Below are positions 1-37,126 of a DNA stretch of 37,126 nucleotides, in pieces. The position numbers and the translations under genes were made by a program. Below the pieces are notes generated by a model. That model was not told the DNA's origin. It did not search any database and saw nothing but the letters and a program-made list of their open reading frames with translations. The stretch's first letter is position 1, and every line of letters starts with the position of its first letter. The DNA is from Lachnospiraceae bacterium (GTDB lineage Bacteria > Bacillota > Clostridia > Lachnospirales > Lachnospiraceae), in assembly GCA_030537215.1 (NCBI GenBank), contig JAUNOF010000001.1, positions 1 through 37,126 of the forward strand, read 5' to 3'.

Positions 1-1126
1 TGGTCAGTCTCTCTAACCCCTCCTGCCAGATCCAGTGGGTATCCAGTGCATTGTATTCTCCCGGTACCGCTGCTCCTACCTGGGTGAACATGGCCAGGGA
101 AATATCAAAGTGATTGTTGGAATGAGATCCCCAGGTGTAGCCGAAATCATGACACATCTGGGCCACTCTCACAGAACCGCTCATGGTCCAGAAATGAGGA
201 TCTGCCAGGATGATATCTACTGCCTGGGACTCTAAGGAGTGGCTTACCTCTCTCCAGTCCGTTGCGATCATGTTGGTTGCCGTCGGGAAGCCGGTGCGGC
301 GGCGGAACTCGCTCATGATCTCTCTTCCGGAGTATACGCCCTCTGCTCCGCATGGGTCCTCACAATAGGTCAGGATGCCCTGCATGCCCTTTACATACTC
401 CACTGCCTGCTCCAACAGCCAGCCGCCGTTTGGATCCAGGTCGATCCTTGCCTCCGGGAATGCCTTCTTTAAGGCCCGGATCACGTCCATCTCCTCATTT
501 CCTGGAAGAACGCCGCCCTTTAACTTGAAGTCCTGGAAGCCGTACTTCTCATGGGTGGCCTTGGCAAATGCCACGATCTTATCCGCAGTCAGCGCCTCCT
601 CATGACGGATCCGGTACCACTCGCAGTCAGAATCCGGCTCAGAATCGTATGGCAGGTCGGTCTTGTTCCGGTCGCCTACGAAGAATAAGTAGCCTAACAT
701 ACGAACCTTGTCTCTCTGCTGGCCGTCGCCTAACAGCTCACAGACCGGCACGCCCAGATGCTTTCCTAACAGATCCAGACACGGCGCCTCGATTGCAGTG
801 ATGACATGAACGCCGGTACGCAGATCAAAGGTCTGGTTTCCTCTTACATCTTCCTCGCCCTTGGAATCCAGATGCTTCTTAACCTTTAGCAGAGTGCTCT
901 TGTACTCAGCAATTTTGGTCCCTTCTACTAACGGGATGCACTCCTCAAGGGCTGCGGTGATCTTCTTTCCTCCCGGCACCTCGCCTACGCCCATCTCACC
1001 GTTGTCTGCGTACAGAACCACTACGTTTCTGGTGAAGTAAGGTGCATGAGCGCCGCTTAAGTTAAGCTCCATACAGTCCTTGCCCGCTACCGGCCAAACT
1101 TCCATCTTGGTAATTACTGGTGACAT
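1..1126 (-). CDS. gudD: Glucarate dehydratase, C-terminus cut by window edge
   Basis: Enolase-superfamily enzyme that dehydrates D-glucarate to 5-keto-4-deoxyglucarate in sugar-diacid catabolism (cytoplasmic). 375 codons are visible of about 446 usual for the family; the 3' end lies beyond base 1. Seen in the translation: the FKLKGG motif with Lys201/Lys203, Asp231 in LDPNGGW, Glu256 in YCEDP, Asn285 in TNM and His335 in SHSNNHF. All sit at a constant offset of 4 from the well-studied E. coli GudD residues (K207, D235, E260, N289, H339), so the enzyme should be active. The ATG at 1126 is preceded by AGGAGGGT (1133-1140 on the complement). Divergent from the LysR gene at 1373, which probably regulates it. 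The next genes of the pathway are outside the window. Confidence 0.95.
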
Positions 1127-1177
1127 CTGTTTACCCTCCTATTGTGAAATTTTTGTAAAACTTTTTGCTATGTCATA

Positions 1178-1206
1178 AGTATACACCTGATGTTCTCGTA
1201 AGTAAA
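1178..1206 (-). promoter_or_regulatory. Probable gudD promoter
   Basis: On the minus strand TTTACT (1206-1201) and TATACT (1183-1178) are separated by 17 bases, close to the SigA consensus. Predicted start of RNA is near 1171, giving a leader of about 45 bases before the gudD ATG. Confidence 0.6.
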
Positions 1207-1251
1207 GTTATATTCTTTTCTTGTTACTCTTAATTTTTCTTATGGTATATA

Positions 1252-1280
1252 TTGATTTTGCACAAAAAATAGTATAAAAT
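1252..1280 (+). promoter_or_regulatory. Probable promoter of the gudD-linked LysR gene
   Basis: TTGATT (1252-1257) and TAAAAT (1275-1280) with a 17-base spacer, placed for plus-strand transcription toward the regulator at 1373. The divergent arrangement with the gudD promoter is typical for LysR regulators acting on the neighbouring gene. Confidence 0.5.
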
Positions 1281-1372
1281 AGGTTTAAAAGCCAGTATTT
1301 TAACAATTTCTTAACAAGACTTTTACCAATACTGTGAGAAACAAAATTTCAACAAAGAGGGGAAGAATGCTT

Positions 1373-2311
1373 ATGGATACCAAGCAATTAGAATATATCT
1401 TAAAAATCGCAGAAGAAAATAATATTACCCGGGCCGCCAACAAGCTGTACATTACCCAGTCCGCACTGAACCAGCAGCTGATCAAGCTGGAAAAAGAACT
1501 GGGGACGCCCTTGTTTCACCGGTCCCGCACAAATTGGCACCTGACGGAGGCCGGCGAAATTTATATAAAAAATGCAAAAGAGATGCTCAGAATCAAACGG
1601 GATACCTACCAGATGATCCACGATCTGACACAAGGAAAGTGCGGCCATCTGTCTGTAGGCTTTACCGCAGGGCGGGGCATCACCATGTTCACCTCCGCCT
1701 ACTCCGTTTTTCACCAGCTTTATCCGAATATTATCATTGAACCCATGGAAGGCATGGCAAGAGATCTGCAGAAACTAATTTCTCAGGGCGATCTGGATAT
1801 CGGCTTTCTCACGCTCACAGACGCAGACCGGACAGATGATCTCTACGAAACCATCTACACCGAAGAGATGTTTCTTGCGCTCCCCTCCGGCCATCCCATG
1901 GCGAAGATCCACCCCACGGAACACAATCAATATGCCACGCTGGATATCCGTGCAGTCCAGTACGAGCCCTTTGTGCTGATGCATAAACGTTCCACCATGC
2001 GTACCATAATCAATCAGATCTTCTCCGATGCCGGCTTTGAGCCTCAGATCCTGTTTGAAACCGGCAACAACCATACCATCATTTCCATGATCCAGGCCAG
2101 CTTATGCTGCGGGATCCTGACCTCTTATTATGTAAAGGATCTGCCCAAAGGGATTACCTGCTTCCGCCTGCCCTCCCGCCCCACCTGGGAATTTACAGCC
2201 AGCTACAAAAAGGGACGCTACTTAAGCGATGCTGCCAGATGCTTCATTGACCTGATGAAAAGTCAGTGGGGAACGGCAGGGAACACGCCTCAAAAGCTTC
2301 CGGGTAAATAA
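1373..2311 (+). CDS. LysR-family transcriptional regulator next to gudD
   Basis: About 312 aa. The N-terminal winged helix-turn-helix is clear (KQLEYILKIAEENNITRAANKLYITQ split across residues 3-28, then QQLIKLEKELGTPLF). It is followed by a LysR substrate-binding domain beginning near GKCGHLSVGF. It probably senses a sugar acid or related metabolite and controls the divergent glucarate dehydratase; this is inferred from position only. Start choice: AGAGGGG at 1356-1362 lies 10 bases before ATG 1373 and 4 before ATG 1367 (adds Met-Leu). An in-frame GTG at 1334 has no ribosome site. Its stop codon lies in the loop of a hairpin shared with the convergent pfp gene. Confidence 0.88.
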   Translation: MDTKQLEYILKIAEENNITRAANKLYITQSALNQQLIKLEKELGTPLFHRSRTNWHLTEAGEIYIKNAKEMLRIKRDTYQMIHDLTQGKCGHLSVGFTAGRGITMFTSAYSVFHQLYPNIIIEPMEGMARDLQKLISQGDLDIGFLTLTDADRTDDLYETIYTEEMFLALPSGHPMAKIHPTEHNQYATLDIRAVQYEPFVLMHKRSTMRTIINQIFSDAGFEPQILFETGNNHTIISMIQASLCCGILTSYYVKDLPKGITCFRLPSRPTWEFTASYKKGRYLSDAARCFIDLMKSQWGTAGNTPQKLPGK

Positions 2312-2321
2312 CCGGAAGCTT
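2294..2321. terminator. Bidirectional terminator between LysR and pfp
   Basis: Perfect 10-bp inverted repeat AAGCTTCCGG / CCGGAAGCTT with an 8-base loop, followed by TATTTTCT on the plus strand and by TTTTG on the minus strand. It overlaps the stop codons of both converging genes, so both transcripts appear to end here. Confidence 0.7.
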
Positions 2322-3540
2322 ATTTTCTATATAAATATACAGGAAGACCATCCTTCATCTTCCGTTTTGCCTCGCCGCGAATCAGCGGAAGAGCATAATC
2401 CCAGAATTCCGATCCAATATCCGTGCCGTTTTTCACGATCCATTCAGTTGGAAATTTCTTCTCCTGATTACAAATCTGGTTGACATCTTCTGTCACGTAC
2501 TCCAGCTCATACCTTTCCCCGTCTTTTCTTCGGAACGCGATCATCTGCCCGGTGCTTCCCTTTAATGCCGCCGCAACCCCGGCTCTTCCTGCCTCTGCCG
2601 CTTCCTCTATATCCGTCATAGAAACCACCATGCCGGAGCATCGCTGGCTTACATTCAGCTCCACCGAACGCACCTTCACGCCATACCGATTCCGGATAAA
2701 TGCCTCCAAAACCTTCCCGGAACCGGTCAGCATCTTATGGCCGAAGCTGTCTGTCTGAGCTGCGCTGCCATACTCACAAATAAACGTTCCATCTTTATCG
2801 GAGATTCCCTCCGATACACAGACTACTACATTAGGCTGCCGGTCCAGAGCCGCTTTCACATCCAGGGCAAACTGCTCCAGATCAAAGTCAGCTTCCGGCA
2901 GATACACCAAAAGCGGATTATCTCCCACTTCTTTTCTCGCCAGCACACTGGCTGCCGTCAGCCATCCGGCATGACGCCCCATCAGTTCCACAATGGTCAC
3001 AGCCTTCTGCTGGTATACCGATGCATCCAGGGCGATCTCCCTGACAGTAGCTGCCACATACTTAGCCGCGCTGCCATAGCCTGGGGTGTGATCAGTGTGA
3101 ATCAGGTCATTATCAATGGTCTTGGGAATTCCGATAAAACGAATCTCACTGCCGTTGGCCGCAGCATAGCGGGACAACTTACTGACCGTATCCATGGAAT
3201 CATTGCCGCCGATATAGAAAAAATATCCGATCCCCAGCTGGTCCAGCTTCTGAAAAATCACCGGATAAAAAGGATCCGACAGATCCTCCGGAAGCTTGTA
3301 CCGGCAGGAGCCAAGGTATGCTGCCGGAGTCTGCTTTAAGATTTCCAGTTCCTCTTCGTGTAACTCCGCAGATAAATTCATATAACAGTCCTGCATAAAG
3401 CCTTCAATACCATTTACCATTCCATATACGCTGCCGATCTCATCCGGACGCTCCAGGCCTGCCTTAATCACTCCGTATAAGCTGGCATTGATCACCGCGG
3501 TAGGGCCGCCTGACTGGCCTACAATCATATTTTTCTTCAT
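2320..3540 (-). CDS. pfp: PPi-dependent type 6-phosphofructokinase
   Basis: 406-aa phosphofructokinase-family protein that phosphorylates fructose-6-phosphate to fructose-1,6-bisphosphate in glycolysis. N-terminal loop VGQSGGPTAVINAS. The phosphoryl-donor motif reads GGNDS at residues 111-115, where ATP enzymes have GGDGS; an Asp at the fourth position is the known steric marker against ATP. PKTIDND at 139-145 has the Lys typical of pyrophosphate enzymes (ATP enzymes have Gly). MGRHAGW follows. These two changes together favour pyrophosphate as donor, so the reaction may be reversible; the donor was not measured. The Asn at the usual first Asp of the motif is noted separately. A GGGAG ribosome site precedes ATG 3540, with its own promoter upstream. 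Confidence 0.9.
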   Translation of the reverse strand: MKKNMIVGQSGGPTAVINASLYGVIKAGLERPDEIGSVYGMVNGIEGFMQDCYMNLSAELHEEELEILKQTPAAYLGSCRYKLPEDLSDPFYPVIFQKLDQLGIGYFFYIGGNDSMDTVSKLSRYAAANGSEIRFIGIPKTIDNDLIHTDHTPGYGSAAKYVAATVREIALDASVYQQKAVTIVELMGRHAGWLTAASVLARKEVGDNPLLVYLPEADFDLEQFALDVKAALDRQPNVVVCVSEGISDKDGTFICEYGSAAQTDSFGHKMLTGSGKVLEAFIRNRYGVKVRSVELNVSQRCSGMVVSMTDIEEAAEAGRAGVAAALKGSTGQMIAFRRKDGERYELEYVTEDVNQICNQEKKFPTEWIVKNGTDIGSEFWDYALPLIRGEAKRKMKDGLPVYLYRK

Positions 3541-3606
3541 ATTGGATTTTGCTCCCTTTCTCTATTGTTAACATAGCTTTCTAGTAAAGCAGATCTTTGT
3601 TATTTC

Positions 3607-3635
3607 ATTATACACAGGGAAGCAGACAGGCTCAA
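3607..3635 (-). promoter_or_regulatory. Probable pfp promoter
   Basis: Minus-strand TTGAGC (3635-3630), 17-base spacer, perfect TATAAT (3612-3607). Predicted leader of about 60 bases to the pfp ATG. Confidence 0.65.
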
Positions 3636-3712
3636 TGGTTTTCTTAAATATTTCTTTATTCTGTGCTGCCTCCTATCATACAGCCAAAAAATTTAGAATA
3701 TGTGTGTATAAT

Positions 3713-3827
3713 CCTCTGCTGGATGGCAATACTGTAAATGTAAACAAAAGAGAAAAGAATAACTACTTATCCTCCCCTTTTTATTACCCTGTTCGCTGCA
3801 ATGGCGCGGCGGACGGGGTAATTTTTT
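3713..3827 (+). ncRNA. Candidate small RNA or attenuated leader upstream of bioY
   Basis: A perfect TATAAT at 3707-3712 (no good -35 box seen) is followed by about 110 bases ending in a very strong terminator at 3783-3827. The stretch just before the terminator stem is pyrimidine-rich (ATCCTCCCCTTTTT, 3770-3782 region) and would be single-stranded, so it could pair with AGGAGG ribosome sites as known CU-rich Gram-positive sRNAs do. The terminator precedes the bioY promoter, so this RNA is not simply the bioY leader. No convincing protein is encoded. Could also be the tail of a longer unseen transcript. Confidence 0.4.
3783..3827 (+). terminator. Strong intrinsic terminator, plus-strand specific
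   Basis: 17-bp stem (3783-3799 with 3806-3822), 6-base loop AATGGC, then TTTTTT. Three G-U pairs (T3790-G3815, T3793-G3812, T3797-G3808) are stable only in the plus-strand RNA, which shows that the transcribed direction is plus. No annotated gene lies upstream on that strand, hence the sRNA proposal. Confidence 0.85.
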
Positions 3828-3891
3828 GCTTTTGCCTTATTTTATCGGGGGGTGCGGGCTTATACGGGATGGATTGCAATTAGCGCGTCAA

Positions 3892-3925
3892 ATTGTCAAC
3901 TATTTTTAAAATATTGGTTGACAAT
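3892..3925. promoter_or_regulatory. BirA (biotin repressor) operator of bioY
   Basis: Perfect 9-bp inverted repeat ATTGTCAAC (3892-3900) and GTTGACAAT (3917-3925) separated by 16 bases. This matches the established BirA operator pattern TTGTCAAC-N14-16-GTTGACAA. The right half contains the -35 box of the bioY promoter, so bound BirA-biotinyl-AMP should block RNA polymerase. Confidence 0.92.
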
Positions 3926-3946
3926 CATTTTTTATCATGATATAAC
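3918..3946 (+). promoter_or_regulatory. bioY promoter
   Basis: Consensus TTGACA (3918-3923), 17-base spacer, TATAAC (3941-3946). The -35 box is embedded in the right arm of the BirA operator. Confidence 0.85.
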
Positions 3947-4015
3947 CTATCTCAAGGCAACGATCAAAAGCAAGGACCTTTTGCCCCATCATCATTACGA
4001 AAAGGAGATATCATC

Positions 4016-4606
4016 ATGAGTACGCAACCTACCATTTCTGCACCTGCATCTTCCGCCTCGAAGCACGCTTTTACAACCAAAGAGCTGGTTTTAGGCGGAA
4101 TGTTTGCTGCTGTTTTAGCAGTTATTTCTCAGTTATCAATCCCCATGCCAACAGGCGTTCCCATCACCATCCAGGTGTTTGGTGTCGCACTGGTGGGTGT
4201 AGTGTTAGGCTGGCGGCTGGGCCTTCTGGCAACTCTCACCTATATTCTGTTAGGTGCTGTGGGCCTTCCTGTTTTCGCCAACTTTACCGGAGGCTTCCAT
4301 CGCCTGGCAGGCGTAACTGGCGGGTATATCTGGGCATGGCCGTTTATGACTGCTTTAAGCGGCATTCAGCCTAAAACCGGCAGCAAATATGTCAACATGG
4401 CGCTGATTATTGTATCCTCTCTGCTGGGACTTGCCATCGTTGAGATTATCGGCGGCCTTCAGTGGGCCATGCTGGCCGGTGATCAGACAATAGCAGCTGT
4501 ATTTGCATATTCTATGGTGGCATTTGTCCCAAAGGATATTGTCATCACAATCCTGGCTGTTGTAATTGGAATCCCTATGCGGAAAACCATCTTCCGCCAG
4601 CGCTAA
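4016..4606 (+). CDS. bioY: Biotin ECF transporter S-component BioY
   Basis: 196-aa polytopic membrane protein of the BioY family: the substrate-binding subunit that imports biotin, alone or with shared EcfA/EcfT energizing subunits, none of which lie here. The sequence has several hydrophobic segments and the conserved region PMPTGVPITIQVFGV (about residues 42-56), followed by LRLGLLATLTYILLGAVGLPVF-type segments and GGYIWAWP. ATG 4016 is set by AAAGGAGA at 4000-4007. Expression should be repressed when biotin is plentiful through the BirA operator directly upstream. Monocistronic, with its own terminator at 4635. Confidence 0.95.
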   Translation: MSTQPTISAPASSASKHAFTTKELVLGGMFAAVLAVISQLSIPMPTGVPITIQVFGVALVGVVLGWRLGLLATLTYILLGAVGLPVFANFTGGFHRLAGVTGGYIWAWPFMTALSGIQPKTGSKYVNMALIIVSSLLGLAIVEIIGGLQWAMLAGDQTIAAVFAYSMVAFVPKDIVITILAVVIGIPMRKTIFRQR

Positions 4607-4634
4607 CACCTTCCTGACTGACAGAAACTGATGC

Positions 4635-4675
4635 AAAAGCGTCATCCCTGACAATCGCCTGGGATGACGCTTTTT
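4635..4675 (+). terminator. bioY terminator
   Basis: 14-bp stem AAAAGCGTCATCCC (4635-4648) with GGGATGACGCTTTT (4661-4674), 12-base loop, T-run. The minus strand also has TTTTGC after the stem, so it may serve the other direction weakly. Confidence 0.85.
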
Positions 4676-4728
4676 ATTTTCCTTTATTTTTAGTTGATTG
4701 CCTGGGGTATTTGACTTTACTCTTCTGG

Positions 4729-7029
4729 TCACATAACCGCCCCATCCCGGATTTCCGTTCCTTCATAAAAGAAATTCAGAATATCCTGATAGCTTTTTCC
4801 TTCCTTTGCCATCCCCTGAGCTCCATTCTGGCTCATGCCGGCGCCGTGGCCGAAGCCGCCGCCCCAGATCTGGAACAGCTTGCTTCCATCTCTGGCGGTT
4901 CCCACTTCCTGAATGGCAATAAAGGCGCTTGGCAGCAGGCTCATTCCGCTGATGGTTTTTCCATCCTTCCGTTCGATCTCCAGATCAGCGCTTCCCAATG
5001 CCCTGCGAATCTCCATCTGACTGGAACAGGTCTTGGTGTTCCCGTTTACATCCGTTACCACCATCTTTTTCGCCACACCTCCGGCTCCTCGTTCTGTTAT
5101 GGTTACAGAGTCCACCTGACCTAAACCAAGCTGATTTCCCAGAGTAGTTCCTTTGTATAACGCCTTCCAGCGGTACATTGGATAGGAAGCATCGTAGGCC
5201 GGGATATCATAATTTTTAATAAATTCGGCAAATGCGCTGTTGGAGGTCAGATCCAGGCACTGACGGCGGTCGCGCAGTTCCACCGCCTTTAAATAAGGAG
5301 TGGCCTCCCCGGTTCCGCCCCATACGCTGCCGTCAGTTCCGTGACCGCAGGAGGTGGAATAATAATAAGCATCCACAGGGGTATCTCCGTAAAACAGCAG
5401 TTTTCCACAGGTTTCGTCCACTGCCTGGCTGGTGGAGGAGGAAACTGCCACGTTGTTGTACACCTGGTAGTTGGTGCTGTCGTCCACATGAGCGCCGTAC
5501 TGGCTGTAGCTGTTTCCCATGATCTGCCGGTAAGCGTAGGTTCTGGCGCAGACTGCCTGGGCTTTGAGCGCTTCCATCTCATAGCTGGCCGGCATCTCAC
5601 TTGGCACCACCTTCTTCAGATAATCCTCCAGCAGCAGGTCGTTGACCAGAACCAGCCTGTCCCCCTCCTGCCGGATCTCTAAAATCCCATCGTAAACCGG
5701 CACGCCCTGGCTTCTGGTAAGGCTGTCAATGCGGATCCCGTCATTCCCAGCGCTGGGGGTCAATACTGCTCTTCCCTCCTGAAGGCATTCATCTCCCGGC
5801 GCTATGGTAAGGGCTTCTCCTGCCTTTACTGGAACCTGCTTTTCGGTTTCCTCCCCATAGCTTAACACGCCATCGCAGAGAAGGGTTACGGTCACCTGAG
5901 AATGGAATACAGACTGAAAACCGTCATTCATCAGCAGCACCCGGATCCGTTCCGGGCTGAACGGACGCACCGTCAATGCAGCACACAGCTTTCCGTCCGC
6001 CGCTACAAACTCCTGGAGATCATAGCCCACCAGAATATCGGTCCGTTTCTGCTCCTGGTAATCTCCATACACCTTATAGACCCGGAATCCAGGAGCAGTG
6101 GCTACTTTGCCGTAGCCTTCAATCTCAATAAAATCCTCTCCCACTGCCAGAACCTTTCCGCGGATCCGTTCCTTCTTAATGGTAATCTTTTTCAGCTCTC
6201 CTCTTTCCAGATGCAGATCTACAATATTATGTACCAGTTCCTCTGCCTCCGGCCCCTTTTTGGGAAGCTCAAACTGCCGGGTAATGGTTCCTGCATGGAT
6301 AAAAAGCTGGTCCTCCTCCATACTGTCTACCCAGACATTTTCATAGACCACATCCTCCGACATCAGCCGCCCAACTCCGGCTAATTCACCGTCCCGGACA
6401 AATATGCGGATCTTTTTATCCATGTAAGTATCCAAAGCCAGACCCTCGAACCGGAAATCTCCGGCGCTGGTATAGCAGGTCCAGCTGGAGGAATTTTCCA
6501 CATTTGCCGGAGTTCCGTATAAGATTACATCCAGCATCTGGAGCCCGGAGGCTCCTGAACTTTCCTCTGCTTTGTTTTTCTGGTCTGCTGCCGCTTCCTC
6601 GTAGATCCGCCACCACATTTCTGCCGGATAGGGTTTGTCCTGGTTGCTCTTGTTGGCATTGACCTGATTTCCGTACCGTTTTCCCAAAAAGCTGGTCAGC
6701 ATGTAGGCTTCCCGATAGGTCAGTTCCTGCTGCGCCTCCTTCGCTGAGGCCGGGGTGTCCTCCTCCCGCAGCCCGCCGTGGTCATAAAGGTAATCCATAT
6801 AGATCACATACCAATTATTCTGTTCCTTTTCCGGGAAATGGGAGGCCCCCCTTTCTTCCTTATACTGAATGCACTCTTCTCTGGAAACAGCAAAGAGCGC
6901 AGCAGCTTTCGCGGCCTGCGCCCTGGTGATCCCCGGCTTATCCGGTTCCAGATACACGATCACGCCGATCAATATAAGAATGAGAGCAAGGATCCCCATG
7001 ATCCGAACAATGAATGATTTCCTGCTCAT
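4729..7029 (-). CDS. Membrane-anchored SpoIID/LytB-domain protein
   Basis: 766 aa. One N-terminal membrane segment (about residues 10-26, GILALILILIGVIVYLE) with the rest presumably outside. A long N-terminal region of no recognised family is followed by a C-terminal SpoIID/LytB domain from about residue 450: LLLEDYLKKVVPSEMP with a conserved Glu in PSEMP, LKAQAVCARTYA, YYYSTSCGHGTDGSVWGG, and GGGFGHGAGMSQNGAQGMA near the end. The family includes SpoIID, a lytic transglycosylase acting on denuded glycan strands in engulfment, and LytB-type modifiers of amidases. With the extra 400-residue N-terminal part and no sporulation neighbours, the exact role is open. ATG 7029 follows AAAGGAAAT; 14 bases separate it from the upstream permease, so the two are probably co-transcribed. 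Confidence 0.85.
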   Translation of the reverse strand: MSRKSFIVRIMGILALILILIGVIVYLEPDKPGITRAQAAKAAALFAVSREECIQYKEERGASHFPEKEQNNWYVIYMDYLYDHGGLREEDTPASAKEAQQELTYREAYMLTSFLGKRYGNQVNANKSNQDKPYPAEMWWRIYEEAAADQKNKAEESSGASGLQMLDVILYGTPANVENSSSWTCYTSAGDFRFEGLALDTYMDKKIRIFVRDGELAGVGRLMSEDVVYENVWVDSMEEDQLFIHAGTITRQFELPKKGPEAEELVHNIVDLHLERGELKKITIKKERIRGKVLAVGEDFIEIEGYGKVATAPGFRVYKVYGDYQEQKRTDILVGYDLQEFVAADGKLCAALTVRPFSPERIRVLLMNDGFQSVFHSQVTVTLLCDGVLSYGEETEKQVPVKAGEALTIAPGDECLQEGRAVLTPSAGNDGIRIDSLTRSQGVPVYDGILEIRQEGDRLVLVNDLLLEDYLKKVVPSEMPASYEMEALKAQAVCARTYAYRQIMGNSYSQYGAHVDDSTNYQVYNNVAVSSSTSQAVDETCGKLLFYGDTPVDAYYYSTSCGHGTDGSVWGGTGEATPYLKAVELRDRRQCLDLTSNSAFAEFIKNYDIPAYDASYPMYRWKALYKGTTLGNQLGLGQVDSVTITERGAGGVAKKMVVTDVNGNTKTCSSQMEIRRALGSADLEIERKDGKTISGMSLLPSAFIAIQEVGTARDGSKLFQIWGGGFGHGAGMSQNGAQGMAKEGKSYQDILNFFYEGTEIRDGAVM

Positions 7030-7043
7030 AATTTCCTTTCATT

Positions 7044-8339
7044 TTATTTTTTCTTCTCTGCTGTCTTCTTCCCTGCTGTTCCCGACTTCGTATCAAAACC
7101 TTCCTTCCGGCAGATCGTAAGCTTCTTCTCGTCTACATAGCCTGCGTCATCGTACTCGCAGGTTTCCACCGGCAGACGTTTTTTCTTGAGGGACAGCTTC
7201 ACTCCATCGGACAGCAGCCGGTAGATCACGGCAAAGGTGGGCACACCGATGATCATTCCCACGAACCCAAACAGGCCGCCAAACAAAAGGATAGAAAACA
7301 GCACCCAGAAGCTGGACACGCCAGTAGATTCTCCCAGGATCTTCGGTCCCAGGATATTACCGTCAAACTGCTGAAGCAGCAGGATAAAAATCAGGAAATA
7401 CACACACTGCAGCGGATTCACCAAAAGAACCAGCACTGCCGCAGGAGCAGCTCCGATAAAGGGCCCGAAAAACGGGATCACATTGGTCACACCGATGATC
7501 ACGCTGATCAGCAGCACGTATGGCATCTTCATCAGACTCATACAGAAAAAGCAGATGATTCCAATGATCAGGGAATCCACAAGCTTCCCGATAATAAAGC
7601 CTCCAAATACCTGATGGATAAACCTTGCCTCATCGATCAGCCGGTTCGCCCACCGCACCGGAAAAATGCCGTACATAGACTTTTTCGCTATGGTAGACAG
7701 CTCATCCTTCATATTCAGCAGATAGATCATAACGATCAATCCGATGAGAATATTCTTCAGCCAGATCAGCAGACTGAACATTCCGCTGGACAGACTGCCG
7801 ATGATCTTGTCCAGATTAGGAGCCAGAACCGTTCTGCCCCAGCTTTTCGCCCAATCCAGAGCCTGGTCCATATAGGACACAACCTGATTCATAACCTCTG
7901 GATTATTTTCCAGCACCTGCTGCACCCAGATAATAAAATTATTCACATTGCTTGGAAGAGCATCCACCACACTCTGAATGCTTTTTACCAGCTGCGGAAT
8001 CAGCATGGAAATCAGTCCTGCCACCACTACGATCAGAACGATCAGGCTGATTACCGTTCCAATGCATCTTCCGATTCCTCTGCGCCGCTTATGGCTGCCC
8101 ACCCACTTGACAAGGACCTGATCCGTTTTCCGGACGCACCAGTTGTAAACTGGCGCCAGCAGATACGCCATCACAGCTCCGTATATCACCGGCATCAGGA
8201 TCGTCAGCAGCATCGATGCTAATGCCTTCACCCGCTCAAAGCGCAGAAGCAGATATCCAAAAGCAATGCTGGCTGCAATCACGCAAAACGCGGTCACTCC
8301 CCAGTATATATAATCCTTAAATTTATGATCGTTATCCAT
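7044..8339 (-). CDS. AI-2E family transporter
   Basis: 431-aa polytopic protein of the AI-2E/PerM/YdiK family (PF01594). It shows paired N-terminal membrane helices, a soluble segment (about 140-210, with the WVQQVLENNPEVMNQV stretch), and the family's C-terminal core containing NVIPFFGPFIGAAPAAV and LGPKILGESTGVSSFWVLF. Members export small molecules or act as Na/H antiporters; substrates are rarely known, so the family name should not be read as proof of autoinducer export. Start at 8339 (MDND) is favoured by AAAGGAAA 7-8 bases upstream; an alternative ATG at 8357 has AGGAG directly abutting it. The C-terminal tail is Lys-rich and cytoplasmic. It lies just downstream of the 6S RNA terminator. 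Confidence 0.9.
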   Translation of the reverse strand: MDNDHKFKDYIYWGVTAFCVIAASIAFGYLLLRFERVKALASMLLTILMPVIYGAVMAYLLAPVYNWCVRKTDQVLVKWVGSHKRRRGIGRCIGTVISLIVLIVVVAGLISMLIPQLVKSIQSVVDALPSNVNNFIIWVQQVLENNPEVMNQVVSYMDQALDWAKSWGRTVLAPNLDKIIGSLSSGMFSLLIWLKNILIGLIVMIYLLNMKDELSTIAKKSMYGIFPVRWANRLIDEARFIHQVFGGFIIGKLVDSLIIGIICFFCMSLMKMPYVLLISVIIGVTNVIPFFGPFIGAAPAAVLVLLVNPLQCVYFLIFILLLQQFDGNILGPKILGESTGVSSFWVLFSILLFGGLFGFVGMIIGVPTFAVIYRLLSDGVKLSLKKKRLPVETCEYDDAGYVDEKKLTICRKEGFDTKSGTAGKKTAEKKK

Positions 8340-8414
8340 GCTCGTTTCCTTTTTCATCTCCTGTTTGCAATCTGGTCATTTCCTTTTCATAACTGTGAGG
8401 ATCTCTATGTAAAA

Positions 8415-8657
8415 GATAAAGCAGCGAATCATCGCTGCTTTTTATCCTTGGTAAACCCCGGAGATGCCGGTTCTTACTAATTGACGCCTAGCCAAGCTAG
8501 GTGGGTGACCGCACTTAGACTTCTGCCTTCCACTCATAATGGAGGCCTGACATCCGCCTAAAAATATTGGAATCCCGTATGTCAAACTGTAGGTTCAAAT
8601 AAGGTAAGAGTATCGAACATTCCAGGAATTTTACCCTTCAACATAGCTTCATTTCAT
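8415..8657 (-). ncRNA. ssrS: 6S RNA
   Basis: Minus-strand RNA with the 6S closing-stem signature: 5' side CCTGGAATGTTCG (near 8629-8617) and 3' side CGGCATCTCCGGGG (near 8470-8457), which pair and match the hallmark GATGTTCG / CGGCATCTC arms of E. coli 6S. Further pairs are GGTAAA with TTTACC at the base and TCTTAC with GTAAGA inside, leaving a large asymmetric single-stranded bulge as expected for the central bubble. Apical hairpins include CCTAGC-TTG-GCTAGG. 6S RNA binds the housekeeping sigma holoenzyme and lowers transcription in slow growth. Strong promoter upstream and terminator downstream; the ends given are the predicted transcript, and the mature RNA is probably shorter (about 8450-8637). 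The family call rests on recognition, not a covariance search. Confidence 0.78.
8418..8441 (-). terminator. Terminator of the 6S RNA gene
   Basis: 10-bp stem AAAGCAGCGA (8418-8427) with TCGCTGCTTT (8432-8441), 4-base loop. On the minus strand it is followed by ATCTTTT. The plus strand also has a T-run, so it could act in either direction. Confidence 0.7.
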
Positions 8658-8663
8658 GGTTAG

Positions 8664-8692
8664 ATTATACAACAGCACTATCTCTTTTTCAA
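8664..8692 (-). promoter_or_regulatory. 6S RNA promoter
   Basis: Minus-strand TTGAAA (8692-8687), 17-base spacer, perfect TATAAT (8669-8664). Predicted start near 8657. Confidence 0.75.
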
Positions 8693-8735
8693 GGACTTTT
8701 TTCAGGGAATCTAATCCAAAAATTCTAGCATTTTT

Positions 8736-10580
8736 TTAACGGTCCATCCCCTCTTCCTGCTTCGCCAGCTTTACGATCCGGCTGGTACCCAGACGGGAGG
8801 CTCCAAGCTCCAGAAACTGCTGTGCATCCGCAAAGGAGCTGATGCCTCCGGCCGCCTTGATCCGTACCTTTTCCCCCACATGTCTGGCAAACAGCTTCAC
8901 ATCTGCAAAGGTTGCGCCTGCTGCGGAAAAACCGGTGGAGGTCTTGATAAAGTCAGCCCCCGCATCGGTTACTGCCTGGCACATCCGAACCTTTTCTTCT
9001 TCTGTCAGAAGGCAGGTTTCAATGATGACCTTTAAGATTCTTGTTCCGCAAGCCTCCTTCAAAAGCCGGATCTCCTGCTCCACCAGGTCGAAGCGCCCTT
9101 CCTTCACGTCGCCTAAGTTGATCACCATATCGATCTCATCTGCCCCGTTGGCGATGGCATCCTTTGTCTCAAACACCTTAACTGCCGTGGTCTGGTATCC
9201 GTTGGGAAATCCGATCACGGTACATATCTGCATCTTTTCCTCCACATACTCCTTTGCCCGCTTTACATAGGAGGGCGGAATGCATACAGAGGCGGTTCCA
9301 TACCGGATCCCATCCTCACAAATCTGACGGATTTCCTCCCAGGTGGCGGTCTGCGCCAGCAGTGTGTGGTCAACCGCCTGGAAGATCTGTTTTCTGTCTA
9401 TATCCCTATTGGCAGCCAAAATATCATCCAACGCGCTGGTTCCTGCTATCTCCTGCTCCGGCTCAATTCCCAGATAATCCAGGATCGTGGCTGCAATATC
9501 GGCAAAGGAGGCTCTGGTGCTTAAGTTAACGCCCTTCTTCACCTTCGGCCCTGCAATCACCCATGGCGTGTACTCTCTGGAATGGTCGGTAGAGGGCGTG
9601 ATGGGATCACATCCGTGGTCCGCCGTAATCATCAGAAGGTCATCCTCACGAAGCATGGCCAAAAGCTCCGGCAGCCTCTGATCAAATGCTGTCAATGCCT
9701 TTGCATAGCCTTCCACATCATTCCGGTGGCCGTAAAGCATATCGTAATCCACCAGATTGGTAAAGCAGAGCCCTTCAAACTCTCCTGCCCCATACTCCAG
9801 AGTTCTCTGGATTCCCTCCTCATTTCCAGTTGTTCTTACCATCTGGGTAATCCCCTGTCCGGCGAAGATATCATAGATCTTTCCCACCGCCAGTACATCC
9901 TTTCCAGCCTTGCAGATAGCATCCAGCATCGTCTCCTTCGGCGGCGTCAGGGAATAATCATGGCGGCGGCTGGTCCGTTTAAAAGGATATTCACCCTCAA
10001 ACGGCCGCGCGATCACCCGCCCTACACCATAAGGACCGGTACAGAGCCTTCTGGCAATCTCACAGTAACGGTACAGCTCATCAATGGGAACCACCGACTC
10101 ATGGGCTGCGATCTGGAATACGCTGTCCGCCGATGTGTAGACGATCAGCTTCCCGGTCCGCATATGCTCCTCCCCATAATCCTTGATCACCTCAGTTCCA
10201 GAATACGGCTTGTTGCACAAAACGCCCCGCCCTGTCTCTTTCTCAAACGCCTCCAAAAGCTCCTTGGGGAATCCCTCCGGAAAGGTAGGCAGAGGCTGGG
10301 GCGAGATCACTCCTGCGATCTCCCAATGGCCAATGGTAGTATCCTTGCCCTTTGACACTTCCGTCATTCTGGCAACTGCACCTTGAGGCTCTGCCTCCTG
10401 GGGACCCCACTCAACCCCATCGATCTGGAACAGCCCCAGCTTCCCCATATTAGGCATGGAAAAATACGGGCTGGTGGAGGCTGCCCGCAAGGTATTGCTT
10501 CCCTCATCTCCAAAATCTGCTGCGTCCGGCATCTCTCCGATCCCGACGCTATCTAATACAATCAAAAAAACACGCTTCAT
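8736..10580 (-). CDS. deoB-deoC: Fused phosphopentomutase and deoxyribose-phosphate aldolase
   Basis: One uninterrupted 614-aa frame joins two enzymes usually made separately. Residues 1 to about 385 are phosphopentomutase (alkaline phosphatase superfamily, Mn2+): metal Asp10 in IVLDSVG, the phospho-Thr region KDTTIGHWE (79-87), ADHGCDP and [10 protein letters not shown]. Residues from about 395 on are a complete class I aldolase (DERA): DEIDMVIN with the catalytic Asp near 484, Schiff-base Lys near 546 in IKTSTGF, and Lys near 575 in KAAGG. Together they convert (deoxy)ribose-1-phosphate to the 5-phosphate and cleave deoxyribose-5-phosphate to acetaldehyde and glyceraldehyde-3-phosphate. The linker is only about 10 residues (around [11 protein letters not shown]), so this does not look like a simple missed stop. 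AGGAAAGG precedes the ATG. Its leader contains a hairpin at 10613-10636. Confidence 0.95.
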
Positions 10581-10723
10581 GAATCCTTTCCTTTCATCTG
10601 TTTTCCCGTTTTTCCGGGCATATCGGGATACCCGGAGGTGTTTCTGCTAATTTCGCTGCCCCCTACATTTTACCATAAACCATAAAATTTTTCATCTCTT
10701 TGAAGACTTTTCTTCCTCCCCCA

Positions 10724-10742
10724 CGTTATAATAAATATAACG
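10724..10742. promoter_or_regulatory. AT-rich dyad between deoB-deoC and sigma operon
   Basis: Perfect 7-bp inverted repeat CGTTATA-N5-TATAACG in the divergent intergenic region, immediately abutting the left end of the mobile-element-like repeat at 10741. Could be an operator or promoter element for deoB-deoC; no regulator is identified. Confidence 0.3.
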
Positions 10743-10875
10743 TAACTGTTCAGTACCTTCACAGTTACGAGCAAAAATCCATTTAAAATCGGCTCCGCCG
10801 ATGGGATTTTTGCCTTCTAGCCCAGATCATTTTACGGTCAGCGCAGCAAGTGCGCAGACCTACTGAACAGTTACA
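10741..10875. mobile_element. 135-bp miniature inverted-repeat element (copy A)
   Basis: Ends GTAACTGTTCAGTA (10742-10755) and TACTGAACAGTTAC (10861-10874) are perfect 14-bp inverted repeats. The element is flanked by identical direct repeats ATATAA (10735-10740 and 10876-10881), as expected for target-site duplication. Its first 29 bases form a small hairpin (CGTAACTGT with ACAGTTACG) that also occurs alone elsewhere in this window. The inside holds further hairpins (GCAAAAATCCAT with ATGGGATTTTTGC; GCGCA with TGCGC) and no gene. It sits between the divergent deoB-deoC and ECF sigma genes and so lies in their promoter region. Confidence 0.75.
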
Positions 10876-10953
10876 ATATAACAGCTCAGATTTCCACATC
10901 GGATAGACTGTTACGAATAAATACCAGAACAGAATGAATGGAGGCGCAGTCCT

Positions 10954-11469
10954 TTGAACCCGCAGCTGCAGTTGGAACGCTGGATGAGCGAATATCAAAA
11001 CTTAATATATTCCATCTGCTACCGCCTGACTGGCGATTACTTTGATGCGGAGGACCTGACTCAGGACACTTTCCTTTCTGCCTACCGGCATCTGAAGGAG
11101 TTTGACGGTCAGAACGAAAAAGCCTGGCTGTGCCGGATCGCCACCAATAAATGCATCGATTACCTGAAACGGGCCGGACGGCGCTCTATCCCCACTGAGG
11201 AGCTATTCTTTTCTTCCCTGCCGGATGGCCGCTCCTCCCCGGAAAAGGAGGCTCTTAAGACAGAGGTCCGGCAGCAGCTTTATGAAAGCTGCTGCAAGCT
11301 GCCGCCGCCTTACCGTCAGGCTGCCCTGGATTATTACTATTATGAACTGGATATCAGCCAGATCGCTGCCAAAACCGGGAAAAATAAAAAAACATTGCAG
11401 ACGCAGATCTACCGCGCCAAAGGAATGTTAAAAAAATTGATGAGAAAGGAAGATTTGTGCTATGATTAA
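10954..11469 (+). CDS. ECF-type RNA polymerase sigma factor
   Basis: 171 aa with the two ECF domains: region 2 (LIYSICYRLTGDYFDAEDLTQDTF, split near residues 17-40, then WLCRIATNKCIDYL) and region 4 (LPPPYRQAALDYYYYELDISQIAAKTGKNKKTLQTQIYRAK in the last 60 residues, read as motifs). It would direct RNA polymerase to its own regulon. The start is TTG 10954, fixed by GGAGG at 10940-10944; no better ATG exists upstream. The stop overlaps the next gene by 8 bases, so translation is coupled. The downstream membrane protein is the likely antagonist. The signal sensed is unknown. Confidence 0.9.
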   Translation: MNPQLQLERWMSEYQNLIYSICYRLTGDYFDAEDLTQDTFLSAYRHLKEFDGQNEKAWLCRIATNKCIDYLKRAGRRSIPTEELFFSSLPDGRSSPEKEALKTEVRQQLYESCCKLPPPYRQAALDYYYYELDISQIAAKTGKNKKTLQTQIYRAKGMLKKLMRKEDLCYD

Positions 11470-11959
11470 AGAAATGAATAAAATTTCCTCTCTGACCGAA
11501 CGAAATGCTGCCGATCCGGCAGAAGGAAATCTCCCCTCCAATCTGCAGGAATTCTCCCTTCTGTGTCAGGATGACCATTGGCTTTCCGATTTCATCCAGG
11601 ATACGGAGAATCACCAGATGCTGACAGCACCTTCCCGTCTGATGCCGGATACACTGGCAAAGCTTCAGAAAATCCAGCTTTCCAAGCGGATCCAGCTGAT
11701 CACCTACAGCTTGAGAGTCAGTCTGGCTGCTGCCGGAGCGATTATGATTCTCTTTACAACTCCGATCCTTCTGGAGCATTCCCCCTTCGGCATAAATGCC
11801 ATGGGACAGACGGCAGGGTGGGAACGAACTGCCATTCACCAGTACCAGCCCAAAGCTGCCCAGGCTGCCCGCCAGCTAAGATCCAGACTTTACGATTTTT
11901 CTGATTCGATCTATCAATTTTCAAATGAACTTTTTACAGGGAGGAATCAACATGACTAG
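11462..11959 (+). CDS. Putative membrane anti-sigma factor
   Basis: 165 aa with no recognised family by eye. It has a soluble N-terminal half of about 75 residues, one membrane segment (LAAAGAIMILFTTPILL, about residues 84-101) and a short external tail. This cytoplasm-membrane-outside layout, together with direct overlap with the ECF sigma gene in front and an 8-base overlap with the gene behind, is what anti-sigma factors show; the function is inferred from this. No HxxxCxxC zinc motif is present, so it is not a classic ZAS-type anti-sigma. Confidence 0.55.
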   Translation: MIKEMNKISSLTERNAADPAEGNLPSNLQEFSLLCQDDHWLSDFIQDTENHQMLTAPSRLMPDTLAKLQKIQLSKRIQLITYSLRVSLAAAGAIMILFTTPILLEHSPFGINAMGQTAGWERTAIHQYQPKAAQAARQLRSRLYDFSDSIYQFSNELFTGRNQHD

Positions 11960-12488
11960 AAAAAAAGGAAAATTTATAACCTTCTGCTGCTCCCTCTTTC
12001 CAGGGGCAGGAGAAATGTATTTAGGATTTTTAAAGCAAGGAATCAGCATCATGGGGCTGTTCTTCCTGCTGTACTCCGTAGGAGGCATTATTTTTCCGCC
12101 TTCTGTCACATTCTGCGCAGTGATCTGGTTCTACAGCTTTTTTCATACCCATAATTTAAACAGCCTGCCGGACGATGAATTTTATGCCATTGAGGATGAT
12201 TTTCTCATTCATCTCCATCAGCTTGGAGGCTGGCGGGAAATCCTGTTTTACCGGTATCGAAGAGTCACCGCAGTTGTGCTGATCCTCCTGGGATTTTCTA
12301 TCGTCTGGAGCAATATAAATAATTTTTTTATGTATTTTGTATCAGATGTGCTTCATGTATCCGGAGAAATCCTGGAAATGTTTTCCTGGTTTTCCCATAT
12401 GCTGCCCCAGACCATCGCAGCCATCCTGATTATGGCCGCCGGCATCTATCTGATCCGCAGCAAAAAGCAGGATCTGGAAGAATCATAA
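11952..12488 (+). CDS. Multi-pass membrane protein of the sigma operon
   Basis: 178 aa, start ATG 11952 with GGGAGG at 11939-11944. The N-terminal part (FPGAGEMYLGFLKQGISIMGLFFL, seen as FPGAGEMYLG then KQG) resembles the TM2-type double-helix motif in which a Gly-Tyr/Leu-Gly turn links two membrane helices; two more hydrophobic segments follow (about 110-130 and 150-168). The middle is acidic and cytoplasm-like. Third gene of the sigma operon; it may take part in sensing at the membrane or be a target. Function unknown. Confidence 0.6.
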   Translation: MTRKKGKFITFCCSLFPGAGEMYLGFLKQGISIMGLFFLLYSVGGIIFPPSVTFCAVIWFYSFFHTHNLNSLPDDEFYAIEDDFLIHLHQLGGWREILFYRYRRVTAVVLILLGFSIVWSNINNFFMYFVSDVLHVSGEILEMFSWFSHMLPQTIAAILIMAAGIYLIRSKKQDLEES

Positions 12489-12502
12489 TACAGCTGTATA
12501 AA

Positions 12503-12532
12503 ACCCCCGGCAAGCCGCAGCCTGCCGGGGGT
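12503..12532. terminator. Terminator shared by sigma operon and cupin gene
   Basis: Perfect 10-bp stem ACCCCCGGCA / TGCCGGGGGT. On the minus strand it is followed by TTTTATAC (good for the cupin transcript); on the plus strand only by TCCTTGTTG. Confidence 0.7.
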
Positions 12533-12561
12533 CCTTGTTGCATATTAATCATGGAACCTGC

Positions 12562-12903
12562 TTATTCATTGATCACCAGCGCAATCATTTCCATGTCCTC
12601 TTCGCTGTTATTTTCCATGCTGTGCCACTCTCCGCATGCGATCGTGCAGATGTCGCCCGCATGAACTGTAGTTCTGGACTTATCATTATCAACAAAGGTA
12701 CCTTCCCCTTTGATAATGTAGTACGGCTCTGTGTTGCCCACATGCTGATGCCAGCCGATGCTGCAGTGCGGCGGGATCACCACCCTTGCATACATAGTGC
12801 CGTGCCCCATCAGCTCCTCTGCGGTTAAGATGGGATAAAGAACAACATGTCCCTGACCGCCTCTTAAATTTTCTTTTATTACGGGTTCGTTATGCTTTAC
12901 CAT
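12562..12903 (-). CDS. Small cupin-domain protein
   Basis: 113-aa single-domain cupin. The metal site is visible: WHQHVGNTEPYYIIKGEG (His, His and Glu, about residues 52-69) and a second motif with CGEWHSMEN (His near residue 93). Such proteins bind a metal and may be isomerases, sugar-binding or storage proteins; the substrate cannot be told from sequence. ATG 12903 follows AGGAGG. It is a single gene with its own terminator downstream. Confidence 0.85.
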   Translation of the reverse strand: MVKHNEPVIKENLRGGQGHVVLYPILTAEELMGHGTMYARVVIPPHCSIGWHQHVGNTEPYYIIKGEGTFVDNDKSRTTVHAGDICTIACGEWHSMENNSEEDMEMIALVINE

Positions 12904-12983
12904 ATGTATGACCTCCTGTTTCCTTTTACAAGATAAGTATACAGCGAAATTCCAGGAGACTCAATCGTAAATTGTAATTTTGT

Positions 12984-13012
12984 TGTAACTGTGATAACAC
13001 GGAACAGTTACG
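12984..13012. mobile_element. 29-bp inverted-repeat element (copy D)
   Basis: GTAACTGT (12985-12992) and ACAGTTAC (13004-13011) form a perfect 8-bp inverted repeat with the same ends as the 135-bp element at 10741. Flanked by identical TTTTGT direct repeats (12978-12983 and 13013-13018). The right repeat touches the stop codon of the SleB-type gene, so the element sits directly behind that gene. Confidence 0.65.
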
Positions 13013-13017
13013 TTTTG

Positions 13018-14019
13018 TCATCGGAAAAATTCATGTCCTCCATGGCTGAACAGGAAGGTCAGTCTTCCGTCAAACCATCTGACATTACCGGAATAAGACG
13101 CTTTCCGGTTCATAAAATACAGCGCTCCCTGGGAATAATCCTCCCCATCCAGCGCCCGGTTTACACAGTCAATGGTATCCTGAGTCACCTTTACCCGGTT
13201 GATGGAGCCGTTGCTCACCGGTGAAAATTGGGACCGCTCATACACAACACTGGTAATATTGTCGGGGAACTGTTTGCTGCGGACGCGGTTCATGATCACG
13301 TTTGCCACCAGGATCTTTCCAGTGCTGTCACAGCCGCCGGCTTCCGCCTGTACGATCTTCAGCATAACCTGATAATCCTGTTCGCTGTACGGGATCCGCA
13401 AAGCCGCCTTTCTGGCTTCCTCTTCCTTCTTCCGCACTTCCTCAGCCGCTTTCTCGGCAGCATCCGCCACCTGCTTCATCCGGATTTCCTTCTGAGCCTG
13501 CCCGACCCGCTCTCTCACGGTCCGTTCTGACTCCAGTTTCATCTTCGTATCCTGCTCCAGCACATCACCAATCAGCGCCTGACCAATATCCGAAGAAGCC
13601 TCCGCGTCCTGAGTTTTCACTTCTGCTAACAATCCACTTTCCTCAAACCCGGTCTGACTGGAGTCCCCAAAACCTGCAGCCTCAGAGGAATTCCTTCCAT
13701 CAGAAGCCAGCGCCCCGTCAGCAAATGCCTCTGCATCTACCTCCTGCACCAAAAGGCCTTCTCCCAGGCCTTCCCCAAACGCAAGGGATTCCAGTTCCTG
13801 TTCCAGTTCATCCTCATCCCCAGGATGAACCTGAGTATAGGCAGCCAGTGCATTTCTGCCGCTGCCTCCAAAGCCTGTGGAAGAAAACGCCACAACCGAT
13901 ACCACCATACAGCCGACTGTCAGTACCGCCGCATTTCGATGCATCTGCTTTGACACATTCACCACCAGTGCTCGAACGAACTGGAAAAGGGTTTGAAGAA
14001 ATGAGTGTAATGGTAACAT
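13018..14019 (-). CDS. SleB-type cell wall hydrolase
   Basis: 333 aa. An N-terminal membrane or signal segment (AAVLTVGCMVVSVVAF, about 29-44) is followed by a long low-complexity acidic region, a Lys/Glu/Ala-rich coiled-coil stretch (EKAAEEVRKKEEEARKAA, about 190-207), and a C-terminal hydrolase_2 domain of about 120 residues (PF07486). In that domain, YQVMLKIVQAEAGGCDSTGK carries the Glu expected to be catalytic, and NVIMNRV, SQFSPV and ALYFMN follow. This is the fold of spore cortex-lytic SleB and vegetative CwlJ-like transglycosylases; the coiled-coil linker is unlike classic SleB, which has a peptidoglycan-binding domain. ATG 14019 follows GAGGAGA. Confidence 0.85.
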   Translation of the reverse strand: MLPLHSFLQTLFQFVRALVVNVSKQMHRNAAVLTVGCMVVSVVAFSSTGFGGSGRNALAAYTQVHPGDEDELEQELESLAFGEGLGEGLLVQEVDAEAFADGALASDGRNSSEAAGFGDSSQTGFEESGLLAEVKTQDAEASSDIGQALIGDVLEQDTKMKLESERTVRERVGQAQKEIRMKQVADAAEKAAEEVRKKEEEARKAALRIPYSEQDYQVMLKIVQAEAGGCDSTGKILVANVIMNRVRSKQFPDNITSVVYERSQFSPVSNGSINRVKVTQDTIDCVNRALDGEDYSQGALYFMNRKASYSGNVRWFDGRLTFLFSHGGHEFFR

Positions 14020-14141
14020 ACATTCTCCTCTTTTCTTCTCTGTCCGCAGCCGCGCATTACCTTCACAGCTACTTCAACTCTTTATGCTGCAAAAAGCAGG
14101 CATCCCCCACTTTCTGCATGATTTAAGGGTTAACAAGGCAC

Positions 14142-14171
14142 ATTATATGGGACAGCATGTAAAATTGTCAA
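14142..14171 (-). promoter_or_regulatory. Promoter of the SleB-type hydrolase gene
   Basis: Minus-strand perfect TTGACA (14171-14166), 18-base spacer, perfect TATAAT (14147-14142). One of the strongest promoters in the window, indicating vegetative (SigA-type) expression rather than a sporulation sigma. Confidence 0.8.
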
Positions 14172-14468
14172 TGGAGCTTCTGAAATTTTGGCACTTTTTT
14201 GGTTTGGAAATAATTGACTTTCTTTTTTTTGTAATAACTTCACAGAATAAAACGATTTTTTTGTACATAAATTATAATTTTTTCACGGAAGTTTTTTACA
14301 AATATGTTACATTTCCGTTACTTTTTCTCTTCGCATTTTGCATCAAAATGTAACATTATAATTTTATGTAAATTATAAGGTATGTTTTATCGTCCTTATT
14401 TATTCTTTTTTCCGCCTTTTTCTCTATTCAGAAAATGCGCAAAATCCCCACTTTTCCTATTCTCTTTT

Positions 14469-14504
14469 GAAAAAAAATCCGCAGATCAGGTTATGGTCTG
14501 CGGA
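14469..14504 (-). terminator. leuCD terminator
   Basis: Minus-strand stem TCCGCAGA / TCTGCGGA (14504-14497 with 14485-14478) with an 11-base loop, followed by a run of eight T. Confidence 0.88.
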
Positions 14505-14529
14505 AACAAATGCGATTTGATTTACTTTT

Positions 14530-15015
14530 TTACTTGGCATTAATATAGTTCACCAGTCCGCCTGCAGTGATAATCTTCTGCATAAACGGCGGGAACGCCT
14601 GGCCGGTGAAGGACTGGCCGGTGGTTTTGTCTGTGATCACACCGCTGTCAAAATCCACTTCGATCTCATCTCCCGCCTGGATGGCCTTGGCTGCCTCCGG
14701 GCATTCGATGATAGGAAGGCCGATATTGATCGCGTTCCGGTAAAAGATCCGGGCAAAGGTCTCTGCAATCACACAGCTGACCCCTGCGCACTTGATGGCT
14801 AACGGCGCATGCTCTCTGGATGAGCCGCAGCCGAAGTTCTTATTTGCCACGATAATATCGCCCTGCTGTACCTTGTTTATAAATTCCTTATCAATATCCT
14901 CCATACAATGCTTGGCAAGCTCCTCGCCCTTGGTGGCATTTAAATATCTTGCCGGAATGATAACATCGGTATCTACATTATCTCCATATTTAAAAACGTG
15001 TCCGTTTGCTTTCAT
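14530..15015 (-). CDS. leuD: 3-isopropylmalate dehydratase small subunit
   Basis: 161 aa, the swivelling domain that completes the LeuCD isomerase of leucine synthesis (2-isopropylmalate to 3-isopropylmalate). Motifs: [15 protein letters not shown] near the start, [13 protein letters not shown] (substrate-binding) and [11 protein letters not shown]. The length fits the short class found in Clostridia and archaea rather than the about 200-aa enterobacterial form. ATG 15015 follows GAGGAGG. It lies 14 bases behind leuC, so one transcript. Confidence 0.95.
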
Positions 15016-15029
15016 GATCTTCCTCCTCA

Positions 15030-16295
15030 TCAGCCCATCAGTTCACATGGGCAGGAAATTTTTCCAGTTACCGCGCTGGCAGCAGCAACCGCCGGGCTTG
15101 CCAGATATACCTCAGAATCCACATGGCCCATACGTCCTACGAAATTGCGGTTGGTGGTGGAAATGCATCTCTCACCGGCTGCCAGGATGCCCATATAGCC
15201 TCCCAGACACGGACCGCAGGTTGGAGTACTGACAACCGCTCCTGCCTCAATAAAGATCTCCAGAAGTCCTTCCTTCATAGACTGTAAATAAATGGCCTGG
15301 GTAGCTGGAATCACAATACAGCGCACATGCTTTGCCACCTTGCGTCCCTTTAAGATCTGAGCAGCCGCACGCATATCATCCATCCGTCCATTGGTACAGG
15401 AGCCGATCACCGCCTGGTCGATCTTAATATCGCCTACCTGGTCGATGGTCTTTGTGTTTTCCGGAAGATGAGGGAAGGCAACCGTTGGCTTTAACTGGGA
15501 CAGATCAATGGTGTAGACAGCCTCATATTCAGCGTCTGCATCTGCCTCATAAACGGTAAAGTTCCGCTTGGAATGCTCCATCATATAACGAATCGCCAGA
15601 TCATCCACCGGGAAGATACCGTTCTTTCCGCCTGCCTCAATAGCCATGTTGCAGATGGTAAAGCGGTCATCCATAGTCAGGTACTGGATTCCCTCTCCGG
15701 TAAACTCCATGGATTTGTAGAGCGCTCCGTCCACACCGATCATGCCGATGATATGCAGGATCACATCCTTGCCGCTTACCCACTTCCCCGGCTTTCCTAC
15801 CAGCTCAAAGCGAATGGCAGAAGGCACCTTAAACCATGCCTTGCCGGTCACCATTCCGGCTGCCATATCCGTACTTCCCACACCAGTGGAAAAGGCTCCC
15901 AGAGCGCCGTAGGTGCAGGTATGGGAATCTGCGCCGATCACCGCATCGCCAGCCACTACCAGACCTTTTTCCGGAAGCAGCGCATGCTCGATCCCCATCT
16001 CACCTACATCAAAATAATTGGAGATTTCATGCTTACAGGCAAAATCACGGCAGCACTTGCAGTTCTCTGCAGACTTGATATCTTTATTTGGAATAAAATG
16101 ATCCATGACCAAAGCAATCTTGTCCTTGTCAAACACCCTCTGGTTATCCATCTTTTTCATCTCATTAATTGCAACCGGGGACGTAATATCGTTGCCCAGA
16201 ACCAGGTCTAAATCAGCTTCGATCAGCTGTCCGGCCTTTACCTCCGGAAGCCCTGCATGGGCAGCTAAAATCTTCTGAGTCATTGTCATTCCCAT
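15030..16295 (-). CDS. leuC: 3-isopropylmalate dehydratase large subunit
   Basis: 421-aa aconitase-family subunit carrying the [4Fe-4S] cluster for leucine synthesis. The cluster cysteines are seen in SCTNGRMDD (about residue 300) and in TCGPCLGG (about 360, CxxC). [23 protein letters not shown] is the conserved active-site stretch (read in parts). The 421-residue length is typical of the archaeal/clostridial class, which also contains homoaconitase-like enzymes, so a broader substrate range is possible. Start at 16295 is favoured by GGAGG 9 bases upstream; in-frame ATGs lie at 16289 and 16283. Divergent from a LysR gene that probably regulates it. Confidence 0.95.
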
Positions 16296-16369
16296 GTGAA
16301 TTATCCTCCTTCTATCATTTAAACTCTTGTTTTGAAAACGTCAATCTTTTTATTTCCTGTACTTAACGC

Positions 16370-16399
16370 TTTACATTTTATCATAAGTATTGTTATAAT
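16370..16399 (+). promoter_or_regulatory. Probable promoter of the leuCD-linked LysR gene
   Basis: TTTACA (16370-16375), 18-base spacer, perfect TATAAT (16394-16399). The AT-rich imperfect dyad around 16388-16406 is a possible LysR site between the divergent genes. Confidence 0.55.
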
Positions 16400-16421
16400 A
16401 AAAATACATAATAAGAATGGA

Positions 16422-16492
16422 ATCCATAAAATAAAGTTATATAGCAACGGCTCCGTCCGTCTGTAATGGGCGGAACGGCCATATTTATGGAT
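16422..16492 (+). promoter_or_regulatory. Structured 5' leader of the LysR gene
   Basis: ATCCATAAA (16422-16430) pairs with TTTATGGAT (16484-16492), enclosing an inner GC-rich hairpin (TCCGTCC with GGGCGGA, about 16452-16473). The outer stem ends directly before the GAGGAGG ribosome site at 16493-16499. No T-run follows, so it is not a terminator. A role in translation or mRNA stability is inferred. Confidence 0.5.
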
Positions 16493-16503
16493 GAGGAGGT
16501 CCT

Positions 16504-17385
16504 ATGGAGCAGAACCTAGCCCAATATAAAATTTTTTATGAGGTGGCAAAAGCCGGAAACATCTCAAAGGCTGCCAAGGAACTTTATATCAGTCAGCCAG
16601 CCATCAGCAAGGCCATCAGCAAGCTGGAGGACAGCTTAAATGTCACCTTATTTACCAGAAGCTCCCGCGGCGTCCAGCTGACCTCGGAGGGTGAGCTGCT
16701 GTTTCAGCATACCCAGGCGGCCTTCCAGGCTCTGGACCAGGGAGAGCAGGAGTTAAAGCGGATTAAGGAATTCAATATCGGCCATCTGCGGATCGGTGTC
16801 AGCAATACCCTGTGCAAATACATCCTTCTGCCCTACTTAAAAAACTTTATCGAGCAGTATCCCCATATTAAGATCACCATTGAAAGCCAGGCTACTGCCA
16901 AGACCATCTCCATGCTGGAGCAGCACACCCTGGATGTGGGACTGGTGGCTGAGCCGTCGGTCCGTTCCGGTCTGTCCTTTATTCCGGTGATGGATATCCA
17001 GGACATCTTTGTCAGCACCCGCCACTACCTGAACAACCTGTATCTGCGGGAAGGCTCCGGCGCAGATCTGTTTACCTGCGGCAACATCATGCTGCTGGAT
17101 CAAAACAACATGACCCGCCATCATGTGGACGAGTACATGAAGAGCAATCACATCGAGCCGAAGCAGATCCTGGAAGTAACCACCATGGACCTGCTGATCG
17201 AGTTTGCCAAGATCGGCCTGGGAGTTGCCTGTGTCATCAAGGAGCTGGTGCAGAAGGAACTGGACAGCGGACGTCTGGTTGAGATTCCCCTGGAGATCCC
17301 CATCCATAAACGCACCATCGGCTTTGCATTCCAGACCAGCGCCCAGTCCAATGCCCTGAAAACGTTTCTGGAATTTTTGTATTAA
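16504..17385 (+). CDS. LysR-family regulator divergent from leuCD
   Basis: 293 aa. The N-terminal winged helix-turn-helix is plain (YKIFYEVAKAGNISKAAKELY, residues 8-28 read in parts, then SQPAISKAISKLEDSLNVTLF). The effector domain begins near GHLRIGVSNTLCKYILLPYL. Position next to leuCD and near ilvC/ilvN suggests control of branched-chain amino acid synthesis, similar in logic to other LysR regulators of leu or ilv genes; the ligand is unknown. Start fixed by GAGGAGG at 16493-16499. Confidence 0.9.
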   Translation: MEQNLAQYKIFYEVAKAGNISKAAKELYISQPAISKAISKLEDSLNVTLFTRSSRGVQLTSEGELLFQHTQAAFQALDQGEQELKRIKEFNIGHLRIGVSNTLCKYILLPYLKNFIEQYPHIKITIESQATAKTISMLEQHTLDVGLVAEPSVRSGLSFIPVMDIQDIFVSTRHYLNNLYLREGSGADLFTCGNIMLLDQNNMTRHHVDEYMKSNHIEPKQILEVTTMDLLIEFAKIGLGVACVIKELVQKELDSGRLVEIPLEIPIHKRTIGFAFQTSAQSNALKTFLEFLY

Positions 17386-17454
17386 AAGCAAGATGCCCTC
17401 AGCAAACAAGGACATATTCTCATCCGGCCCTGCAGTTCCCAGCGCAGAAGAAAA

Positions 17455-17487
17455 GCCGCCGCAGCCTGATATATTAACTGCAGCGGC
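17455..17487. terminator. Terminator between LysR gene and ilvC
   Basis: 10-bp stem GCCGCCGCAG (17455-17464) with CTGCAGCGGC (17478-17487), one mismatch, 13-base loop. TCTCTTT follows on the plus strand and CTTTTCTT on the minus strand, so it probably serves both converging genes. Confidence 0.65.
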
Positions 17488-17512
17488 TCTCTTTATGCCA
17501 CTATCTAATCAA

Positions 17513-18547
<1,035 letters not shown>

Positions 18548-18677
18548 TTAACCGCTTTCCTGTATAGAAAGCTTGTTTAAAAAATAGTATAAAAATAAAT
18601 ATGTTAAAGGCAACTCGCCGACGACTCTCAGTCCGCCTCTGGCAAAACCTCTAGCTAACAACATATGTATCTGCCTG

Positions 18678-19184
18678 CTATGGCAGATAGCGGATATCCT
18701 CCGCGCCCCGCTCCAAACCGGTAAGGCCAGTCCGGGCCAGCTCCAGGATCTCATAATCCTCAAGCAGGTTGATCAGTGCATCCAGCTTCGACTGATCGCC
18801 AGTCAGCATGACGGTAAGAGAATCCTTGCCCACATCCACAATCGTAGCACGGAAAATGTCTGCAATGGCGCTGACCGCCTGACGCTGGTTCGCGTCTGCA
18901 CGCACCTTTACCATGATCAGTTCCCGGTACACGGATCTGCCTGCCGGAAGCTCCTTAATATCGCGGACATCCTCCAGCTTTCTCAGCTGATTCTCAATCT
19001 GGACCAGGACCTCCTGATCCCCTAAGGAAACTACTGTCATACGGGAATACCGCGGATCTGCGGTAACACCAACCGTAAGACTTTCAATATTGTATCCCCG
19101 GCGGCTGAACAGCCCCGCTACACGGGCCAGCACACCGGCTGTGTTATCTACTAATAACGATAAAACAATTCTGTTATTACTCAT
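18678..19184 (-). CDS. ilvN: Acetolactate synthase small (regulatory) subunit
   Basis: 168 aa. N-terminal ACT domain (VLSLLVDNTAGVLARVAGLF, residues about 7-26; RRGYNIESLTVG) followed by the C-terminal ALS regulatory domain (ELIMVKV, DALINLLEDYEILELARTG). It binds valine and activates the catalytic subunit IlvB, which is not encoded in this window. The gene starts at ATG 19184 (MSNNRI). Its own TTGACA promoter lies at 19254-19226. Confidence 0.95.
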   Translation of the reverse strand: MSNNRIVLSLLVDNTAGVLARVAGLFSRRGYNIESLTVGVTADPRYSRMTVVSLGDQEVLVQIENQLRKLEDVRDIKELPAGRSVYRELIMVKVRADANQRQAVSAIADIFRATIVDVGKDSLTVMLTGDQSKLDALINLLEDYEILELARTGLTGLERGAEDIRYLP

Positions 19185-19225
19185 ACTATCACGCGCCTTT
19201 ATGTTATTATTACGAATTATTATAT

Positions 19226-19254
19226 ATGATAGCAACGGAAAAGCTATTTGTCAA
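19226..19254 (-). promoter_or_regulatory. ilvN promoter
   Basis: Minus-strand perfect TTGACA (19254-19249), 17-base spacer, TATCAT (19231-19226). The resulting leader is short (about 35 bases), so no T-box or peptide attenuator can fit ahead of ilvN. Confidence 0.65.
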
Positions 19255-19381
19255 ATGAATAAATCGAATAGTTATAATATCCTGTGGTTATAGCAAATGA
19301 ACTTTTTTCTCATTTTTGTGTGAATTTGGAAATTTTTGCAGCTTTTTAGATAATTTTATCCATATTTTCCCAATTTTAGTA

Positions 19382-19403
19382 CTAGGTCTATTAATAGACC
19401 TAG
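19382..19403. terminator. 22-bp perfect palindrome behind the HAD gene
   Basis: CTAGGTCTATT followed by its exact reverse complement; in RNA it would form a 9-bp stem with a TTAA loop. It begins 4 bases after the HAD stop codon. T-runs are weak on both sides (minus strand continues TACTAAAATT), so this is a weak terminator or a protein-binding dyad. Confidence 0.45.
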
Positions 19404-19407
19404 CTTC

Positions 19408-20184
19408 TTACTTCCAATTTTCCAGCAGGATCTGGGTCAATTCCTCTGCATCGGATGCGATCCGGTCTGCGCCGGCCAGTTCCAGTTCTTCCCGGCTTCC
19501 ATAGCCCATCAGGACACCAACGCTCTGAAGTCCATTTATCTTTGCACCGATAATATCATGCTCCCGGTCTCCCACCATAACAGCTTCTGCCTTCCATGCC
19601 ATGACCGCCTGAGAATCTGCCTTTTGTTGATCCGGCTTTTGTGCATCCGCCTTCTGTTGATCTGACTTCTGCGCATCCGTTTTCTGTTGATCGGCCTCCA
19701 GACAGATGTGAGAAGAAGCCCATTGGTGCTCCATCACATATCGGATTACATCCTCCTTTTTCACCCGTGTTTCCCCCATATCGGCGCCGCCGATAAAGGT
19801 AAAGTAGGAATCTAACTGAAAATATTCCAGGATTTGTCTTGCAAACTTCTCCGGCTTTGAAGTCGCCACCAGAAGCACCTTTCCTGCCTTCTGCAGACGC
19901 TCCAGCATAGAACGGATCCCCGGCAGCTCCTCATTTTCAAAGATCCCCTTCTCTGCAAAATACTCCCGGTAAACCCAGACCGCCTCATCTGCCTGCTCTT
20001 TCGAAAATTGGTAATACTTCATAAAGCTGTCCCGCAGAGGCGGACCGATAAAAGGCGTCAGCTTCGTTAGCTCCGGTTCCTCGATGCCATAACGGCGAAG
20101 GGCATATTGAACGGATTTTGTGATGCCCACCATAGGGTCCGTCAAGGTTCCGTCAAGGTCAAATAACAGATATTTCTTTTCCAT
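19408..20184 (-). CDS. HAD-family phosphatase with a repeat insertion
   Basis: 258-aa haloacid dehalogenase-type hydrolase of the phosphoglycolate phosphatase/PGMB group: motif I LFDLDGTLTDPM (nucleophile Asp and acid Asp near residues 8-10), helical cap, motif II VATSKPEKFA, and motif IV VMVGDREHDIIGA. The normal protein is about 215-220 aa. The extra length is a hydrophilic insert of about 30-35 residues placed between the motif III region and motif IV and built of decapeptides such as DQQKADAQKP. Such phosphatases remove phosphate from small metabolites; the substrate is not predictable. ATG 20184 follows GAGGAGA; promoter at 20213-20241. Confidence 0.88.
   Translation of the reverse strand: MEKKYLLFDLDGTLTDPMVGITKSVQYALRRYGIEEPELTKLTPFIGPPLRDSFMKYYQFSKEQADEAVWVYREYFAEKGIFENEELPGIRSMLERLQKAGKVLLVATSKPEKFARQILEYFQLDSYFTFIGGADMGETRVKKEDVIRYVMEHQWASSHICLEADQQKTDAQKSDQQKADAQKPDQQKADSQAVMAWKAEAVMVGDREHDIIGAKINGLQSVGVLMGYGSREELELAGADRIASDAEELTQILLENWK
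19611..19696 (-). repeat. 30-bp tandem repeat inside the HAD gene
   Basis: Two full 30-bp units (19621-19650, 19651-19680) plus partial units on each side, in frame, coding DQQK-T/A-DAQK-S/P repeats. The units differ at several silent and non-silent positions, so the array is not brand-new. Confidence 0.85.
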
Positions 20185-20212
20185 GCCAGCTCTCCTCATT
20201 CTTTTCTTTCCG

Positions 20213-20241
20213 ATTATACAGAGGATTCGATTGGAAATCAA
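20213..20241 (-). promoter_or_regulatory. Promoter of the HAD gene
   Basis: Minus-strand TTGATT (20241-20236), 17-base spacer, perfect TATAAT (20218-20213). Confidence 0.6.
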
Positions 20242-20354
20242 GCGCAAATTGGCAAGGGCGATCCGCATGCTCTCGGGTTTTCTGTGACTTTCCCTGCGCT
20301 TCGCTCACAAAAAGCACCTGGCAAGATACCGACGTGAACCGTAACCTGGCTGAA

Positions 20355-21797
20355 CTATGATTTTTCCGCAGGATTCCTGCATACCCCTAAAAACAGCCAG
20401 GCGCCGCTGGAGGAATCCTGGATTCCGAAGAGGAAGGGGCGGTCTAATATCATCTCCGCCTCCAGTTCCGGCATCTGCATCGCAGATCCAGCCATGGCCA
20501 TCATGGTATAGGCGGCGCCTTCCACCCCCTGCTCATCAATGGCGATATGCGTTTCCTGAATCACCTGGGATACCCAAAGAGGCTGATCGGAGATACCGTT
20601 AAATTCCGCGTTATCGGTAAACATCCGCTCCATCCCCATGACTTTTAAAGAATCCGGCAGCTTCTTTATGCTGCTTCCGAAAGAAAACTTTGGAATCTTC
20701 CAGGTAACCTTTCCAGAAATCCAGTTTTGGCTATCCATATCCAAGGCACGCTCCAGGTCTTCCGGCGTGTTGAAAAACTCGCTTACCTTTTTGCCTTCAT
20801 CCGGAAGAAGAAATACCATTTTGCACCAGTTGTTGGTATTCAGACAGGACAGCGTATATCCCTCTCCCCTCTGAAAGCTTCCCTGCCCATCGGTTCGATT
20901 TAAATAGGGGCAGCTTACCTTGCTGCCATCTTCAAGCGTAAATTCATCCTCCTGCGTCAGAGACTCCTGAAATGGCTGCTGCCAGCTTCCGTAAAAATAC
21001 AGGGTGTTTAAAATACTCATCATGGTCTGCGGATCTGTCTGGATCACAGGAGATAATACACCCTTCGTCTGCTTTGCGATCCATTCACCCATCTGTTTCC
21101 CGGTCTCTTCCTTTGTGAAATCCGCAAGATAAGAAGAAGCAAAAAACTGCTGTGCTGCCAGCTGCTGATATTCCTTCTTCACATCAAGCTGGGGCGCGAT
21201 CCACAAGGAATTGGCTAACTGAATGGTACTTTTGTATTCTCCCTCGCCGTACTCCTCATATTCCTTTTTCATTCGCTGCTGGTCGTAGTAAAACCGCTGG
21301 TACATCTTCCCGCACTGACTGGCTAATTCCTCCTGGCTCTGGATTCCCAGGCAGTTCTGAATCTCTGCCGCCGTCTCCCCATTTGCCCCGCAGCCTGCCA
21401 GAGTCAGTGCGTAATAAAGGCTCAAAGGGCTGTAATTGGCATTTCCTCGTTCCTGCTTTAAGATCTGGCTTCCGCTCCGAAAAGCAAACTGCTTCAGCGC
21501 CTCCCGAAATTCTTCTGAAATTTCATTTTCATCCCGCAGCTTGTTCCAGTTCTCATAATCATCAACAGAAAAGTCAACTGGCTTCGGCATTGCCGCTTCC
21601 ATATTCTGTCCGGCATGCTGTAGCTGTACAGTGTTCGTGTTATGCTCGCTCGTCTGAATCGGCTCCTTTTTCTCGCTCATCTGATTGGCGTCATCCATTC
21701 CGGTCTGCTGGCATCCGGTTAGCTGAACGCATAGGATCCAAGCCGTCATCGCTGCTGTTATTCTTCTGAAATATGCTCGCCTCCTATTTTTCCTCAT
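20355..21797 (-). CDS. Lipoprotein serpin (serine protease inhibitor)
   Basis: 480 aa. N-terminal lipoprotein signal: basic start, hydrophobic stretch and lipobox LTGC with Cys29, so the protein should be lipid-anchored on the outer cell face. An acidic/polar spacer of about 70 residues precedes the serpin fold, which runs to the C-terminus (NYSPLSLYYALTLAGCGANGETAAEI is the classic NxxxSPxSI-type helix region, read in parts; LDRPFLFGIQD is the conserved post-loop strand). The reactive loop starts near Glu422: EQGVEGAAYTMMAMAG. The hinge Gly-x-Glu-Gly-Ala-Ala with small residues is of the inhibitory type. Start ATG 21797 follows GAGGAGG; the upstream in-frame extension to 21899 lacks such a site. 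Confidence 0.92.
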   Translation of the reverse strand: MRKNRRRAYFRRITAAMTAWILCVQLTGCQQTGMDDANQMSEKKEPIQTSEHNTNTVQLQHAGQNMEAAMPKPVDFSVDDYENWNKLRDENEISEEFREALKQFAFRSGSQILKQERGNANYSPLSLYYALTLAGCGANGETAAEIQNCLGIQSQEELASQCGKMYQRFYYDQQRMKKEYEEYGEGEYKSTIQLANSLWIAPQLDVKKEYQQLAAQQFFASSYLADFTKEETGKQMGEWIAKQTKGVLSPVIQTDPQTMMSILNTLYFYGSWQQPFQESLTQEDEFTLEDGSKVSCPYLNRTDGQGSFQRGEGYTLSCLNTNNWCKMVFLLPDEGKKVSEFFNTPEDLERALDMDSQNWISGKVTWKIPKFSFGSSIKKLPDSLKVMGMERMFTDNAEFNGISDQPLWVSQVIQETHIAIDEQGVEGAAYTMMAMAGSAMQMPELEAEMILDRPFLFGIQDSSSGAWLFLGVCRNPAEKS

Positions 21798-21916
21798 TAT
21801 GATCCTCCTCTTCTCCTTTTCTTGTTCTGATACCTCTATGCCATAAACTGCAATTCTGCTCCAAATCCTTCTCACCAGCATGGGATTCATTTCCTGCAAT
21901 GTATTTTTCTGTCTCT

Positions 21917-21925
21917 ATTGTACCA
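21917..21925 (-). promoter_or_regulatory. Probable serpin promoter (extended -10)
   Basis: Minus-strand TGG-TACAAT (21925-21917), an extended -10 element without a clear -35 box; predicted leader of about 110 bases before the serpin ATG. Confidence 0.4.
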
Positions 21926-21966
21926 TTCAGAACCTGGATAATCCTTACTAAAAGCTTAAACTTCCT

Positions 21967-22545
21967 TTACAGAGTGAGAAGCCGAACCACCGCCTGCACA
22001 ATCAGCTCTGCAATTCCGCAGGATACCATAACCTTGATCGGCTCCGCCTTCCACACGCGAAGCGCTGCCATTGCCGCGGCAAAATAAAGAACCGGACGGA
22101 TCTGAAAATTCCCCTTAGAAAAATGTATGCTGCCATCCGCAAAAAAAGCCGGAACCAGAATGGCCAGTCCGGCGGTAAAAATCATGGCAACCACAGCCGG
22201 ACGCAGCAGCTTAAGCACATTCTGAAGAATGCTTAAGCTCCGGTACTTTGTATAAATCCACGCCAGAGTCGTGACAAAGACGCAGGACGGCAGAATACAG
22301 CCCAGGGTGGCTGCCAATGCTCCCGGCACTCCTGCCACCTGGTTTCCTACAAAAGTTGCGGCATTCACTGCAATCGGCCCCGGCGTCATCTCAGCAATAG
22401 TGACCAGATCTGTAAAATCCGACAAGGTAAGCCACCCGTACCCCTCGATCACCTGGGCCTGAATCAAGGGCATGGCCCCGTAGCCGCCGCCAAAGCTGAA
22501 TGCTCCAATCTGAAGAAATGCCAAAAATAAATTCAGATAAATCAC
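21967..22545 (-). CDS. Chromate transporter half, second gene
   Basis: 192 aa. One CHR domain (PF02417): FSFGGGYGAMPLIQ near the start and MTPGPIAVNAATFVGNQVAG (read in parts), then several membrane helices. Short CHR proteins work as a pair, each half equal to half of a full ChrA; known members move chromate or related oxyanions. Start is GTG 22545, with GGAGGG 7 bases before it, overlapping the stop of the partner gene by 4 bases, so translation is coupled. Confidence 0.9.
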   Translation of the reverse strand: MIYLNLFLAFLQIGAFSFGGGYGAMPLIQAQVIEGYGWLTLSDFTDLVTIAEMTPGPIAVNAATFVGNQVAGVPGALAATLGCILPSCVFVTTLAWIYTKYRSLSILQNVLKLLRPAVVAMIFTAGLAILVPAFFADGSIHFSKGNFQIRPVLYFAAAMAALRVWKAEPIKVMVSCGIAELIVQAVVRLLTL

Positions 22546-23108
22546 GTTGCTTCCCTCCTGTTCCGCTGAAAAAATAATGTCCGAAGGATTCCAAACCCGA
22601 TCACTGACAAGATGATATAAATCACATTGATACGCAGAAAGTAATTTGCCACGAAGGCCAGAAGCATAATCCCGATCCTTACCGGATCCTTCGTTTTCAC
22701 CACGCTGCTTCCCATATCGTATACCACAGAAATAATCACAGCTCCCACCCCTGACTTCATGCCGGACAGCAAAGCCTGAACTGCAAAGCTGTCCCGAAAC
22801 GCCTGATAAAACAGGGAAATCAGCGTCAGAATTATAAAGGGCGGAATCACCGCTCCCAGCACAGAGCAGATAATACCTGCAAACCCGGCCAGCTTATAAC
22901 CGATCACGATCGCTCCGTTGACGGCAATGGCTCCCGGCGAGGATTGGGCGATGGCAACCAGATCCAGCATTTCCTCCTGGTCAATCCAGTGAAGCTCATC
23001 CACAAATTTCTTTTTCAGAAGGGTTACAATCACATAGCCGCCTCCGAAGGTGAAAGTACTTAAAAATAATGTTGATAGAAATAATTGTCTTAATTTTCCG
23101 CTTTTCAT
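22542..23108 (-). CDS. Chromate transporter half, first gene
   Basis: 188 aa. The partner CHR domain: STFTFGGGYVIVTLLKK and SSPGAIAVNGAIVIGYKLAG (read in parts), with the same proline-glycine membrane motifs. First gene of a two-gene unit transcribed away from the LysR gene at 23314. A role in chromate itself is not certain; many gut members may carry other anions such as sulfate. Confidence 0.9.
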   Translation of the reverse strand: MKSGKLRQLFLSTLFLSTFTFGGGYVIVTLLKKKFVDELHWIDQEEMLDLVAIAQSSPGAIAVNGAIVIGYKLAGFAGIICSVLGAVIPPFIILTLISLFYQAFRDSFAVQALLSGMKSGVGAVIISVVYDMGSSVVKTKDPVRIGIMLLAFVANYFLRINVIYIILSVIGFGILRTLFFQRNRREAT

Positions 23109-23199
23109 CTGAATTCCCCTGTTCTTTTATTTTTTCCGCTTCATCCTGATCCAGCCTCCGGAAGGCATCCCGAAACCCTTGGATTCATTTCTATCGCTT

Positions 23200-23238
23200 A
23201 TTATAGCACTTGACGAATCATATCAAAAATTATATAGT
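23200..23238. promoter_or_regulatory. Overlapping divergent promoters, chromate transporter and LysR
   Basis: Plus strand: TTGACG (23210-23215), 17 bases, TATAGT (23233-23238) toward the LysR gene. Minus strand: TATAAT (23205-23200) for the transporter pair, with its -35 region lying inside the LysR promoter (TTGATA, 15-base spacer). The overlap suggests that one regulator binding here controls both directions. Confidence 0.55.
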
Positions 23239-23313
23239 TTTATTATGATTATATGTTTTTTTATATAATATTACATCACGCCCCACACCGTTTCTGCTGC
23301 AAAAGGAGCTGCC

Positions 23314-24228
23314 ATGACACGAAAGCATATTCATATTTTTTTAACCGTCTGTGAATGCAAAAACAATATTTCTCGTGCTGCCCAAAAGCTTTATATGACC
23401 CAGCCGGCCGTCAGCGTCGGCATCCAGGAGCTGGAGCGATACTACGGCATTACACTGTTTGACCGCATCTCCAGAAGACTTTACCTGACCGAAGCAGGAA
23501 AAGAATTTCAAAGCTACGCCCTGCGGATTTCCGCCCTGTTTGACGATATGGAACGAGGGTTAAGAAACTGGGATTCCTTCGGCGTGCTGCGTGCAGGAGC
23601 CAGTATGACCATAGGCTCCCAGTTTATGCCTGGCTATATAGAAGCCTTCTCCAACGCGCATCCCAACGTAACCACTCAGGTCCTCATCGCTCCTTCCAGG
23701 CAGCTGGAGCAAAAGCTGATTACCAATGAGCTGGATCTGGCACTGGTGGAAATCCCGGTTCACGAAAATCATCTGACAGCGGAACCCTATATGGAGGATT
23801 ACCTGGAGATCATCGGGCCTGCCAAGTCTCCTTTTCAGGACCATCCGGTCATGCCTCTGGATGAATTTCAGAAGCAGAAATTTCTGCTCCGTGAATCCGG
23901 AAGCGGTACACGGGATATTTTTGAACAGGTTACCCAAAACGCCGGTCTGCACATTCATCCCATCTGGGAAAGCTTCAGCACCACCGCCCTTTTAAACGCA
24001 GTGGTTCACGGAGCCGGCATTACCGTCCTTCCCCGTCACCTGATATCGGCTCCCTTAAGGCAGGGACTGATCTGCCGCATTCAGGTGCCGGAGCTGACCT
24101 TCCGCCAGCAGTTCTACATTGTCCATCATCAGGATAAGTTTTTATCCCATCTGATTCAGGATTTTATTCAGATATGCAAAAACTACGAATCGGAACATCC
24201 TCAGCCGGAGGATACCGGAATTTTTTAG
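23314..24228 (+). CDS. LysR-family regulator divergent from chromate transporter
   Basis: 304 aa. N-terminal helix-turn-helix (KHIHIFLTVCECKNNISRAAQ read in parts, then MTQPAVSVGIQELERYYGITLF), substrate-binding domain from about residue 90 (LRAGASMTIGSQFMPGYI), with FLLRESGSGTRDIFEQ and VVHGAGITVLP as conserved effector-domain motifs of the CysL/CbbR-like branch. Likely controls the divergent transporter pair in response to an anion or sulfur metabolite; this is inference. AAAGGAG precedes ATG 23314. Confidence 0.9.
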   Translation: MTRKHIHIFLTVCECKNNISRAAQKLYMTQPAVSVGIQELERYYGITLFDRISRRLYLTEAGKEFQSYALRISALFDDMERGLRNWDSFGVLRAGASMTIGSQFMPGYIEAFSNAHPNVTTQVLIAPSRQLEQKLITNELDLALVEIPVHENHLTAEPYMEDYLEIIGPAKSPFQDHPVMPLDEFQKQKFLLRESGSGTRDIFEQVTQNAGLHIHPIWESFSTTALLNAVVHGAGITVLPRHLISAPLRQGLICRIQVPELTFRQQFYIVHHQDKFLSHLIQDFIQICKNYESEHPQPEDTGIF

Positions 24229-24233
24229 CATAT

Positions 24234-24297
24234 TGTAACTGTTCAGTACCCTCGCTTCGCTGGGGCAGACCCTGCGCAGACCTACTGAATAGTTACA
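24234..24297. mobile_element. 64-bp miniature inverted-repeat element (copy B)
   Basis: Ends TGTAACTGTTCAGTA (24234-24248) and TACTGAATAGTTACA (24283-24297) are inverted repeats with one mismatch, matching the ends of the 135-bp element at 10741. The right end also shares TGCGCAGACCTACTGAA with that copy. Flanked by identical GCATAT direct repeats (24228-24233, 24298-24303). The left repeat overlaps the end of the LysR gene. Confidence 0.75.
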
Positions 24298-24302
24298 GCA
24301 TA

Positions 24303-24349
24303 TTTTTCTATCATAAGAGGCTCTGAAGGAGTTTCTTATGATAGAAAAA
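24303..24349. other. 16-bp perfect dyad with inward-facing T and A runs
   Basis: TTTTTCTATCATAAGA (24303-24318) pairs exactly with 24334-24349 around a 15-base loop. The T-run is 5' and the A-run 3' of the stem on both strands, so by itself it is not a terminator; the terminator follows directly at 24347. Confidence 0.6.
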
Positions 24350-24388
24350 ACGACTCCAAGTGCGTATCTCAGCACTCAGAGTCGTTTT
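24347..24388. terminator. Bidirectional terminator between LysR gene and gpmI
   Basis: AAAACGACTC (24347-24356) with GAGTCGTTTT (24379-24388) and inner pairs AGTGC / GCACT. T-run on the plus strand (TTTTCTTATTTT) and on the minus strand (TTTTTTC). Confidence 0.85.
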
Positions 24389-24462
24389 CTTATTTTACCA
24401 TTTCAAAAAATATTTCGTTTAACCGCCGGTCATCCGTTATTCGGATTCCAATCCATAACGCT

Positions 24463-26004
24463 TTACTTTACCAGCAAGCTCTTTCCGGTCATTTCCTTAG
24501 GCTGCTCCATGCCCATCAGTTCAATCAAAGTCGGTGCAATATCTGCCAGGCAGCCGCCTTCTCTTAACTTGTAAGCAGGATCTGCATTTACCAGAATAAA
24601 TGGAACCGGGTTGGTGGTATGAGCGGTCCAGGGCTCACCGGTGGTATAGTCTACCAGCTGCTCTGCATTGCCGTGGTCCGCACAGATAAACAGAACGCCG
24701 TCTACTTCCTTGATGGCATCTACTGTCTTGCCCACACACTCGTCTACCGTCTCGATGGCCTTGATGGCAGCTGCTTCTACGCCGGTATGACCTACCATAT
24801 CCGGGTTTGCAAAGTTGATGATGATCACATCGTACTTACCGGACTTAATGGCCTCAACCAGCTTCTGGCATACCATCGGCGCGCTCATCTCCGGCTTTAA
24901 GTCGTAGGTAGCAACCTCCTTGGGAGATGGAACCAGAATACGGTCCTCGCCCTCGTTGGGTTCCTCAACACCGCCGTTGAAGAAGAAGGTAACGTGGGCG
25001 TATTTCTCCGTCTCCGCGATCCTCGCCTGCTTCTTGCCGTTAGCCGCCAGGAACTCACCGAAGGTATTGGTGATGGTCTCCTTGTGGAAAGCTACCAGCT
25101 TATTTCCGATGGTTTCATCGTAATCGGTAAAGCATACATATACCAGATCCATTCTCTTGCCCCGCTCAAAACCGGTAAACTCATCATCGCAGAATGCGCG
25201 GGTGATCTCACGGGCACGGTCCGGACGGAAATTATAGAAAATAATAGAGTCATGCTCCTTGATCAGGCCGATTGGCTTGCCGTCTTCAACAACAACGGTG
25301 GGCATTACAAACTCGTCATATTTCTCCTCATCGTAGGATGCCTGAATTCCTGCCGGGCCGCTGACTGCAGTCTTACCCTCGCCCTTCGTGAGCGCATCAT
25401 AAGCCAGCTTCACACGATCCCAGTTCTTATCACGGTCCATAGCATAGTAACGTCCCATAACGGAAGCAACCTTGCCTACGCCGATCTCCTTCATCTTTGC
25501 TTCCAGTGTCTCTACAAACTCCTTGCCAGATGCAGGCGGGGTGTCACGGCCATCTAAGAAGCAATGAACAAATACCTTTTCCAGGCCATTTCTCTTAGCC
25601 AGCTCTAACAGTCCGAAAATATGGGTCAGATGGCTGTGTACACCGCCGTCTGATACCAGACCGTATAAATGAAGAGCGGAATCATGCTTCTTGCAGTTCT
25701 CAACTGCCTGTAAAAACTCTGGAATCTGGAAGAAATCGCCGTCCTGAATGGACTTGGTAATTCTGGTCAGTTCCTGATATACGATTCGTCCTGCACCCAT
25801 GTTCAGATGGCCTACCTCAGAGTTGCCCATCTGCCCATCCGGCAGACCAACTGCCATACCGCTGGCATAGCCCTTAACAAACGGGCACTGGCTCATCAGC
25901 TGATCCATGATGGGAGTCTTGCCCTCACACACTGCATTATGCTCACAGTTATCATTTAAACCATAACCGTCAAGAATCATTAAAACTACTGGTTTTTTGC
26001 TCAT
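24463..26004 (-). CDS. gpmI: Cofactor-independent phosphoglycerate mutase
   Basis: 513 aa, Mn2+-dependent enzyme interconverting 3- and 2-phosphoglycerate. Metal and phosphoserine motifs are visible: LMILDGYGLN (Asp near residue 11), MGNSEVGHLNMGAG (phospho-Ser in NSEVGH), GRYYAMDRD, RPDRAREITRA, NPDMVGHTG, CADHGNAEQ, and TAHTTNPVP. ATG 26004 has AAAGGAAA just before it and AGGAG about 11 bases upstream; an in-frame GTG at 26025 would add 7 residues without a site. The 513-aa length is normal. Last gene of the gap-pgk-tpi-gpm cluster. Confidence 0.97.
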   Translation of the reverse strand: MSKKPVVLMILDGYGLNDNCEHNAVCEGKTPIMDQLMSQCPFVKGYASGMAVGLPDGQMGNSEVGHLNMGAGRIVYQELTRITKSIQDGDFFQIPEFLQAVENCKKHDSALHLYGLVSDGGVHSHLTHIFGLLELAKRNGLEKVFVHCFLDGRDTPPASGKEFVETLEAKMKEIGVGKVASVMGRYYAMDRDKNWDRVKLAYDALTKGEGKTAVSGPAGIQASYDEEKYDEFVMPTVVVEDGKPIGLIKEHDSIIFYNFRPDRAREITRAFCDDEFTGFERGKRMDLVYVCFTDYDETIGNKLVAFHKETITNTFGEFLAANGKKQARIAETEKYAHVTFFFNGGVEEPNEGEDRILVPSPKEVATYDLKPEMSAPMVCQKLVEAIKSGKYDVIIINFANPDMVGHTGVEAAAIKAIETVDECVGKTVDAIKEVDGVLFICADHGNAEQLVDYTTGEPWTAHTTNPVPFILVNADPAYKLREGGCLADIAPTLIELMGMEQPKEMTGKSLLVK

Positions 26005-26128
26005 TTCCTTTCTATCTCCTTTCACAGCTTAACTTGTGTAAATGTCCCTTTGGAAGATATTGTACATTAATTAACAATGTATGGCAAGGGTTTGTTTTTA
26101 TATTTTTTCCCAATCCAATTCTTCACAA

Positions 26129-26158
26129 GAAAACCGCATCCCTTCGGGTGCGGTTTTC
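26129..26158 (-). terminator. tpiA terminator
   Basis: GAAAACCGCA (26129-26138) with TGCGGTTTTC (26149-26158), 10-base loop; minus strand ends TTTTCTTG. It separates tpiA from gpmI transcription at least in part. Confidence 0.8.
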
Positions 26159-26171
26159 ATCATTATGTTTC

Positions 26172-26921
26172 TTACTTATAGTTAACGATTTTTCCAAAGT
26201 CTGGCTTTAAGGAAGCGCCGCCAACTAATCCGCCGTCGATATCCGGCTGTGCAAACAGCTCAGGAGCGGAAGAAGCGGATACAGAACCGCCGTACTGAAT
26301 GCGGATCGCCTCAGCCGTTGCCTCATCATAGATCTCACCGATGCATGCACGGATTGCTGCGCATACTTCTTCTGCCTGCTGGGTGGTAGCCACCTTGCCG
26401 GTTCCGATAGCCCAGATAGGCTCATACGCGATCACAGCAGTCTTAGCCTGGTCTGCAGTCACATTTAAGAAAGCGATCTTGATCTGCTGGCGGATCCAGT
26501 CGATGGTGATGCCCTGCTCTCTCTGGGTTAAGCTCTCGCCGCAGCAGATAATTGGAGTGATTCCATGCTCGAACGCCTTCAGGACCTTCTTATTTACGGT
26601 CTCATCCGTCTCAGCAAAGTACTCTCTTCTCTCGGAGTGGCCGATAATCACGTACTTCACGCCGGCATCTACCAGCATATTCGGGGAGATCTCGCCGGTG
26701 TAAGCGCCCTTCTCCTCGAAATACATGTTCTCAGCGCCGATATTGATATTGGTTCCCTTAGCAGCCTCCATTGCCGGAATGATGTCGATTGCCGGTACAC
26801 AGAATACCACATCTACTTCATCATTTACTACTAACGGCTTCAAGGTCTCTACTAATGCCACAGCCTCGGAAGGAGTCATGTTCATCTTCCAGTTGCCTGC
26901 GATAATTTTCTTTCTTGCCAT
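26172..26921 (-). CDS. tpiA: Triose-phosphate isomerase
   Basis: 249 aa, complete. Interconverts dihydroxyacetone phosphate and glyceraldehyde-3-phosphate. Seen: GNWKMN with the catalytic Lys (residue about 12), [11 protein letters not shown] with the catalytic His, [14 protein letters not shown] with the catalytic Glu, and IQYGGSVS phosphate loop near the end. It receives glyceraldehyde-3-phosphate also from the DeoB-DeoC fusion. A short repeat element lies between it and pgk. Confidence 0.97.
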
Positions 26922-26953
26922 GATAAGCTCTCCCTATGTTTTATTTGTTGCAA

Positions 26954-26982
26954 CGCAACAGTTCAGTGCCCTCACAGTTACG
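26954..26982. mobile_element. 29-bp inverted-repeat element (copy C, diverged)
   Basis: Same layout and length as copy D. AGTTCAGTGCCCTCACAGTTAC matches the left 29 bases of the 135-bp element closely (read in parts, about 21 of 24 core positions). The left end has drifted (GCAACAG for GTAACTG). Flanking hexamers TTGCAA and TTGCTG agree at 4 of 6 positions, as for an old duplication. It lies inside the tpiA-pgk spacer of the glycolytic cluster. Confidence 0.55.
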
Positions 26983-27018
26983 TTGCTGCGATCATCAGGC
27001 ATCTGCCTGTCCTTATAA

Positions 27019-28239
27019 CTATTTGTCGTCTGCTGCTGCTACGCCTGGAAGCACCTTGCCCTCTAAGAACTCTAAGGAAGCGCCGCCGCCGGTGGAGATA
27101 TGGCTCATCTTATCGGCAAAGCCTAACTGGTTAACTGCTGCTGCAGAATCGCCGCCGCCGATGATGGTGGTTGCCTCAGTTTCAGACAGAGCCTTAGCAA
27201 CTGCGATGGTACCTGCTGCCAGAGTCGGGTTCTCAAATACGCCCATCGGTCCGTTCCATACTACAGTCTTAGCGGACTTAACAGCCTCTGCATACAGCTC
27301 AGCGGTCTTCGGTCCGATGTCTAAGCCTTCCATGTCATCTGGAATCTCGTTAGAAGCAACTACCTGTACCTCGATCGGTCCATCGATTGGATTGGGGAAT
27401 GCTGCAGCGATGGTGGTATCAACTGGAAGAAGCAGCTTCTTTCCTAACTTCTCAGCCTTCTCCATCATCTCCTTGCAGTAATCAAGCTTGGTATCATCTA
27501 CTAAGGAATTGCCTACGCTCAAGCCCTGTGCCTTTAAGAAGGTGAATGCCATGCCGCCGCCGATAATCAGAGTGTCGCACTTCTCCAGCAGGTTGGAGAT
27601 TACGTTTAACTTATCCGCTACCTTTGCGCCGCCTAAGATGGCTACGAATGGTCTTACCGGATTCTCTACTGCATTGCCTAAGAAGTCGATCTCCTTCTGC
27701 ATCAGATAGCCAACTGCGTTGGAGCCGCCCTTAGCGGTGATAAACTTGGTAACGCCTTCTACAGAAGCATGTGCTCTGTGGGAGGAACCGAATGCGTCGC
27801 ATACATAATCATCAGCCAGGTCAGCTAATTCCTTGCTGAACTCCTCGCCGTTCTTGGTCTCTTCCTTGCCGCGGAAACGGGTGTTCTGTAATAATACAAC
27901 ATCGCCCTCTGCCATAGCCTCAACTGCCTTGGTAGCAGCCTCGCCGGTTACATTGTAATCGGATACGAAAACAACATCCTTGCCCAGCTTCTCGGACAGT
28001 CTCTTTGCAACTGGCGCTAAGGACTCACCCTCGTTCGGGCCGTTCTTTACCTTGCCTAAGTGGGAGCAGAGGATAACCTTTGCGCCGTCCTTGATCAGCT
28101 TCTGGATGGTAGGAAGCGCTGCTACGATACGGGTTTCGTCTGTGATCTCGCCGTTCTTTAACGGTACGTTAAAGTCACAGCGAACCAGCACTCTCTTGCC
28201 TTTTACATTTAAATCATCTACGGATTTCTTATTTAACAT
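27019..28239 (-). CDS. pgk: Phosphoglycerate kinase
   Basis: 406 aa, complete. Transfers phosphate from 1,3-bisphosphoglycerate to ADP. Motifs: [15 protein letters not shown] near residues 17-31, [24 protein letters not shown] (read in parts), [18 protein letters not shown] and GGGDSAAA near the end. Start is ATG 28239 (MLNKKS), 8 bases after AGGAG. Codon use is strongly biased like the neighbouring gapA, as expected for a highly expressed gene. Confidence 0.97.
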
Positions 28240-28292
28240 GGGGAAATCTCCTTTCATTCCAATCAATCAGTTCTGCAGTTTATGTTTAAAAA

Positions 28293-28317
28293 GGTCCGGT
28301 CCTTTTGAGACCGGACC
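28293..28317 (-). terminator. gapA terminator or attenuator before pgk
   Basis: GGTCCGGTC (28293-28301) with GACCGGACC (28309-28317), 7-base loop; minus strand continues TTTTTAAAC. Lying between gapA and pgk, it should reduce read-through so that gapA mRNA is most abundant. Confidence 0.85.
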
Positions 28318-28372
28318 CTTGCTTGAGTCTTTTATGGGATTGCTCTCCCGCCAAAGCCTGTCCTTAAGCTGA

Positions 28373-29404
28373 TTATGCTAACTCAGCGAAGTACTTAATG
28401 GTGCGAACCATCTGGCTGGTGTAGGAGTTCTCGTTGTCATACCAGGAAACTACCTGAACCTCATATAAGTCATCAGCAATCTTAGCAACCATGGTCTGAG
28501 TTGCATCGAATAAGGAGCCGTACTTCATGCCGATAACGTCAGAAGATACGATCTGATCCTCATTGTAGCCGAAGGACTCGGAAGCTGCTGCCTTCATAGC
28601 TGCGTTAATGCCTTCCTTGGTCACGTCTGCGCCCTTAACAACTGCGGTTAAGATGGTGGTGGAGCCGGTTGGTACCGGAACACGCTGTGCAGAGCCGATC
28701 AGCTTGCCGTTTAACTCTGGGATAACCAGACCGATAGCCTTAGCTGCGCCGGTGCTGTTTGGAACGATGTTAGCAGCGCCTGCTCTTGCTCTTCTTAAGT
28801 CACCCTTTCTGTGCGGGCCGTCTAAGATCATCTGATCGCCGGTGTAAGCATGGATGGTGCTCATGATACCGGACTGGATCGGAGCATAGTCATTTAATGC
28901 CTTAGCCATAGGAGCTAAGCAGTTGGTGGTACAGGAAGCTGCGGAAATGATGGTATCCTCAGCAGTTAAGGTATTCTCGTTTACGGAGAACACGATGGTC
29001 TTTAAGTCGTTGCCTGCCGGTGCGGAGATAACAACCTTCTTAGCGCCTGCATCGATATGAGCCTGAGCCTTATCCTTAGAGCAGTAGAAGCCAGTACACT
29101 CTAATACTACATCTACGCCTAACTCACCCCATGGAAGATCAGCAGCCTTTGGCTCCTTGTAAATGGTGATTTCCTTGCCGTCTACGATGATGGAGCCCTC
29201 GCCAGCCTCTACTGTGTGCTTGCCCTCGCCGATGTGGCCGCAGTATCCGCCCTGAGCGGTATCATACTTTAACAGGTTAGCTAACATCTTTGGATCGGTT
29301 AAATCGTTGATTGCTACAACATCATAACCCTCTGCTCCGAACATCTGACGGAATGCCAGACGTCCAATACGTCCAAAACCATTAATTGCTACTTTTACTG
29401 CCAT
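28373..29404 (-). CDS. gapA: Glyceraldehyde-3-phosphate dehydrogenase
   Basis: 343 aa, complete NAD-linked enzyme. N-terminal Rossmann motif [13 protein letters not shown] (residues 7-19), active-site Cys in SAASCTTNC (about residue 155), and [12 protein letters not shown] near the C-terminus. No cggR-type regulator precedes it. ATG 29404 follows AGGAGG; own promoter at 29495-29467. First gene of the glycolytic cluster. Confidence 0.97.
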
Positions 29405-29466
29405 GATTGAATTCCTCCTATTTTCTTACTTGAAAAACTTGTTAAATAAAAATCAACCTTGGTTTT

Positions 29467-29495
29467 ATTCTACCTAATATTCAAGAAAATGGCAA
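29467..29495 (-). promoter_or_regulatory. gapA promoter
   Basis: Minus-strand TTGCCA (29495-29490), 17-base spacer, TAGAAT (29472-29467). Further upstream (about 29521-29545) is an AT-rich run of repeated TATACAT-like words that could be a binding site. Confidence 0.55.
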
Positions 29496-29632
29496 GTCCT
29501 TTTTGTAAGTTTATCAAATTTTATACATATTGTATACATAATATTGGATTTACCGCCTTTTTGATTCCTCACAATTCCGGTATTTCTGCCATATTCCATA
29601 AAGGCTGCCATCCGTCTGCCCGTTGACTGCCT

Positions 29633-31306
29633 TTACAGTTCATCTTTTACATATCCGGCCAAATTATACGCGTGGTCGGAAATACGCTCCAGATTATTAA
29701 TAATATCCAGGAAGATAACGCCGGCGGAAGCGCTGCATTCTCCAGTGGAGAGACGGTTGATATGCTCCTCTCTCATCTCCTCCTCCAGATTATCTACCTG
29801 ATCCTCATACTGGCTCACCTTCCGCACATCGTCCATATTTCCGGTCCGCCTGGCTTCAATCGAATGATAGAAGGACTTGATCACCGCAGCTCCGATGGTC
29901 TTAAGATCTTCGATTCCCACATCAGAAAAGCCGATATGCTCCTTTAAGTAATCAGCAGACTCTGCCAGATTCTCCGCGTGATCCCCCACCCGTTCGATAT
30001 CGCTGATGCTGTAAAACAGATTATTTACCACCAGCTTCTGGTGTTCATTTAAAGAAAGATTATTTACCTTGATCAGGTACTCGGTCAGCACCTTCTCCAT
30101 ATTATTGATGGTTTTTTCCACCTCATATACCTGCTGGGTGGAAACCTCTTCCGGCTTTGTCAGGGAATCCAGGGCACGCTGGACATTTTCCAGGGTAATC
30201 TGTCCCATATGGATGACCTCCGTGGCAGCCACCTCGATGGCCAGAGCCGGCGACTCGAAGATACGCTGATCCAGATGACGGATTGCTGCTGCCTCCTCGC
30301 TTTCCTCCTGAACCGGTTTCTGATCCTCTGCCTTCTCCTTTACAAACAGAGCGGAAAGCTTTACCAGCAGATCGGCAAAGGGATAAAGCAGGATGGTATT
30401 GGTTACATTAAAAATCGTGTGGAACATGGAAATCTGCACCGCATTAATGTGACCAAATGCAAATTCCGGTACAATAAAGGACAGCACATACATGCCTACC
30501 GCAAAAATAACAGCGCCGATGGTATTAAACATCAGATGAATGGATGCAGCCCGCTTGGCAGTCCGGTTGGCGCCTGCACTGGAAAGAACAGCCGTCACAC
30601 AGGTTCCAATATTCTGTCCCAAGGTAATGTAGATCGCCGCGCTCATGGTCACAACCCCATTCATGGCCAGGGTCTGCAGAATACCTACCGATGCGGTAGA
30701 ACTCTGAATCAGCGCGGTGATCACAGCACCTGCAATAATACCAAGAATCGGATTTCCTCCCAGGATCCGGAAAATATCCGCAAAAATCGGCGCATCCGTG
30801 TACGGCTCAATGGAACCGGACATAAAGGACAAGCCGATAAATAAAAGGCCGATGCCGATCAAGATCTCCCCGATCATATTTGCCTTCTGTTTTTTAGAAA
30901 ACGCCATCAAAAACGCGCCGATTCCTGCGCACAGAGGGGCGAAAAAGGAAGGCTGGAGCATGGCAAATGCATCCCCCAGAGAATTGAGGGATACCATCCA
31001 CGCCGTGATGGTGGTTCCGATATTGGCGCCCATAATAACGCCTACCGCCTGTGTCAGATTCAGAATCCCTGCATTTACAAATCCAACTACCATAACCGTA
31101 GTTGCCGCGCTGCTGTGGAGAATTGCAGTGATCAGCGCACCCAGAAGCACGCCTAAGATTCTTCGGTTTGTCACCATTCCCAGGAACTGATTCATCTTGC
31201 TTCCGGCTGTTTTCTGCATACCGTCGCCCATAATGTTCATTCCGTACAGGAACATTCCCAGTCCGCCTAAGAACTGAAATAGATTTGAAATGTCTCCGAT
31301 TGCCAT
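29633..31306 (-). CDS. Na+/phosphate cotransporter with PhoU-like tail
   Basis: 557 aa. The N-terminal half (about 1-320) has the two inverted Na/Pi-cotransporter II repeats with the hallmark QSST/HSSA motifs (AILHSSAATTVMVVG near residue 62 and ALIQSSTASVG near 205) and GANIGTT / GQNIGT loops. The C-terminal 200 residues are helical and PhoU-like (SDIERVGDHAENLAE, ISDHAYNLAGYV). It imports phosphate using sodium, with the PhoU part likely regulating transport. Not part of a pst operon. The leader carries a 5' stem-loop. Confidence 0.93.
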   Translation of the reverse strand: MAIGDISNLFQFLGGLGMFLYGMNIMGDGMQKTAGSKMNQFLGMVTNRRILGVLLGALITAILHSSAATTVMVVGFVNAGILNLTQAVGVIMGANIGTTITAWMVSLNSLGDAFAMLQPSFFAPLCAGIGAFLMAFSKKQKANMIGEILIGIGLLFIGLSFMSGSIEPYTDAPIFADIFRILGGNPILGIIAGAVITALIQSSTASVGILQTLAMNGVVTMSAAIYITLGQNIGTCVTAVLSSAGANRTAKRAASIHLMFNTIGAVIFAVGMYVLSFIVPEFAFGHINAVQISMFHTIFNVTNTILLYPFADLLVKLSALFVKEKAEDQKPVQEESEEAAAIRHLDQRIFESPALAIEVAATEVIHMGQITLENVQRALDSLTKPEEVSTQQVYEVEKTINNMEKVLTEYLIKVNNLSLNEHQKLVVNNLFYSISDIERVGDHAENLAESADYLKEHIGFSDVGIEDLKTIGAAVIKSFYHSIEARRTGNMDDVRKVSQYEDQVDNLEEEMREEHINRLSTGECSASAGVIFLDIINNLERISDHAYNLAGYVKDEL

Positions 31307-31358
31307 ATGGCACCTCTCTTGTTTTTTTAAATTGTATCGTATGAATTGTTATCCGCTT

Positions 31359-31402
31359 TTTTTGCGGCATAGGAAAATAAGAACTTTCCTATGCCGCAAA
31401 AA
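31359..31402 (-). promoter_or_regulatory. 18-bp stem-loop at the 5' end of the phosphate transporter mRNA
   Basis: Perfect 18-bp inverted repeat (31359-31376 with 31385-31402), core GCGGCATAGGAAA, 8-base loop. With the predicted start at about 31410, the stem would begin within 10 bases of the mRNA 5' end, a layout known to protect mRNA. The 3' side is an A-run, so it is not a terminator in this direction. Confidence 0.6.
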
Positions 31403-31416
31403 GCCCGTACCTGATT

Positions 31417-31446
31417 ATCATAACACAAAAGCAGATGCCCTTTCAA
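31417..31446 (-). promoter_or_regulatory. Promoter of the phosphate cotransporter gene
   Basis: Minus-strand TTGAAA (31446-31441), 18-base spacer, TATGAT (31422-31417). No obvious Pho box was seen beside it. Confidence 0.55.
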
Positions 31447-31530
31447 TATAATTTAAAATTTGCGTAAAGTTTGTAAAATTCATCTAAAAATTTTTTTCAT
31501 TCCATGTCACATGTACCAAAAATTCTGTTC

Positions 31531-31558
31531 TTGTAGTTTATTTAAAATCTGGTATACT
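31531..31558 (+). promoter_or_regulatory. sdaAB promoter
   Basis: TTGTAG (31531-31536), 16-base spacer, extended -10 TGG-TATACT (31550-31558). Leader of only about 17 bases to the ATG. Confidence 0.6.
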
Positions 31559-31581
31559 GAAGATACACAGGAGGACTTAAG

Positions 31582-32241
31582 ATGAACGTATTCGATATCG
31601 TAGGGCCGATCATGATCGGGCCCTCCAGCTCCCACACAGCCGGAGCTGCCAGAATCGGTAAGGCCGCCCGCCTTCTTTTAGGCGAAGAGCCGGCAGCCGC
31701 CGGCATTTTATTTCACGGCTCCTTTGCCAAGACCTACCGGGGACACGGCACCGACAAGGCCATCATAGGAGGGCTTCTGGGCTTCGACCCGTGGGACGGG
31801 CGGATCCGCGACAGCCAGACGCTGGCCCAAAAGGCCGGCATCCAGATTCAGATTACCACAGGCACCATTGACGATGCCCACCCCAACACCGCTCTGATCA
31901 CCATGACCGGAAAAAACGGGAAATCCGCATCCCTGCAGGGCGCCAGTGTGGGCGGCGGCAACATCCAGATCACCCGGATCAACGGCATGGATGTGAACTT
32001 TTCCGGCCAGTATCCCACTTTGATCGTGCTGCACCACGACCAGCCCGGCGTCATCGCCCAGGTCACTGCCTTCGTTTCCCAGCACCGGGCCAACATCGCC
32101 AACTTCCGCTTAAATCGTCAGGAAAAAGGCGGGCTTGCCATTATGACCATCGAGATGGATCAGACCATGGATGAAGCGTCTGCTGAAGAAATCAAGGCCA
32201 TGCCTCATGTGGAGGATGTGATCCTGTTTAAATTAAACTAA
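31582..32241 (+). CDS. sdaAB: L-serine dehydratase, beta subunit
   Basis: 219 aa. N-terminal IGPSSSHTAGAARIG motif (residues about 12-26) of the serine dehydratase beta domain and a C-terminal ACT domain (PTLIVLHHDQPGVIAQVTAFV, about 145-165 in parts). With the alpha subunit it deaminates L-serine to pyruvate and ammonia using a [4Fe-4S] cluster; the ACT domain probably gives allosteric control by serine. AGGAGG precedes ATG 31582; 21 bases separate it from sdaAA. Confidence 0.96.
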   Translation: MNVFDIVGPIMIGPSSSHTAGAARIGKAARLLLGEEPAAAGILFHGSFAKTYRGHGTDKAIIGGLLGFDPWDGRIRDSQTLAQKAGIQIQITTGTIDDAHPNTALITMTGKNGKSASLQGASVGGGNIQITRINGMDVNFSGQYPTLIVLHHDQPGVIAQVTAFVSQHRANIANFRLNRQEKGGLAIMTIEMDQTMDEASAEEIKAMPHVEDVILFKLN

Positions 32242-32262
32242 ATAAAAAAGAGGAATCTTCTT

Positions 32263-33141
32263 ATGAAATTATCTTACAATACTGTAGAAGAGCTGGCTGA
32301 AATCGCAGAGTCCAGCGGAAAGCGGATCTCCGACATTGTTTTAGAAGAGCAGTCCCAGTCTATGGAACTTCCAAAGAAGCAGATCTACGAAACCATGAAA
32401 AAAAGCTTCCAGGTCATGCGGGAATCAGTAAAAAATGGAATGAATCCAGACCTGCGATCCTCCAGCGGCCTCAGCGGCGGAGCTGCCTATAAGATGAAGC
32501 GCGCAGTAGATCAGGGCCGGAATCACTTCGGCTATCTCTTTGGCACCGCCATGAGCATGGCGCTGGCAGTGGCAGAGTATAATTCCTGTATGGGCCAGAT
32601 CGTGGCGGCTCCCACTGCCGGCTCCTGCGGCGTCCTTCCAGCCGCCCTGATCTCTGTGATGGAGGATAAAAATCTCCCGGAGGAGGATGTGGTCATGTCC
32701 CTGTTTACCGCATCGGCAGTTGGTATGGTGATCGCGAAAAACGCTTCCATCTCCGGCGCTGAGGGCGGCTGTCAGGCTGAAGTCGGCTCCGCTTCCGCCA
32801 TGGCCGCCTGCGCGCTGACGGAACTGCTGGGCGGAGACCCCCACATGGTCTGCACCAGCTGCGCCATTGCACTGAAAAATATCCTTGGGCTGGTCTGTGA
32901 CCCGGTAGCCGGCCTGGTAGAGGTTCCTTGCGTCAAGCGCAACGCCATGGGCGTGGCCAACGCCTTCGTAGCCTGCGAGCTGGCCTGCGCCGGGATCTAT
33001 TCTACCATTCCTGCGGAAGAGGTGATCCAATCCATGAAACGGATCGGCCAGCAGCTTCCCACCTCCTTAAAGGAGACAGCAGAGGGCGGTCTGGCAGCCA
33101 CACCTACGGGCTGTCGGCTGTGCAAGGAAATTTTCGGATAA
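32263..33141 (+). CDS. sdaAA: L-serine dehydratase, alpha subunit
   Basis: 292 aa, the catalytic, iron-sulfur subunit. Conserved stretches: SSSGLSGGAAYKM (about 66-78), PTAGSCGVLPAALI (a cluster Cys), EGGCQAEVGSASAMAAC (about 166-182) and CDPVAGLVEVPCVKRNAMG (about 210-228). These cysteines are the likely cluster ligands. It works with the product of the gene just upstream and feeds pyruvate to central metabolism. Convergent with the amidase gene, only 14 bases apart. Confidence 0.96.
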   Translation: MKLSYNTVEELAEIAESSGKRISDIVLEEQSQSMELPKKQIYETMKKSFQVMRESVKNGMNPDLRSSSGLSGGAAYKMKRAVDQGRNHFGYLFGTAMSMALAVAEYNSCMGQIVAAPTAGSCGVLPAALISVMEDKNLPEEDVVMSLFTASAVGMVIAKNASISGAEGGCQAEVGSASAMAACALTELLGGDPHMVCTSCAIALKNILGLVCDPVAGLVEVPCVKRNAMGVANAFVACELACAGIYSTIPAEEVIQSMKRIGQQLPTSLKETAEGGLAATPTGCRLCKEIFG

Positions 33142-33155
33142 CGCTTAATCCTTGT

Positions 33156-33986
33156 TTATTGAGCCTTATACTCCTTTACAGCCTTCAGAAATTCCTTCCA
33201 GGCATCTTCATGATCTACAAAATATTTCGGGCAGGCTTTCCCTGTGATATCATAGTGGCGAATCACGCGTTTCCGGCTGATCCCGGTCTCATCACAAAGC
33301 CACGCCGTCAGCTTTACCAGTGATTCATAGGTGGCTTCTGTAAATTCCCCCGTTTCATCTGGATGGCAGCACTCGATAGCAATGGAATCACTGTTGCGGT
33401 TATTGGAAGCATAAGCGATCTCGCTGATGGGGATACACTGGATGATCTCCCCATCCAGTCCAATCACGAAATGAGCGCTGGCGCTGGTAGCGCTTGATCC
33501 GCTCTGATCCGCCAGCCCATCGAAATAATTCCGGTTCTGATCTGCTGTGGAGCCGGGATTCGCCACATAATGAATGACGATATCATTTACCTGGCGGAGC
33601 GATACCGCCGGACGAGAATAAACATTTTTCCGGATCAGCTTCTGGGTGATCCAATCCGGCGGCTGGATCGATGCCAGATTCACACTGGAGCCGCGGCTTC
33701 TCCCCCACCGATACCATCCCGTTCCCAATCCTGCCGTGAATGCCAGAATCATTGCCAGAAGACCGATCAGGAAAGTGGAGCATCCGCCGCCTCCCCTTCT
33801 TTTTCGTCTCCGCTTTCTTGGTGAGACAGGAACATTCACGGTACTTCTGATCCCGGAGGCTGCCTTCTGACGGCTGCGAGACTCTCCCAAATCCCCCCTG
33901 ATTTCCAAACTGCTCCGGCCGTCCATGCCCCATCCGTCTCTGTCCTGCCGGGTTATTCTATGTAATCCTGATTCTTCCACTCTCAT
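33156..33986 (-). CDS. Membrane-anchored N-acetylmuramoyl-L-alanine amidase
   Basis: About 276 aa. Order: cytoplasmic, very basic N-terminus (RKRRRKRRGGGG), one membrane helix (FLIGLLAMILAFTAGLG), short linker, then an amidase_2/PGRP-type domain (PF01510) with zinc ligands in DIVIHYVANP (His) and RVIRHYDITGKACPKYF (His and Cys). It would cut the bond between muramic acid and L-alanine in peptidoglycan, outside the membrane. Start is uncertain: an in-frame TTG at 34085 has no site, and a promoter (TTGACA at that very place) lies over it, so ATG 33986 is preferred although its ribosome site (GGCAGG) is weak. Confidence 0.85.
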   Translation of the reverse strand: MRVEESGLHRITRQDRDGWGMDGRSSLEIRGDLGESRSRQKAASGIRSTVNVPVSPRKRRRKRRGGGGCSTFLIGLLAMILAFTAGLGTGWYRWGRSRGSSVNLASIQPPDWITQKLIRKNVYSRPAVSLRQVNDIVIHYVANPGSTADQNRNYFDGLADQSGSSATSASAHFVIGLDGEIIQCIPISEIAYASNNRNSDSIAIECCHPDETGEFTEATYESLVKLTAWLCDETGISRKRVIRHYDITGKACPKYFVDHEDAWKEFLKAVKEYKAQ

Positions 33987-34056
33987 CTGCCTGCCCTGCT
34001 TTCCGAAATCTGTCAAAGGATCTCTGGTTTTGATTCTAATACTGCTTTTGACATTT

Positions 34057-34085
34057 AGTTTATTCCGATTCCACCATTCTGTCAA
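34057..34085 (-). promoter_or_regulatory. Promoter of the amidase gene
   Basis: Minus-strand perfect TTGACA (34085-34080), 17-base spacer, TAAACT (34062-34057). It argues that the amidase starts downstream of 34050. Confidence 0.55.
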
Positions 34086-34127
34086 TTTTAGTCGATTTCC
34101 TTTTTCATACGATTTTCTTACAGATAT

Positions 34128-34156
34128 TGTAGCTGTTCCCTGCTCTCACAGTTACT
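34128..34156. mobile_element. 29-bp inverted-repeat element (copy E)
   Basis: GTAGCTGT (34129-34136) with ACAGTTAC (34148-34155), same length and layout as copy D, with TTCCCTGCTCTC between. Flanking hexamers AGATAT and CCATAT agree in 4 of 6 positions. It lies between the divergent amidase and purF-like genes. Confidence 0.5.
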
Positions 34157-34213
34157 CCATATTAAATATTTTTTCGTCCGGTATTTATAAGAATTTTTAA
34201 TAGGTGAGCAGGA

Positions 34214-34243
34214 TTGTATTACCTGCATGAAATATGTTACACT
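34214..34243 (+). promoter_or_regulatory. Probable promoter of the purF-like gene
   Basis: Extended -10 TGT-TACACT (34235-34243) with a weak TTGTAT 18 bases upstream. The leader of about 95 bases holds a small GCAGCT / AGCTGC hairpin; no purine riboswitch core was found. Confidence 0.45.
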
Positions 34244-34345
34244 AAAAACGTATGCAGCTTAAGAAAATAAACATAGAAAGAACCATGCAGCTGGGAAGAT
34301 GTGAAACAGCTGCAGGATGATATTGTATTTCGGAGGAAACAAATC

Positions 34346-35830
34346 ATGGGTGGATTTTTTGGTGTAACATCAAAAGAAGATTGTGTAATGGATTTATTCT
34401 TTGGCACAGACTACCATTCTCATTTAGGAACCAGAAGAGGCGGTATGGCTGTCTATGGAAAGAACGGCTTCCAGCGCAGCATTCATAATATTGAAAATTC
34501 CCCGTTCCGCACTAAATTCGAACGGGATGTAGAGGAATTACAGGGACGTTCCGGTATCGGTTCCATCTCAGACAATGAACCGCAGCCGCTGCTGATCCAG
34601 TCCCATCTGGGCAGCTTTGCCATCGTAACGGTAGGAAAGATCAATAACGAGGAAGAGCTGATCCGCAGGGCTTATGAAAATCATCACATTCATTTCATGG
34701 AAATGAGCGGCGGAAGAATCAATGCCACAGAGCTGACCGCTTCCATCATTACCCAGAAGCAAAGCCTGGTAGAGGGTCTGCTTCATGCTCAGGAGATCAT
34801 CGACGGCTCTATGACCATCCTGCTCCTGACGCCGGAGGGAATCTATGCCTCCAGAGACCGCTACGGCAGAACTCCTGTGGTCATCGGACGCAAGGACAAT
34901 GGGTTCTGCGTTTCATTTGAAAGCCATGCCTACATCAATCTGGGCTATCACGACTATTCTGAGCTGGGCCCCGGTGAGATTGTGCTGGTTACACCAGAGG
35001 GAATCCAATCCTTGAGCAAACCGCGGAAAGAGATGAAGATCTGCTCCTTCCTGTGGGTCTACTACGGATACCCTACCTCCAGCTATGAAGGGGTTAATGT
35101 GGAGGAAATGCGCTACCGCTGCGGTCAGATTCTGGCCCAGAGAGATTTAGGCTGCCGCGGCTGCAGCCACGGCTGTTCCGAGAAAGCCTCGGACTGTGAA
35201 AAACCGGCCGCCCCTTCCCAGCCCTCCATCCGCCCGGACATCGTAGCTGGTGTGCCGGATTCCGGAATTGCCCACGCCATCGGATACGCCAATGAATCCG
35301 GCATCCCCTTTGCGCGGCCCTTTATTAAGTATACGCCTACCTGGCCCCGTTCTTTCATGCCTCAGAACCAGAGCCAGAGAAATCTGATTGCAAAAATGAA
35401 GCTGATCCCCGTTGATGCGCTGATCCATAACAAGAGCCTGCTGCTGATTGATGACTCCATCGTCCGCGGAACTCAGCTTGGAGAAACCACAGAATTCCTG
35501 TACCAGAGCGGTGCAAAAGAAGTACATATCCGTCCCGCTTGTCCTCCTCTGCTTTTCGGCTGTAAGTATCTGAATTTCTCCCGCTCCAACTCAGAGCTGG
35601 ATCTGATCACCCGCCGGATCATCAAGGAGCGGGAAGGAGATCATGTGACCAGGGAAATTCTGGATGATTATGCCGATCCGGACAGCCAGAATTATAAGGA
35701 AATGGTGGAGAAGATCCGGGAACACTTAAATTTCACCTCATTGAAATTTCACCGGCTGGACGATCTGATCGAATCCATTGGAATCGAGCCTTGTAAGCTG
35801 TGCACCTACTGCTGGAATGGGAAGGAATAA
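34346..35830 (+). CDS. PurF-like phosphoribosyltransferase lacking the glutaminase nucleophile
   Basis: 494 aa, PurF architecture: N-terminal Ntn glutaminase-like domain (1-230) and C-terminal phosphoribosyltransferase domain with the PRPP loop LLIDDSIVRGT (366-376). The start is fixed by CGGAGG nine bases before ATG 34346 and reads MGGFFGV, where true PurF has MCGxFG, so the N-terminal Cys nucleophile is Gly. The RYST and HNG glutaminase motifs are also absent. The four cysteines matching the B. subtilis PurF [4Fe-4S] ligands remain (C233, C406, C486, C489). An insert at 270-284 adds CRGCSHGCSEKASDC. It probably uses free ammonia, a partner amidotransferase or a different nucleophile; calling it PurF would be unsafe. 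Confidence 0.85.
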   Translation: MGGFFGVTSKEDCVMDLFFGTDYHSHLGTRRGGMAVYGKNGFQRSIHNIENSPFRTKFERDVEELQGRSGIGSISDNEPQPLLIQSHLGSFAIVTVGKINNEEELIRRAYENHHIHFMEMSGGRINATELTASIITQKQSLVEGLLHAQEIIDGSMTILLLTPEGIYASRDRYGRTPVVIGRKDNGFCVSFESHAYINLGYHDYSELGPGEIVLVTPEGIQSLSKPRKEMKICSFLWVYYGYPTSSYEGVNVEEMRYRCGQILAQRDLGCRGCSHGCSEKASDCEKPAAPSQPSIRPDIVAGVPDSGIAHAIGYANESGIPFARPFIKYTPTWPRSFMPQNQSQRNLIAKMKLIPVDALIHNKSLLLIDDSIVRGTQLGETTEFLYQSGAKEVHIRPACPPLLFGCKYLNFSRSNSELDLITRRIIKEREGDHVTREILDDYADPDSQNYKEMVEKIREHLNFTSLKFHRLDDLIESIGIEPCKLCTYCWNGKE

Positions 35831-35846
35831 AGCAGCTTGAAATTGA

Positions 35847-35887
35847 TTCGCGCCCAGCAATCAGCATAACGATTGGCTGGGCGCGAA
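35847..35887. other. Strong hairpin behind the purF-like gene
   Basis: 12-bp stem TTCGCGCCCAGC / GCTGGGCGCGAA extended by AATC / GATT with one bulge. No T-run follows on either strand, so termination here would be atypical; it may protect the 3' end of the mRNA. Confidence 0.6.
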
Positions 35888-35934
35888 AAATAATAAAATA
35901 TCTAATATAATTTTAAATTTCTTTCAATTTCTAC

Positions 35935-35963
35935 TACACAAATTGAAAATTTTCGTGTATAAT
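35935..35963 (+). promoter_or_regulatory. Probable tRNA-Ser promoter
   Basis: TACACA (35935-35940), 17-base spacer, perfect TATAAT (35958-35963), about 15 bases before the mature tRNA 5' end. Confidence 0.55.
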
Positions 35964-35978
35964 ATAAAAGTTCGTACT

Positions 35979-36069
35979 GGAGACGTAGCGAAGAGGCCGT
36001 AACGCGGCGCACTCGAAATGCGTTTGTCGGCTAATACCCGGCACATGGGTTCGAATCCCATCGTCTCCG
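35979..36069 (+). tRNA. tRNA-Ser (anticodon CGA)
   Basis: 91 bases. Acceptor stem GGAGACG / CGTCTCC with discriminator G, D-arm AGCGAAGAGG region, anticodon stem CGCA / TGCG with loop CTCGAAA (anticodon CGA, reads UCG), long class II variable arm (GTCGG / CCGGC region), and T-arm ATGGG-TTCGAAT-CCCAT. The 3' CCA is not encoded. Own promoter upstream and a strong terminator behind. Confidence 0.97.
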
Positions 36070-36081
36070 TTCTCTTGATTT

Positions 36082-36136
36082 TATGAAAAACACCAGAGAT
36101 GGCTGATGAAATTCAGGTTCTCTGGTGTTTTTCATA
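36082..36136. terminator. Terminator between tRNA-Ser and the LPRTG gene
   Basis: About 17-bp stem built on AAAAACACCAGAG (36086-36098) and CTCTGGTGTTTTT (36120-36132), extended by outer ATG / CAT pairs, 21-base loop. T-runs exist on both strands, so it probably ends both converging transcripts. Confidence 0.8.
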
Positions 36137-36163
36137 TGATACTGTTTTCTAATGCTATGTCAA

Positions 36164-37096
36164 TTAATTTCCCGCCTGTTCCTTTTGTTTCTTCCGTTTC
36201 CGAATCAAGCTGAAGATCAGGATTCCGCTGACTGCCACAATCACGCTCAGCAATCCATAAGAAACCGATCCATCTCCTGTCCTTGGAAGGACGGCTAAGG
36301 GAGTCATCATATCTTCGATCTGCTCCAGCATCCGTTCCAAACCAGATAAGGGGATAACCGAGTCCGCCAGTTCTGTGAGAGACGGCGGATTTCCTCCATC
36401 TCTCGGTACAGGCTGACCAGGGCTTGGTTCGGTAGGAGTGAAACCGCCTGGCTCATCTGGCTTATCTGGTCGATCCGGCTTATCTGGAGTTGGCTTGTTG
36501 GGCTCTGTCGGGGTCGGTTTGTCCGGCTCCGTGGGCGTAGGATCGTCAGGTTCTGTGGGCGTGGGGTTATCTGGTTCATTTTTCGGATATGCCTTCACAT
36601 CATAATTCCAGACATGCTTTTCCTCGTCCATAACTGGAAGAGTTGTTAAAAATGGCTGGATCGTTACATTATCGGATGTCCCTTTCTCCTGGCAGATCAG
36701 GTACAGACCATTTGGCAGGTCAGAAAACTGAGCAATGCCGTTATGGGTTGTCTGAGATGCAAACGCCTGATTTCCATTCTCTTTTGCATACGTTTCCAGG
36801 ACCTTAGAAGCATGCAGCATTGCCGATGTGGTCAGATCCCGGATCTCTGCCCCTGAGCCGGAAAATTCTGCTGTCAATGCATAAGCTCCGATCCTCCCAT
36901 CCCATTCTCCCACTTTATAAAGAGAAATGGCGGCACATCGATCCTGCTCCTCCAGATCAATGGTCAGTGTAATCGGCTGATTCAGATCGATTCCCGTACT
37001 CTCCCCGGCGAACGCAAGCCCACAGAAGGAGAGGATCATTAGTATCATTGTCGCCAGAAAAGCTGACATCCGAATTCTTTTATTTTTTCTTTTCAT
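36164..37096 (-). CDS. LPRTG-anchored surface protein with pilin-like fold
   Basis: 310 aa. Signal peptide (positive start, hydrophobic core, cleavage after AFA near residue 30), then about 140 residues resembling an N-terminal pilin/SpaA-type domain (ITLTIDLEEQDRCAAISLYKVGEW, GLYLICQEKG), a Pro-rich stalk of tandem PTEPDxPT units (about 177-235), and a sortase signal: LPRTG near residue 271, hydrophobic helix and RKRKKQKEQ tail. It is predicted to be linked to the cell wall by a sortase. No sortase or other pilin gene is inside the window; more genes may lie past its right edge. GAAGGAAG precedes ATG 37096. Confidence 0.88.
   Translation of the reverse strand: MKRKNKRIRMSAFLATMILMILSFCGLAFAGESTGIDLNQPITLTIDLEEQDRCAAISLYKVGEWDGRIGAYALTAEFSGSGAEIRDLTTSAMLHASKVLETYAKENGNQAFASQTTHNGIAQFSDLPNGLYLICQEKGTSDNVTIQPFLTTLPVMDEEKHVWNYDVKAYPKNEPDNPTPTEPDDPTPTEPDKPTPTEPNKPTPDKPDRPDKPDEPGGFTPTEPSPGQPVPRDGGNPPSLTELADSVIPLSGLERMLEQIEDMMTPLAVLPRTGDGSVSYGLLSVIVAVSGILIFSLIRKRKKQKEQAGN
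36470..36570 (-). repeat. Pro-Thr-Glu tandem repeats in the surface protein
   Basis: Imperfect 24-bp units, each coding eight residues of the type PTEPDDPT, with later units shortening to PDKPDRPDKP. Such repeats form an extended wall-spanning stalk and often change in copy number between strains. Confidence 0.75.
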
Positions 37097-37126
37097 GGCT
37101 TCCTTCTTTCTTTTCCATTTTGCAGC

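Follow-up and report, generated by a model that had tools for sequence, protein, structure and literature searches.

A probably lipid-anchored inhibitory serpin from a gut-type Lachnospiraceae bacterium, and related serpins encoded beside ECF-type sigma factor genes

A stretch of 37,126 nucleotides from a Lachnospiraceae bacterium (contig JAUNOF010000001.1 of assembly GCA_030537215.1), hereafter the window, carries a serpin gene whose product, judged from its sequence, is rather probably a lipid-anchored inhibitor of the siropin and miropin kind, one that would irreversibly trap small-P1 proteases at the cell surface. On this reading Lgt and LspA would lipidate Cys29, a linker of some 70 residues would position the serpin outside the cell, and an attacking protease would cut the reactive loop at A436, G437 or S438, whereupon the cut loop would enter sheet A and the enzyme would be locked as a covalent complex. 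Candidate enzymes would be those of the elastase type (proteinase 3 and the elastases of pancreas and neutrophils) or broad subtilisin-like ones, and the likely benefit would be that the bacterium shields its own surface proteins against proteases of the gut, the host or competitors.

The gene lies on the reverse strand (21797..20355) as a complete frame of 480 amino acids, which bears out the frame, coordinates and strand given in the initial annotation. Its features and immediate surroundings are as follows.

20355..21797, reverse strand: serpin gene, 480 aa, ATG at 21797 and stop at 20355, Pfam Serpin at 247 bits
21804..21809, reverse strand: ribosome-binding site AGGAGG just 5' of the ATG, read from the sequence
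21711..21797, reverse strand: signal peptide and lipobox, residues 1-29, core L26 T27 G28 C29, read from the sequence
21501..21710, reverse strand: hydrophilic linker, residues 30-99, read from the sequence, outside the Pfam match
20370..21500, reverse strand: serpin domain (PF00079), residues 100-476
20505..20534, reverse strand: hinge P17-P8, E422-T431 (EQGVEGAAYT), identity 0.914 among nine orthologs
20460..20504, reverse strand: reactive loop P7-P8' in the canonical count, residues 432-446, placed by alignment
20484..20492, reverse strand: predicted scissile residues A436 G437 S438, aligned to the presumed cleaved ends of miropin
21967..23108, reverse strand: chrA and chrB, chromate-transporter half genes (PF02417), co-directional and upstream of the serpin, context only
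19408..20268, reverse strand: HAD hydrolase (PF13419), co-directional and downstream of the serpin, context only; its likely start is near 20178-20184

That the protein is a serpin is beyond chance, since PF00079 matches residues 100-476 over profile positions 2-370 of 370 with 247.3 bits (E 3.7e-73, cut-off 27). It is the single domain found by Pfam in the protein, while NCBIfam has no model for it. In the PDB the full-length protein matches conserpin best (6ee5, E 5.7e-38), whereas its C-terminal 102 residues, which hold the hinge and loop, match miropin best (5ncs, 1.8e-13), followed by thermopin (1sng, 1.3e-11). Of 50 serpin consensus residues, 38 are identical, the exceptions including H334, replaced by Q414, and A347, replaced by G427. 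The former is the shutter position, where Gln is also found in 25 of 53 relatives. An AlphaFold model built from the protein and six relatives, seven sequences only, had a mean pLDDT of 46.8, too poor for a fold search. No second serpin was found in the genome, which is 89% complete. Across nine orthologs Cys162 and Cys325 never vary and Cys136 and Cys473 hardly do; outside the cell these four may pair up, as disulfides or in a redox-sensitive manner.

The hinge EQGVEGAAYT is found, as had been described, at residues 422-431, and the residues expected of an inhibitory hinge are present at E422, G424, G427, A428, A429 and T431, with the Tyr at P9 breaking the small-residue rule. The canonical motif is given as ExGTEAAAA (PMC8233489), from which the hinge departs at P14 (Val), P12 (Gly) and P9 (Tyr). 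In 50 serpins of the same order (out of 56, the fragments L043, L048 and L012_2842 and the deviant L054, L044 and L020 being left out), Val occupies P14 in 22 cases and Thr in 20, while P9 is occupied by Tyr in 21. With these frequencies, and with Gly at P12 also in thermopin, the departures are features of the family. An aromatic P9 accompanies an aliphatic P14 in 25 of 29 rows, as against one of the 21 with Thr, Ser or Ala at P14 (the three fragments and rows without Gly at P15 were omitted from this count). The pairing is a lineage mark; as independent evidence of coupling it was rejected, P14 changing four times and P9 three times on the serpin tree, which was built without the same fragments and with alpha-1-antitrypsin kept as outgroup. 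Counted from P17 to the Phe of the Pro-Phe pair, the loop has 34 residues compared with 29 in alpha-1-antitrypsin, and alignment to Conserpin-AATRCL gives the same five extra residues. The initial annotation had thus counted the loop correctly, but the length is ordinary: among 53 related serpins the median is likewise 34 (range 28-36, fragments again excluded), thermopin has 34 on the alignment and miropin 33. In other words, an excess of five residues is the norm for bacterial serpins.

The sequence varies unevenly along the protein. The nine orthologs form one clade (SH-aLRT 100), within which mean pairwise identity is 0.914 over P17-P8 as against 0.587 in the body, 0.600 over P7-P3 and 0.330 over P2-P6'. 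A constant hinge followed by a variable bait is the pattern expected of an inhibitory serpin, and together with the match to the whole Pfam profile this agrees with the earlier description of a full-length, inhibitory-type serpin of a gut-type Lachnospiraceae. Comparison with the sister sequence (91% identical) gives dN 0.028 and dS 0.304 in the body, and five nonsynonymous changes with one synonymous change in P1-P5' (dN 0.466, dS 0.349). Three of the 25 body differences lie in P1-P4' (hypergeometric p 0.0023, for a region chosen by function). A maximum-window permutation returned p 0.78, three differences per window of eight arising by chance, such that positive selection on the loop was not upheld and the cluster is a hint only.

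As for the site at which the loop may be cut, three miropin chains that resemble cleaved forms have 334, 335 and 336 residues in intact-chain numbering (5ncw, 5nct and 5ncu), and their last residues, V334, K335 and T336, align without gaps to A436, G437 and S438. From this we infer that the chain ends mark cleavage sites and that the three residues of the window serpin are a cluster of candidate P1 positions. All three are small, which would suit, and points to, elastase-like or broad subtilisin-like target proteases. At the position of G437 three of the nine orthologs have Arg, and miropin has Lys; the bait map therefore predicts that the Arg-bearing orthologs may take trypsin-type targets in addition. 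Were the elastase-type targets true, a bacterial surface protein would be linked to host gut proteases relevant in inflammation.

The anchor is the other half of the proposal. Cys29 is present, as had been claimed, at a lipobox and is preceded by L-T-G, the segment L26-T27-G28-C29 agreeing with the core pattern [LVI][ASTVI][GAS]C. The column holds Cys in all nine orthologs, and the genome encodes both LGT (E 1.6e-68) and signal peptidase II/LspA (E 1.2e-38). The stricter PROSITE-type pattern fails in the window serpin and its sister through Gln25 at position -4, but is passed at the Cys29 site by six of the nine orthologs. Scripted, the rule passes seven of the nine and 31 of 56 serpin rows, figures that include a false match within the serpin domain of ortholog L038, which has Leu at -1 and no lipobox at this site. 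The lipid anchor asserted by the initial annotation is thus likely on the core motif and the conserved Cys29, though the strict pattern does not endorse it. Among the papers listed for bacterial serpins with a lipobox or lipoprotein, no title or abstract opening mentions a lipid-anchored Firmicutes serpin.

Several alternatives bear on these two halves. Were ordinary signal peptidase to make the cut, leaving Cys29 unused, the serpin would be secreted and released. The strict rule failing at -4 and the Leu at -1 in L038 would fit such an outcome; the core LTGC, the Cys column without exception among the orthologs, the six genuine passes of the strict rule and the presence of Lgt and LspA genes make it improbable. 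Still less credit can be given to a non-inhibitory serpin that keeps only the fold for a storage, chaperone or binding role. Gln at the place of His334 and, set against the canonical GTEAAAAT, a P12 Gly and a bulky P9 Tyr could be taken in this sense, but Gly at P15, Ala-Ala at P11-P10 and Thr at P8 never change in the nine orthologs while the bait varies, and the combination of aliphatic P14 with aromatic P9, found in 25 of 50 rows, is common to many Lachnospiraceae serpins. Moreover, thermopin, a chymotrypsin inhibitor according to PMC8201313, also has Gly at P12.

A more serious contender, though on balance unlikely, retains the inhibitory mechanism and differs only in the enzymes, which would be subtilisin-like proteases of bacterial origin, made by the cell itself or by a neighbour. 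It is modelled on the proposal for the cellulosomal serpins of Clostridium thermocellum, of which PinA inhibits subtilisins (PMC8201313), and the genome itself gives six subtilase matches, alongside three of the chymotrypsin family. Subtilases are, however, matched in 87 of 98 relatives whereas serpins are patchy (39 of the same 98), so that presence does not discriminate and co-occurrence cannot test an own-protease target; none of six neighbouring genes scanned is a protease, and the siropins are described as lacking action on subtilisin from B. subtilis (PMC5127057). Least probable of all, by a little, is that the protein serves, instead of or besides trapping, as a surface protease sensor in which loop cleavage signals to a partner. 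The idea derives from related serpins, 21 of 150 of which are encoded directly after an ECF sigma gene, and whose N-terminal module is common to non-serpin sigma partners. It is chrA, and not a sigma gene, that precedes the window serpin; none of the nine ortholog rows of its clade is sigma-adjacent, and it has a lipobox where those cousins usually have an N-terminal module with a cytoplasmic part and a transmembrane segment. That the window's own gene belongs to a sigma circuit is given as little credence.

The trapping function proposed above is not read from the neighbours of the gene, because these vary among members of the genus. Local order is gpmI, lysR (opposite strand), chrB, chrA, serpin, HAD, ilvN, ilvC, with the serpin some 170 bp downstream of chrA, and the sister genome keeps the same order around the serpin. 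In genome G003 the serpin stands between gpmI and HAD, chrA and chrB being absent, and G010 and G001 have gpmI next to HAD with the serpin absent at that site, from which it follows that the serpin was gained or lost at the gpmI-HAD place. For the same variation within the genus, an operon role with the chromate transporters or the HAD phosphatase was set aside. A phage or plasmid origin was likewise rejected: two scans of viral contigs gave no relatives, and plasmids (98 records) carry only distant serpins, below 60% identity. Recent transfer is unsupported by composition, the GC content of the gene (0.493) matching that of the window (0.490). Within the HAD hydrolase there is an in-frame tandem repeat at 19615-19697 of the window, with periods of 30 bp and 15 bp and of the QQKADAQK type, inserted ahead of the VMVGDREHDI motif; orthologs have a shorter such stretch or none.

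Serpins are not uncommon in this part of the bacterial world, contrary to what had been stated. They occur in 39 of 98 genomes in the sample of relatives, in nine of 11 in the genus, and in 105 of 299 Lachnospiraceae genomes in a wider sample, the named bearers including Lachnospiraceae MAGs and isolate 1XD21-70. PMC6718151 lists Lachnospiraceae among serpin bearers, and PMC8233489 describes Group T serpins as abundant in human oral and gut microbiomes, naming the same family and placing in the group miropin, the siropins, tengpin and the B. longum serpin. Gut serpins trapping host proteases of the elastase type have already been published, and the window gene is fairly ordinary in Lachnospiraceae; it adds one probable surface-tethered serpin in a family of which about one third of the sampled genomes have a serpin.

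The best PDB match of the C-terminal part is miropin of Tannerella forsythia (5ncs, 5nct, 5ncu, 5ncw), in which several adjacent residues can serve as P1, to judge from the chain ends and PMC8201313. It differs in its P1 cluster (V-K-T as against A-G-S), in its canonical hinge (T-E-A-A-A-V-T as against V-E-G-A-A-Y-T) and in its Gram-negative host, and was predicted to be cytoplasmic in a paper that also cites its surface exposure (PMC4604654). Thermopin of Thermobifida fusca (1sng) has the hinge G-A-E-G-A-A-A-T, shares with the window serpin the Gly at P12 and a Met/Ala/Gly-rich loop of equal length, and differs in belonging to Group U (PMC8233489) and in its C-terminal tail. The remaining likenesses are by description only. 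Siropins 1 and 2 of the gut commensal Eubacterium siraeum have small-residue hinges and inhibit neutrophil elastase and proteinase 3 (PMC5127057); the former is predicted to be intracellular and the latter extracellular. The B. longum serpin and saburopin, from the commensal Eubacterium saburreum, are gut-associated and reported to inhibit elastase-type host proteases, in the case of saburopin pancreatic elastase (PMC8201313). The C. thermocellum proteins PinA, PinB and Clotm-serpin 3 are Firmicute serpins like that of the window; Clotm-serpin 3 is called a membrane protein (PMC6718151), and PinA is tied to the cellulosome and to subtilisin targets, whereas the window serpin has no such module.

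A side result on the cousins of this protein would, if true, outweigh the window gene itself, since serpins would then report proteases besides trapping them. Of 163 distinct serpins, 150 were kept after requiring 500 bp or more of upstream sequence and a frame no shorter than 380 aa, and after removal of one truncated duplicate. In 21 of these the end of an ECF-type sigma gene lies no more than 60 bp from the serpin ORF, or the two overlap, and in 15 more the sigma gene is further upstream, mostly with space for one gene between. Examples of the adjacent arrangement are as follows.

L087:2434-4583, sigma gene adjacent to serpin
L088:3657-5800, the same
L093:3594-5659, the same
L091:2830-4882, the same
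L095:3222-6153, the same
L090:2945-5079, the same
L092:2427-6158, the same
L177, L194, L150 and others, the same

Pfam finds sigma-70 region 2 in eight of ten sigma neighbours tested, and region 4 only in the other two, L005 (a cut-off ORF) and L089 (whose partner has HTH_3 and region 4). By script, 19 of the 21 adjacent serpins have, without a lipobox, a transmembrane segment at least 19 residues past a Met, the exceptions being L092_2997, with an ordinary signal peptide, and L089, whose segment was misplaced by the script; 16 of the 21 have a hinge-like motif by pattern. The same script, which is a loose one, assigns a lipobox to 79 of the 114 serpins that lack a sigma gene nearby. A profile of six cousin N-termini, searched in seven genomes, found nine non-serpin ORFs (E up to 1e-3). 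Compared by eye, each of the nine is co-directional with a sigma-70 region 2 match and lies 487-551 bp downstream of it, measured between 5' ends. There are 102 region-2 matches in these seven genomes (about 23.5 Mb), six of which were selected as carriers of serpin-sigma loci, and the remaining one is the genome of the window. Assuming one gene per kb, sigma genes thus make up about 0.4% of genes, as against 14% beside serpins. In a FastTree phylogeny of these 150 serpins, the adjacent state needs 18 changes, at least nine of them forced by well-supported branches, such that adjacency arose or was lost many times.

The picture that emerges from gene order and protein architecture, both of which are observed, is that serpins have probably been set repeatedly on a common anti-sigma-like chassis, perhaps to sense proteases. 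The serpin domain would be the outer half of a membrane protein partnering the ECF sigma factor; a protease would cleave it and be trapped, and insertion of the loop would alter the tethered protein, freeing the sigma factor and turning the response on. That the Lachnospiraceae cousins are protease-responsive partners of this kind is a tentative proposition, falling somewhat below an even chance, in which the sensing is the inferred part. If true, gut bacteria would own a gene switch that answers protease attack, and the window serpin would belong to the same radiation of serpins as its free, lipid-anchored arm.

Some further arrangements may be recorded. A sigma gene stands some 600-1300 bp upstream of the serpin in L060:5268-8550, which is from the window's genus, and in L005, L121, L137, L144 and L183; at loci of this type the layout is sigma gene, partner and serpin, most of the serpins have a lipobox, and the middle gene of L060 is a DUF4367 protein. 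The window itself holds an ECF-type sigma gene at 10954-11959 (region 2 at 10987-11184); in that interval it is followed by, and overlaps, a small gene whose product has a single hydrophobic segment and may be the cognate anti-sigma factor. The pair is not near the serpin. Also within the genus, a frame of 926 aa (L063/L094:2678-5455) carries DUF4825 (residues 155-241) and then a serpin domain (563-921). Finally, Lachnospiraceae genome G049 (contigs C44, C54, C94 and C153) has seven serpin matches, two of them overlapping neighbours on C94, six candidates having been scored for it in the wider sample, and tandem serpins occur also in L033 and L092.
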